Shown piece by piece: positions 1-64,000 of a stretch of DNA of 64,000 nucleotides (position 1 is the first letter of the stretch; each line of letters opens with the position of its first letter). The position numbers were made by a program, and so were the translations under genes. The DNA lies in the NCBI RefSeq assembly GCF_009833495.1, contig NZ_WUWG01000006.1:1-64000 (forward strand), read 5' to 3'. The stretch comes from Oceanomicrobium pacificus (GTDB lineage: Bacteria > Pseudomonadota > Alphaproteobacteria > Rhodobacterales > Rhodobacteraceae). Under the pieces are notes generated by a model that did not search any database, was not told the origin of the DNA, and saw only the letters and a list, made by a program, of their open reading frames with translations.

Positions 1-1160
<1,160 letters not shown>

Positions 1161-1207
1161 GGGCTACCGCCGCCCCGGATCGGGGCGGGCGGTGCCAAAA
1201 GACAGGG

Positions 1208-1244
1208 AAAGGGCTCCGCGATCTGCGGGGCCCTTTTCCGTTTT
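1208..1244 (+). terminator. Rho-independent terminator after tuf copy 1
   Basis: A GC-rich stem (AAAGGGCTCCGC pairing with GCGGGGCCCTTT, loop GATCT) is followed by CCGTTTT. It lies 55 bases after the tuf stop. A second GC-rich inverted repeat at about 1168-1191 precedes it. Confidence 0.8.
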
Positions 1245-1312
1245 CGGGATCCGTTTTTCGGTCCCTCTGATACGGGCCGGTGCCAAGGCGGCAATTCCGC
1301 GATCAACTGGTC

Positions 1313-1341
1313 TTGCATCCCCGCCCGAAAGGCCGTATCTG
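1313..1341 (+). promoter_or_regulatory. Candidate sigma-70 promoter for tRNA-Trp/secE/nusG
   Basis: TTGCAT and TATCTG are separated by 17 bases, and the expected start of transcription is about 14 bases before the tRNA. It lies between the tuf terminator and the tRNA. The -10 element matches only moderately. Confidence 0.45.
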
Positions 1342-1361
1342 ACAGCCCACGCACCGGCCTT

Positions 1362-1437
1362 AGGGGTTTAGCTCAGTTGGTAGAGCGACGGTCTCCAAAA
1401 CCGTAGGTCGTGGGTTCGAGTCCCCCAACCCCTGCCA
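1362..1437 (+). tRNA. trnW: tRNA-Trp (anticodon CCA)
   Basis: This is a 76-base cloverleaf. The acceptor stem AGGGGTT pairs with AACCCCT, the D-arm begins TAGCTCAG, the anticodon loop is CTCCAAA giving CCA, the T-arm contains GGTTCGAGTCC, and a 3' GCCA is encoded. Its position between tuf and secE is conserved in many proteobacteria. Confidence 0.97.
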
Positions 1438-1461
1438 GTGCGAGAGATTTAGGAGCAGATG

Positions 1462-1659
1462 ATGGCCAAGACCAACCCGCTGCAGTTCATCCAGCAAGTG
1501 CGGGCCGAGACCTCGAAGATCACCTGGCCGACTCAGCGCGAGACCGCGCTGACCTCGGTGATGGTCTTCATCATGGCGACGATCACGGCCACGTTTTTCT
1601 TCCTCGTCGACCTGACGATCCGGTTCGGCCTGGAAGTGATCCTGTCCTCCGCCTCTTGA
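1462..1659 (+). CDS. secE: Preprotein translocase subunit SecE
   Basis: SecE is the small essential clamp of the SecYEG channel in the inner membrane. The 65-residue protein has the short single-helix form: an amphipathic N-terminal part with the conserved TSKITWPTQRE stretch, then one membrane helix (about residues 29-55). Two ATG codons lie in tandem at 1459 and 1462. The second is preferred because AGGAG at 1451 then has a 6-base spacing. nusG follows, as in most bacteria. Confidence 0.96.
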   Translation: MAKTNPLQFIQQVRAETSKITWPTQRETALTSVMVFIMATITATFFFLVDLTIRFGLEVILSSAS

Positions 1660-1815
1660 TCCCGGGCGGAAAAAGGCTTAGAGGGGCACGTCTACGCTGA
1701 ACAGGGCGCACTTCGATTCGGTGGTGCGCTCGTTGCTATTTTGGGCTTCGGCGTTAACGGCTTGAAAGATAAACACTTTGCGGCGGAAGCCGGAAAACCT
1801 GAGGTAACAGGCACA

Positions 1816-2349
1816 ATGGCGAAACGCTGGTATTCGGTCCACGTCCTCTCGAACTTCGAGAAAAAAGTAGCCGAATCGATCAAGGAAGCGGCGGCGCAGA
1901 ACGGCCTGGAGGACGAGATCGAGGATGTTCTCGTTCCGACCGAGGAAGTGATCGAGGTCCGCAAGGGCAAGAAGGTGCAGGTCGAACGCCGCTTCATGCC
2001 GGGTTATATCCTGGTGAAGATGGACATGACCGACCGCGCCTACCATCTGGTGAACGGCACCAACCGCGTGACCGGGTTCCTCGGACCGCAGGGGCGGCCG
2101 ACCCCGCTGCGCGACAGCGAGGTTGCGGTGCTGCTGAACCAGGTCGAGGAAGGCATGGAGAAGCCGCGTTCGCTCATCACTTTCGATGTGGGCGAGCAGG
2201 TCAATGTCACCGACGGCCCGTTCGAGGGGTTCTCGGGCATGGTCGAGGGCGTGGACGAGGAAAATGCCCGCCTGAAGGTGACCGTATCGATTTTTGGCCG
2301 GGCCACCCCGGTCGAACTGGAATTCACGCAGGTCTCCAAGCAGAGCTGA
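1816..2349 (+). CDS. nusG: Transcription termination/antitermination protein NusG
   Basis: NusG binds RNA polymerase and links it to Rho or to ribosomal protein S10. The 177-residue protein has the NGN domain (WYSVHVLSNFEKKVAESI at the start, then RRFMPGYILVKM) and a C-terminal KOW domain (VNVTDGPFEGFSGMVEGVD). The frame is open further upstream, but ATG at 1816 is chosen because it follows GAGG and gives the family N-terminus MAKRWY. It lies between secE and the rplKA ribosomal operon. Confidence 0.97.
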   Translation: MAKRWYSVHVLSNFEKKVAESIKEAAAQNGLEDEIEDVLVPTEEVIEVRKGKKVQVERRFMPGYILVKMDMTDRAYHLVNGTNRVTGFLGPQGRPTPLRDSEVAVLLNQVEEGMEKPRSLITFDVGEQVNVTDGPFEGFSGMVEGVDEENARLKVTVSIFGRATPVELEFTQVSKQS

Positions 2350-2359
2350 CGTGACCTTA

Positions 2360-2400
2360 TGTGGGAGGCGAGGCCGACGCGTCGGCCGGACCGGACCACA
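2360..2400 (+). promoter_or_regulatory. Candidate L1-binding leader of rplKA
   Basis: The outer strands TGTGG and CCACA enclose an internal asymmetric loop and a perfect palindromic stem GGCCGAC/GTCGGCC. An L1 target with a similar layout upstream of rplK is known in other proteobacteria and mimics the 23S rRNA site. The structure is visible; assignment to L1 is by position and resemblance. Confidence 0.5.
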
Positions 2401-2453
2401 CCAATGGAAGTCCGAGGGGCGCGCCCCGAGGACCGGAAACAAAGGAGGCCACC

Positions 2454-2882
2454 ATGGCCAAGAAAGTTGCCGGGACCCTGAAGCTTCAGGTGCCCGCAGG
2501 CAAAGCGAACCCGTCCCCGCCGGTTGGTCCGGCGCTCGGTCAGCGCGGCATCAACATCATGGAATTCTGCAAGGCGTTCAACGCGCGCACGCAGGAGATG
2601 GAGCCCGGCGCACCCTGCCCGACGATCATCACCTACTACGTGGACAAATCGTTCACGATGGACATCAAGACCCCGCCGGCATCCTACCTGCTGAAGAAGG
2701 CTGCAAAGCTGAAATCGGCTGCGAACAAGCCGGGCCGTGAAACGGTCGGGTCGGTGTCGGTCAAGCAGGTCCGCGAGATCGCCGAGCTGAAAATGAAAGA
2801 CCTCAACGCCAATGACGTTGACGGCGCGATGCAGATCATCCTGGGCTCCGCCCGGTCGATGGGCATCGAAGTGAAAGGGTAA
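2454..2882 (+). CDS. rplK: 50S ribosomal protein L11
   Basis: L11 forms the GTPase-associated centre with L10/L12 and is the target of thiopeptides. The 142-residue protein starts [20 protein letters not shown] and carries the [19 protein letters not shown] segment of the N-terminal domain, with the RNA-binding C-terminal domain after about residue 75. The ATG at 2454 is preceded by AAGGAGG. rplA follows after 5 bases. Confidence 0.98.
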
Positions 2883-2887
2883 GCGAG

Positions 2888-3586
2888 ATGGCCAAACTTG
2901 GGAAACGTACCGCTGCCGCCCGCGACGCCTTTGAAGGCAAAGCGAACCTGACCGTCGAAGAGGCTGTCGCGCTCGTCAAGTCGAACGCGAACGCGAAATT
3001 CGACGAGACCGTCGAGATCGCGATGAACCTCGGCGTCGATCCGCGCCACGCAGACCAGATGGTCCGCGGTGTGGTCAGCCTGCCGAACGGCACCGGCAAG
3101 ACCGTGCGCGTCGCCGTATTCGCCCGCGGCCCGAAAGCCGATGAGGCCAAGGAAGCCGGTGCGGATATCGTTGGCGCAGAAGATCTGATGGAAACCGTCC
3201 AGGGCGGCACCATCGAGTTCGACCGTTGCATCGCGACCCCGGACATGATGCCGATCGTCGGCCGTCTGGGCAAAGTGCTCGGCCCGCGCAACCTGATGCC
3301 GAACCCGAAGGTCGGCACGGTGACGATGGACGTGAAGGCCGCCGTCGAAGCCGCCAAGGGTGGCGAGGTCCAGTTCAAGGCCGAGAAAGCCGGCGTCGTG
3401 CACGCTGGCGTCGGCAAGGCATCCTTCGACGAAGCCAAGCTCGTCGAGAACGTGAAAGCCTTCGTCGGTGCGGTCAACAAAGCCAAGCCGTCGGGCGCCA
3501 AAGGTGCCTACGTGAAGAAAATCGCGCTCAGCTCCACCATGGGGCCGGGTGTCTCGGTCGACATCGCCAACGCGGTCGCCGAGTAA
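2888..3586 (+). CDS. rplA: 50S ribosomal protein L1
   Basis: L1 forms the mobile stalk at the E site and in many bacteria represses its own rplKA mRNA. The 232-residue length is typical. Family signatures include VNLG-like [16 protein letters not shown] and the central [17 protein letters not shown] block. A candidate target site lies upstream of rplK. Confidence 0.98.
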
Positions 3587-3592
3587 GAGATG

Positions 3593-3614
3593 CCCCCGGG
3601 TTTCGGCCCGGGGG
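3593..3614 (+). other. GC hairpin after rplA
   Basis: CCCCCGGG pairs perfectly with CCCGGGGG across a TTTCGG loop. There is no T-run after it, so it is more likely an RNA-processing or stability element than a terminator. Confidence 0.5.
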
Positions 3615-3639
3615 TGAATGGGATCCGGTGCAGATGTGC

Positions 3640-3832
3640 CGGATCTTCCGTCCGAGATGGTGGGGGGCTGACGCCTTAATATCCTGCCTGAGACGGGGAC
3701 CAAACAAGATCAGCCGGGGCAGTGCCTCGGGCGGTTTTGGCGGGACCCGTAAGGACCCGAGACGTCGGGGCAACCCGGCGAAATTGAGCCGGAGGGTGGA
3801 GCGATCCGCTCTCCATGATTTGGAGCGAAACT
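3640..3832 (+). promoter_or_regulatory. Candidate L10 leader upstream of rplJL
   Basis: About 250 gene-free bases separate rplA and rplJ, and the last 190 are rich in paired GC segments. A known L10(L12)4 autoregulatory leader sits at this position in most bacteria. CTCCA/TGGAG at 3811-3825 forms a small hairpin that includes the Shine-Dalgarno TGGAG of rplJ, a plausible switch. I could not fold the whole leader. Confidence 0.45.
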
Positions 3833-4345
3833 GTGGATAGAGCCGAAAAAGAAAGTGTGGTCGAGGAACTCGGCCAGATCTTTACGGACTCTGGTGTCGT
3901 CGTGGTTGCACACTACGCCGGCCTTACGGTTGCAGAAATGTCGGACTTCCGTACCCGCATGCGTGAAGCAGGTGGGTCGGTCCGCGTCGCCAAAAACAAG
4001 CTCGCCAAAATCGCCCTTGATGGCACGCCCAGCGAATCCATTGCTGGCCTGCTCGAGGGCATGACGGTTCTTGCCTATTCGGAAGACCCGGTGGTCGCGG
4101 CGAAAGTCGTGAACACCTATTCCAAGGAAAACGAGAAACTCGTGATCCTTGGGGGTGCCATGGGTGGAACCGCTCTCGACCTGGCCGGGGTCAAATCCGT
4201 TGCCGCCATGCCGTCCCGCGAAGAGCTTATTGCTGACATCGTGGGTCTGCTGGGGGCACCGGCATCCAACCTGGCCGGTGCGATTGGCGCGCCCGCTTCC
4301 AACATCGCCGGCATTCTGTCGACGATCGAGGAAAAGGCGGCTTGA
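3833..4345 (+). CDS. rplJ: 50S ribosomal protein L10
   Basis: L10 anchors the L7/L12 stalk. The family N-terminus is [17 protein letters not shown], so the GTG at 3833 is preferred; it has TGGAG 7 bases upstream. The in-frame ATG at 3815 would add six residues without a homologous counterpart. The 170-residue length fits. The C-terminal helix ([20 protein letters not shown]) is the L12-binding segment. Confidence 0.96.
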
Positions 4346-4426
4346 AGCTGACTGCAATCCAAAGGGCCGGTGCTGGTCGAAGACCGCACCTGCACTGGAA
4401 CACACTGTAATATACGGAACTGAAAA

Positions 4427-4807
<381 letters not shown>

Positions 4808-4849
4808 TCCGCTCCGGCCTCTGGCCGGCGGACTTGAAAAACACTGGCT

Positions 4850-4880
4850 GGACCCGCATCTAAGCGGGTCCGGCACTTTT
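4850..4880 (+). terminator. Attenuator-like hairpin between rplL and rpoB
   Basis: GGACCCGC pairs with GCGGGTCC across ATCTAA, followed by GGCACTTTT. In E. coli a partial terminator at this position lowers rpoBC transcription relative to rplJL, and a similar role is inferred here. A second inverted repeat (CCGGCC/GGCCGG type) lies just upstream at about 4810-4832. Confidence 0.55.
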
Positions 4881-5040
4881 GCGTCTCTCAGGGTGCCCTT
4901 CGACAAGGACATCGTGAAAGGCGCGGTCTGGCCCGGGTGAGCGGTTTGGGACATCGTTCAAGAATTGGGCCCCCACCAGGCGGAGTTTCCGCAGCCGTTC
5001 CCGCCGGCTGCGTGAACGTCAAGCAAAGGTAAGGACGAGC

Positions 5041-9171
<4,131 letters not shown>

Positions 9172-9217
9172 GGGCGCCCCGCGCCCTTACCCTTCCAACG
9201 GAGATTAGGATCATCAC

Positions 9218-13432
<4,215 letters not shown>

Positions 13433-13456
13433 TCGTCGCCCTGATATGAACTCTGA

Positions 13457-13489
13457 AAACCCGGCCACCGCGCCGGGTTTTCTTTTGCC
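13457..13489 (+). terminator. Rho-independent terminator after rpoC
   Basis: AAAACCCGGC and GCCGGGTTTT form a 10-bp stem with loop CACCGC, followed by CTTTT. It closes the rplJL-rpoBC unit. Confidence 0.9.
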
Positions 13490-13592
13490 CGCACGCCCGA
13501 TCTGCGGTCTGGACGCGACCGCCCGCCCGTGCGAAGGGGCGGAGACGGGCCCAGCCCGGGACCAGTGAAAAGGCAGGGCAGGGAGGCCGGCA

Positions 13593-14498
13593 ATGGACAG
13601 CGACAATCTGCGCGGCGCGCTCTTCATGGCGATCTCGATGGCGGCCTTCACGCTGAACGATGCGATGATGAAGCTCGCAACCGCCGAGCTGCCGCTGTTC
13701 ACCGCCATTTTTCTGCGCGGCATTCTGGCCTCGGTCCTGATCGCGGCGCTGGCCTGGTCACAGGGTGCGCTCACCTTCCGCTTCAGCCGCGGCGACCGGC
13801 CCTTCGTCGCGCTCCGCACTTTCGCGGAAGCCGCCACCACCGTCTGTTTTCTGACCGCGCTCATGCATATGCCGCTCGCCAATATTTCCGCGATCCTGCA
13901 ATCGCTCCCGCTTGCCGTGACATTCGCGGCGGCGCTTTTTCTGGGCGAGAAGGTCGGCTGGCGGCGCTGGTCGGCCATCCTGATCGGGTTCGCCGGCGTG
14001 ATGCTGATCGTCCGTCCGGGATCGGAGGGGTTCAACATCTATGCCGTGCTGGCGCTGGTGGCCGTCGCCTTCATCGTCCTGCGCGACATGGCGACCCGCA
14101 AATTGTCGCCCGATGTGCCGAGCCTGTCGGTCGCGCTTCTCGCCTCGCTCGCGGTCACGGCGCTGGGCGGCGTGATGTCGGTCGGCACGCCGCTGCCGGA
14201 CCTGACGCTCTGGTCGGTCGGGCCATTGGTGCTGGCGGCACTGTTCCTGATTGCGGGCTATATCTTCATCATCCTTGCGATGCGGGTGGGGGATGTGGCC
14301 TTCGTCTCGCCCTTCCGCTACACCGCGCTGGTCTGGGCCATCGGGCTGGGGCTCCTGCTCTTCAACGAATGGCCCGATGCATGGACATGGGCCGGCAGTG
14401 CCATTGTGGTCGCAACGGGGATCTTCACCTTCTACCGCGAACAGTCGGCTGCGCGGCGCGCACGGTTCGGCGCCCGTCCTTCGGTTGCGTCCCGCTAG
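13593..14498 (+). CDS. DMT (EamA) family transporter
   Basis: This is a 301-residue inner-membrane protein with about ten hydrophobic segments arranged as two EamA repeats (about residues 5-135 and 150-285). The first repeat begins GALFMAISMAAFTLNDAMMKL; this N-terminal pattern is typical of drug/metabolite superfamily exporters. The substrate cannot be told. The gene sits alone between the rpoC terminator and the str-operon promoter and has ordinary codon use, so it is an independent unit. GGGAGG lies upstream of the ATG. Confidence 0.85.
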   Translation: MDSDNLRGALFMAISMAAFTLNDAMMKLATAELPLFTAIFLRGILASVLIAALAWSQGALTFRFSRGDRPFVALRTFAEAATTVCFLTALMHMPLANISAILQSLPLAVTFAAALFLGEKVGWRRWSAILIGFAGVMLIVRPGSEGFNIYAVLALVAVAFIVLRDMATRKLSPDVPSLSVALLASLAVTALGGVMSVGTPLPDLTLWSVGPLVLAALFLIAGYIFIILAMRVGDVAFVSPFRYTALVWAIGLGLLLFNEWPDAWTWAGSAIVVATGIFTFYREQSAARRARFGARPSVASR

Positions 14499-14645
14499 GT
14501 GAAGGACGATTCTGCTTGTGCCCGGAGCGCGACTCGGGCAACTAGCGTCCCCAAGGGTCCGGGGCCTGCGGAAGCGGGATTTCGGGCCAATATTTGTGGG
14601 ATTTGGGCCATTTCCGGCCGGCAGGGGCTGCAATCGAAACGGTTG

Positions 14646-14674
14646 TTGACAATCTGCTGAGGGAAGCCTAGGTT
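14646..14674 (+). promoter_or_regulatory. Sigma-70 promoter of the str operon
   Basis: A consensus TTGACA lies 17 bases before TAGGTT. This is the best -35 in the region, and it lies about 225 bases upstream of rpsL, which fits a long structured leader. Confidence 0.7.
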
Positions 14675-14732
14675 CCGCGCGCTCGGGAAGGGGTAGCTCC
14701 CCATGCCCAGATAGCCACAAATTGGCGGTCAC

Positions 14733-14755
14733 GACTCAGGGCCCGGCCCTCAGTC
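14733..14755 (+). promoter_or_regulatory. Leader hairpin upstream of rpsL
   Basis: GACT-C-AGGGC and GCCCT-C-AGTC pair around CCG with a single C/C mismatch. It lies inside the predicted 5' leader of the str mRNA. A regulatory role is only inferred. Confidence 0.4.
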
Positions 14756-14871
14756 CTCTGGAATTTCGCCGCGCCGGACCCCAACGGGATCCGACCGCGG
14801 CTCATTTGGCGTTCTGCATTTTTGGTGCGGGGTGCTGTCGAGTTTGAAACTGGTTGAACGGGGTTGTCCGA

Positions 14872-15243
14872 ATGCCAACGATCCAACAGCTGATCCGCAA
14901 GCCGCGGCAGCCGAAAGTAAAGCGCCAGAAGTCCATGCACCTGCAGGGTTGCCCGCAGAAGCGTGGCGTTTGCACGCGCGTCTACACCACCACACCGAAA
15001 AAGCCGAACTCGGCCATGCGTAAGGTTGCCAAGGTGCGCCTGACCAATGGCTTCGAGGTGATTTCCTATATCCCGGGCGAGTCGCACAACCTTCAGGAAC
15101 ACTCCGTTGTCCTGATCCGCGGCGGCCGTGTGAAAGACCTTCCGGGTGTCCGGTATCACATCCTGCGCGGTGTGCTGGATACCCAGGGTGTCAAAGATCG
15201 CCGTCAGCGTCGTTCGAAATACGGCGCCAAGCGTCCGAAGTAA
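14872..15243 (+). CDS. rpsL: 30S ribosomal protein S12
   Basis: S12 lines the decoding centre. The 123-residue protein starts [13 protein letters not shown]; the in-frame ATG 18 bases upstream is rejected because homologs begin here. Lys43 in TPKKPNS and Lys88 in GRVKDLPG, the streptomycin-related positions, are wild type, and Asp89, the usual methylthiolation site, is present. It is the first gene of rpsL-rpsG-fusA-tuf. Confidence 0.98.
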
Positions 15244-15726
<483 letters not shown>

Positions 15727-15750
15727 CTTTCAGGACCTAGGACGAGAACA

Positions 15751-17868
15751 ATGGCTCGCGATTATCCTCTCTCAAAATACCGGAACTTCGGGATCATGGC
15801 CCATATCGATGCGGGTAAGACCACCTGCACCGAGCGGATCCTTTACTACACCGGTAAGTCTCACAAGATCGGCGAAGTCCATGACGGCGCCGCCACCATG
15901 GACTGGATGGAGCAGGAGCAGGAGCGTGGTATCACCATCACCTCCGCCGCGACCACCACGTTCTGGGAGCGCACCGAGGACGGCCAGTCCGCGCAGACCG
16001 AAAAGCACCGGTTCAACATCATCGACACTCCCGGCCACGTTGACTTCACCATCGAAGTCGAGCGTTCGCTGGCCGTGCTCGACGGCGCTGTGTGCGTCCT
16101 CGACGCCAACGCCGGTGTCGAGCCGCAGACCGAGACCGTGTGGCGTCAGGCCGACCGGTACAAGGTTCCGCGCATCGTGTTCGTCAACAAGATGGATAAG
16201 ATCGGCGCCGACTTCTACAACTGCGTCGCGATGATCAAGGACCGCACCGGCGCCAACGCCGTGCCGATCCAGATCCCGATCGGGGCCGAGAACGAGCTTG
16301 AAGGCATCGTCGACCTGGTGACCATGGAAGAGTGGACCTGGAAGGGCGAAGACCTTGGTGCGACCTGGACCCGTCAGGACGTCCGTGCGGACCTGAAGGA
16401 CAAGGCCGAAGAGCTGCGCGCCGAGCTGATCGAAGCTGCCGTCGAGCAGGACGATGACGCGATGGAAGCCTATCTCGAAGGCAACGAGCCGGACGTGGAA
16501 ACCCTGCGGAAACTGATCCGCAAGGGCACCCTGTCCATGGCCTTCGTGCCGGTTCTTGCGGGCTCCGCCTTCAAGAACAAGGGTGTGCAGCCGCTGCTCA
16601 ACGCCGTCATCGACTATCTTCCGACGCCGCTCGACGTCGAAGCCTACATGGGCTTTGCCCCGGGCGACGAGACCGAGACCCGCGACATCGCGCGTTCGGC
16701 CGACGACAGCCAGCCCTTCTCGGGTCTGGCGTTCAAGATCATGAACGACCCGTTCGTGGGCTCGCTGACCTTCACCCGGATCTATTCCGGCGTGATCAAG
16801 AAGGGCGACTCGATCCTGAACTCCACCAAGGGCAAGAAAGAGCGCGTCGGTCGTATGATGATGATGCACTCGAACAACCGCGAGGAGATCGAGGAAGCAT
16901 TTGCAGGCGACATCATCGCGCTGGCCGGTCTGAAAGACACGACCACCGGTGACACGCTGTGCGACGCACAGAGCCCGGTCGTGCTGGAGACGATGACCTT
17001 CCCCGATCCGGTGATCGAGATCGCCGTCGAGCCGAAGACGAAGAACGACCAGGAAAAAATGTCCGCCGGTCTGGCCCGTCTGGCCGCCGAGGATCCGTCC
17101 TTCCGCGTCGAGACCGACCTCGAGTCCGGTCAGACCATCATGAAGGGCATGGGCGAACTTCACCTCGACATTCTCGTCGATCGTCTGAAGCGCGAGTTCA
17201 AGGTCGAAGCCAACATCGGTGCGCCGCAGGTGGCTTACCGTGAAACCATCAGCCACGAAGCTGAAGTCGATTACACCCACAAGAAACAGTCGGGTGGTTC
17301 GGGTCAGTTCGCGCGGATCAAGATGGTCATCACTCCGACCGAGCCGGGCGAAGGCTATTCCTTCGAGAGCCGGATCGTCGGCGGCAACGTGCCCAAGGAA
17401 TATATCCCGGGCGTCGAGAAGGGCATCCAGTCCGTCATGGACAGCGGCCCGCTCGCCGGCTTCCCCGTGATCGATTTCAAGGTTGCGCTGATCGACGGTG
17501 CCTACCATGACGTGGACTCCAGCGTGCTGGCGTTCGAGATCGCTGCCCGTGCCGGCATGCGCGAAGGCCTCAAGAAGGCCGGCGCCAAGCTGCTCGAGCC
17601 GATCATGAAGGTCGAGGTCGTGACGCCCGAGGAATATACCGGTGGCATCATCGGCGACCTCACCTCGCGTCGGGGCCAGGTTCAGGGTCAGGACACGCGC
17701 GGCAACGCGATCGCCATCACGGCCTTCGTGCCGCTGGCGAACATGTTCGGCTACATCAACACCCTGCGCTCCATGTCTTCGGGCCGCGCGCAGTTCACCA
17801 TGCAGTTCGACCATTACGAGCCCGTACCGTCGAACATCTCTGAGGAAATCCAGGCCAAATACGCCTGA
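15751..17868 (+). CDS. fusA: Elongation factor G
   Basis: EF-G is the translocase GTPase. The 705-residue protein has the P-loop AHIDAGKTT, the switch motif DTPGHVDFT and NKMDK in domain I, then the five-domain layout ending in the ribosome-contacting domains with [13 protein letters not shown]. The canonical length and context in the str operon leave no ambiguity with tetracycline-protection paralogs. Confidence 0.98.
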
Positions 17869-17914
17869 TCTGACAACCGGTCAGGCGACTGACCAAGCAT
17901 TTACGGAGGCCATT

Positions 17915-19098
<1,184 letters not shown>

Positions 19099-19106
19099 CT
19101 GAGTTT

Positions 19107-19138
19107 CCGCGGTCCCGGGCGCGATGCCCGGACCGCGG
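19107..19138 (+). other. Hairpin between tuf and rpsJ
   Basis: CCGCGGT-C-CCGGGC pairs with GCCCGGACCGCGG around GCGAT, with one bulged C. Only TT follows it, so it may be an attenuator or processing site separating str from S10 transcription. Confidence 0.5.
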
Positions 19139-19172
19139 TTGACAGCAACCTGCAAGGCCATGAGGCGATACA

Positions 19173-19481
19173 ATGCAGAGTCAAAACATTCGGATTCGGC
19201 TTAAGGCCTTCGATTACCGGGTTCTGGACGCCAGCACCCAGGAAATCGTGAACACGGCCAAGCGGACGGGCGCCAATGTGCGCGGCCCGATCCCGCTGCC
19301 GAACAAGATCGAGAAATTCACGGTTCTTCGTGGTCCCCACGTGGACAAGAAGTCCCGCGAGCAATTTGAAATCCGGACGCACAAGCGTCTGCTCGATATC
19401 GTCGACCCGACGCCCCAGACCGTGGACGCGCTGATGAAGCTCGACCTCGCCGCCGGTGTCGACGTCGAGATCAAACTCTGA
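19173..19481 (+). CDS. rpsJ: 30S ribosomal protein S10
   Basis: S10 is part of the 30S head and also serves as NusE in antitermination by pairing with NusB and NusG. The 102-residue protein starts [19 protein letters not shown] and has the signature [23 protein letters not shown] lies upstream of the ATG. It is the first gene of the S10 operon. Confidence 0.98.
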
Positions 19482-19493
19482 GGAGCCTGAACG

Positions 19494-20222
19494 ATGCGTT
19501 CCGGAGTAATCGCGAAAAAGCTGGGGATGACCCGGCTGTTCATGGAAGACGGTAAGCAGGTTCCTGTGACCGTCCTCCAGATGGAAAATGTCCAGGTCGT
19601 GGCTCAACGCACCGACGAGAAGGATGGCTATTCCGCCGTTCAGCTCGGCGCAGGCGCTGCCAAGGCCAAACGTGTGAGCAAAGCTATGCGCGGCCACTTC
19701 GCCGCCGCACAGGTCGAGCCCAAGCGCAAGCTGGCCGAATTCCGTGTCTCCTCCGACAATCTGATTGCGGTGGGCGAGGAAATCACGGCCGACCATTACC
19801 TCGAGGGTCAGTTCGTCGACATCGCCGGCACCTCGATCGGTAAAGGGTTCGCCGGTGCCATGAAGCGGCACAATTTCGGCGGTCTGCGCGCGTCGCACGG
19901 TGTGTCGATCTCGCACCGTTCGCACGGGTCCACTGGTCAGTGCCAGGATCCGGGCCGCGTGTTCAAGGGCAAGAAAATGGCCGGTCACATGGGCGCCGTG
20001 CGCGTGACCACGCAGAACCTGCAGGTCGTCAAGACCGACGCCGACCGTGGCCTGATCATGGTCAAAGGCGCCGTTCCTGGCTCCAAGGGTGGCTGGGTCA
20101 CGATCAAGGATGCCGTGAAGAAGTCCGCCCCGTCCGACCTGCCGATGCCGGCCGCCCTGCGGTCCGCAGCCCAGGCCGATGCGGCAGCTGCTGAAGCCCC
20201 CGAAGGAGGCGCGGAAGAATGA
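19494..20222 (+). CDS. rplC: 50S ribosomal protein L3
   Basis: L3 binds near the peptidyl-transferase centre through a long loop. The 242-residue protein starts [16 protein letters not shown] and includes the conserved loop [20 protein letters not shown]. It carries an Ala/Glu-rich C-terminal extension of about 20 residues ([18 protein letters not shown]), as is usual in this group. Its stop overlaps the rplD start by four bases, implying coupled translation. Confidence 0.98.
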
Positions 20223-20839
20223 AAGCTGATGTGATCAAGCTGGACAGCAAGAAGGCCGGGTCCATCGAACTGTCCGACGAGGTGTTCGGTCTGGAGCCGC
20301 GTGCAGACATTCTGCACCGCGTGGTCCGCTACCAGCTGGCCAAGCGCCAGCAGGGCACCCACAAGGTCAAGACGCGGTCCGAGACCAGCTACTCGACCAA
20401 GAAGATCTACCGCCAGAAGGGCACCGGTGGCGCACGCCACGGGGACCGGAATGCGCCGATCTTCCGCAAGGGTGGTATCTACAAGGGTCCGACCCCGCGC
20501 AGCCACGCGCATGACCTGCCCAAGAAGTTCCGGGCGCTCGGTCTGAAGCACGCCCTGTCCGCGAAAGCGACCGCAGGCGAGCTGATCGTGCTCGACGCAG
20601 CGGAACTGAAAGAGGGTAAGACCAAGGAACTGGCCACGGCGCTGAAAGCGCTCGGCTGGACCAAGGCTCTGGTCATCGACGGTGCGGAAGTGAACGAAGC
20701 GTTCGCCCGCGCTGCCCGCAACATCGACGGTATCGACGTGCTGCCCAGCATCGGTGCGAATGTCTATGACATCCTGCGCCGCGACCAGCTGGTCATCACC
20801 AAGGCCGGCGTCGAAGCACTGGAGGCTCGCCTGAAATGA
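20219..20839 (+). CDS. rplD: 50S ribosomal protein L4
   Basis: L4 lines the exit tunnel and in enterobacteria regulates the S10 operon; whether it does here is unknown. The 206 residues contain the tunnel-loop motif [19 protein letters not shown]. It overlaps rplC and rplW by ATGA at both ends. Confidence 0.98.
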
Positions 20840-21132
20840 GCACCAAAGCCGAACTCTATGACGTGATCCGCAAGCCGATCATCACCGAGAAAGCCACGAT
20901 GGCGTCCGAAAATGGCGCCGTGGTCTTCGAAGTGGCGATCGACGCCAACAAGCCGCAGATCAAGGAAGCTGTCGAAAGCCTCTTCAACGTCAAGGTGAAA
21001 GCGGTCAACACCACCGTCACCAAAGGCAAGACCAAGCGGTTCCGGGGCATCCTCGGCAAGCGCAAGGACGTGAAGAAAGCCTATGTCACGCTCGAAGAAG
21101 GCAACACGATCGACGTGACCACCGGTCTCTGA
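20836..21132 (+). CDS. rplW: 50S ribosomal protein L23
   Basis: L23 sits at the tunnel exit and docks trigger factor and SRP. The 98-residue protein starts [20 protein letters not shown] and contains [20 protein letters not shown]. It is normally followed directly by rplB, but here a terminator and an unrelated gene intervene. Confidence 0.98.
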
Positions 21133-21160
21133 TCGCTGCCTTCGTCTTATGCTTTTGAAC

Positions 21161-21198
21161 GCCTCCCGGGTTCCGGCCCGGGGGGCTTTCTTTTGCCT
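21161..21198 (+). terminator. Rho-independent terminator after rplW
   Basis: GCCTCCCGGG pairs with CCCGGGGGGC (one T-G pair) around TTCCGG, followed by TTTCTTTT. It would end transcription inside what is normally one continuous S10 operon. Confidence 0.88.
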
Positions 21199-21561
21199 GT
21201 CTCTTTGGATTTCCCCTCGGGAGCAAAAGGTGCAGGCGGCAGCGGTGCGGCCGTTTCCTTCCTTTGACACGTGCTCGCCAGTCACCGTCCTGTCGGTGAA
21301 CAAGGGCGAAAGTGTACACACCCTCCGAGTGGTCCTGGTCTCGGAAACCAGCGGACAGCAAGCAGCTGGAAACTGCCGGACATCGAGTAGACCAGCCGGT
21401 AACGAAAAGCAGACGCCTGCACAGCCCTGCGCGATGGTCTGAAAACTGCAACATTTCTAGCAGCCAGTTGATCACCGAATCCCTCGGCTTTTCGGGGGGG
21501 CGGGAATATGGTCGTCCTGATGATTTGATAGAGACCTTTGTTCCAAACGGAGATTGTCGCA
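21199..21561 (+). other. Gene-free stretch before the DUF1254 gene
   Basis: I find no convincing gene here. Short frames on both strands lack ribosome sites and family resemblance. A TTGACA at 21264 has no acceptable -10 partner at normal spacing. No terminal inverted repeats or target duplications were seen. Confidence 0.55.
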
Positions 21562-23064
21562 ATGAACCTTTCCCGCAGAGCGATTTTCCCTCTCATGGCC
21601 GGAACCGCGGCCCTGTTGGGGCTGGGCAATCAGGCCCGCGCCCAGGCTGTCCGTGCCGCCTCGCCGTTGATGAATCGCGACTTTGAGCCTCTTGGCGGCC
21701 AACCCGCGCCCGGTGCGCGATCGTCGATCGAGGATTTCGACTATCAGGTGAAGTACCAACGGGCTTTCGAGGCCGCCCTCTGGGCGATGCCCGCGCTGGC
21801 CATCTATCGGTTCCGAGCCGCGGCGCTGGAAGATCTGGGCCTGAAAGACAATGATATCATTGCCTATTCCGGTGTCGCGACAGCAAAACTGGAAGCCACG
21901 ACGGCCAATGCGTCAACACCCTATATCACAGCCTTCACCGACCTGCAGGCGGGACCGACCGTTCTTGACGTGCCGCCGGCAGGGGAGGATGGTAGCCTCT
22001 ACGGGCAAGTGGTTGATGCATGGCAATACACGATTGCCGATGTCGGCCCTTCCGGCCTCGATGAAGGCAAGGGTGCCAAATATCTCTTCACGCCACCGGG
22101 CTACGAGGGTGATGTACCGGAGGGCTATCTGCATGTTCCCTCTCCGAGTTACCGCGTGGCCTTCGCTTTCCGCTCGGTTCGCGGCGAGGGCATGACCGAG
22201 GAGGATGCCTATGCCTATGCTAAGCGCCTGCGCATGTATGCGCTCTCTGACGCCGGAGCCCCGCCGGATCAGGTTTTTTTCGACCCGATCGATACGCGCT
22301 ACCCGACAATGCCGCTCTGGGGGCTCGCCCATTTCGAGAATCTGCACGCGGTCGTATCGGTGGAGCCGATCAAGTCGGAGGACAAAATAGCGATGGGCAT
22401 GCTGGCAACGCTCGGCATCCGCCATGGCGAACCGTTCGACCCCGATCCGGTGGCGAAGGCTGCAATGACCCAAGCCAGCTATGATGTCTGGTTCTATATG
22501 CAGCATTGGTACGACAATTTCCCGAAGGACCAACTCTTCTGGGAAGACCGACATTATGCATCGCTCCTTCAGGCCGACGAGAACAATCTCTTCACGTGGA
22601 CATACGGGGACCGGATAGACACCATCGAGCGGGCAGCGGAGTATTTCTGGTGCACTTATATGCCACGCGAGTTGAGCGACAATCCGGCCACCCAATATCT
22701 GATGGCAATGGCTGATGCGGACGGTGCGTTGCTGGAAGCCGGGGCGACCTATCGGCTCGACGTGCCCGGGGACATGCCGGTGGAGCAATTCTGGGCGCTC
22801 ACGGTCTATGACCGCGCGACCATGGGCTTTATCTACACGGCCGAGGATCGCACGACGCTTTCCTCCTACGATCTGGATGGAATGGAGAAAAACACCGATG
22901 GCGGGGTGACGATCTGGATCGGCCCGCAAGCGCCCAAGGGGCTGGAGAGCAACTGGATCCCCACAGCGGGCAAGCGCCCGCTGCCCGCCATGCGGCTCTA
23001 CGGACCGACGCAGGCGCTGAACGACCGCAGTTTCAAGCTGGCCGACTGGGTGCGCGTCAGCTAG
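21562..23064 (+). CDS. Exported DUF1254/DUF1214 domain protein
   Basis: The 500-residue protein begins with [20 protein letters not shown] followed by a cut site near AQA, a Tat-like signal (SRR plus a hydrophobic stretch), so it is probably periplasmic. The N-terminal half (about 55-170) resembles DUF1254 ([20 protein letters not shown]) and the C-terminal part (about 385-495) resembles DUF1214 ([15 protein letters not shown], then WIGP). No biochemical function is known for the family. ATG at 21562 is chosen over the upstream frame start for GGAG 9 bases before it. Codon use is looser than in the flanking ribosomal genes. It separates rplW from rplB, an unusual place. Confidence 0.85.
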
Positions 23065-23136
23065 CATTCCAGGCGCATATGCCGCGTCTGGGAACCGGTA
23101 CGGCACCTGCGTCACAAGGCTTTTGGCGCTTCTGCC

Positions 23137-23164
23137 CTTGCGACTCTGCCGCGCCTCTGATACA
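23137..23164 (+). promoter_or_regulatory. Weak candidate promoter for rplB and onward
   Basis: CTTGCG and GATACA are 16 bases apart in the 265-base gap between the DUF1254 gene and rplB. A promoter is expected here because rplW ends in a terminator, but the match is poor. Confidence 0.3.
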
Positions 23165-23329
23165 TCGCCGCCATTCCGCAGCCTCGGATTCGTCCGGGGC
23201 TGTCGTTTTTGCCGTTTTCGGCAACCTGTCGGGGGCGGCGGATTTCATCCGCGTCTCGGCATTTCCGGGCACCTTCGGGGGCCTAAACCGCGGGCTTCGG
23301 CTCGCATAGCTAACGGAAGACAGAAAGAC

Positions 23330-24169
23330 ATGGCGTTAAAAACGTACAAACCCACGACGCCGGGCCAGCGCGGGCTGGTTCTGATCGACCGTTCGGAGCT
23401 GTGGAAAGGACGTCCCGTCAAATCCCTCACCGAGGGTCTGACGAAGAATGGCGGCCGCAACAACACCGGACGGATCACCATGCGTCGCAAGGGCGGCGGG
23501 GCCAAGCGCCTCTACCGCATCGTCGACTTCAAGCGTCGCAAGTTCGACGTGCCGGCCACCGTGGAACGGATCGAATACGACCCCAACCGCACGGCGTTCA
23601 TTGCCCTGGTCAAGTATCAGGACGGCGAGCAGGCCTACATTCTGGCACCGCAGCGTCTGGCCGTGGGTGACGAAATCGTCGCCGGCACCAAGGTTGACGT
23701 GAAGCCGGGCAACGCGATGCCCTTCTCGGGCATGCCGATCGGTACGATCATTCACAATATCGAACTGAAGCCGGGCAAGGGCGGCCAGCTGGCCCGTTCC
23801 GCCGGCACCTATGCCCAGTTCGTCGGCCGCGATGGCGGCTATGCACAGATCCGCCTCTCCTCCGGCGAGCTGCGTCTCGTCCGTCAGGAATGCATGGCGA
23901 CCATCGGTGCCGTGTCCAACCCGGACCACTCGAACCAGAACCTCGGTAAAGCCGGCCGCAACCGCCACCTTGGCAAGCGCCCGTCCGTCCGTGGTGTCGT
24001 GATGAACCCGATCGACCACCCGCACGGTGGTGGTGAGGGCCGGACCTCCGGTGGCCGTCATCCGGTCACGCCGTGGGGCAAGCCGACCAAGGGTGCGCGC
24101 ACGCGTTCGAACAAGGCGACGGATAAATACATCCTGCGCTCCCGCCATGCGAAGAAGAAAGGCCGTTAA
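23330..24169 (+). CDS. rplB: 50S ribosomal protein L2
   Basis: L2 is needed for subunit association and peptidyl-transferase activity. The 279-residue family form starts [15 protein letters not shown]; the upstream open frame is not coding. The conserved C-terminal block [20 protein letters not shown] includes the catalytic-site His. A long 5' gap of 265 bases precedes it; rpsS follows after two bases. Confidence 0.98.
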
Positions 24170-24171
24170 GA

Positions 24172-24450
24172 ATGGCACGTTCAGTCTGGAAAGGGCCTTT
24201 TGTTGATTCCTACGTTCTCAAGAAAGCTGAGAAAGCCAAGGAATCGGGCCGCAATGAAGTCATCAAGATCTGGTCCCGTCGCTCGACGATCCTGCCCCAG
24301 TTCGTGGGCCTGACGTTCGGCGTCTACAACGGCAAGAAACACATCCCTGTTTCCGTGTCCGAGGACATGATCGGTCAGAAATTCGGCGAGTACAGCCCGA
24401 CCCGTACCTATTACGGGCATGCTGCCGACAAGAAAGCGAAACGGAAGTAA
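24172..24450 (+). CDS. rpsS: 30S ribosomal protein S19
   Basis: S19 binds the 30S head with S13. The 92-residue protein starts [20 protein letters not shown] and has the family signature [13 protein letters not shown] and the C-terminal [12 protein letters not shown]. It is tightly packed between rplB and rplV. Confidence 0.98.
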
Positions 24451-24453
24451 GCC

Positions 24454-24834
24454 ATGGGACAGCAGAAAAATCCCCGTCGCGTGGCGGAAAACGAAGCAAT
24501 GGCCGTGTCGCGCATGCTGCGCACCAGCCCGCAGAAGCTGAACCTCGTTGCGCAGATGATCCGCAACAAGCCGGTCGACAAGGCTCTGTCGGACCTGACC
24601 TTCTCCAAGAAGCGCATCGCGCAGGACGTGAAGAAGACCCTTCAGTCCGCGATCGCCAATGCCGAGAACAACCATGGTCTGGACGTTGACGAGCTGGTCG
24701 TGGTGGAAGCCTGGGTCGGCAAGAACCTGGTCATGAAACGCGGTCGTCCGCGGGCCCGTGGCCGGTTCGGCAAGATCCTGAAGCCGTTCAGCCAGATCAC
24801 CATCAAGGTCCGCCAGGTAGAGGAGCAGGCATAA
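24454..24834 (+). CDS. rplV: 50S ribosomal protein L22
   Basis: L22 lines the exit tunnel and its beta-hairpin is a macrolide-resistance locus. The 126 residues include the family motif [20 protein letters not shown] and [10 protein letters not shown]. The last base of its stop overlaps the rpsC start. Confidence 0.98.
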
Positions 24835-25532
24835 TGGGACAGAAGATCAACCCGATCGGCCTGCGCCTTCAGGTCAACCGCACCTGGGACAGCCGCTGGT
24901 ACGCTGACAAGGAAGAGTATGGCGATCTGCTTCACGAGGATCTCAAGATCCGCGACTATGTGAAGAAGAACTGTGCTCAGGCCGGTATCTCCCGCGTCGT
25001 GATCGAACGCCCGCACAAAAAGTGCCGTGTGACCATTCACGCTGCACGTCCGGGTGTCATCATCGGCAAGAAGGGCGCCGACATCGAGGCTCTGCGCAAG
25101 AAACTGTCCGAACTGACGGACAGCGAACTGCACCTCAACATCGTCGAAGTCCGCAAACCCGACATCGATGCCGCACTGGTGGCCGAGAATATCGCCCAGC
25201 AGCTCGAGCGTCGTGTCTCCTTCCGTCGTGCGATGAAGCGCGCCGTCCAGAACGCCATGCGCATGGGGGCCCTCGGGGTTCGCGTGAACTGCGCCGGCCG
25301 TCTTGGCGGGGCCGAGATCGCCCGGACCGAATGGTATCGTGAAGGCCGTGTGCCGCTGCACACGCTCCGCGCCGATATTGATTATGCGCACAAGGAAGCC
25401 ATGACCGCCTACGGCATCATCGGCATCAAAGTGTGGATCTTCAAAGGCGAGATCATGGAACACGATCCCCAGGCACGGGACCGTCGCCAGTCGGAAATGC
25501 AGGAAGGTGGGCCGCGTCCTCAGCGTCGCTGA
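24834..25532 (+). CDS. rpsC: 30S ribosomal protein S3
   Basis: S3 forms the mRNA entry tunnel. The 232 residues contain the KH domain motif [17 protein letters not shown] and the C-terminal domain with [20 protein letters not shown]. It overlaps rplV by one base and is followed by rplP after 28 bases. Confidence 0.98.
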
Positions 25533-25560
25533 GGACCGCGCCTTCTGAAGGAGAACAGAG

Positions 25561-25974
25561 ATGCTTTCACCGAAGCGCACCAAGTACCGCAAGATGCACA
25601 AGGGCCGCATTCGCGGCGAGGCCAAAGGCGGTTCCGATATCAACTTTGGGCATTATGCCCTGAAAGCGACCGAGCCCGAGCGGATCACGGCGCGTCAGAT
25701 CGAGGCAGCCCGCCGCGCGATGACCCGTCACATGAAACGTCAGGGTCGTGTGTGGATCCGGATTTTCCCGGACACGCCGGTCACCTCGAAGCCGACCGAA
25801 GTCCGTATGGGTAAGGGTAAAGGCTCCGTCGACTACTGGGCCGCCAAGGTCAAGCCCGGCCGGATCATGTTTGAGATTGACGGCGTGGGCGAAGATGTGG
25901 CAAAGGAAGCGCTCCGCTTGGCAGCCATGAAGCTGCCCGTGAAGTGCCGTTTCGTCACACGCGAGGATTGGTAA
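25561..25974 (+). CDS. rplP: 50S ribosomal protein L16
   Basis: L16 helps position the A-site tRNA. The 137-residue protein starts [19 protein letters not shown] and has the family block [24 protein letters not shown] lies upstream. A 99-base gap with two palindromes follows, unlike the tight packing before it. Confidence 0.98.
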
Positions 25975-25980
25975 GGATCG

Positions 25981-26048
25981 TCCCCCGGACATGTCTGGGG
26001 GATACGTCCTTATTTTTTGGTTGGAAAAGCGCCCGGACACGTCCGGGT
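25981..26048 (+). promoter_or_regulatory. Paired palindromes between rplP and rpmC
   Basis: Two inverted repeats share the core CCCGGACA(T/C)GTC(T/C)GGG: a 22-base one at 25981-26002 and a shorter one at 26032-26048. A T-rich run (TTATTTTTT) lies between them. They could be alternative RNA hairpins in an attenuator or a duplicated protein-binding site. Confidence 0.55.
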
Positions 26049-26073
26049 AGCTTCTAATGAAAGGATGCGAGCG

Positions 26074-26274
26074 ATGAACGCCGCCGAACTGCGTGATAAA
26101 ACGCCCGACCAGCTGCGCGAGCAGCTTGAGTCGCTGAAAAAGGAGGCCTTCAACCTCCGCTTCCAGGGGGCCACGGGCCAGCTGGAGAACACTGCGCGTG
26201 TGAAGACCGTCCGTCGTGACGTGGCTCGCGTGCAGACGATCCTGAACGAAAAAGCCGCCCAGGCGGCTGAATAA
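26074..26274 (+). CDS. rpmC: 50S ribosomal protein L29
   Basis: This small helical-hairpin protein lies near the tunnel exit. The 66-residue form [20 protein letters not shown] is chosen; AAGGA lies 8 bases before ATG 26074, whereas the in-frame ATG at 26065 overlaps that site. [18 protein letters not shown] is the family signature. Confidence 0.95.
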
Positions 26275-26290
26275 TCGGAGTGTAGACGAG

Positions 26291-26521
26291 ATGCCGAAGC
26301 GTATCCTGCAGGGCACCGTGACCAGCGCCGCCAACGAACAGACCGTTACCGTGTCTGTCGAGCGTCGTTTCACGCACCCGGTTCTGAAGAAAACCATTCG
26401 TAAGTCCAAGAAGTACCGGGCTCACGATGCCGAGAACGCTTTCAAGGTTGGTGACACCGTCCGTATCCAGGAATGTGCACCAATTTCGAAAACGAAACGC
26501 TGGGAAGTGATCGCCGAGTAA
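26291..26521 (+). CDS. rpsQ: 30S ribosomal protein S17
   Basis: S17 is a primary 16S rRNA binder. The 76-residue protein starts [20 protein letters not shown] and contains [20 protein letters not shown]. It is the last gene of the S10 group; a 73-base gap with a GTGGGG/CCCCAC inverted repeat (26549-26577) separates it from rplN. Confidence 0.98.
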
Positions 26522-26594
26522 TCGGCCACCAACAGTCTAGTCGAAACCGTGGGGTCGGAACTGCACCGCATCCCCACAGGTCGGGAGAAATACC

Positions 26595-26963
26595 ATGATC
26601 CAGATGCAGACCAATCTGGATGTAGCTGACAACTCCGGCGCCCGCCGGGTTCAGTGCATCAAGGTTCTGGGCGGCGCGAAGCGCAAATACGCTTCCGTGG
26701 GTGACATCATTGTCGTGTCCGTGAAGGAAGCCATTCCGCGCGGCCGCGTCAAGAAAGGCGACGTCCGCAAGGCCGTTGTCGTCCGTACCGCCAAAGAAGT
26801 CCGTCGTGAAGATGGCACCGCGATCCGTTTCGATCGCAACGCAGCCGTTATCCTGAACAATGCCGGCGAGCCGGTCGGTACCCGTATCTTCGGGCCGGTT
26901 GTTCGTGAGCTGCGCGCCAAGAACTTCATGAAAATCATCTCGCTTGCTCCGGAGGTGCTGTAA
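26595..26963 (+). CDS. rplN: 50S ribosomal protein L14
   Basis: L14 sits at the subunit interface and binds the silencing factor RsfS. The 122 residues start [20 protein letters not shown], with the signature [13 protein letters not shown]. It begins the spc group; its stop overlaps the rplX start by one base. Confidence 0.98.
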
Positions 26964-27277
26964 TGGCTGCCAAACTCCGCAAGGGCGACAAGGTCGTCGT
27001 GCTGGCCGGCAAGGACAAGGGCAAGGAAGGCGAGATCATCGCCGTGATGCCCAAGGCCGGCAAAGCCAAGGTTTCGGGCATCAACATGGTTGTCCGCCAC
27101 ACCAAGCAGAGCCAGTCCAGCCAGGGCGGCCGTCTGCCGCAGGAAGCTGCGATCGACCTGTCCAACATCGCGCTGGTTGACCCCAAAGAGGGCGGCCCGA
27201 CCCGCGTCGGCTTCAAGATCGAAGGCGACAAGAAGGTCCGTTACGCCAAGAAATCGGGGGAAGTGATCAATGGCTGA
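26963..27277 (+). CDS. rplX: 50S ribosomal protein L24
   Basis: L24 is an early assembly protein. The 104 residues show the KOW motif [19 protein letters not shown] near the N-terminus. It overlaps rplN by one base and rplE by eight bases, so translation is probably coupled. Confidence 0.98.
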
Positions 27278-27821
27278 TTATACGCCTCGTCTGCGCGCTC
27301 AGTACAATTCTGAGATCCGCGGCAAGATGAAATCCGACTTCTCGTACAAGAACGAGATGCAGATTCCGAAGCTCGAGAAGATCGTGCTGAACATGGGCGT
27401 CGGCGAAGCCGTTGCCGACAGCAAGAAGATCAAGGCCGCCCATGACGACCTGATGGCCATTTCCGGTCAGAAGCCCGTCATCACGAAAGCCAAGAAGTCG
27501 ATCGCCGGCTTCAAGGTCCGTGAAGGCATGCCGCTCGGCGTCAAGGTGACCCTGCGGGGCGACCGGATGTACGAGTTTCTCGATCGTCTGGTGACCATCG
27601 CCATGCCGCGCGTCCGCGATTTCCGCGGCGTCAGCGCCAAGAGCTTCGACGGTCGTGGCAACTACGCCATGGGCCTGAAAGAGCACATCGTCTTCCCCGA
27701 GATCGAGTACGACAAGATCGACCAGGTCTGGGGCATGGACATCGTCATCTGCACCACCGCGAAAACCGACGCGGAAGCAAAGGCACTGTTGGCCGAGTTC
27801 AACATGCCTTTCCAGAAGTGA
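27270..27821 (+). CDS. rplE: 50S ribosomal protein L5
   Basis: L5 binds 5S rRNA in the central protuberance. The 183 residues contain [13 protein letters not shown] and the family signature [20 protein letters not shown]. The ATG at 27270 sits inside the end of rplX, with GGGG upstream. Confidence 0.98.
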
Positions 27822-27840
27822 TCGCGGAAGGAGAGAAGAT

Positions 27841-28146
27841 ATGGCTAAAGTTGCTATGATCGAGCGCGAGAAGAAGCGTCAGCGCCTGGTGGAGAAATAT
27901 GCCGCCAAGCGTGCTGAGCTCAAAGAGATCGCGCGGAACGAAGACCTTCCGATGGAAGAGCGGTTCAAGGCACGCCTGAAGCTTGCCAAACTGCCGCGCA
28001 ATTCCTCGGCCACCCGCCTGCACAACCGGTGCCAGGTGTCCGGTCGTCCGAAGGCCTATTACCGTAAACTGAAAATGTCCCGTATCGCGCTGCGCGATCT
28101 GGCCTCCCGTGGCGAGATCCCCGGCATGGTCAAGTCGAGCTGGTAA
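27841..28146 (+). CDS. rpsN: 30S ribosomal protein S14 (zinc-free type)
   Basis: The 101-residue long form lacks the four-cysteine zinc ribbon, so it is the Zn-independent class. It starts [20 protein letters not shown] and ends with [27 protein letters not shown] lies upstream. It sits between rplE and rpsH as usual. Confidence 0.98.
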
Positions 28147-28161
28147 GGGAGGGAACCGAAA

Positions 28162-28560
28162 ATGTCTTTGAACGATCCTCTCGGCGATATGCTGACCCGC
28201 ATCCGCAACGCTCAGATGCGTGGCAAAACTTCCGTCAAGACGCCGGCATCCAAGCTGCGCGGCTGGGTTCTGGACGTGCTCCAGAACGAAGGCTACATCC
28301 GCGGCTACGAAGCCGGGTTCGATGCCGACGGCAAGCCCGAACTGACCATCGAGTTGAAATACTATGATGGCGTTCCGGTGATCCGTGAGCTGCAGCGCGT
28401 GTCCACCCCGGGCCGCCGCGTCTACTCCGGCGTCAAGGATATCCCGCAGGTCCGCCAGGGTCTGGGTATCTCGATCGTCTCCACGCCCAAGGGCGTCATG
28501 TCCGATGCACAGGCACGTACCGACAATGTCGGCGGCGAAGTCCTGTGCACGGTGTTCTAA
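28162..28560 (+). CDS. rpsH: 30S ribosomal protein S8
   Basis: S8 binds the central domain of 16S rRNA and in E. coli represses the spc operon; its role here is unknown. The 132 residues start [20 protein letters not shown] and end with the signature [18 protein letters not shown] and [10 protein letters not shown]. Confidence 0.98.
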
Positions 28561-28570
28561 GGAGGTCTGA

Positions 28571-29104
28571 ATGTCTCGTATTGGTAAAAAACCGGTCGAG
28601 CTTCCCGGCGGCGTTTCGGCGACCGTCTCGGGCCAGACCGTTGAAGTGAAGGGCCCGAAGGGCACTCGCAGCTTCACCGCCACCGATGACGTGACCCTCA
28701 AGGTTGAGGACAACGCCATCACCATCACGCCGCGCGGCACGTCCAAACGGGCGCGCCAGCAGTGGGGGATGTCCCGCACGCAGGTCGCCAATCTGGTGAC
28801 CGGTGTGACCGAGGGCTTCAAGAAGGAAATGGAAATCAACGGTGTTGGTTACCGTGCCGCAGTTCAGGGCAAGGTCCTGAAACTGTCGCTCGGCTACTCC
28901 CACGACGTGGATTTCGAGATCCCCGAAGGTGTCCAGGTGACCGCGCCCAAGCCGACCGAACTGGTCGTTGAGGGTATCGACCAGCAGTTGGTCGGTCAGG
29001 TTGCCGCGAACATCCGCGAGTGGCGCAAACCCGAACCTTACAAAGGTAAAGGCATCAAATACAAAGATGAATTTATCTTCCGTAAGGAAGGCAAGAAGAA
29101 ATAA
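28571..29104 (+). CDS. rplF: 50S ribosomal protein L6
   Basis: L6 lies near the GTPase-associated centre. The 177-residue protein has two repeated alpha/beta domains and the C-terminal signature [21 protein letters not shown] lies upstream of the ATG. It follows rpsH by 10 bases. Confidence 0.98.
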
Positions 29105-29115
29105 GGAACGCGAAC

Positions 29116-29475
29116 ATGGCGAACAACAAACGAGCTTTGTTCCAAAAGCGCCGCCTGCGCGTCCGGAACAAATTGCGGAAGCTGGCCAACGGCAAGCCCC
29201 GCCTGAGCGTTCACCGCTCGTCCAAGAACATTTCGGTCCAGCTGATCGACGATGTTCAGGGCGTGACCCTCGCGTCGGCCTCCACGCTGGAGAAAGACCT
29301 GGGTCTGGTGGGCAAGAACAACGTCGAGGCTGCCGCGAAAATCGGCACCGCGATCGCCGAACGGGCCAAGGCCAAGGGCGTGGAAGACGTGTATTTCGAT
29401 CGCGGTGGCTTCCTGTTCCACGGGAAAGTCAAGGCGCTCGCCGATGCTGCCCGTGAGGGCGGCCTGAAATTCTGA
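29116..29475 (+). CDS. rplR: 50S ribosomal protein L18
   Basis: L18 binds 5S rRNA with L5. The 119 residues start with a basic tail ([20 protein letters not shown]) followed by the conserved [18 protein letters not shown] and the C-terminal [19 protein letters not shown]. Confidence 0.98.
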
Positions 29476-29485
29476 GGAGACGATA

Positions 29486-30061
29486 ATGGCTCGAGAAAAC
29501 AATCGCCGGGATCGTCGCGACCGCGAGGAAACCCCGGAATTCCAGGATCGCCTTGTCGCGATCAACCGTGTGTCCAAGACCGTGAAGGGCGGGAAGCGCT
29601 TCGGGTTTGCTGCACTGGTCGTCGTTGGCGACCAGAAGGGTCGCGTGGGCTTCGGCAAGGGCAAGGCCCGCGAAGTTCCCGAGGCGATCCGCAAGGCCAC
29701 GGAACAGGCCAAGCGCCAGATGATCCGCGTTCCGCTGCGCGACGGTCGGACGCTGCACCACGACATGGAAGGTCGCCACGGCGCCGGCAAGGTCGTGATG
29801 CGCACCGCCTCGGCCGGTACCGGGATCATCGCCGGTGGTCCGATGCGTGCCGTCTTCGAGATGCTGGGGATCCAGGACGTGGTTGCGAAGTCGATCGGCT
29901 CGCAGAACCCGTACAACATGATCCGCGCCACCATCGACGGGCTGACCAAAGAGTCGAGCCCCCGCATGGTTGCCCAGCGTCGCGGCAAGAAGGTCGCCGA
30001 CATTCTGCCCGGTAAGCAGGATGCAGCTCCGGCCGCCGAAGCCGAAACCGTGGAGGCCTGA
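29486..30061 (+). CDS. rpsE: 30S ribosomal protein S5
   Basis: S5 is an accuracy protein at the mRNA entry site. The 191 residues contain the double-stranded-RNA-binding-like N-domain ([20 protein letters not shown]) and the GVGFGKGKA-type motif, here [17 protein letters not shown] short Ala/Glu-rich tail ends the protein. Confidence 0.98.
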
Positions 30062-30066
30062 GACCC

Positions 30067-30255
30067 ATGGCGAAAACCATCGTTGTGAAGCAGATCGGCT
30101 CGCCGATCCGCCGCCCTCAGGACCAGCGTGCCACGCTCGTCGGTCTGGGCCTGAACAAGATGCACAAGACGCGCGAGCTGGAAGATACGCCGGCAGTGCG
30201 CGGCATGATCAACAAGATCCCGCATCTGGTCGAAATCGTCGAAGAGCGCGGCTGA
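30067..30255 (+). CDS. rpmD: 50S ribosomal protein L30
   Basis: This 62-residue protein has the family motif [20 protein letters not shown] and [13 protein letters not shown]. It lies 5 bases after rpsE and is followed by a 129-base gap containing a large hairpin. Confidence 0.97.
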
Positions 30256-30279
30256 GCGCTCCGAGACCTGCCAAAAGAG

Positions 30280-30310
30280 CGCGCGGAACAGAATGGATCT
30301 GGTCCGCGCG
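30280..30310 (+). other. Large hairpin between rpmD and rplO
   Basis: CGCGCGGA-A-CAGA pairs with TCTG-G-TCCGCGCG around ATGGA, 12 pairs with one A/G mismatch. It has no T-run. It interrupts an otherwise tightly packed operon and could control stability or processing. Confidence 0.55.
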
Positions 30311-30384
30311 GTCCTCACATCAACGCCGTGGTCATGGGATGCTGACGCTTTGGCCCATGTATCCGGCAAGAAGGAGTAAGCGTC

Positions 30385-30870
30385 ATGAAACTGCACGAAC
30401 TGCGTGACAATCCGGGTGCAACCCACACCAAGAAACGCGTTGGCCGCGGTCCCGGCTCCGGCAAGGGCAAGATGGGCGGCCGCGGGATCAAGGGTCAGAA
30501 GTCCCGGTCCGGCGTCGCGATCAACGGCTACGAAGGCGGCCAGATGCCGCTCTACCAGCGCCTGCCGAAGCGTGGCTTCAACGTCCCGAACCCGAAGAAA
30601 TATGCCGTCATCAACCTCGGCATCCTTCAGAAGTTCGTCGACGCCAAGAAGATCGATGCCAAGAAGGCCGTGACCGAAGACGTGCTGCTCGAAGCCGGCA
30701 TCATCCGTCGCAAGCTCGACGGTGTGCGCGTTCTCGCCAAGGGCGACCTGAAAGCCAAGCTCGACCTGACCGTGACCGGCGCCTCCAAGGCGGCTGTCGC
30801 AGCGGTTGAAGCGGCTGGCGGCAAGCTGACCGTGACCGGTCCGGCGAAAGAAGACGCAGCGGCCGAATAA
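30385..30870 (+). CDS. rplO: 50S ribosomal protein L15
   Basis: L15 is a late-assembly protein. The 161 residues start [20 protein letters not shown] and carry the basic glycine-rich N-terminal part [20 protein letters not shown], with the family signature near the C-terminus ([19 protein letters not shown]). AAGGAG lies upstream of the ATG. Confidence 0.98.
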
Positions 30871-30879
30871 GACTTGTGG

Positions 30880-30952
30880 GGGCGCCTCCGGCGCCCTACT
30901 TCCTACTTAGAGTTTTCTCGCGCCGCTGGACCCGACCCCGGGTCGGCGGCGC
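30880..30952 (+). other. Two hairpins between rplO and secY
   Basis: GGGCGCC/GGCGCCC (30880-30896, loop TCC) is followed by a compound stem at 30920-30952: GCGCCGC with GCGGCGC outside and GACCCG with CGGGTC inside. They may lower secY expression relative to the ribosomal genes. Confidence 0.5.
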
Positions 30953-30970
30953 AGTCGTGGAGGGCCTTAC

Positions 30971-32317
30971 ATGGCATCGGCAGCCGAACAGATGGCGGCG
31001 AACCTCAACTGGGGATCGTTTGGCAAAGCCAAGGAACTGCAGCAGCGCATTCTTTTCGCGCTCGGACTGCTGATCGTTTACCGGATCGGCACCTATATCC
31101 CGGTTCCGGGCATCGACGCGGCGCAGCTGCGCGAGTTCTTCGAACAGGCCAATGCCGGTATCGGCGGAATGCTCAACATGTTCACCGGTGGTGCGGTCGG
31201 CCGGATGGCCATCTTCGCACTCGGGATCATGCCCTATATCTCGGCCTCGATCATCGTCCAGCTGCTGGCGGCCATGGTGCCGCAGCTCGAGCAGCTGAAA
31301 AAGGAAGGTGAGCAGGGCCGCAAGAAGATCAACCAGTATACGCGCTACGGCACCGTGGTGCTGGCGACCTTCCAGGCCTATGCGATCGCCGCCGGTCTGG
31401 AGAGCCAGGGCCTGGCCGCCGATCCGGGCTGGTATTTCCGTGCTTCCTGCGTGATCACGTTGGTCGGCGGCACCATGTTCCTGATGTGGCTGGGTGAGCA
31501 GATCACCGCGCGCGGCATCGGCAACGGCATCTCGCTCATCATCTTCGTGGGCATCGTGGCCGAACTTCCCGCGAGCCTTGCCCAGTTCTTCAGCCAGGGC
31601 CGGTCGGGCGCGCTGAGCCCCGCCATCATCATCGGTGTGATGGTCATGGTCGTGGCCGTGGTCGCCTTCGTGGTCTTCATGGAACGCGCGCTGCGCAAGA
31701 TCCACATCCAGTATCCGCGCCGTCAGGTCGGGATGAAAATGTATGGCGGTGAAAGCTCGCACCTTCCGGTGAAGCTGAACCCGGCCGGCGTGATCCCGGC
31801 GATCTTCGCCTCCTCGATCCTGCTGCTGCCGACGACCGTCAGCACATTTGCGGGCACCGACGGATCGGGCGTCTTCAACACGATCGCCGCCTATATGGGC
31901 CGTGGCCAGCCGCTCTTCCTGATCTTCTTCGCCTCGATGATTGTCTTCTTCACCTATTTCTACACGGCCAACGTGGCCTTCAAGTCGGAAGATGTGGCGG
32001 ACAATCTGAAGAAGCAGGGCGGTTTCGTGCCCGGCATCCGGCCCGGCGCGCGCACTGCGGACTATCTCGACTATGTGGTGACGCGGCTGCTGGTGCTCGG
32101 CTCCGGTTACCTTGCGGCGGTTTGTCTCCTGCCCGAGATTCTTATTTCGCAGTTCGCCATTCCCTTCTACTTTGGCGGCACCTCGCTGCTGATCGTCGTG
32201 TCCGTGACCATGGACACGATCACTCAGGTCCAGTCTCACATGCTGGCACACCAGTATGAGAGCCTGATCGAGCGGTCGAACCTGCGGGGCCGCAAGAAAG
32301 GGAAGAACCGTCGATGA
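30971..32317 (+). CDS. secY: Preprotein translocase subunit SecY
   Basis: SecY is the protein-conducting channel of the Sec system. The 448-residue protein has about ten membrane segments. The N-terminal [17 protein letters not shown] and the later [19 protein letters not shown] loop are family landmarks, and the cytoplasmic loop between segments 8 and 9 contains [12 protein letters not shown]. Its stop overlaps the adk ATG by four bases. Confidence 0.98.
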
Positions 32318-32985
32318 ATATCATTCTGCTTGGACCGCCCGGCGCCGGCAAAGGCACGCAAGCCAAAATTCTGGTCGATGCCTATGGGGTCGTGCAGCTC
32401 TCGACGGGGGACATGCTCCGCGCGGCGCGCACCTCCGGTACCGAGATGGGCAAGCAGGTGGCCGCCGTGATGGACCGTGGCGACCTCGTCACCGACGAGA
32501 TCGTCATCGGCCTGATCGCCGAGCAGCTTGACGCCGGTGCGGCCGACAAGGGTGTCATCTTCGACGGGTTCCCGCGCACGCTGGCGCAGGCCGACGCGCT
32601 CGACCAGCTTCTGCGCTCGCGCGGCACCGGTCTCCACGCGGTCATCGAGATGAAGGTCGACGATGCAGCGCTGGTGCGCCGGATCACCGGACGTTTCACC
32701 TGCGCCAACTGCGGCGCCGTCTATCACGATGAGACGAAGCCGACAGCGAAAGCTGGCGTCTGTGACGCGTGCGGCCATACCGAGTTCACCCGCCGCGCGG
32801 ACGACAATGAAGAGGCGCTGCGCACCCGGCTGATGAACTACTATCGAGATACCGCGCCGCTCATCGGCTATTACTATGCCAAGAAGCAGCTGCGCAGCAT
32901 CGACGGGCTGGGTGAGATCGACGAGGTGAAGGCCCGGATTTCCGACATCGTGCAGGGTCTGGCGCAGGAACCAGTTGACGCTTGA
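32314..32985 (+). CDS. adk: Adenylate kinase (zinc-type lid)
   Basis: The enzyme interconverts ATP + AMP and 2 ADP. The 223 residues begin [18 protein letters not shown] (P-loop), followed by the [17 protein letters not shown]-site motif. The long LID carries two Cys pairs (CANC and CDAC), which predicts a structural zinc. It is co-translated with secY, as in many bacteria. Confidence 0.98.
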
Positions 32986-33009
32986 CGCCCGGTCGAATCG
33001 GCCTATATT
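32982..33009 (+). promoter_or_regulatory. Sigma-70 promoter for the alpha operon
   Basis: TTGACG and TATATT are 16 bases apart; the -35 overlaps the adk stop codon. It would start an mRNA with a leader of about 160 bases upstream of rpsM, separating the alpha operon from spc. Confidence 0.7.
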
Positions 33010-33095
33010 TGCGCCTTCTCGTGAAAATGAGAATCGTTCCCTCCCATGTCATCAGTGACGCGCGGAAGGTTGGGCCAACGAAACATGGTCCAGAG

Positions 33096-33120
33096 GCCCA
33101 CCGGCAGGACGGCGGTGGGC
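33096..33120 (+). other. Leader hairpin upstream of rpsM
   Basis: GCCCACCG pairs with CGGTGGGC around GCAGGACGG, followed by TTTAG. It lies within the predicted leader of rpsM and may be an attenuator. Confidence 0.45.
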
Positions 33121-33176
33121 TTTAGTTGTGAAAAAAGGTTCTGGGGCTACGGAACCGCAATTGAACGGAGAGAAAT

Positions 33177-33545
33177 GTGGCGCGCATTGCTGGCGTAAAC
33201 ATTCCCACGGGAAAACCGGTGCATATCGCACTGACCTACATCCACGGCATCGGCCGGAAATCCGCAAAAGACATTTGTGACGCGATCGGCATCGACGATG
33301 CCCGCCGCGTGAACGAACTGTCGGATTCCGAAGTTCTGCAGATCCGTGAGCATATCGACGGCAATCTGACCGTCGAAGGCGACCTGCGTCGCGAAACGCA
33401 GATGAACATCAAGCGTCTGATGGACCTCGGCTGCTACCGCGGCCTGCGTCATCGTCGCGGCCTCCCGGTGCGTGGTCAGCGGACCCACACCAACGCGCGG
33501 ACCCGCAAGGGCCCGGCCAAGCCGATCGCCGGCAAGAAGAAGTAA
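33177..33545 (+). CDS. rpsM: 30S ribosomal protein S13
   Basis: S13 forms bridges to the 50S subunit. The 122-residue protein begins at a GTG ([20 protein letters not shown]) with GGAG six bases upstream. An ATG two bases before it is out of frame. The signature [20 protein letters not shown] and the basic tail are present. Confidence 0.97.
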
Positions 33546-33559
33546 GGAGGGCATGAACG

Positions 33560-33949
33560 ATGGCACGCGATAAGCAGCGCACCAAGCGCAAGGTCAAAAA
33601 GAACATCTCGGCTGGCGTCGCACACGTCAACTCCAGCTTCAACAACACCAAGATCCTGATCGCCGACGTTCAGGGCAACGCCATTTCCTGGTCTTCGGCC
33701 GGGACCATGGGCTTCAAGGGTTCGCGCAAGTCGACCCCGTTTGCCGCCCAGATGGCTGCCGAGGATGCCGGCCGGAAGGCGCAGGAACATGGCGTCAAGA
33801 CCCTCGAGGTCGAGGTTCAGGGCCCCGGTTCGGGCCGTGAGAGCGCGCTGCGCGCCCTGTCCGCCGTCGGTTTCACGATCACCGCGATCCGCGACGTGAC
33901 CCCGATCGCGCACAATGGCTGCCGCCCGCCGAAGCGCCGCCGCGTCTGA
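33560..33949 (+). CDS. rpsK: 30S ribosomal protein S11
   Basis: S11 supports the platform near the E site. The 129 residues contain [20 protein letters not shown] and the C-terminal signature [25 protein letters not shown] lies upstream of the start. A terminator-like hairpin follows before rpoA. Confidence 0.98.
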
Positions 33950-33962
33950 TCATTCAATACAG

Positions 33963-34004
33963 CCCCGCCCCGGTTCCGATTGAGCCGGGGCGGGGTCCGT
34001 TTTT
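33963..34004 (+). terminator. Terminator-like hairpin between rpsK and rpoA
   Basis: CCCCGCCCCGG pairs perfectly with CCGGGGCGGGG over 11 bp (loop TTCCGATTGAG), followed by TCCGTTTTT. This is a very stable intrinsic-terminator shape inside the alpha operon, so it probably attenuates rpoA. Confidence 0.7.
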
Positions 34005-34061
34005 CCTCGGGCGTTCCCGACCAGCAGGATCCGGTCGGCGAACTGGAATGGAGGCAAATAC

Positions 34062-35078
34062 ATGATCCACAAGAACTGGCAGGAACTCATCCGGCCGACC
34101 CAGCTTGACATCCGCCCCGGCGCCGATGCCAGCCGCACCGCAACCGTCGTGGCAGAACCGCTCGAGCGTGGCTTCGGCCTGACGCTCGGCAACGCGCTGC
34201 GCCGTGTGCTCCTCTCCTCGCTTCAGGGCGCGGCGATCACTTCCGTGCAGATCGACAATGTCCTGCACGAATTCTCGTCCGTGAAGGGTGTGCGCGAGGA
34301 TGTCACCGACATCGTGCTGAACCTCAAGGGCGTGGCCGTGCGCATGGACGCCGAAGGGCCGAAGCGCGTGTCGATCAGCGCGCAGGGTCCGGGCGTCGTC
34401 ACCGCCGGTGACATTGCCGAGACCGCGGGCATCGAGATCCTCAACAAGGATCACGTGATCTGCCACCTCGACGATGGCGCCTCGGTCTATTTCGAGCTGA
34501 CCGTCGCCACCGGCAAGGGCTATGTCGCCGCCGACAAGAACCGCCCCGAAGATGCGCCGATCGGCCTCATCTCCGTGGACGCGCTCTTCTCGCCGGTGAA
34601 GAAGGTCTCATACAAGGTGGAGCCGACCCGTGAGGGCCAGGTGCTCGACTATGACAAGCTGACGCTGCAGATCGAAACCGACGGATCGATCACGCCGGAA
34701 GATGCCGTGGCCTTTGCCGCGCGTATCCTTCAGGACCAGCTGCAGGTCTTCGTCAACTTCGACGAGCCGGAAGCGGCTGGCCGGGCCGACGAAGAGGACG
34801 AACTGGAGTTCAACCCGCTTCTGCTGAAGAAAGTGGATGAGCTCGAACTGTCCGTCCGTTCGGCCAACTGCCTGAAGAACGACAACATCGTCTATATCGG
34901 CGATCTCATCCAGAAGACCGAGGCGGAAATGCTCCGCACGCCGAACTTCGGCCGCAAGTCGCTGAACGAGATCAAGGAAGTCCTGACCTCCATGGGCCTG
35001 CATCTGGGCATGGATATCGTGGACTGGCCGCCGGACAATATCGAGGAACTGGCCAAGAAATTCGAAGACCAGTTCTGA
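34062..35078 (+). CDS. rpoA: DNA-directed RNA polymerase subunit alpha
   Basis: Alpha dimers nucleate RNA polymerase assembly. The 338 residues comprise the N-terminal assembly domain ([20 protein letters not shown]) and, after an acidic linker near residue 240, the DNA-binding C-terminal domain ([13 protein letters not shown] and [13 protein letters not shown]). GGAGG lies upstream of the ATG. Confidence 0.99.
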
Positions 35079-35201
35079 GCCATTTGCCCTCGCCGCAAGG
35101 CGGGGGCAACGCCCATTCCGGGCACCCCGGGCATGGATGCCCCAAGGAGAGCGGCCTGACACGCAGGGTCGCCGGACAAAGCATAGAGAAGGATAGAAAT
35201 C

Positions 35202-35621
35202 ATGCGTCACGGTAACGGATACCGCAAACTGAACCGCACCCACGAGCATCGCAAGGCGATGTTCTCCAACATGGCTTGCTCGCTGATCGAGCATGAGCAG
35301 ATCAAGACGACCCTGCCCAAAGCCAAGGAAATGAAGCGGATCATCGACAAACTCATCACGCTCGGCAAGCGTGGCGACCTGCACGCGCGCCGGCTGGCCC
35401 ATGCGCAGCTGAAGCAGGACGCTGCCGTTGCCAAGCTGCTCGACGTGCTCGGCCCGCGCTACAAGGACCGCAACGGCGGTTATGCCCGCGTGCTGAAAGC
35501 CGGCTTCCGCTACGGCGACATGGCCCCGATGGCGATCATCGAACTGGTCGATCGCGACACGGACGCCAAAGGCCAGGCAGACAAGGCCCGCCACGAGGCC
35601 GAACTGGCCGCCGAAGACTGA
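35202..35621 (+). CDS. rplQ: 50S ribosomal protein L17
   Basis: The 139-residue protein starts [20 protein letters not shown] and has the family motif [19 protein letters not shown] near residue 30. It is the last gene of the alpha operon, 123 bases after rpoA, and is followed at once by a strong terminator. Confidence 0.98.
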
Positions 35622-35642
35622 TCTTCGGGACAGTGAGACAGG

Positions 35643-35676
35643 AAAAGGGTCGCCCGGCGGGCGGCCCTTTTTCTTT
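35643..35676 (+). terminator. Rho-independent terminator after rplQ
   Basis: AAAGGGTCGCCC pairs with GGGCGGCCCTTT (one T-G pair) around GGC, followed by TTCTTT. It closes the ribosomal region. Confidence 0.9.
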
Positions 35677-35744
35677 GGCCCATGACGGCGTCTGCCGCCT
35701 CTTCCGCGCTTTAGTCCGCGCCCGCAGCCGCCTATTCTGGGCCC

Positions 35745-37103
35745 ATGGCGGACCTGTTTGATTCCCTTCCGTCCGGCGGCGCGCCGGCACCGGATCCAGA
35801 GCCCGGTTCTGGTGGCGGCCACCGGCCGCTTGCCGACCGGCTGCGGCCCGCGCGCCTCGATGACGTGATCGGGCAGGACCATATTCTGGGCCCCGATGCG
35901 CCGCTTGGCCGGATGCTGGATGCGGGCACGCTTTCGTCGCTGATCCTCTGGGGGCCGCCGGGGGTGGGCAAGACCACCATCGCACGGCTGCTCGCGGATG
36001 CGACGGACCTCCATTTCGTTCAGATCTCGGCAATCTTCAGCGGGGTGGCGGATCTGCGCAAGGTCTTCGACGCCGCCCGCCAGCGCCGCCGCGCGGGGCA
36101 GGGGACGCTCCTGTTCGTCGACGAGATCCACCGGTTCAACAAGGCGCAGCAGGATGGGTTCCTGCCGCTGATGGAGGACGGGACGATCCTGCTCGTCGGC
36201 GCGACGACGGAAAACCCGTCGTTTGAGTTGAACAAGGCGCTTCTGTCGCGCGCGCAGGTGTTGATTCTGAACCGGCTGGAGCGGGCTGATCTGGAACGGC
36301 TGATGAGCCGGGCCGAGGTCGAGGCCGACCGGCGCCTTCCGCTAGATCCAGCCGCCCGCGACCGGCTCGTCGACATGGCCGATGGTGACGGGCGGGCGCT
36401 TCTGAACCTCGTGGAACTGTGCTTGTCGTGGGACGATGAAACACCGGTCACGCCGGAGGCCCTGTCGGTCCGGCTGAACCGCCGCGCCGCCGCCTATGAC
36501 AAGACCGGCGATGCGCATTACAACCTGATCTCCGCCCTGCACAAATCGGTGCGCGGCTCGGACCCTGATGCCGCGCTCTACTGGTTCGCGCGCATGCTCG
36601 AAGGCGGGGAGGAGCCCCGCTATCTGGCGCGCCGCATCACCCGCATGGCGGTGGAGGATATCGGGCTGGCCGATCCGCAGGCGCAGCGGCTCTGCCTCGA
36701 CGCGTGGGAGACCTATGAGCGGCTCGGCAGCCCCGAGGGGGAACTGGCACTGGCGCAGGCGCTCGTCTATCTCGCACTCGCGCCAAAGTCGAATGCGACC
36801 TATGTGGCCTACAAGGCGGCGCGCAAGAAAGCGCGGGACAGTGGATCAAGTTCTCCGCCCGCACATATTCTGAATGCACCGACAAGCCTGATGAAAGAAC
36901 AGGGGTTCGGCGCCGGCTATTCTTACGATCATGATGCAGAGGACGGTTTTTCCGGCCAGAACTACTTCCCGGACGGTATGCCGCGGCCGAATTTCTATCT
37001 GCCGGTTGATCGCGGGCATGAGCGGGAAATGCGCAAGCGTCTGGAATATTTCGCGAAACTGCGGGAGCGACGCCAAGCCACCGGTTCAACCGACTCGAGT
37101 TGA
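35745..37103 (+). CDS. rarA: Replication-associated recombination protein A
   Basis: RarA (MgsA) is an AAA+ ATPase, related to clamp loaders and RuvB, that acts at stalled replication forks. The 452 residues show Walker A GPPGVGKTT at about 70-78, Walker B FVDEIHRF at about 123-130, sensor 1 GATTENPSF, and the C-terminal tetramerization part with GEEPRYLARRITRMAVEDIG. It is slightly longer than usual because of a Gly/Pro-rich N-terminus. It stands alone after the rplQ terminator. Confidence 0.95.
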   Translation: MADLFDSLPSGGAPAPDPEPGSGGGHRPLADRLRPARLDDVIGQDHILGPDAPLGRMLDAGTLSSLILWGPPGVGKTTIARLLADATDLHFVQISAIFSGVADLRKVFDAARQRRRAGQGTLLFVDEIHRFNKAQQDGFLPLMEDGTILLVGATTENPSFELNKALLSRAQVLILNRLERADLERLMSRAEVEADRRLPLDPAARDRLVDMADGDGRALLNLVELCLSWDDETPVTPEALSVRLNRRAAAYDKTGDAHYNLISALHKSVRGSDPDAALYWFARMLEGGEEPRYLARRITRMAVEDIGLADPQAQRLCLDAWETYERLGSPEGELALAQALVYLALAPKSNATYVAYKAARKKARDSGSSSPPAHILNAPTSLMKEQGFGAGYSYDHDAEDGFSGQNYFPDGMPRPNFYLPVDRGHEREMRKRLEYFAKLRERRQATGSTDSS

Positions 37104-37165
37104 CTGTTACGCGTATCGCGGCCTAAGATGCAACCTGTGGGGGTGCAGAAAGGAAGCGGTCGGTC

Positions 37166-37549
37166 TTGCCGGATTCGTTGACGCATCTTGTATTCAGGGG
37201 GATTGCCAATGTCAGCCCCAACCCATCCGAGCGCGCGCGGTTCATTGATGCCACCCGGGAGCGGTGGCTCAAACGGCATGTCACCGGGTTGATCACACTT
37301 CAGGGGCGAACCGTCACCGCCATGGTCGAAGGGGCCGAAGACCGCCTGTTCGACGGGATGGAATGCCTCACGCGGAGCCGATCGATCCGCCGCATCAGGA
37401 TCATGTCCGAAACCCATCCGCCCAAGGCCCGCTATGCGTCGCTCTTTGTCACCGATCTGGGGATGCGGTCCGACAACCCGCTCCACAGTTATCTGACCCA
37501 AGGCCACCTTGAAAAACTGACGCGGTCGGAGGTGCTCTCTCCGACCTGA
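37166..37549 (+). CDS. Degenerate BLUF-domain-like protein, first of pair
   Basis: The 127-residue protein follows the BLUF fold pattern: strand LTHLVFRG, helix, HVTGLITLQGRTVTAMVEG, helix, strand, then RYASLFVTDLG. BLUF proteins normally bind FAD and sense blue light, but here the essential residues appear lost: Phe10 replaces Tyr, Ala52 replaces Gln, no Asn precedes the TG, and no Trp is in the last strand. A TTG start is used, with AGGA upstream at weak spacing, so the N-terminus is uncertain. It may be a non-photoactive regulator. The family call is by pattern only. Confidence 0.5.
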   Translation: MPDSLTHLVFRGIANVSPNPSERARFIDATRERWLKRHVTGLITLQGRTVTAMVEGAEDRLFDGMECLTRSRSIRRIRIMSETHPPKARYASLFVTDLGMRSDNPLHSYLTQGHLEKLTRSEVLSPT

Positions 37550-37584
37550 CTGTTCCGAGTTCCGTTCCACCGAAAGCCCACACA

Positions 37585-37974
37585 ATGCCCAATGTCGCGC
37601 CTTTGAATTCGCCTTTGCTTGCCTTCGAATATCGCAGCCGTCTTGTCGAGGTGCCGACGCGGCGGGATATGATGCGCCTGATGAAGCAGGTCCGGAAATG
37701 GACGCTGGATACTGGCGTGGTTGTGAACGTCAATATCGACGGGTGTGACATCCATGAACATATCGAGGGGCCGGAGGATGCGGTGCTGGCCACGGTCGCG
37801 CGCCTGATCTGTGATCCGCGCCACGCTTCGTTCCATATCCTGCGCTGCGAGCGGATCTCGCACTACAGCCTGACCAGCTGGTCCTTCCGCTTCGACAGTT
37901 GCGTCACCGAGATTCCGCTCGACCTTGATGACGGCCGGACCGGTTTCGGGACGGTGGTGCCGCTTCGCCGCTAG
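37585..37974 (+). CDS. Degenerate BLUF-domain-like protein, second of pair
   Basis: The 129-residue protein aligns better with BLUF: Tyr16-Arg-Ser in LLAFEYRSR, DTGVVVNV, DIHEHIEGPEDAVLATVARL, DPRH, and SWSFRF. Tyr16 and the Trp are kept, but the flavin-contacting Gln is replaced by Glu58 and the usual Asn is absent. It lies 35 bases after the first BLUF-like gene, in the same orientation, so they are probably co-transcribed. Whether it binds flavin is unknown. Confidence 0.55.
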   Translation: MPNVAPLNSPLLAFEYRSRLVEVPTRRDMMRLMKQVRKWTLDTGVVVNVNIDGCDIHEHIEGPEDAVLATVARLICDPRHASFHILRCERISHYSLTSWSFRFDSCVTEIPLDLDDGRTGFGTVVPLRR

Positions 37975-38053
37975 CAGATCAGTCCGCCACCCTTGACAAT
38001 CCGTGCCGCAGCCCGTTCACAGGGGGCTGTCATTTCACGAAGGAACGGCTGTC

Positions 38054-38437
38054 ATGCCCATTCTTTTGCAGGTCGCGCTCGGTGGGGCGGTCGGGGCCGC
38101 GCTGCGCTATCTGAGCGTTGCTTTCATGGTCCGGCGCCTCGGCACGGATTTTCCGCACGGGACGCTGTTCGTCAACGTGGTGGGCTCGCTCGCCATGGGG
38201 ATCGTGGCGGGCATCGTTGCCTCGCGCCTCGAGCTTGGGTCGGACCGCTGGGCCGCCTTCCTGATGCCGGGCCTTCTCGGCGGGTTCACGACCTTCTCCG
38301 CATTCTCGCTCGACACGGTGCTGCTTCTGGAAAAGGGCCGTTTCCTGCATGCCGGCGGCTATATGATCGGGTCGGTCATCCTGTCGGTCGGTGCGCTTTT
38401 TGCGGGGCTGATGATGGTCCGGGCGGTGACGCCATGA
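38054..38437 (+). CDS. crcB: Fluoride exporter CrcB/Fluc
   Basis: CrcB forms dual-topology dimers that export fluoride through the inner membrane. The 127 residues show four hydrophobic segments, GGAVGAALRYL near the N-terminus, GTLFVNVVGSLAMGI (family Asn) and GFTTFSAFSLDT (Phe/Thr motif). The ATG has AGGAA eight bases upstream. No fluoride-riboswitch consensus was seen in the 79 bases before it. Its stop overlaps the next gene by ATGA. Confidence 0.93.
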   Translation: MPILLQVALGGAVGAALRYLSVAFMVRRLGTDFPHGTLFVNVVGSLAMGIVAGIVASRLELGSDRWAAFLMPGLLGGFTTFSAFSLDTVLLLEKGRFLHAGGYMIGSVILSVGALFAGLMMVRAVTP

Positions 38438-39486
38438 GCCGGGTCCAGACGATAGAGGTGGATCGCGACAGCGACGGGATGCGGCTCGACCGCTGGTTCC
38501 GCGCGCGCTTCCCGCACATCACACAGGGCCGGATCGAAAAGCTCTGCCGCAAAGGGGATATCCGGGTGGATAGCGGCCGCGTGAAGCCCGCGACCCGGTT
38601 GGAGGAAGGCCAGAGCGTTCGCGTGCCGCCGCTGCCCGATGCGCAGGACGACCGCCCCGCGCCGGGGCGCAAGGCGCTGACCCTCTCCGATGAGGATATC
38701 CGCGCGCTGCAGGACCTCGTCATCTACAAGGATGCGGACATTATCGCGCTCAACAAGCCGGCCGGCTTGCCGGTGCAGGGCGGGTCCGGTCAGACGCGGC
38801 ATATCGACGGGATGGCGGCCGCCCTCCAGTTCGACGCGCCGCAGCCCCCGAAACTCGTGCACCGGCTCGACAAGGACACATCCGGCATCCTGATCATGGC
38901 GCGCAACGGGCGCGCGGCGGCCGGGCTGGCCAAGGCCTTCCAGTCGCATGACACGCGCAAGATCTACTGGGCCGCGGTCGCGGGCGTGCCGCATCCGCGC
39001 GCGGGCACGATCCGCTACGGGCTCGTGAAGGCACCGGGCCACGGCCCCCATGGCGCGGGGGAGAAGATGATCTGCATCCATCCCGACGCGGTGAAAGGCA
39101 CCGAAGGGGCGAAGCGGGCGACCACCGACTATGTGGTGATCGAGGCGCTGGCGAGCCGCGCGGCCTGGGTCGCGCTGTCCCCGATCACGGGCCGGACGCA
39201 CCAGTTGCGCGCCCATATTGCCGAGATCGGCAACCCGATTGTGGGCGACGGGAAATATGGCACCAACCGCCAGACGAATGAAGGCGACGGCTGGGGCGCG
39301 CAGCTGGGCGGGGACATCTCCCGCAAGCTGCATCTGCATGCCCGCAGCCTCAGCTTCACGCATCCGACGAAAGGGCGCCGCATGACGCTGGTGGCCGACC
39401 TGCCCGACCATATGAAGCGCACATGGGACACGTTCGGCTGGAACCCCGCCGATGCGGCCGGTGATCCGTTCGAGGACCTGGCCTGA
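38434..39486 (+). CDS. rluC: RluC/RluD-type ribosomal pseudouridine synthase
   Basis: The enzyme isomerizes uridines in 23S rRNA. The 350-residue protein has an N-terminal S4 RNA-binding domain (about 15-65: MRLDRWFRARFPHITQGRIE) and the catalytic motif HRLDKDTSG at 143-151 with Asp146. GRTHQLRAH and HLHARSL motifs follow. Translation is coupled to crcB by ATGA. RluC is favoured over RluD by family feel, but the target uridines cannot be proved from the sequence. Confidence 0.88.
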   Translation: MSRVQTIEVDRDSDGMRLDRWFRARFPHITQGRIEKLCRKGDIRVDSGRVKPATRLEEGQSVRVPPLPDAQDDRPAPGRKALTLSDEDIRALQDLVIYKDADIIALNKPAGLPVQGGSGQTRHIDGMAAALQFDAPQPPKLVHRLDKDTSGILIMARNGRAAAGLAKAFQSHDTRKIYWAAVAGVPHPRAGTIRYGLVKAPGHGPHGAGEKMICIHPDAVKGTEGAKRATTDYVVIEALASRAAWVALSPITGRTHQLRAHIAEIGNPIVGDGKYGTNRQTNEGDGWGAQLGGDISRKLHLHARSLSFTHPTKGRRMTLVADLPDHMKRTWDTFGWNPADAAGDPFEDLA

Positions 39487-39577
39487 CCGGCAGCGCGCCG
39501 CTTCTTGACCTCCGGCCGCCAAGCGGCCAAGTCAGGGCGCAACCGCGCCAATATTCACAACAGACCGGAAGGGCCCG

Positions 39578-40264
39578 ATGTCCGCGCCACTGAAACTCGT
39601 CATTTTCGACATGGACGGCACGCTGATCGACAGCCAGGACCTGATCGTGGCCGCGATGGATGCGGCTTTCGACGCAGCGGGCCTGCCGCGGGCCACGCGG
39701 ACGCAGACCCTGTCGATCGTCGGTCTGTCGCTCGATATCGCGATCGACCGTCTGATTCCGGATGCGCCGGCTTTAGTGCGGGCCGGGGTGGCCGAAGGCT
39801 ACAAGCAGGCCTTCATCGCCCAGCGGGCCGCGATGGGCGGGGAGGCCGCGGCGCAGCTCTATCCCGGCGCGCGCGACGCGCTCGACCGGTTGCACGGGCG
39901 CGACGATGTGCTTATGGGCGTGGCCACCGGCAAGGCGCGGCGGGGGCTGGACCATGCCTATGAAGCCCACGGGATCGGCCATTATTTCGTCACCTCGCAA
40001 ACCGCCGACCACCATCCGAGCAAGCCGCATCCGGCAATGCTCGACCAGACGCTGGCGGATACGGGCTGCGCGGCACGCGACGCCGTGATGATCGGCGATA
40101 CCGAGTTTGACATCGCCATGGGCGTCGCCGCGGGGTTCCGCACGATTGGCGTCACCTGGGGCTATCATCCGGTGGACCGGCTGCGCGGAGCCGGTGCGGA
40201 TATTCTGATCGACCGGTTCGATGCGCTCGATGCGGCGCTGGCCGAGCTTTGGGGGACGGCATGA
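39578..40264 (+). CDS. HAD-superfamily phosphatase (phosphoglycolate-phosphatase-like)
   Basis: The 228-residue protein has HAD motif I FDMDGTLIDSQ (Asp11, Asp13), motif II in VLMGVATGK, a Lys in HHPSKPHP, and motif IV MIGDTEFDI, with a helical cap between motifs I and II. It resembles Gph-like enzymes, but the substrate is unknown. GGAAGG lies upstream. Its stop overlaps the ATP12 gene (ATGA), and the pair recurs in related genomes to my knowledge. Confidence 0.88.
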   Translation: MSAPLKLVIFDMDGTLIDSQDLIVAAMDAAFDAAGLPRATRTQTLSIVGLSLDIAIDRLIPDAPALVRAGVAEGYKQAFIAQRAAMGGEAAAQLYPGARDALDRLHGRDDVLMGVATGKARRGLDHAYEAHGIGHYFVTSQTADHHPSKPHPAMLDQTLADTGCAARDAVMIGDTEFDIAMGVAAGFRTIGVTWGYHPVDRLRGAGADILIDRFDALDAALAELWGTA

Positions 40265-40971
40265 GTTGGGCAGCCAAGAAATTCTGGACCGATGTCAGCG
40301 TCGATGCAGGCGGAAGCGATTTCGGCATCCGGCTCGATGCGCGCCCTGTGCGCACGCCGGGCAAGGCGGAGCTGCGGGTGCCGAGCCGTGCGCTGGCCGA
40401 AGCGATTGCCGATGAATGGGCCGCGGTCGAGGAGAAGATCGACCCGCGCGCCCTGCCGTTCACGCGCGCGGCCAACAGCGCCATCGACACGGTGACCCCG
40501 CATTTCCGCGAAGTGGCGGACGAACTGGCCGCCTATGGCGGATCGGACCTGCTCTGCTACCGCGCGACGGATCCGAACGGGCTCGTCGTCGCGCAGGCGA
40601 AGGGCTGGGATCCGCTGCTAGAGCGTGCGGCCGAGGCTTTCGGCGCGCGGCTGACGGTCACGAGTGGCGTGGTGCCCGTGGACCAGCCGGCCGATGCGCT
40701 CGCGGCCCTGCGGGCCCGGCTCGACCGGCTGGACCCGTTTGAGCTGACCGCCGTGCATGCGCTCGTGTCCCTGTCCGGATCGCTGGTGATCGGGCTGCTG
40801 GTCGCCGGTGGCCAGCTGGATGCGGAAGAGGGCTGGGACCTCAGCCGTATCGACGAGGCATGGCAGGAACGGGCCTGGGGCGTGGATGCGGAGGCCGCCG
40901 AGGCCGCCGCCGTGAAGCGGGCCGACTTCCTGCGCGCGGCGACGCTGCTCGACCTGCATCGCCGGCGCTGA
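40261..40971 (+). CDS. ATP12-family F1-ATPase assembly chaperone
   Basis: ATP12 binds the F1 alpha subunit before assembly; it is shared by mitochondria and alphaproteobacteria. The 236 residues include FGIRLDARPVRTPGKAELRV near the N-terminus, then EWAAVEEKIDPRALPFTRAAN and the late LVSLSGSLVIGLLVAGG. ATG at 40261 overlaps the HAD stop; an in-frame ATG four codons earlier is less likely. Confidence 0.9.
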   Translation: MSWAAKKFWTDVSVDAGGSDFGIRLDARPVRTPGKAELRVPSRALAEAIADEWAAVEEKIDPRALPFTRAANSAIDTVTPHFREVADELAAYGGSDLLCYRATDPNGLVVAQAKGWDPLLERAAEAFGARLTVTSGVVPVDQPADALAALRARLDRLDPFELTAVHALVSLSGSLVIGLLVAGGQLDAEEGWDLSRIDEAWQERAWGVDAEAAEAAAVKRADFLRAATLLDLHRRR

Positions 40972-41450
40972 CCGGCGCCGCTCGCGCACCGGTACGGACG
41001 GGACGGCTGACGTTGCGTTCGGCAGCGGCCGGGCGGCGCCATCTCCGTATTATTACGGAGATGCCGTTTCGGGACATTTTCTTGCGCTCCAAACCGCTTC
41101 GGGCGACAATTAAGTCAGTAATGCTGTCGCAAATAAAGTAAGCCAACCGCCTGATCGCGCAGGGCGAGCAGAGTTGCGCGCGGTCTTTTCAACTCTGGAG
41201 GATTCGCGCCGTGTCGATCCACCGTCCGGTGCCGGATCACAGGCGGTCCGCGCCCCTAATTTCACGACCGAAAGCGCTTTAGGTCATTAATTCTGACCCA
41301 GTTCGCATTTCGGTATTTGTCCCTTGACCATCATCCGTGAGATTCGCCACACTCGGCGCGCTGCTCATCCGAGCACACCCAATGTCCGAGGTCTTCGTGA
41401 CCCAATAATCCGTCCCGCTGTTGGGGCGGTTCCACCAGGAAGAGGTAAAA
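40972..41450 (+). other. Gene-free region upstream of aapJ
   Basis: I see no gene in these 480 bases. They contain a near-perfect palindrome at 41040-41063, a possible -35 TTGACC at 41324 with only a weak partner (CACACT, 18 bases), and a small GC hairpin (CCGTCCC/GGGGCGG) at about 41411-41430 just before the aapJ ribosome site. Control by nitrogen status is expected from other Aap/Bzt systems, but no NtrC-type site is obvious. Confidence 0.5.
41040..41063. promoter_or_regulatory. 24-base perfect palindrome
   Basis: CATCTCCGTA and TACGGAGATG flank TTAT. No T-run follows, so a DNA-binding site is as likely as an RNA hairpin. It lies 69 bases after the ATP12 gene and about 390 bases before aapJ. 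Confidence 0.55.
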
Positions 41451-42467
41451 ATGAAGAAAACAGTATTCCTTGGTTCCCTGGCCGCTGCCGGGCTCGCCGC
41501 TGGCGTTGCCTCCGCGACCACGCTGGAAGATGTACAAGCTGCTGGCGTGCTGAAGTGCGGTGTGACCACCGGTCTCGTCGGCTTCGCAGCTCCGGATGCG
41601 AACGGGAACTGGGAAGGGTTCGACGTGGCCGTATGCCGTGCCGTCGCAGCCGCAGTTCTGGGTGACGGCAATGCCGTAGAGTTCGTTCCGACCACCGGCA
41701 AGACCCGTTTCACGGCTCTGGCATCCGGCGAAGTTGACCTGCTCGCACGTAACACCACCTGGACCTTCTCCCGCGATGTGGACCTGAAGTTCACCTTTGT
41801 CGGTATCAACTATTACGATGGTCAGGGCTTCCTGGTCCGCAAGGATCTGGGCGTGTCCTCCGCGAAGGAACTGGACGGCGCGACCGTCTGCATCCAGACC
41901 GGCACCACTACCGAGCTGAACCTGGCCGACTTCTTCCGCGCCAACGGCATCAGCTACGAGCCGGTTCCGATCGAAACCAACGCCGAAGCCCAGCAGCAGT
42001 ACCTGTCGAACGCCTGTGACGTCTACACGACCGACGCGTCCGGCCTGGCTGCAACCCGCGCAACCTTCGAAGATGCCGACGCACACATGCTGCTGCCGGA
42101 AATCATCTCCAAGGAGCCGCTCGGCCCGCTCGTCCGTCACGGTGACGAACAGTGGTCCGACATCGCGCGCTGGACCCTCAACGCGCTGATCTCCGCCGAA
42201 GAACTCGGCGTGACCTCCGCGAACCTGTCGGAAATGGCCAAGGGGACCAACAACCCCGAGATCAACCGTCTGATGGGCACCGAAGGCAACCTGGGTGAAA
42301 TGCTCGGCCTCGAAGCCGACTGGGCCCAGAAAGCCATCGGCGTTGCCGGCAACTACGGTGAGATCTTCGAAGCCAATATCGGTGAATCCACCCCGATCGG
42401 TCTGGCCCGTGGCCTGAACGCTCAGTGGACCCAGGGTGGCCTGATCTACTCGCCGCCGTTCCGTTGA
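41451..42467 (+). CDS. aapJ: Amino-acid ABC transporter, periplasmic binding protein AapJ/BztA
   Basis: The 338-residue protein has a Sec signal peptide (MKKTVFLGSLAAAGLAAGVA, cut after ASA) and the family-3 solute-binding pattern: GVLKCGVTTGLVGFAAPDAN, NWEGFDVAVCRAVAAAVLG and the TFSRDVDLKF ligand loop. GAGGTAAAA precedes the ATG. Aap/Bzt systems take up glutamate, glutamine, aspartate, asparagine and other L-amino acids. The codon use suggests high expression. Confidence 0.96.
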   Translation: MKKTVFLGSLAAAGLAAGVASATTLEDVQAAGVLKCGVTTGLVGFAAPDANGNWEGFDVAVCRAVAAAVLGDGNAVEFVPTTGKTRFTALASGEVDLLARNTTWTFSRDVDLKFTFVGINYYDGQGFLVRKDLGVSSAKELDGATVCIQTGTTTELNLADFFRANGISYEPVPIETNAEAQQQYLSNACDVYTTDASGLAATRATFEDADAHMLLPEIISKEPLGPLVRHGDEQWSDIARWTLNALISAEELGVTSANLSEMAKGTNNPEINRLMGTEGNLGEMLGLEADWAQKAIGVAGNYGEIFEANIGESTPIGLARGLNAQWTQGGLIYSPPFR

Positions 42468-42481
42468 TCTGATGAATGCCG

Positions 42482-42507
42482 GGGCGCGTGTAATCCTGCA
42501 CGCGCCC
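42482..42507 (+). other. Hairpin between aapJ and aapQ
   Basis: GGGCGCGTG pairs with CACGCGCCC around TAATCCTG. Such a structure between a binding-protein gene and its permeases commonly raises the ratio of binding protein; this role is inferred. Confidence 0.6.
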
Positions 42508-42610
42508 TCGGTCTATCTTGCGTTTGACTTTCCGCCGCAGGAATCCCGCGCCCGGCACCGCCGAGAGACGCAGGGACAGCGGCAACAACAGGTTGAGGGG
42601 GAGCGGCTGA

Positions 42611-43828
42611 ATGACCGCCATTACTGACCCGCCGAAAGAGACGTTCCGTCTCTCCATGCTACTCTACGATACGCGCTATCGTTCCCTTACAATTCAGGTT
42701 ATCGCGCTGATCTGCTTCATGCTGGTCATCGCCTGGCTCGTGGACAATGCCGCGACCAACCTCGCCGCGCTCGGCAAGCCGCTGAGTTTCGGTTTCCTGG
42801 GCGAGATCGCGGGCTATGACATCAACCAGCGGCTGATCGAGTATAACTCGCAGATGACGCATGGCCGTGCGGCGCTGGTGGGCATCCTCAACACGCTCCT
42901 GGTCGCGCTTCTGGGCTGTATCACGGCCACGATCATCGGCGTTTTCGCCGGTGTGCTGCGCCTGTCCAACAACTGGATCGTCGCCCGGATCATGTCGGTC
43001 TATGTCGAGGGGTTCCGCAACGTGCCGGTGCTGCTCTGGATCGTGGCGATCTTCGCCGTCGTGTCCGAGACGCTGCCCGCCCCGCGCGCCTTCCGCGGCG
43101 ACGACGCGACCGCGCACATGCTGATCAATGACAGTGTGGCGCTGACCAATCGCGGCTTCTACATTCCCAAGCCGATCTTCGAATCCGGCTCGATGATCGT
43201 CGTTCTGACCTTCATCCTGTCGATCGTCGGCATCGTCTTCTTCCGCAAATGGGCCAAGGCCCGTCAGGAAGCCACCGGCGAGATCATGCCCGTGGGCTGG
43301 ATCAGCCTCGCGATCTTCTTCCTGCCGACGCTGTTCATGTTCTACATCATGGGCCGGCCGATCGTGCTGGAATATCCCGAACTGGCCGGCTTCAACTTCA
43401 AGGGCGGCATCCATATGCGCAACAGCCTGATCGCGCTGTGGCTCGCATTGTCGCTCTATACCGGCGCCTTCATTGCGGAAACCGTTCGGTCGGGTATCCA
43501 GGCTGTCTCCAAGGGGCAGACCGAAGCTGCGGGGGCCCTTGGTCTGCGCGGGCCGCGCATCATGCGTCTTGTGGTCCTGCCGCAGGCCATGCGCGTCATC
43601 ATCCCGCCGATGATCTCGCAATATCTCAACCTGACGAAAAACTCGTCGCTGGCCATCGCCGTGGGCTACATGGACGCGACCGGAACGCTGGGGGGCATCA
43701 CCCTCAACCAGACCGGCCGCGAAATGGAATGTGTCCTGCTTCTGATGCTGTTCTACCTGATCACCAGCCTTGCCATTTCGGCGGTGATGAACTGGTACAA
43801 CGCTGCCGTGAAGCTGAAGGAGCGCTGA
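42611..43828 (+). CDS. aapQ: Amino-acid ABC transporter permease AapQ/BztB
   Basis: This inner-membrane permease has 405 residues. A long N-terminal part with an extra membrane segment and periplasmic loop is characteristic of AapQ/M, and the conserved EAA loop near the C-terminus reads GQTEAAGALGLRGPRIMRLV. It contains the family motif ALSLYTGAFIAETVRSGIQA. It precedes aapM by one base after its stop. Confidence 0.95.
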   Translation: MTAITDPPKETFRLSMLLYDTRYRSLTIQVIALICFMLVIAWLVDNAATNLAALGKPLSFGFLGEIAGYDINQRLIEYNSQMTHGRAALVGILNTLLVALLGCITATIIGVFAGVLRLSNNWIVARIMSVYVEGFRNVPVLLWIVAIFAVVSETLPAPRAFRGDDATAHMLINDSVALTNRGFYIPKPIFESGSMIVVLTFILSIVGIVFFRKWAKARQEATGEIMPVGWISLAIFFLPTLFMFYIMGRPIVLEYPELAGFNFKGGIHMRNSLIALWLALSLYTGAFIAETVRSGIQAVSKGQTEAAGALGLRGPRIMRLVVLPQAMRVIIPPMISQYLNLTKNSSLAIAVGYMDATGTLGGITLNQTGREMECVLLLMLFYLITSLAISAVMNWYNAAVKLKER

Positions 43829-43829
43829 G

Positions 43830-45110
43830 ATGAGCGAGATGGACATGTCCTACGTCCGCACCGAGATGCTGCCCGAGCAGGAGCCGCCGCGCTCCCAGAC
43901 GGGTGCTGCAAAATGGCTGCGGGAAAACCTCTTCTCCGGCTGGATCAACACGATCCTGACCATCCTGTCGCTGGCCTTCATCGCGCTGGTGCTGCACGAG
44001 TTCCTGCCCTGGATCTTCGACAGCACCTGGAACGCGAACTCGCTCAGCGAATGCCGCGAGATCGCGCCCGGCGCCTGCTGGGCGGTGATCAAGGAACGCT
44101 GGCCGCAGCTGCTCTACGGCTTCTACCCCGAGGAACTGCGCTGGCGGGTCAACCTGTCCTTCGTGCTGATGCTGGTCGCGATTGCGCCGGTCCTCTTCAC
44201 GGGCGTGCCGCGCAAGCTCCTGTGGTTCACGGCAGCTTTCCCTGTCTTGGGCTACTGGCTGCTCTGGGGCGGGTCGCTCTGGGGGCCGCTGATGGCGCTG
44301 GCCGGGTTCGGCGTGGGCGCGGGCGTCTATGCCGCCATCCGTCCGGTGAACAACCTTGCCGCACTGATCGCGGGTCCGCTCGCGGTCGTGATCTGGTGGC
44401 TCGCCGCTGCCGGACCGGTGGCCGGTTTGCTGGCCGGGGGCGTGCCCCTGATGCTGGAGCCCGTCCCATCGTCGAAATTCGGGGGCTTCTCGCTCTCGAT
44501 CATCATCGGCGTGACCGGGATCGCCTTCTCGCTTCCGCTCGGCATCCTGCTGGCGCTGGGGCGTCAGTCGAACCTGTTCATCGTGAAAGCGATCTGCGTC
44601 GGCTTCATCGAGTTCATCCGCGGAGTGCCGCTCATCACGCTGCTCTTCGTGGCGTCGGTGCTGCTGAACTACTTCCTGCCGCCAGGCACCAGCTTCGACA
44701 TCATCCTGCGGGTCGTCATCATGGTGACGCTCTTCGCCTCGGCCTATATGGCCGAAGTGGTCCGCGGGGGGCTGGCGGCGCTGCCGCGCGGCCAGTATGA
44801 AGCTGCCGACGCGCTCGGGCTCGACTATTGGAAGGCGCAGCGGCTGATCATCATGCCGCAGGCGCTGAAAATCTCGATCCCGAACATCGTGAGCACCTTC
44901 ATCGGCCTCTTCAAGGACACCACGCTCGTGTCGATCATCGGGCTTCTTGACCCGCTTGGTCTGAGCACCGCGATCCGTGCCGATACCAATTGGAACGGCA
45001 TCGTTTGGGAGCTATACGGCTTCATCGCGCTGATGTTCTTCATCTTCTGCTATTCAATGTCCCGCTACTCGCAATATCTGGAGCGCAAGCTTCAGACCGG
45101 ACACCGTTAA
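43830..45110 (+). CDS. aapM: Amino-acid ABC transporter permease AapM/BztC
   Basis: This is the partner permease of 426 residues. It has many membrane segments and the EAA motif GQYEAADALGLDYWKAQRLI. The N-terminal 200 residues contain additional helices typical of AapM. The ATG follows AAGGAGCGCTGAG at the end of aapQ, so translation is likely coupled. Confidence 0.95.
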   Translation: MSEMDMSYVRTEMLPEQEPPRSQTGAAKWLRENLFSGWINTILTILSLAFIALVLHEFLPWIFDSTWNANSLSECREIAPGACWAVIKERWPQLLYGFYPEELRWRVNLSFVLMLVAIAPVLFTGVPRKLLWFTAAFPVLGYWLLWGGSLWGPLMALAGFGVGAGVYAAIRPVNNLAALIAGPLAVVIWWLAAAGPVAGLLAGGVPLMLEPVPSSKFGGFSLSIIIGVTGIAFSLPLGILLALGRQSNLFIVKAICVGFIEFIRGVPLITLLFVASVLLNYFLPPGTSFDIILRVVIMVTLFASAYMAEVVRGGLAALPRGQYEAADALGLDYWKAQRLIIMPQALKISIPNIVSTFIGLFKDTTLVSIIGLLDPLGLSTAIRADTNWNGIVWELYGFIALMFFIFCYSMSRYSQYLERKLQTGHR

Positions 45111-45120
45111 GGAGTAACCC

Positions 45121-45912
45121 ATGACTGACCTGGCAACAGACCGCGAGATCGATCGCTCGCAGATGCAGGTGTCCGACAAGGTCGCCATCCAGATCACCGA
45201 CATGAACAAGTGGTACGGGGCCTTCCACGTGCTGCGTGACATCAACCTGACCGTCTATGAGGGCGAGCGGATCGTGATCTGCGGACCTTCGGGGTCCGGC
45301 AAGTCGACGCTCATCCGCTGCATCAACCGGCTGGAAGAGCACCAGAAAGGGCAGATCATCGTCGACGGGACCGAGCTTTCCTCGGACCTCAAGAACATCG
45401 ACAAGATCCGGTCCGAGGTCGGCATGTGCTTCCAGCACTTCAACCTCTTCCCGCATCTGACGATTCTGGAGAACTGCACGCTGGCGCCGATCTGGGTGCG
45501 CAAGACACCCAAGAAGGAAGCCGAGGAAATTGCGATGCATTTCCTCGAGAAGGTGAAGATCCCCGATCAGGCCAACAAATATCCCGGCCAGCTGTCGGGC
45601 GGCCAGCAGCAGCGTGTGGCGATTGCCCGCTCGCTGTGCATGAAGCCGCGCATCATGCTCTTCGACGAGCCGACCTCGGCGCTCGATCCGGAGATGATCA
45701 AGGAAGTGCTCGACACGATGATCGAGCTGGCCGAAGAGGGCATGACCATGCTCTGCGTGACCCACGAAATGGGCTTCGCGCGGCAGGTGGCCAACCGCGT
45801 CATCTTCATGGATGCCGGCCAGATCGTCGAACAGAACGAGCCGGAGCCCTTCTTCAACAATCCGCAGAGCGACCGGACCAAGCTCTTCCTGAGCCAGATC
45901 CTCGGTCACTGA
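45121..45912 (+). CDS. aapP: Amino-acid ABC transporter ATPase AapP/BztD
   Basis: This 263-residue ATPase powers the transporter. Walker [10 protein letters not shown], the Q-loop, the signature [15 protein letters not shown] and Walker [15 protein letters not shown] are intact. It starts after AAGGAGTAACCC. It ends the operon, with a bidirectional terminator downstream. Confidence 0.97.
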
Positions 45913-45956
45913 TCGGGCGGAAGCCGGCCCCGTGCGGGCCGGCACGCACCAAAAGC

Positions 45957-45987
45957 AAACGCCGCACCGGGTTCCGGTGCGGCGTTT
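45957..45987. terminator. Bidirectional terminator between aapP and the SixA-like gene
   Basis: AAACGCCGCACCGG pairs perfectly with CCGGTGCGGCGTTT (14 bp, loop GTT). A- and T-ends on both strands fit termination of the two convergent genes. A second repeat (GCCGGCCCC/GGGCCGGC) at about 45923-45942 lies closer to aapP. Confidence 0.75.
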
Positions 45988-46020
45988 GTCATTGCGGCCT
46001 GTTGTGGCGCTTCGCCTTTA

Positions 46021-46536
46021 TCAGTCGAAATCCTTGGGTTTGCGGAACTTCACGAAGCTGCCGCTGTCAAATTCGACCTCCGCCCAGCTTTCAGTGTCAA
46101 ATTCCAGAACCGCGCAGGCGGCGGTCGGAAAGACGCTGAATGCCGCCTTGTTGGAGGATTTCACCTTCCCGCCGGACAGTTTGCGCGTCAGGCTCGACAG
46201 GGTCGGCTGGTGGCCGACCAGAAGGATGCTACCGGCAGAATCGGGCTGGTCCTTGATCAGTTTCAGGAGCGCCTTGGGGCTCGCCGAATAGATGTCCTGC
46301 TCGGTCTTGGCCTTGACCTCGCTGCCGAGCTTCCTGGCCACGCGCTTCCATGTATCACGGGTGCGTTTCGCGGGTGAAACGAGTACGATATCGGGCGAAA
46401 ACTCACGTTTGCGCAGCCATTTGCCCATCCTTTCGGATGCGGCCTTGCCACGGTCATTGAGGGGGCGGTCCAGATCCGCCTCGTCCGGATCGGACCAGGA
46501 GGACTTGGCGTGGCGCATCAGGACGAGCTGTTTCAT
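46021..46536 (-). CDS. SixA-like phosphohistidine phosphatase
   Basis: The 171-residue histidine-phosphatase-fold protein has the RHAKSSW motif at the N-terminus and a second catalytic His in LLVGHQPTLSSL. SixA dephosphorylates HPt or PTS proteins; the partner here is unknown. Start 46536 gives the usual MKQLVLMRHAK; an in-frame ATG at 46566 would add ten residues, but neither has a good ribosome site. It converges on aapP. Confidence 0.85.
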   Translation of the reverse strand: MKQLVLMRHAKSSWSDPDEADLDRPLNDRGKAASERMGKWLRKREFSPDIVLVSPAKRTRDTWKRVARKLGSEVKAKTEQDIYSASPKALLKLIKDQPDSAGSILLVGHQPTLSSLTRKLSGGKVKSSNKAAFSVFPTAACAVLEFDTESWAEVEFDSGSFVKFRKPKDFD

Positions 46537-46612
46537 GTCCGTAAACTGTTCCGAGCTTTCTGTCATAATCAAGTGTTTATGTGTCGCGGAATGCCGGGAT
46601 TCGTCCCGCCGA

Positions 46613-47272
46613 TCAACCACCTTCGCCCTTGGGATGAAAGGCCGCCATGTGATGCGCGGATTGGGCTTCCGGGCGCAGGCCGGCGCCGACCGGACAGGCC
46701 CGGCGCACGGCACATCCGCGGCTGAGGCAGGGCGTGCCGTCCGGCGTATCAAGAAAGGCGTGGCAGCGCGGCAGGTCATAGGTCCCGCCGCCAAGCGCCC
46801 CGACCGGACAGGCCGTGCGGCAGGGCTGCGTGGCGCAGCGGTCGCAGGGGCGCGGCAGGGGTGGCAGGTCCGGTCCGGCGCCGGGCAGGGCGACGGCCCC
46901 GCGGAAGGAGACGAAGAGCCCCGTCTCGGCATGGACGAGCAATCCGACAGGGGAAAGATGCGTCCGCCCGCTGTCCTGCGCCCAGCGGATGAAAGGCAGC
47001 CACGGCGGCCCGCCGAACGGAAAGAGCGGGGTGCCGCCATGCCGCTGTGCGAGGCCGGTGACGGTGCGCCGCGACCAGCGGTCGACCGGATCGGCCATGC
47101 CATCTCGATATTCCGGTGAACCGGTCAGCACATCCCAGAAATCAGGACCCGGGCCAAGGAGCAGGATGGAACGCGTGCCGTCCGGCACCGGATCGTCGGC
47201 CACCGGGCGCGCGGCGCCGAGCAGCATCAGGCCAGAGGCGGCAGCGTCGGACGCCAGTTCATCGGCGCTCAT
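46613..47272 (-). CDS. Small 4Fe-4S ferredoxin-like protein
   Basis: The 219-residue protein has a C-terminal domain with Cys143, 146, 151 and 155 (CDRCATQPCRTACP) and Cys182, 187 and 193 (CLSRGCAVRRACP) plus Cys170, enough for two 4Fe-4S clusters. It resembles the cluster-binding part of QueG-like proteins but is much shorter, and no cobalamin domain was recognised. The N-terminal 140 residues are of unknown role. Its ATG overlaps the stop of the upstream hydroxylase gene (ATGA). Confidence 0.75.
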   Translation of the reverse strand: MSADELASDAAASGLMLLGAARPVADDPVPDGTRSILLLGPGPDFWDVLTGSPEYRDGMADPVDRWSRRTVTGLAQRHGGTPLFPFGGPPWLPFIRWAQDSGRTHLSPVGLLVHAETGLFVSFRGAVALPGAGPDLPPLPRPCDRCATQPCRTACPVGALGGGTYDLPRCHAFLDTPDGTPCLSRGCAVRRACPVGAGLRPEAQSAHHMAAFHPKGEGG

Positions 47273-48063
47273 TGCTTGCGGAAGGGGCGGGCGAGCGACC
47301 AGCCGAGTTGTTCAGGGTGGGACTGCGCGATATCGAGCCCGATCCGCATGCCTTCATGCCCGTCGCGCGGCTGCGGGCGGTAGGTGCCGAAGAGCCGGTC
47401 CCAGATGGACAGCGAGAAACCGTAATTCGTGTCATGCTCGTCGCGGTCGACCGAATGGTGCACGCGGTGCATGTCGGGCGTCACCACGACGAGCCGCAGC
47501 CAGCGGTCGAGCCAGCGCGGTAATGCCAGATTGGCATGATTGAACATGGCCATGCCGTTGAGCAGGATCTCGAACAGGATCACGGCGAGCGCCGCGGGGC
47601 CGAGCAGATAGACCGCGCCGATCTTCAGCCCCATCGACAGGGCGATTTCCACCGGATGGAAGCGGATCGCGGTTGTCACGTCGAAATCGGGATCTGCGTG
47701 GTGAACCTGATGCAGACGCCAGAGCAGGGGCACCTTGTGCGTCACCACATGTTGCAGCCAGATCAGGAAATCGAGGATCAGGACCGACAGCAGGACTTCC
47801 AGCGCCACCGGCCAGTCGATGCGATTGAACAGGCCCCAGCCGCGCGCCGCCGCATCCAGCGCTGCGCCCACGGCCAGAAGCGGCACCGCGATAGCGACCA
47901 GCCGCAAGGTCAGTGTGTCGATCAGGACAAGGCCCCAGTTGGTTGCCCAGCGGCGCCCGCGCCCCATGCGCCGGTCGCGCCGGGGCAGGAGCGCCTCAGC
48001 AGCGGCCAAGAGCGCAAAAAGGCCGAGGAATATCCCCAGCCGCAGGGTGGCAGCATCTTCCAT
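47269..48063 (-). CDS. Sterol desaturase/fatty-acid hydroxylase family membrane protein
   Basis: This is a 264-residue integral membrane di-iron enzyme. Histidine boxes are His105-x3-His109, His118-x2-His121-His122, His136, His176 and His199-x2-His202-His203, placed between hydrophobic segments as expected. The family hydroxylates or desaturates lipids; the substrate is unknown. It lies 17 bases downstream of a WYL regulator and is coupled to a 4Fe-4S protein that might deliver electrons (inference). Confidence 0.87.
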   Translation of the reverse strand: MEDAATLRLGIFLGLFALLAAAEALLPRRDRRMGRGRRWATNWGLVLIDTLTLRLVAIAVPLLAVGAALDAAARGWGLFNRIDWPVALEVLLSVLILDFLIWLQHVVTHKVPLLWRLHQVHHADPDFDVTTAIRFHPVEIALSMGLKIGAVYLLGPAALAVILFEILLNGMAMFNHANLALPRWLDRWLRLVVVTPDMHRVHHSVDRDEHDTNYGFSLSIWDRLFGTYRPQPRDGHEGMRIGLDIAQSHPEQLGWSLARPFRKQ

Positions 48064-48080
48064 CTTCTCTACTTGCGCCT

Positions 48081-48794
48081 TCAGGCGCGGCTCTGCAAGC
48101 CGTCGGGCGGATCACGATCCAGAAGCGAGACGAAATGCGCGATCGAACGGTCGGCGCGGACGGGATAGGTCTCTCCGGTGTCCTGAAGCGCCGCGATCCG
48201 GTCGAGCCGGAAGTTGCGGTAATCGTCGCGCAGCAGGCACCAGCCGAGCAGGGTCCAGCGCCCGGTCCAGCCGATGATCCCGAGCGGCCAGACGTCACGT
48301 TCGGTCGCGGCGCCGCCCTCATCCCGATAGTCGAGCCGCACGATCTGCCGCGCTTCGATCGCGCGGCGCAGGCGCCCGTGGGTCGCGCGCAAGCCCTCAT
48401 CGGAGGAGAGGACCGGCACGCGGTAGGGCTGGGCATCGGCAGCAGCCTTGGCCCCGTCGTCGAGGATGGCGCGGATCTTGACCTCTGCGCTGCGGGCCGC
48501 ATTCGCCAGTTCGGGGTCTGTGAAGGCCTGCACCATGCGCCCGCCGACGAGCAGGGCGAGCACCTCTTCGCGGGTGAACATGACGGGCGGCAGCGCATAG
48601 CTTTCGTCGAGGCGGTAGCCCACGCCGGCCTCGCCGCGGATCGGCACGCCGGAGGCCATCAGATCGGCTATGTCGCGGTAGATGGTGCGCGGGCTGACCT
48701 CCAGTGCGGTGGCCAGTTCCGCGCCCGTGACGGCAAGGCGCCGACCGCGCAATTCGTCGATCAGACGAAACAGGCGGTCGGCGCGGCGGCTCAT
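48081..48794 (-). CDS. WYL-domain transcriptional regulator (YafY family)
   Basis: The 237-residue protein starts MSRRADRLFRLIDELRGRRL with an N-terminal helix-turn-helix (LATALEVSPRTIYRDIADLM), followed by a WYL-like sensing domain (WTLLGWCLLRDDYRNFRLDR). WYL proteins sense nucleotides or other ligands. The ATG overlaps the stop of the upstream ABM gene by ATGA; the longer frame is rejected because it has no supporting site. Confidence 0.88.
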   Translation of the reverse strand: MSRRADRLFRLIDELRGRRLAVTGAELATALEVSPRTIYRDIADLMASGVPIRGEAGVGYRLDESYALPPVMFTREEVLALLVGGRMVQAFTDPELANAARSAEVKIRAILDDGAKAAADAQPYRVPVLSSDEGLRATHGRLRRAIEARQIVRLDYRDEGGAATERDVWPLGIIGWTGRWTLLGWCLLRDDYRNFRLDRIAALQDTGETYPVRADRSIAHFVSLLDRDPPDGLQSRA

Positions 48795-49114
48795 GCGGGT
48801 TCCATCTGATCGGCCATGACGGACAGGGCTTCCGGCCAATGGTTCATCGAGACGCTGTCATCCTCGATCATCGCGCCGAACGCCTTGGTCTCGGGCGCAG
48901 CCATGAACGCCTCCGTCGCGGCCTTGGCGGCCTCGGCGGACATCCAGTAGACACTGTCCTGCCATTCACCATCCGCCACCTCGACAAGGCTGCGATAGGC
49001 AAAGCCGGGCTGGGATTTCAGCCAGGGCGAGATCTGTTCGGCCGCGGCAAGAAAGTCTGCCCGCTTGACGCCGGCCTTCGTGCGGAAGCGCACCTGTTCA
49101 ACAGTGATGGTCAT
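48791..49114 (-). CDS. ABM-like dimeric alpha/beta-barrel protein
   Basis: The 107-residue protein begins MTITVEQVRFRTKAGVKRAD and has the ferredoxin-like pattern of antibiotic-biosynthesis monooxygenase domains. No heme or catalytic residue can be assigned, so it may be a small-molecule-binding protein rather than an enzyme. TAGGAGAAGATC lies before the ATG. It is the first gene of a four-gene run with WYL, hydroxylase and ferredoxin-like genes. Confidence 0.65.
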   Translation of the reverse strand: MTITVEQVRFRTKAGVKRADFLAAAEQISPWLKSQPGFAYRSLVEVADGEWQDSVYWMSAEAAKAATEAFMAAPETKAFGAMIEDDSVSMNHWPEALSVMADQMEPA

Positions 49115-49178
49115 GATCTTCTCCTAAATGTGCCGGAGCGCCCCCCTGGCGGCCCCGTGTCGGAGATATGGCAGACCC

Positions 49179-49202
49179 CTGCTGACAGCCTTCTGTCAGC
49201 AG
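49179..49202. promoter_or_regulatory. Palindrome upstream of the ABM-WYL genes
   Basis: CTGCTGACAG and CTGTCAGCAG flank CCTT, and a third CTGTCAG half-site lies at 49204-49210 over the argB stop. There is no U-run, so a regulator operator is a good alternative to a terminator. The adjacent WYL protein is the obvious candidate binder (inference). Confidence 0.55.
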
Positions 49203-49206
49203 CCTG

Positions 49207-50106
49207 TCAGTTGCGGATCAGCGACCCGGCCCCGTGTGCCGTGAAGAGTTCCAGCAGGCAGGCATGGGGCGCCCGCCCGTCGAGGATGACGACCGCGCGC
49301 ACGCCGCCGTCGAGCGCCGCAAGTGCTGTTTCCGTCTTCGGGATCATCCCGCCTGCGATCACGCCTTCGGCCGTCAGACGGCGGACATCCTCGGCGCTGA
49401 GCGAAGTGATCACGTCACCCGATGCGTCCTTCACACCCGCCACGTCAGTCAAAAGCAGAAGCCGGTCGGCCTTCATCGCGGCGGCAATGGCACCGGCGGC
49501 CGTGTCGCCGTTGATGTTGTAGGTCTCGCCGTTGCGGCCCGCGCCGATGGGCGCGATCACCGGGATGAAATCGCTGTCGAGGAAGGTCCGGACCACGTCG
49601 GGATTGACCTCCGCCGGGTCGCCGACAAATCCGAGATCGGCTTCCGTTACGGTGCCATCCGGTCCGGTCAGCTGCGCCAGCGCCTTGTCGCAGACCATCA
49701 GGTTCGCATCCTTGCCGGACAGGCCCACGGCCTTGCCGCCCTGCGCGTTGATCGCCTGCACGATGCGTTTGTTGACGCGACCCGTCAGCACCATCTCGAC
49801 CACTTCGACCGTCGCTTCGTCGGTCACGCGCTTGCCGGCGACAAAATCGGACTGGATGTCGAGCCGCTTCAGCAGGTCGTTGATCATCGGACCGCCGCCA
49901 TGGACGATCACCGGATGGACGTTGCACTGTTTCATCAGCACGATGTCGCGGGCGAATTTCTCCATCGCCTCATCGTCGCCCATCGCATGGCCGCCGAACT
50001 TGATGACCACGGTCGCGCCGTCATAGCGCTGCAGATAGGGCAGGGCCTCGCTCAACGTCCGTGCGGTCGCGATCCAGTCCCTGTTCATGGCGGCGGATTT
50101 CTCCAT
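49207..50106 (-). CDS. argB: Acetylglutamate kinase
   Basis: ArgB phosphorylates N-acetylglutamate in arginine synthesis. The 299-residue amino-acid-kinase-fold protein shows [27 protein letters not shown] and the nucleotide part [18 protein letters not shown]. The start at 50106 has GGAGGA at proper distance. Length and N-terminal helix ([20 protein letters not shown]) suggest the arginine-inhibited class. Confidence 0.96.
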
Positions 50107-50189
50107 ATTGTCCTCCGGTCTTTGGGTAAGGCTTCTATCGTGCTATCGGGAAGTTCACCACTGTTTTCAAATCGCTGCGGAGGGCTGCT

Positions 50190-50732
50190 ATGAAAACCGC
50201 CGGATCAATGCTCCTGTCGGGAACAATTGTCGCGCTGATGGCCTGCACGCCGGGACCCAATCCCGGGCAGGTGGCCCCGCAGGACCGGGCGGGCAACTGC
50301 GTGCCGCTCTTCCGGGAATATGACAGTCTCAAAACTTTCGACCGCGGGGCGGGCTTCGGCGTCGGCGGGCCGGCCTCCTTCTCCACCCGGCTCAACATCA
50401 TCGAGACGGAGATCGTCGCCAAGCTCTGCATCACGCAGGACAGTCAGGTGAAATCCGTCGCCGGCCGCTCGGATCTCGCCTATGCGGAAAGCGGCAACCC
50501 GGTCTCGCCGGTGCGGCTCCATATCGGCACGGTGAACAACTGGGACACGGCCAATCGCGTGAAGGCGGAGTTCGAAAGCCTCGGCTATCAGGTGAGCATC
50601 CAGCCGTCGGGCCGGGTCGGCAAGCGGATCTATCTTGGCCCGTTCCGGACCGAAGGCGGGTTGCAGCGCGGCGCGGCGGCCGCGCGCGAAGCCGGGTTCT
50701 TCTACATCTATCCGACCAACCGCCGGATCTGA
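50190..50732 (+). CDS. SPOR-domain lipoprotein
   Basis: The 180-residue protein has a lipoprotein signal with lipobox LMAC (Cys19) and a C-terminal SPOR-like domain (about 107-176: VRLHIGTVNNWDTANRVKAE, later RIYLGPFRTEGGLQRG), which binds denuded peptidoglycan at the septum. The middle region is unassigned. It is the only + strand gene in this stretch, between the divergent argB and the convergent engB. GGAGGG precedes the ATG. Confidence 0.8.
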   Translation: MKTAGSMLLSGTIVALMACTPGPNPGQVAPQDRAGNCVPLFREYDSLKTFDRGAGFGVGGPASFSTRLNIIETEIVAKLCITQDSQVKSVAGRSDLAYAESGNPVSPVRLHIGTVNNWDTANRVKAEFESLGYQVSIQPSGRVGKRIYLGPFRTEGGLQRGAAAAREAGFFYIYPTNRRI

Positions 50733-50739
50733 CGCCGGA

Positions 50740-51387
50740 TCAGGCGAATTGAGCGATTTCGGCCCGTAGCAGGTCGAGCCCGTCTCCCTTGGCCGAACTG
50801 GTCAGGATGATTTCGGGGAAGGCGGCCGGATGCTTGACGAGCTGGCCCTGCATCTTGTCGATCACCGCGTCCAGCGCACCGGCCTTCGGCTTGTCGGTCT
50901 TGGTCAGCACGACCTGAAAGGTCACGGCGGCACTGTCGAGCAGCGCCATGATCTCCTCGTCCACAGCCTTGATGCCATGACGGCTGTCCACGAGCAGGAA
51001 GACCCGGCGCAGCGTTGCACGGCCCGACAGGTAGGCCTTCAGCAGGCGCTGCCACTTTTCCACCACCGGCACAGGTGCCTCTGCATAGCCGTAGCCCGGC
51101 AGGTCGACGAGGTAGAACCCGTCGAGCGTGAAGAAGTTGATCTCCTGCGTGCGGCCCGGCGTGTTCGAAGTGCGCGCGAGCGCCTTGCGGCCGGTCAGCG
51201 CGTTGATGAGGGAGCTTTTGCCGACGTTGGAACGGCCGGCAAAACAGACCTCCACCCGGTCGGCGGGCGGCATCCCGTCCATGGCCACGACACCTTTGAG
51301 GAAGTCGCTTTCGCCCGCGAAAAGCTTGCGCCCGCGCTCGATGGCTTCGGGCGCGGGCGGCTTGGCGATGGTGAAACGTTGCTCCAT
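50740..51387 (-). CDS. engB: Ribosome biogenesis GTPase EngB (YsxC/YihA)
   Basis: The 215-residue TRAFAC GTPase is needed for 50S assembly. G1 AGRSNVGKSS, G3 DLPGYGYAEAP, G4 TKTDK and G5 SSAKG are present. It starts four bases after the yidC stop with no strong own ribosome site, so it is probably translated by coupling. Confidence 0.95.
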   Translation of the reverse strand: MEQRFTIAKPPAPEAIERGRKLFAGESDFLKGVVAMDGMPPADRVEVCFAGRSNVGKSSLINALTGRKALARTSNTPGRTQEINFFTLDGFYLVDLPGYGYAEAPVPVVEKWQRLLKAYLSGRATLRRVFLLVDSRHGIKAVDEEIMALLDSAAVTFQVVLTKTDKPKAGALDAVIDKMQGQLVKHPAAFPEIILTSSAKGDGLDLLRAEIAQFA

Positions 51388-51391
51388 CCGG

Positions 51392-53218
51392 TCAGCTGGC
51401 TTTCTTCTTTTTCATCCAGCCGAACATGTTGCCCATGATGTCGGGCTTGACGCCCTGACTGCGCATGATGGCGAATTGCTGGATGAAGGTGATTGTGTTG
51501 TTCACAACCCAGTAGAGGACGAGACCGGCCGCAAACTGGCCGAGCATGAACATGAAGATCCACGGCATCCAGGCAAAGACCATGGCTTGGGTCTTGTCGG
51601 TCGGGGCGGGGTTCAGCTTCTGCTGCATCCACATGGTGATGCCCATCAGGATCGGCAGGACGCCGATGGAGAAGATTGCAAAAAGGCTGCCCGGCCCCGG
51701 CGCGTCCCAGGGCAGGAGCCCGAACAGGTTCAGGATCGAGGTCGGGTCCGGCGCTGAAAGGTCCTTGATCCAGCCGATGAAGGGCGCGTGGCGCACTTCG
51801 ATCGTGACGAAGATCACTTTGTAGAGCGAGAAGAAGATCGGGATCTGCAGAAGGATCGGCAGACAGCCGGAGGCCGGGTTGACCTTTTCCTTCTTGTAGA
51901 GCGCCATCATCTCCTGCTGCATCTTCATGCGGTCGTCGCCGGCGCTTTCCTTGATCTTCTCCATCTCCGGCTGAAGTTTTTTCATCTTCGACATGGAGAC
52001 ATAGGATTTGTAGGCCAGCGGGAAGAGCACCAGCTTGATGACGAAGGTCAGGCCGATGATCGCCCAGCCCATGTTGCCGATGAGCGCGTTGAACCAGTGC
52101 AGGATCTGGAAGATCGGCTTGGTGAGGAAGAAGAACCAGCCCCAGTCGATACTGTCGATGAATTTCTCGATCCCGAGATTGTCCTGGTAGTTGCGGATCG
52201 TTTCCCATTCCTTGGCGCCGGCAAAGAGCATGGTCACCGTGTCATGGGTCGCGCCCGGGGCCACCTCGACGGGCGGCAGGCGCATGTCGGTCTGATAGGT
52301 CTGGTTGGCGGCCGTGTATTTCGCGACCGAGGAGAAAGGCTGCCCCGGTTCGGGGACGAGCGTCGTCATCCAGTATTTGTCGGTGAACCCGATCCAGCCG
52401 TTTTCCGTCACTTCGATCCGGTCGATGGCGGCGCGTTCGCTGGCGTCCATGTCCATGTCCGGCATCTTCTTGTATTTGATCTCGTCGATCGTGCCGTCGG
52501 AGGCGCGGACCACACCCTCATGCAGGATGTAGAAACCGATCACGTCCGGTTCGCCCTGGCGCGCGACGATGCCATAGGGCGCGAGGCGCACCGGCGCGTC
52601 AGTCGCGTTTTCCACCGACTGGGTGATGTGGAACATGTAGTTTTCGTCGATCTCGATCGTGCGGCGGAATGTCAGGCCGTTGCCATTGTCCCAGCGCAGC
52701 GTGATCGGCGTGGCTTCGGTCAACTGCTCGCCGCTTTCCACCGTCCATTCGGTGCTCGGTCCTGGCACATCCTCATAGCCCAGGCCACCGGCAGGGGCCC
52801 AGCCGTGGAGCGTGTAATAGGGGGTGGCGCTGCCGGCCGGCGACAGAAGCGTGACGAGGTCGCTGTCGGGGTCGATCGTCTCGCGGTAGTCGCTGAGGCG
52901 CAGATCGTCGATCCGCCCGCCCTTGAGCGAAATGGAGCCCTGCAGCCGCCCGGTCTCGATCGGCAGGCGCGCGGATTTGGACAGGGCCGCATCGCGGGTC
53001 TGCTCGGTGGTCGGCATTGGGGTCGGCGCGGTGGCGGTATCCGCGCCCGGCGCGGGCGGGGTGGTTGCCAGATTGCCGTCGACGGCTGCGGACTGTTCCT
53101 GCGTCACCGTGGCCGGCACGTCGGTCGGCTCGGGCGGCGGGAAGAGGATGAACCAGGCGAAGATCACCAGAAAGCTCAGCACTGTGGCCAAGATCAGGTT
53201 TTTGTTCTGGTCGTCCAT
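51392..53218 (-). CDS. yidC: Membrane protein insertase YidC
   Basis: YidC inserts proteins into the inner membrane alone or with SecYEG. The 608-residue protein has the N-terminal membrane segment (LILATVLSFLVIFAWFILF), a long periplasmic domain (about 60-370), and the conserved core with LAYKSYVSMSKMKKLQPEM and NPASGCLPILLQIPIFFSLY. GGAG lies upstream of the ATG. The context with rpmH, rnpA and yidD is standard. Confidence 0.97.
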   Translation of the reverse strand: MDDQNKNLILATVLSFLVIFAWFILFPPPEPTDVPATVTQEQSAAVDGNLATTPPAPGADTATAPTPMPTTEQTRDAALSKSARLPIETGRLQGSISLKGGRIDDLRLSDYRETIDPDSDLVTLLSPAGSATPYYTLHGWAPAGGLGYEDVPGPSTEWTVESGEQLTEATPITLRWDNGNGLTFRRTIEIDENYMFHITQSVENATDAPVRLAPYGIVARQGEPDVIGFYILHEGVVRASDGTIDEIKYKKMPDMDMDASERAAIDRIEVTENGWIGFTDKYWMTTLVPEPGQPFSSVAKYTAANQTYQTDMRLPPVEVAPGATHDTVTMLFAGAKEWETIRNYQDNLGIEKFIDSIDWGWFFFLTKPIFQILHWFNALIGNMGWAIIGLTFVIKLVLFPLAYKSYVSMSKMKKLQPEMEKIKESAGDDRMKMQQEMMALYKKEKVNPASGCLPILLQIPIFFSLYKVIFVTIEVRHAPFIGWIKDLSAPDPTSILNLFGLLPWDAPGPGSLFAIFSIGVLPILMGITMWMQQKLNPAPTDKTQAMVFAWMPWIFMFMLGQFAAGLVLYWVVNNTITFIQQFAIMRSQGVKPDIMGNMFGWMKKKKAS

Positions 53219-53295
53219 TGCACGCTCCGGTCGGTGGGAATCCTATCCGCAGCGTTCAACCGTTCTGAGCAGGAAAGGTCAAGGTCTTTCGCGTC

Positions 53296-54969
53296 TCAGG
53301 CCAAGTGGCGTTGGGGTTTGGCCGCGCCGAGCCGGGTGCAGACATTGCTCGACGGCCAGCTGTCGAGCCAGTCGAACGTGTCGGCCACGGGCATCGGGCG
53401 CCCGATGATATAGCCCTGACCATATTGGCAGCCCAGATCGGTCACTGCCCGCATTTCCCCCTCCGTCTCAAGCCCTTCGGCCAGCGTCTCGATATCAAGG
53501 GCGGCGGCCATCTGGACCATGGCCGTGACCATGCTCTGCTGCTCCAGATCGCTGTCGACGCCGGTGATGAAGCTCCGGTCGATCTTCAGCCGGTCAATGG
53601 CGAGCCGGCGCAGGTTGGAGATGGAGGTGTGGCCGGTGCCGAAATCGTCAAACTCGATGGTGAAGCCCGCGCGCGAGAGGGCTTCGATGTTGCGCAGCAC
53701 GCGCAGGTCGCCCTCCTCGCCCGTGTCGGGGATCAGCACGGTTTCGAGGATTTCTATGCGGATCCGTGACGGGTCCATCCCCGCCTTGTCGATGGTCCAG
53801 TTCATCCGGTCCACCAGACCGGTGTTGCACAGTTCCGCCGTGGAAAAGTTGAGCCCCACCCCGTCCACCACATGGCCCGCGCGTTCCCAGCGGTCCAGCG
53901 CGTCGAGCGACTTGCGCAGCATCATCTCCCCGATCTGCTCGGTCTGGCCGGTGCGTTCCGCCACGTCGAGGAAGTCGGCCGGCGACAGGAAGCCGCGTTC
54001 GGGGTGGAACCAGCGCACCAGAGCCTCGAACCCGATCACGGCGCCCGTGCGCAGGTCGATCTGGGGCTGGAAATAGGGTTCCAGCTCGTCGCGGCGCAGG
54101 CCCTCGTCCAGATCACGCGAAATCGCCTCGCGCCGCACGAGCGCGGTGCGCATCGCGGGTTCGTAGAAGACCAGATCGCCGCCGGAGGCCTCGGCCTCCC
54201 GCAGGGCAAGGGAGGAATTGGCCAGAAGCGCCTCCCCGTCGATATTGGCGCCGGTCGCGGCGGCGATGCCGATCTGGGCGCCGGGCACACGCATCGTATC
54301 CCGCACCCGCACGGGCCGCGCCAGCAGGTCGCTGATCCGCCCTGCCATGGAGGCCGCCCGCCCGGCATCCCGGTCCCACAGAAGGATGATGAAATCGTCC
54401 GTCCCGATCCGGCAGAGCATGTCGCCGCGGCGGATATTGTCGCCGATGATCCGCGCGCTTTCGGTCAGCAGTTCCTCCCCCGCGGCGCTGCCCATCGCGT
54501 CGGAGATCGCCTTGAAGGCGCGCACCTGGATGCGGATGACCGCGACATGGATGTCCGCCTGGGCCGTGGCGGAGAGCTGGGTCAGCCGGTCACGCAGCGC
54601 GATGATGTTGGGCAGTCCCGTGACGGGATCATGGCTGCGCTGATAGGCGGCATCGCTGCGGGCGCGCACGACCTCCCGCACGATGGCCGCGCGGCGGATG
54701 GCAAGCGGCCGGAACACGAACAGACCGATCGCCCCCAGCACAAGCCCGACGGAGACGCGCATCGGATGGGCCCAGAACAGGAGCCGTTCCGCCTGTCCCT
54801 GAAGCGGCGCAATGGCTGCCGGGTCGGCCCCGGCGGCACCGGCGAGCGCAGCCAGGTCGGAAATGTTCCGCTCCAGCAGGAGCGCGCCGAACAGGAGGCC
54901 GAAAAGCAGCCCGACCCCGCTGAGGAGCAGCGCATAATAGCGCCGCGTCAGTTTGCGCCCCGATCTCAA
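53296..54969 (-). CDS. Membrane GGDEF/EAL protein, probable c-di-GMP phosphodiesterase
   Basis: Two N-terminal membrane segments (about 13-32 and 71-90) flank a short periplasmic loop. The GGDEF domain (about 110-275) has GTDDF at 189-193 in place of GG(D/E)EF and is probably inactive as a cyclase. The EAL domain (about 285-535) keeps all metal and catalytic residues: Glu315 of EAL, Asn374, Glu409, Asp441-Asp442, Lys462, Glu498 and Gln518. Starts at TTG with AGGAGG five to six bases upstream. It sits between ttcA and yidC. Confidence 0.93.
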   Translation of the reverse strand: MRSGRKLTRRYYALLLSGVGLLFGLLFGALLLERNISDLAALAGAAGADPAAIAPLQGQAERLLFWAHPMRVSVGLVLGAIGLFVFRPLAIRRAAIVREVVRARSDAAYQRSHDPVTGLPNIIALRDRLTQLSATAQADIHVAVIRIQVRAFKAISDAMGSAAGEELLTESARIIGDNIRRGDMLCRIGTDDFIILLWDRDAGRAASMAGRISDLLARPVRVRDTMRVPGAQIGIAAATGANIDGEALLANSSLALREAEASGGDLVFYEPAMRTALVRREAISRDLDEGLRRDELEPYFQPQIDLRTGAVIGFEALVRWFHPERGFLSPADFLDVAERTGQTEQIGEMMLRKSLDALDRWERAGHVVDGVGLNFSTAELCNTGLVDRMNWTIDKAGMDPSRIRIEILETVLIPDTGEEGDLRVLRNIEALSRAGFTIEFDDFGTGHTSISNLRRLAIDRLKIDRSFITGVDSDLEQQSMVTAMVQMAAALDIETLAEGLETEGEMRAVTDLGCQYGQGYIIGRPMPVADTFDWLDSWPSSNVCTRLGAAKPQRHLA

Positions 54970-55043
54970 TCCGGCCTCCTGAACTCACCCGTTGTGAGCA
55001 GGGAGCCTAGGCGGCAATGACGCTCAAACCCTTAACCACGTCA

Positions 55044-55060
55044 CGCGGGACAATCCCGCG
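55044..55060. other. Hairpin after ttcA
   Basis: CGCGGGA and TCCCGCG flank CAA, 24 bases beyond the ttcA stop on its downstream side. It lacks a U-run, so it is only a weak terminator candidate. Confidence 0.4.
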
Positions 55061-55083
55061 CCACGACAATTTTGCAGACAATT

Positions 55084-55953
55084 TTAGTCTTTGCGGGACG
55101 CAGGCCGTGTGGCCGTCCCGTCGGGCAGCTTCGACCGGGTCAGGCCCGCGAAGTCGAACAGGCTCTTGTCCAGAAGGTGGCTCGGGTTGGCATTGGTCAA
55201 CGCCCGGAAGAGGATCTGCCGCCGGCCGGGATAGTTGGCCTCCCACTCGTCGAGCAGCCGCTTGACCTGCTGGCGCTGCAACCCGTCCTGCGAGCCGCAC
55301 AGGTCGCAGGGAATGATCGGATACTGGAGCGCGCGGGCGAATTTCTCGCAATCCGCTTCCGCGACGTAGGCAAGTGGCCGGTAGACATAGAGGTCGCCCT
55401 CGTCATTGACGAGTTTCGGCGGCATGGTCGCGAGCTTCCCGCCGTGGAAGAGCGACATGAAGAAGGTTTCCAGCATATCGTCCCGGTGATGGCCGAGCAC
55501 GACCGCGCTGCAGCCCTCCTCGCGCGCGATCCGGTAGAGATGCCCGCGCCGCAGACGCGAACAGAGCGCGCAATAGGTCTTGGTGCTGGGCACCTTGTCG
55601 GTGACGATCGAATAGGTGTCCTGATATTCGATCCGGTGCTCCACGCCCATGCGTTCCAGAAATTCCGGCAGAACGGTGGAGGGAAAGCCCGGCTGGCCCT
55701 GATCGAGGTTGCAGGCCAGCAGCTCGACCGGCAGCAGGCCGCGCCATTTCAACTCGGTCAGGGCGGCCAGCAGCGTATAGCTGTCCTTGCCGCCCGACAT
55801 GCAGACGAGCCAGCGGCTGCCGCGCTCGATCATGCCGAAATCCTCGATCGCCTCGCGGGTCTGGCGGATGATCCGCTTGCGCAGCTTGCGGAACTCGGTG
55901 CTGCGCGGGCTGCCCTGAAAGAGCAGGTGGATATCGTCGCTATCGTCCAGCAT
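55084..55953 (-). CDS. ttcA: tRNA-cytidine(32) 2-sulfurtransferase TtcA
   Basis: TtcA thiolates C32 of tRNAs using an iron-sulfur cluster. The 289 residues show the PP-loop SGGKDS at 53-58, [11 protein letters not shown] (Cys pair) and the later CDLCGSQ pair. The first codons overlap the end of yidD by 14 bases, implying coupled translation in the rpmH-rnpA-yidD-ttcA run. Confidence 0.95.
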
Positions 55954-56230
55954 CCTGTCCTCGGCTGTCAGTGTCGGGGGTGGCCGCGCGGCCCGCCTTT
56001 CGGTCCGCGGGCGGCGGCACCGGGTCGTGGCCCGATCCGCCGAGCGGGTGGCAGCGCGCGATGCGCCGCACGGTCAGCCAACTGCCGCGCAGGGCGCCGT
56101 GGCTTTCCAGCGCTTCGAGCGCATAGGCTGAACATGTCGGTTGGTAGCGGCAGTACATGCCGACCCAGGGCGACAGAAGGAGCCTGTAGGCGCGCACAGG
56201 CAGGGCCACGATGGCAGCGAGCGGGCTCAT
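55940..56230 (-). CDS. yidD: Membrane protein insertion efficiency factor YidD
   Basis: The 96-residue protein has an N-terminal amphipathic/hydrophobic segment and the family core [20 protein letters not shown] followed by [14 protein letters not shown] and [13 protein letters not shown]. It assists YidC-dependent insertion. ATG at 56230 overlaps the rnpA stop (ATGA); the longer frame has no support. Confidence 0.95.
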
Positions 56231-56697
56231 GTGTCGCCGGCCCCGGCGCGCGGACCTTTGTGGCTCTGCGATGGTGCTTGCCCATGCACGATGTCGAGCG
56301 CGCGGCGCAGCTCGGCCCGCATCCGTGCAAAGTCGCGGCGGGCGGTCACATCGCGGCGGCCGATCAGCACATAGTCCCATCCGGCCTGTCCGTGCGGGAC
56401 GATCTCGGCGCGCGCCAGTTCGCGCAACCGGCGCTTGGCGCGATTGCGGGCAACGGCATTGCCGACCTTCTTGGAACAGGTGAAGCCGACGCGAACGGGC
56501 GGGGCATCGGGTGCCGCACCGCGCCGGTCGCGGGCCTGCAGGACAAATCCGGGCGTCGCCGCCCGCCGCCCGCCATTCGCGGCCAGAAAATCCCGGCGCT
56601 TCTTCAGGATGGCAAGCGCAGGAACGGTGACCGCCGGCGCCTGTGCCCCGGCGGGATCCTCAGATCCGGCGCGGTTCACGGGCTCCGGCGGTGCCAT
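56227..56697 (-). CDS. rnpA: Ribonuclease P protein component
   Basis: This protein binds the RNase P RNA for 5' tRNA processing. The family motif [20 protein letters not shown] is followed by RRLRELAR. The chosen start at 56697 has AGGAA five bases upstream and gives 156 residues, with an extra 25-30 residue Ala/Pro-rich N-terminus, longer than E. coli. A terminal extension ([11 protein letters not shown]) lies at the C-terminus. Confidence 0.93.
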
Positions 56698-56720
56698 GGT
56701 CGTTCCTGAGTGAACCGGCC

Positions 56721-56855
56721 TTACGCGGACAGTTTCTTGCGGCCCTGCGCGCGACGGCGGTTCAGGATCTTGCGGCCGTTTTTGGTCGCCATGCGCGAAC
56801 GGAAGCCGTGACGGCGTTTCCGAACGAGGTTGCTCGGCTGGTAGGTGCGTTTCAT
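56721..56855 (-). CDS. rpmH: 50S ribosomal protein L34
   Basis: The 44-residue basic protein reads [20 protein letters not shown] at the start. GGAG lies seven bases or so upstream. It is the first gene of the rpmH-rnpA-yidD-ttcA run; its classical placement near yidC in many bacteria agrees. Confidence 0.98.
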
Positions 56856-56949
56856 TTCTCGTCTCCTGGTCGTGCGCGGGGTGGTCCCCGCACTGGCCGA
56901 GACACGCGTCCACCGCGACGGAGTCGTCAGCCCTGAAATCAGAAACCGC

Positions 56950-56978
56950 TGTTTAGGAGCAGTTTGCGGGGAAGTCAA
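56950..56978 (-). promoter_or_regulatory. Sigma-70 promoter of rpmH-rnpA
   Basis: On the - strand TTGACT and TAAACA are 17 bases apart, about 95 bases before the rpmH start. The match is good and the location is as expected for this highly expressed unit. Confidence 0.65.
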
Positions 56979-57146
56979 TTCGCGATCCGCGCTTTTTTGC
57001 GGCTGCGAAACCCGGTGTCTGGCCCCTTTCTGAAACAATGGTCAATCGGGATCAAGGAGCCGTGAGCAGGCCTCGTCTTCATTGTAAGACGAACGACTTA
57101 CTGGTCTGACTGTGCACAGCACCCACGCGCGCCCCGAGGATTTTGG

Positions 57147-57941
57147 ATGACCACGCCTGACACACACCGCGCCGAGACATCGGCCGCAGCCCCCGATCGT
57201 GCCGTTTCAGGGCCGGAGGGCGCCGCAAGCCCGCGCGGCTGGGCGCGGATGGTGCCGATTCTCGTTATCCTCGCGGTGGCGGTCATCGGCTATCTGACAC
57301 TCGGGGACCGGCTCAGCTACCAGACATTGGCGGAGAATCACGAACGACTGACCGCATGGCGCGACGCGCATTTCCTGACCGTTCTGCTGGCCTATATGGG
57401 GCTCTATGTCGTGGTCGTGGGCTTTTCCCTGCCGGGTGGCGCGCCGCTGACGCTCGCGGGCGGGTTCCTGTTCGGCGTCTGGGTCGCCGCGCCCGCGACC
57501 GTGGTGGCCGCGACCCTCGGCGCCACGCTCATTTTCCTGGCCGCCAAGACCGGGCTCGGCGACATGCTGCGCGAGAAGCTGACGGGCGACGGGGCAGGGC
57601 TCTTCGCCCGGATCGAGCGCGGCGTGCATGAAAACGAGGTCAGCTACCTGCTGCTCATCCGGCTGGTGCCGGTCGTGCCGTTCTGGCTGGCCAACCTGGC
57701 GCCGGCCTTCCTCGGGGTGGGATTGCGCAATTTCGTGCTGACGACATTTTTCGGGATCATCCCCGGCACCTTTGTCTATGCCTGGGTCGGGTCGGGCCTC
57801 GGCGCGCTCCTCGACCGGGGTGAGGCACCCGATCTCGGGATCATATTCGAATGGCAGATTCTCGGCCCGATCCTCGGGCTTTGCGCACTCTCGGCGCTGC
57901 CGATTCTCATCAAGGCGCTGCGCCGCGGCAAGGAGGCCTGA
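57147..57941 (+). CDS. TVP38/TMEM64 (VTT) family membrane protein
   Basis: The 264-residue inner-membrane protein has about six hydrophobic segments and the VTT-domain core (VVGFSLPGGAPLTLAGGFLF, then FGIIPGTFVYAWVGSG). The DedA-related family includes lipid scramblases or transporters, but the substrate here is unknown. A 35-residue polar N-terminus precedes the first segment. Its stop is one base before the next gene's ATG. Confidence 0.87.
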   Translation: MTTPDTHRAETSAAAPDRAVSGPEGAASPRGWARMVPILVILAVAVIGYLTLGDRLSYQTLAENHERLTAWRDAHFLTVLLAYMGLYVVVVGFSLPGGAPLTLAGGFLFGVWVAAPATVVAATLGATLIFLAAKTGLGDMLREKLTGDGAGLFARIERGVHENEVSYLLLIRLVPVVPFWLANLAPAFLGVGLRNFVLTTFFGIIPGTFVYAWVGSGLGALLDRGEAPDLGIIFEWQILGPILGLCALSALPILIKALRRGKEA

Positions 57942-57942
57942 C

Positions 57943-59355
57943 ATGGCTCTGATCGAGACGGATCTCTGCGTCATCGGCGCGGGCTCGGGCGGCCTGTCGG
58001 TTGCCGCCGGCGCAGTGCAGATGGGCGCGCGCGTCGTGCTGATCGAGGGCGGCGAGATGGGGGGCGACTGCCTCAACACCGGTTGCGTGCCCTCCAAGGC
58101 GCTGCTGGCGGCGGCGAAACAGGCCCATCTGATGGGGGCCGGCGCGAAATTCGGCATTGCACCAGTGGAACCGCAGGTCGATTTCGGCGCCGTCCACGAC
58201 CATGTGCATGGCGTGATCGCGGGCATCGCACCCCACGATTCGCAAGAGCGGTTCGAGGGGCTCGGCGTCAAGGTTCTGCGCGGCATGGCCCGCTTCACCG
58301 GAGACGATCGCGTGGCGGTCGAGGGGACCGAAGTCCGGGCCCGCCGGTTCGTCATCGCCACCGGATCGCGCGCCATGGTGCCGCCGATCGACGGAATCGC
58401 GGACGTGCCCTACCTGACCAACGAGTCGCTTTTCGACCTGACCGACCTGCCGGATCACCTGATCATCGTCGGCGGCGGGCCGATCGGGCTGGAAATGGCG
58501 CAGGCGCACCGGCGGCTCGGCGCGCAGGTCACCGTCATCGAGGCCGAACGGGCGCTCGGGAAGGACGATCCGGACGCTGCGGCGCTGGTCATAGAGCGGC
58601 TGCGCGCGGAAGGGATCACGCTCCACGAGGGTGCCGGCGTGACCTCCGTCGCAAATGTGCCGGCAGGCGTGGAGGTCTGTTTCGGAGAGGGCCAGAGCGT
58701 TACCGGATCGCATTTGCTTCTGGCCGTGGGGCGGGTGCCCAATCACGACCGGCTCGATATCGACAAAGCCGGGATCAAGGCGGACCGGCGCGGCATCATC
58801 GTCGACGCGGGTTTGCGAAGCTCCAACCGGCGGGTCTATGCGGTGGGCGACGCGGCGGGCGGCATGCAGTTCACCCATGTCGCGGGCTACCATGCGGGCA
58901 TCGTGATCCGCTCGGCGCTGCTCGGCCTGCCAGCCAAGGCCAAAACCGACCATATTCCATGGGTCACCTATACCGACCCGGAGCTTGCGCAGGTCGGCCT
59001 GACCGAAGCACAGGCGCGCGACAGACACGGCGACAGGGTCGAGATCCTCACGTTCGATTATGCCGAGAATGACCGCGCCCGCGCCGAGCGCGATACGGAC
59101 GGGTTCATCAAGGTCATGGTCTATCGGGGGCGCCCGGTGGGTGCGACCGTCGTCGGGCGGCAGGCGGGCGAGGTCATCCAGCTCTGGGCGCTGGCCCTGT
59201 CGGCGGGGCTGAAGATCAGCGACGTGGCGGGCATGGTGTCGCCCTATCCGACGCTGGGCGAACTGTCGAAACGCGCGGCGGGGCAGTATTACACGCCGCG
59301 CCTCTTCGATTCGCCGCTTGTGCGACGCATCGTCCAATTCGTTCAGAAATTCTGA
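57943..59355 (+). CDS. FAD-dependent pyridine-nucleotide disulfide oxidoreductase
   Basis: The 470-residue protein belongs to the lipoamide-dehydrogenase/mercuric-reductase group: FAD motif VIGAGSGGLSVAAGA, redox pair GGDCLNTGCVPSKA (Cys43, Cys48), NAD motif VGGGPIGLEMA and YAVGDAAGG. In the C-terminal interface the usual His of HPT is replaced by Tyr (SPYPTLGE). No lipoyl domain is present. AGGAGG is six bases upstream of ATG 57943. Pairing with a VTT protein is common and suggests a membrane-linked redox role. Confidence 0.88.
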   Translation: MALIETDLCVIGAGSGGLSVAAGAVQMGARVVLIEGGEMGGDCLNTGCVPSKALLAAAKQAHLMGAGAKFGIAPVEPQVDFGAVHDHVHGVIAGIAPHDSQERFEGLGVKVLRGMARFTGDDRVAVEGTEVRARRFVIATGSRAMVPPIDGIADVPYLTNESLFDLTDLPDHLIIVGGGPIGLEMAQAHRRLGAQVTVIEAERALGKDDPDAAALVIERLRAEGITLHEGAGVTSVANVPAGVEVCFGEGQSVTGSHLLLAVGRVPNHDRLDIDKAGIKADRRGIIVDAGLRSSNRRVYAVGDAAGGMQFTHVAGYHAGIVIRSALLGLPAKAKTDHIPWVTYTDPELAQVGLTEAQARDRHGDRVEILTFDYAENDRARAERDTDGFIKVMVYRGRPVGATVVGRQAGEVIQLWALALSAGLKISDVAGMVSPYPTLGELSKRAAGQYYTPRLFDSPLVRRIVQFVQKF

Positions 59356-59414
59356 CTACACCTTGTTCCCAACCGGAGCGCTGCCTAATCTCTGGACAGT
59401 TCGGGGCGGGACAG

Positions 59415-60803
59415 ATGGGTTTCTTCAAATCTCTATCAGGTCGGTTTTTGTTGCTGACCATTCTGTTCGTGATGCTGGCGGAGATCCTGATCTTCGTCCC
59501 TTCCGTCGCGCGCTTCCGCATGACAGAATTGCAGGAACGGCTGGAACTGGCGCAGCTTGCCTCGCTGTCGGTACTGGCGACGCCGGACGATATGGTCGCG
59601 CCGGAACTGGCTGACGAGCTGCTCGACAATGCGGGCGTCATCAACATCGTCCTGCGCCGCAATGAAGTGCGCGAACTGATCATCTCCAAACCCATGCCTG
59701 CGCCGGTGGACGAGACGTTCGACCTGCGCGATGCCTCTCCCATGCAGCTCATCACAGATGCGCTGCGCTGCCTGTTCGCGCCCGATGACCGCGTGATCCG
59801 CATCATCGGCCAGCCGATCAAGGGCGCGGGGCTGGAGATCGAGACAGTGCTCTACGAGCGGCCGGTGAAGGAGGCGATGCGCGACTATGGGCTCAACATC
59901 CTGTGGCTGTCCGCGCTCATCTCGATCATCACCGCCGCTTTGCTCTTCTTCTCGGTCCGCGGGCTGCTCGTCCGCCCGATCACCAAGGTCGTCGACAATA
60001 TGATGTCCTATCGCGACGATCCGGCGGACGCGCGGCGGATCATCGAGCCGAGCTCGCAGATCCGCGAGCTGCACGAGGCCGAACAGGCGTTGCAGGACCT
60101 GCAGGTCGCGCTCAGCCAGTCCCTGCGGCAGAAGGCGCGGCTCGCGGCGCTTGGCGGGGCGGTGGCCCGCGTGAGCCACGATCTGCGCAATATCCTGACC
60201 ACGAGCCAGCTTCTGGCCGACCGGCTGGAGGTCAGTTCCGACCCGGTCGTGGCGCGCACCGCGCCGAAGCTGCTGGGTGCGCTGCAGCGTGCGGTGACCC
60301 TGTGCGAGAGCACGCTCACCTTCGGCAAGGCGGAAGAGCCGGCGCCCACATTCCAGAAGGTGGTGCTGCGCGACATTGCCGACGAGGTTCTGGAAAACGA
60401 TGCGCTACGCAAAACGGGCGATCTGGTCGATTTCGACCGGAAAGTATCTCCCGCGATCACGCTCGTCACCGACCGCGACCACCTGTTCCGCATCTTGACC
60501 AATCTGGTGCGCAATGCGCGACAGGCGATCGAGGCAAGCAAGGTCGCGGGCACCGTCACGATCAGGGCCGAGCAGATCGGGGAAGAGATCCACATCCGCG
60601 TGGAGGATAGCGGACCGGGCCTGCCACCGCGGGCGCGGGACCACCTGTTCCGCGCGTTCGAGGGCGGCGCGCGGCAGGGCGGCACCGGGCTCGGCCTCGC
60701 CATTTCCTGGGAGCTGGCCCACGCGTTGGGCGGCACGCTGGAACTGGAGGCCACGTCACAGGACGGCACCTGCTTCCTGCTGGTCCTGCCGCGGAAGCGC
60801 TGA
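59415..60803 (+). CDS. Sensor histidine kinase
   Basis: The 462-residue protein has two membrane helices (about 11-31 and 162-182) around a roughly 130-residue periplasmic sensor, a HAMP segment, the phospho-acceptor SHDLRN (His255), and an ATPase domain with N-box NLVRNARQAI, G1 EDSGPGLP and G2 GGTGLGLA. No response regulator lies in the visible neighbourhood. It is 59 bases after the oxidoreductase and may be co-transcribed with it. Confidence 0.9.
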   Translation: MGFFKSLSGRFLLLTILFVMLAEILIFVPSVARFRMTELQERLELAQLASLSVLATPDDMVAPELADELLDNAGVINIVLRRNEVRELIISKPMPAPVDETFDLRDASPMQLITDALRCLFAPDDRVIRIIGQPIKGAGLEIETVLYERPVKEAMRDYGLNILWLSALISIITAALLFFSVRGLLVRPITKVVDNMMSYRDDPADARRIIEPSSQIRELHEAEQALQDLQVALSQSLRQKARLAALGGAVARVSHDLRNILTTSQLLADRLEVSSDPVVARTAPKLLGALQRAVTLCESTLTFGKAEEPAPTFQKVVLRDIADEVLENDALRKTGDLVDFDRKVSPAITLVTDRDHLFRILTNLVRNARQAIEASKVAGTVTIRAEQIGEEIHIRVEDSGPGLPPRARDHLFRAFEGGARQGGTGLGLAISWELAHALGGTLELEATSQDGTCFLLVLPRKR

Positions 60804-60846
60804 GAGGTGCACGCAAGGGAAAGCCGGATTTCCGTCGATTTCGCTC

Positions 60847-60873
60847 TTGCCAAGCCTGACCGGGCGCTATAAA
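60847..60873 (+). promoter_or_regulatory. Promoter of tRNA-Arg
   Basis: TTGCCA and a near-consensus TATAAA are 15 bases apart; the -10 ends 13 bases before the tRNA 5' end. Confidence 0.55.
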
Positions 60874-60886
60874 CCGCACCTCGCCT

Positions 60887-60963
60887 GCACCGGTAGCTCA
60901 GTTGGATAGAGTACTTGACTACGAATCAAGGGGTCGGGGGTTCGAATCCTCCCCGGTGCGCCA
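60887..60963 (+). tRNA. trnR: tRNA-Arg (anticodon ACG)
   Basis: This is a 77-base cloverleaf. GCACCGG pairs with CCGGTGC, anticodon stem CTTGA/TCAAG encloses CTACGAA giving ACG (read as ICG after deamination), and a T-arm GGTTCGAATCC and encoded GCCA are present. The protein genes beyond its 3' end are on the opposite strand. Confidence 0.97.
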
Positions 60964-61086
60964 CTTCCCTTTCAAACATTCTCGAGATGTGACCCAGAAG
61001 TTCAGGTTGCTCCTGCCAAACTGGTCACGTTCCGGCATATACCGCGACGCGGATTGACACCACGGCGACCACCTCAGGCTGATTGC

Positions 61087-62538
61087 CTACCGGGTCTCAT
61101 CAGCCGACTGCAAAAACGCCTTCAATATCGCTCCTACGGTGTCCTGAAGCGGTATTTCGGTCATTACGGCTTCTGCCTCTTCTCCGGGGCGATGCACGGC
61201 CAATGTCGTGAAAAGCGTATCATCTTTTGTGGCTTCCGCATCAGCGGCCTTCGTGTAGCGATAGATACGTGACCCGTGGTCACCGTGGACGATGAGCGTG
61301 GTGTCATCCTGCTTGGCCACCTGTTCGAAAAGCGGTGCCATCAGGCGGTCGACGCACCGCGCTTGCCGCCAGTGGCCGTTGAACAGTTCTTCGACCTCGT
61401 CCGGTGCATAGGGTGTCGTGCGATACTTGACCGATCGCCATTGCGATACCGGTAGCAGTCGGCATTCCTCATCGTAGATATAGGGAAAATGCGGAATGAT
61501 GATGTGGGCCACGAGTGCAGATCCCGGCTGCATGTCGGCAACCGCCTCCGGAAGCCCTTGCAGGAAATCGACCATCAGCGGCATCCGCGGTGCGTCGTCC
61601 ATGCTCCCGCTGGTTTTCGGCAGAATCTGTTCTCGCGCCCGTTTCAAATAGCCGAGTTTCTTGAACTCCAGATAATCGATGAAAACCCGCAGGCTGATTG
61701 CCGACCTCATCGATAGCGATTGGTCCCCGAATGCCTGAACATTGCCTAGGCCGTTATAGTTCAGACAGACGACACGCTCCGACGGCGTGCAAAATCCCAG
61801 ATGGGTGCTCTGGACGTATGTCTGCTGGAAGCCCCGCTGCTCCAATTCCGTCAGCAATGCGTTGTTGACGATGGAATTGCCGAAATAGTCGGCCTTGTCG
61901 TTCTTTCGATAGTTCCGTGGAAGCGAGTCGAGGCTCAATACTGACGTCACTGATCCCAATGTGTTGCTGCTCAGGCTTCTGGCGCGCGCAAACAGGGTCG
62001 CACCGCGCGAGACGTAATACGCTGCCATCTCATCCGGTGAGATATGATGTTCGACCGTCGTGTCGCCGTAAAAGGGCGAGCTTTTCTCGTCCAGTATTAC
62101 GTAGACGAGTTTCTTGTCCGACTGCGCTGAAACCCCTTCATGGCTTCCGGTGGTGACAAATCCCACAGGTTGCGGCGACAGGAAGGACGTGAGGCCGAAG
62201 ATCAAGGCGAAGGCGGCGACGATCTGCGTCGTCTGACGCGGGACGAAAAACATGCAAGCTGCAAACACTGCAATGACATGGAGCAGGAAGACAGCCAGCC
62301 ACGGCGTCAGATCGAGGTAGGTGTCGAAATAGAGCACCGCTAGAACCACCGAAGAGACCGCGAGTACGATCCTGCTGCGGGTCGCGGCCGTTACGAAACC
62401 AATTGCACCGAAAAGCCCGATGACCAGATACATTTCCACATCGTGGAGCCGGTATCCGATTTCATTGAGGACGCTCAGCGGGAACGCTGCCCAAAGCAGC
62501 GTATTGGCCCACAGGACGGATCGGTCGATTTGGGTCAT
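61087..62538 (-). CDS. Membrane-anchored sulfatase/phosphotransferase-like protein
   Basis: The 483-residue protein has four or so N-terminal membrane segments (about 8-120) and an alkaline-phosphatase-superfamily ectodomain: YVILDEKSSPFYGD near 146-159 and VHGDHGSR near 420, plus a histidine motif IIIPHFPYIYD. The layout resembles phosphoethanolamine/phosphoglycerol transferases acting on surface glycans or lipid A. The acceptor is unknown. It overlaps the upstream methyltransferase by four bases, so the two form one operon. Confidence 0.75.
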   Translation of the reverse strand: MTQIDRSVLWANTLLWAAFPLSVLNEIGYRLHDVEMYLVIGLFGAIGFVTAATRSRIVLAVSSVVLAVLYFDTYLDLTPWLAVFLLHVIAVFAACMFFVPRQTTQIVAAFALIFGLTSFLSPQPVGFVTTGSHEGVSAQSDKKLVYVILDEKSSPFYGDTTVEHHISPDEMAAYYVSRGATLFARARSLSSNTLGSVTSVLSLDSLPRNYRKNDKADYFGNSIVNNALLTELEQRGFQQTYVQSTHLGFCTPSERVVCLNYNGLGNVQAFGDQSLSMRSAISLRVFIDYLEFKKLGYLKRAREQILPKTSGSMDDAPRMPLMVDFLQGLPEAVADMQPGSALVAHIIIPHFPYIYDEECRLLPVSQWRSVKYRTTPYAPDEVEELFNGHWRQARCVDRLMAPLFEQVAKQDDTTLIVHGDHGSRIYRYTKAADAEATKDDTLFTTLAVHRPGEEAEAVMTEIPLQDTVGAILKAFLQSADETR

Positions 62539-63962
62539 GTGGTGGAATACTCCACCAGTAGCCGGCCGTTCTCTTCGAATGTCTTCGTGGTTCCGACCTG
62601 CCCGTTGGCCTCGACGGCGCGCATGAACGTCTCCGGCGAATAATCCGACGCCAGCTCATCGCGATGGGCCATCAGGCCCCGCACCATCGGGTCGGTGGTC
62701 GGCACGAACTCAATGATGCCCGTTGGGGCAAGGCTCATCAGCCAGTCGACGGCTTCGGACATCGGCAGGTTGCCCCCGATCACCATATGGTGGAGCACGG
62801 CAAGCGCGAGGATGCCGTCAGCGGGTGCACGTTCCGCAAGCCCCTGGCGTTCCATTTGCCGCCAACCCATGGACGGGCTGGGGTCGAGCAGGTTCATCAG
62901 TACCGGGATGATCCGGCCGCCGTCGCGGGCGCGGTTGCGCCAAGCGGCCTCGATACTGTCATTGTCCCCGTCGATCAGTACCGACAGCCCGGCACCGCCG
63001 TCGAGCGCAGCTCGGGAGAAATCACCCGTATTGCCGCCCAGATCCCAGATAATACCCGGCTTCGTGCGCGCGGCCCATTCGGACACGAAGGCGCTCTTGT
63101 CGCGTTTCATCGCGTCCGAGTAGCTGTTGCGCTCGGCATAGTCGCTCCAGTAGCTGTCCGGCCGGCGGTCGGATTTGAGACCCGCAATGAAGTCCCGCAG
63201 TTGCTGGAGAATGGCGCGGTAATGCGCCTTCGGCACCTGCGCCTGCTCAGCCCGGTTGGCGGACGAGCTGCTGGAATCGGATCGTTTGAGAACAGACCGG
63301 CCGTGCATCCAGACATGGAAGAGCGCGGTCGGGCTGAGCATCATCTTGCTCTTTGGCAGAACGGCGAGTGCGTCCTCGAAGCGGATCCCATCCATCGAGC
63401 CGCGATAGAGCGACTGGAACCCGAGACCTGACCAAGCTTCCAGTAAAAGCGGCAGCAGGAACTGTCGGCAGAACTGGTTGTAACCGGCCCAGGGTTTTCC
63501 GTCCTCATACGGGCGCAACGAAGGCGGATCGATGTGAAGAAACCGGCCGTCAAACATCTGCATGTTGTAGGCCGTGGCGTCGGACAGGACGTAGCCCTTG
63601 TCAAACGCGACGAGTTGCAACGACAGGTGCTGCAAGGCCGCGTCCTTGAGTTGAGAAAAGACCCACTCATAGGGATAGGTCACGACGGGAAGGCGCGGGT
63701 GCTCGTAGAGCGCCACAATGTCCTCTCCGCGGGCGCCGCGAAACTGAGAGCGCAAATCCGCGCCCGCATCCAGCGCATTTGTATCGATCATAAGCCCTTG
63801 GACTGCGAGCGCGTCGAGGAGCCCAGATGTTTTGAGCTTTGAAAACGTCTCGGCAGACGAAGATGTGAGGCCGCGGATGATCCTGTCTTCATGTCTGAAG
63901 ACATAGCCCGAACTGTCCCGGAAAGAGCCCGGGTTGCGCACTGCTCCTGTTGAACCTGTCAC
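62535..63962 (-). CDS. NoeA-like class I SAM-dependent methyltransferase
   Basis: The 475-residue protein has an N-terminal region (about 60-200) resembling the family found with NoeA (ALYEHPRLPVVTYPYEW, DATAYNMQMFDG) and a C-terminal Rossmann methyltransferase domain beginning at IIWDLGGNTGDFSRAALDGG. NoeA is a host-specificity methyltransferase in rhizobia; its acceptor is disputed. GTG at 63962 overlaps a preceding TGA; a GTG at 63941 with AGGAG close upstream is an alternative. Confidence 0.72.
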   Translation of the reverse strand: MTGSTGAVRNPGSFRDSSGYVFRHEDRIIRGLTSSSAETFSKLKTSGLLDALAVQGLMIDTNALDAGADLRSQFRGARGEDIVALYEHPRLPVVTYPYEWVFSQLKDAALQHLSLQLVAFDKGYVLSDATAYNMQMFDGRFLHIDPPSLRPYEDGKPWAGYNQFCRQFLLPLLLEAWSGLGFQSLYRGSMDGIRFEDALAVLPKSKMMLSPTALFHVWMHGRSVLKRSDSSSSSANRAEQAQVPKAHYRAILQQLRDFIAGLKSDRRPDSYWSDYAERNSYSDAMKRDKSAFVSEWAARTKPGIIWDLGGNTGDFSRAALDGGAGLSVLIDGDNDSIEAAWRNRARDGGRIIPVLMNLLDPSPSMGWRQMERQGLAERAPADGILALAVLHHMVIGGNLPMSEAVDWLMSLAPTGIIEFVPTTDPMVRGLMAHRDELASDYSPETFMRAVEANGQVGTTKTFEENGRLLVEYSTT

Positions 63963-64000
63963 CCTTCGGACTCAACCTCGCTTGTGTCGTCCTGTGGTTC
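63959..64000 (-). CDS. Partial 3' end of an upstream gene
   Basis: On the - strand the frame is open from the window edge to a TGA that overlaps the methyltransferase GTG (GTGA). The last 13 residues are acidic (EPQDDTSEVESEG). Tight overlap suggests an operon continuing out of the window, but so short a piece is weak evidence. Confidence 0.35.
   Translation of the reverse strand, partial: EPQDDTSEVESEG

Follow-up and report, generated by a model that had tools for sequence, protein, structure and literature searches.

What are two adjacent small genes that resemble blue-light receptors of the BLUF family but lack residues of BLUF photochemistry? The question is raised by two open reading frames, P1 and P2, in a 64,000-base stretch of Oceanomicrobium pacificus DNA (the window, which spans bases 1-64000 of contig 6; the genome measures 3.26 Mb, is 99.4% complete and comprises 10 contigs). 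A preliminary description had singled them out as neighbouring frames with a BLUF pattern, and both were confirmed at the coordinates listed in Table 1. On the plus strand, the order is rpoA, rplQ, rarA, P1, P2, crcB, a pseudouridine-synthase-like gene and a HAD-like gene, as we take the named genes to be.

Table 1. Features of the rarA-crcB region, in window coordinates.
Feature	Coordinates	Strand	Description
rarA-like ATPase gene	35745..37103	+	left border of the slot (name presumed)
Weak promoter-like TTGACT-18-TAAGAT before P1	37100..37129	+	9/12 positions; consensus match only
AAGGAAG, ribosome-binding-site-like	37150..37156	+	9 bases before the P1 TTG start; read from the sequence
P1	37166..37549	+	127 aa, TTG start; strongly diverged BLUF homologue (moderate support)
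P2	37585..37974	+	129 aa, ATG start; diverged BLUF homologue
crcB-like gene	38054..38437	+	right border of the slot (name presumed)

The genes are closely spaced. P1 begins 62 bases after rarA, the P2 ATG follows the P1 stop after 35 bases and is preceded by no clear ribosome-binding site, and 79 bases separate P2 from crcB. Between 36900 and 38200 we found two promoter-like sites (0.2 expected) and no terminator-like site (1.0 expected in shuffles). The short gaps to rarA and crcB and the absence of a terminator-like site are consistent with a single transcript without proving it.

BLUF fold and descent are well supported for P2. The Pfam BLUF profile (PF04940) matched it with 34 bits (E 3.2e-8), above the cut-off of 25 bits, and hhalign against a profile of 12 BLUF sequences returned E 6e-14 and a probability of 98%. 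Among sequences of solved structures, P2 matched BlrB (2byc) at E 1.1e-4 and Tll0078 at E 0.0024; AppA and Slr1694 reached just E about 1, ranking below a phage protein (0.097). The AlphaFold model of P2, from an alignment of 4 sequences, had a pLDDT of 75.7 and a pTM of 0.69, and the 50 matches that Foldseek listed for it in the PDB were all BLUF or BLUF-containing proteins (E down to 6e-8), the adenylyl cyclases among them presumably carrying BLUF domains. At 20 conserved columns P2 keeps 9 residues, including S18, D77, R79 and H80. In a set of 295 family genomes drawn evenly from a larger group, P2 had matches in 20, its own genome among them; the other matches share 24-44% identity with P2, and the two highest-identity matches span 56 residues only.

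For P1, BLUF fold and descent are moderately supported. The profile search bore out the preliminary description for P2 but stopped short for P1, which scored 17.4 bits (E 0.0048), under the cut-off. BLUF is the sole Pfam family listed for P1 at E <= 10, and the match covers 81 of the 92 profile positions. With hhalign, residues 2-62 of P1 aligned to the 12-sequence profile at E 8e-4 and a probability of 24%, against E 0.45 and 0.1% for the rplQ protein used as control. An HMM of 51 further BLUFs from the family gave P1 13.6 bits, a score reached by 1 of 10,000 shuffles of P1 (7,674 scored), and gave reversed P1 and P2 -1.8 and -1.4. When the 537 window ORFs of at least 60 aa were compared with this HMM, P2 came first (40.1 bits), P1 second (14.3) and the next ORF reached 4.5. 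Structure prediction likewise agreed with the proposed BLUF fold for P2, and for P1 too, but weakly: the P1 model, from 3 sequences, had a pLDDT of 61.1 (below 50 from residue 86 onward) and a pTM of 0.53. Foldseek again listed 50 matches in the PDB for it, all BLUF or BLUF-containing, with E down to 8e-6. The alignments behind both models included BLUF proteins, which favours a BLUF fold, and that of P1 was picked among several tries; its fold result is therefore not independent. P1 keeps 4 of the 20 conserved columns, the D-R-H motif being gone, and a search of the 295 genomes at E <= 0.001 found it in one, its own.

We read the photochemistry residues of both proteins from an alignment with the 51 other family BLUFs. 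In that set Asn and Gln are each conserved in 51/51, Tyr in 50, Trp in 49 and Met in 47, partly by construction because the sequences were collected by similarity to a BLUF. The photoactive tyrosine is present in P2 (Y16) and replaced by F10 in P1. The switch glutamine is absent from both (A52 in P1, E58 in P2), as is the Asn that contacts the flavin in BLUF domains (W34 in P1, T40 in P2). The Trp/Met pair of the last strand is incomplete in P2, which has W99 and F101; P1 has neither residue, with L93 and L98 in these columns, although its register is uncertain at the Trp column and W34 is its only Trp. The alignment upholds the preliminary description, in which P1 lacked Tyr, Asn, Gln and Trp and P2 kept Tyr16 and Trp with Glu for Gln. 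Loss of the photochemistry set is in fact backed more strongly than stated there, because P2 lacks the Asn as well.

Since the Gln on which the hydrogen-bond switch depends and the Asn are gone from both proteins, and Tyr and Trp also from P1, neither P1 nor P2 would still run the canonical BLUF photocycle. This fits PMC4844311, which ties the BLUF spectral switch to the conserved Tyr-Gln couple. According to PMC6695109, Q50A in Slr1694 and Q63E in AppA lead to pseudo-light-excited states; the Q63E paper is also cited in the reference list of PMC4780082. PMC6695109 also reports that the BlsA proteins Y7A, Q51A and W92A were mostly insoluble on overexpression, so that the price of losing such residues can be a misfolded protein instead of a locked one, and their loss should not come easily.

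The position of the pair, between rarA and crcB, supports the photoreceptor origin that had been proposed for it, since in three of the other genera sampled this slot holds a BLUF with the full set of key residues. Our slot survey covered 164 loci, with rarA and crcB both present in 99 (94 genomes once repeats of the window genome, G193 and G008 were set aside); 11 crcB-bearing loci had no rarA in reach. Matches to crcB were found in 282/295 genomes, and to rarA in 44 of the 50 genomes searched (52-77% identity). The two genes are usually adjacent, with a median gap of 48 bases over the 99 loci. A gap of more than 500 bp occurs in 13 genomes, 5 with a BLUF ORF in it and 8 without, so that a long gap fails as a marker of BLUF genes. 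The five carriers belong to five genera: the window genome, G193, G008, G015 and G275. Coordinates were also compared by eye in the 105 BLUF genomes, using crcB for 55 and rarA for the other 50, and this comparison, with six genomes outside it, revealed no additional slot BLUF.

The slot BLUFs of G193, G008 and G015 score 82.7, 85.3 and 88.6 bits against Pfam, with Tyr, Asn, Gln, Trp and Met all present. Locus L166 (G193, recorded as uncultured Neomegalonema sp.) has the gene order of the window with one BLUF gene replacing P1 and P2, and locus L167 (G008, recorded as Rhodobacteraceae bacterium) has the order rarA, BLUF, crcB, pseudouridine-synthase-like gene. The slot BLUF of G275 is degenerate (33 bits), with Tyr replaced by Phe and Trp by Ala, and with Asn and Gln kept. 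In a 93-row tree of rarA and crcB, the nearest relative of the window genome is G071, where rarA adjoins crcB with no BLUF between them; flanking gene order is as in the window on both sides, and G071 differs by some 2 kb extra between rplQ and rarA. The five slot-BLUF genomes do not group together in this tree. Chance would hardly explain a slot shared by five genera, since BLUFs elsewhere sit on many contigs and in many places, and common descent with many losses would be the simplest reading of these gene orders. On our reading the ancestors of P1 and P2 would have been photoreceptors for blue light, the likeliest source being the short BLUF gene that several other genera of the family have in this slot.

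The eight loci with a gap of more than 500 bases and no BLUF ORF are L037, L109, L114, L128, L146, L153, L163 and L164. The gap of L037 contains an open frame of 177 aa, with several cysteines close to its beginning. Genes other than BLUFs seem able to occupy the slot.

How are these genes connected with phototrophy? No photosynthetic reaction-centre match was found in the window genome, at 99.4% completeness, or in G275, and such matches are present in the intact-slot genomes G193, G008 and G015, a correlation of slot and reaction centre that rests on five genomes. The three nearest relatives of the window in the rarA-crcB tree (G071, G062 and G263) have reaction-centre matches as well. Among the 295 genomes, a reaction-centre match is present in 121, a BLUF match (E <= 0.05) in 105 and both in 60. 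Reaction centres occur in 60/105 BLUF genomes versus 61/190 others (Fisher p 4e-5, uncorrected for kinship). The remaining 45 of the 105 gave no reaction-centre match, and a BLUF can therefore occur without one. Where the best BLUF match is below 40 bits, 4/4 genomes are without a reaction centre, versus 41/101 others (one-sided p 0.03, without kinship correction and with a 40-bit threshold picked after the scores were seen). Separately, contigs C67 and C99 of G193 contain four reaction-centre matches, apparently two pufLM-like pairs, which may reflect a binning error.

An origin of P1 and P2 from one gene by tandem duplication was neither shown nor rejected by the sequence comparisons. A clade of P1 and P2 was not rejected (p-AU 0.78), and neither was one of P1, P2 and the G275 BLUF (0.73), with both proteins on long branches. 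The BLUF tree, in which both have very long branches, does not place them; P2 fell among BLUFs outside the slot. At E <= 0.05 the window genome has no BLUF match besides P1 and P2, and the genus search covered this one genome. Among 64 stretches of genome_contigs that fitted the search pattern none was a close relative of P2, and plasmids yielded no relative of P1 or P2. In NCBIfam neither P1 nor P2 nor the slot BLUF of L166 matched a family at E <= 1, and two scans of viral_contigs for further BLUF sequences with which the alignments could be deepened returned nothing.

Both frames have a coding-like base pattern, with a G+C content at third versus second codon positions of 0.76 vs 0.49 in P1 and 0.77 vs 0.43 in P2. 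In simulations we let an intact BLUF drift neutrally until 25% identity was left, with 2,000 runs per setting. The frame stayed open in 1.7-13% of runs, and stayed open with P1-like codon periodicity in <=0.1%, in a simulation that ignores indels, assumes one intact BLUF ancestor and is a weaker substitute for dN/dS. This result argues that most of the divergence of P1 and P2 arose while the genes were translated and constrained, with recent relaxation possible; since no close relative of either was found, there is room for recent decay.

Several explanations of the pair must be weighed against these results. We lean towards the view that P1 and P2 are a BLUF-derived pair without a canonical photocycle, retained after the loss of phototrophy and probably acting as light-independent interaction modules. 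Both genes might instead be decaying, functionless remnants of photoreceptors that have not yet acquired a stop codon after phototrophy was lost. The loss of otherwise invariant residues from both proteins, the confinement of P1 matches to its own genome and the missing reaction-centre match all agree with decay, as does G244 (L088), which has just a 24.4-bit BLUF match, in frame with downstream enzyme-like sequence. Two adjoining intact frames with coding-like base patterns speak against it, however, together with the rarity of such an outcome under simulated drift and the coherent BLUF core of P2, and we regard decay as possible but unlikely. That P1 is an unrelated orphan with a similar order of strands and helices, P2 alone being BLUF-derived, seems to us very unlikely. 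It would explain why P1 falls below the Pfam cut-off, has a low-confidence model, aligns unstably with other BLUFs in MAFFT, shows no meaningful similarity to P2 in pairwise BLAST and matches among PDB sequences a single, non-BLUF chain (E 1.6). It would leave to coincidence that Pfam lists only BLUF for P1 over most of the profile, that shuffling so seldom reaches its score, that BLUF structures rank first in Foldseek and that P1 is located in a BLUF slot beside P2.

Two further readings keep the flavin at the centre. P2, still a flavoprotein, could respond to light or redox non-canonically through Tyr16, Trp99 and Glu58, with P1 as accessory subunit. P2 does model as a BLUF domain and retains Tyr16, Ser18, Asp77-Arg79-His80 and Trp99, but the Asn and Gln it has replaced are both invariant in the comparison BLUFs, and PMC4844311 ties the spectral switch to the Tyr-Gln couple; we consider such a sensor very unlikely. 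Alternatively, with the loss of photosynthesis the blue-light receptor could have become a permanently lit BLUF pair, with Glu (P2) and Ala (P1) at the switch position and the two subunits working together, a constitutive, light-independent regulator and a natural counterpart of locked BLUF mutants made in the laboratory. This constitutive lit state is an attractive reading whose basis is the residue match, and we judge it, including the role as counterpart of the locked mutants, unlikely. The change of Asn to Thr in P2 may abolish flavin binding, and if it does, the pseudo-lit reading is void.

Under the favoured explanation, of a retained pair without a canonical photocycle, light sensing was probably lost after the photosynthetic apparatus, and P1 and P2 were kept as intact coding genes, probably as protein-interaction modules with a constitutive function. 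P2 would perhaps still bind flavin, held lit-like by Glu58; P1 is probably without flavin and possibly the partner of P2. The light-independent sensor suggested by the preliminary description is a reasonable inference; the heterodimeric regulator also suggested there would join two proteins between which pairwise BLAST finds no meaningful similarity.

Short BLUF proteins are among the systems nearest to the pair. BlrB of Rhodobacter (2byc) and the cyanobacterial PixD proteins (Tll0078, Slr1694) share its size, fold and single-domain make-up, their structures being matched by the P2 model, and differ in having the Asn and Gln missing from P2 and the Tyr, Asn, Gln and Trp missing from P1. The column mutated in the pseudo-lit proteins Slr1694 Q50A and AppA Q63E holds the same residues in nature, Ala in P1 and Glu in P2; those mutants are single changes in otherwise intact domains, whereas many more conserved positions are altered in P1 and P2. 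The slot BLUFs of L166 (G193), L167 (G008) and L086 (G015) occupy the same rarA-crcB position as P1 and P2, but are single, high-scoring genes with the key residues, in genomes with a reaction centre. That of G275 (L085) resembles P1 and P2 in its slot, its degeneration and its genome without a reaction-centre match, and differs in being a single gene with Asn and Gln retained. No natural BLUF pair without these residues was found in the titles and abstract openings that our literature search covered, most subscription journals lying outside it.

Light-blind photoreceptors are experiments of nature that can show what a domain needs for signalling once photochemistry is set aside. Provided that P2 still binds flavin, Glu58 would be the natural equivalent of the laboratory change that locks a BLUF domain. 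The rarA-crcB slot allows intact and degenerate BLUF genes to be compared at one chromosomal position; this comparison ties BLUF degeneration to the absence of a reaction centre and is testable in more genomes.

Other BLUF genes of the family deserve mention. In G257, where no reaction-centre match was found, an intact ORF (L087, 1129-1620) with a weak BLUF match of 28.7 bits has none of Tyr, Asn, Gln and Trp at the key columns; light-blind BLUFs may recur. In L088 (G244) the frame at 120-1274 joins its BLUF match to downstream sequence that we take to be thioredoxin-reductase-like, and is possibly a remnant. A second recurrent BLUF site was seen in G078, G069, G053, G228, G133 and G217 (L171, L172, L173, L174, L175 and L176), where an opposite-strand BLUF gene falls between the counterparts of window ORFs 32260-32982 and 33165-33542, presumably adk-like and rpsM-like. 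In the window, the interval at this second site (32983-33164) measures <200 bases.
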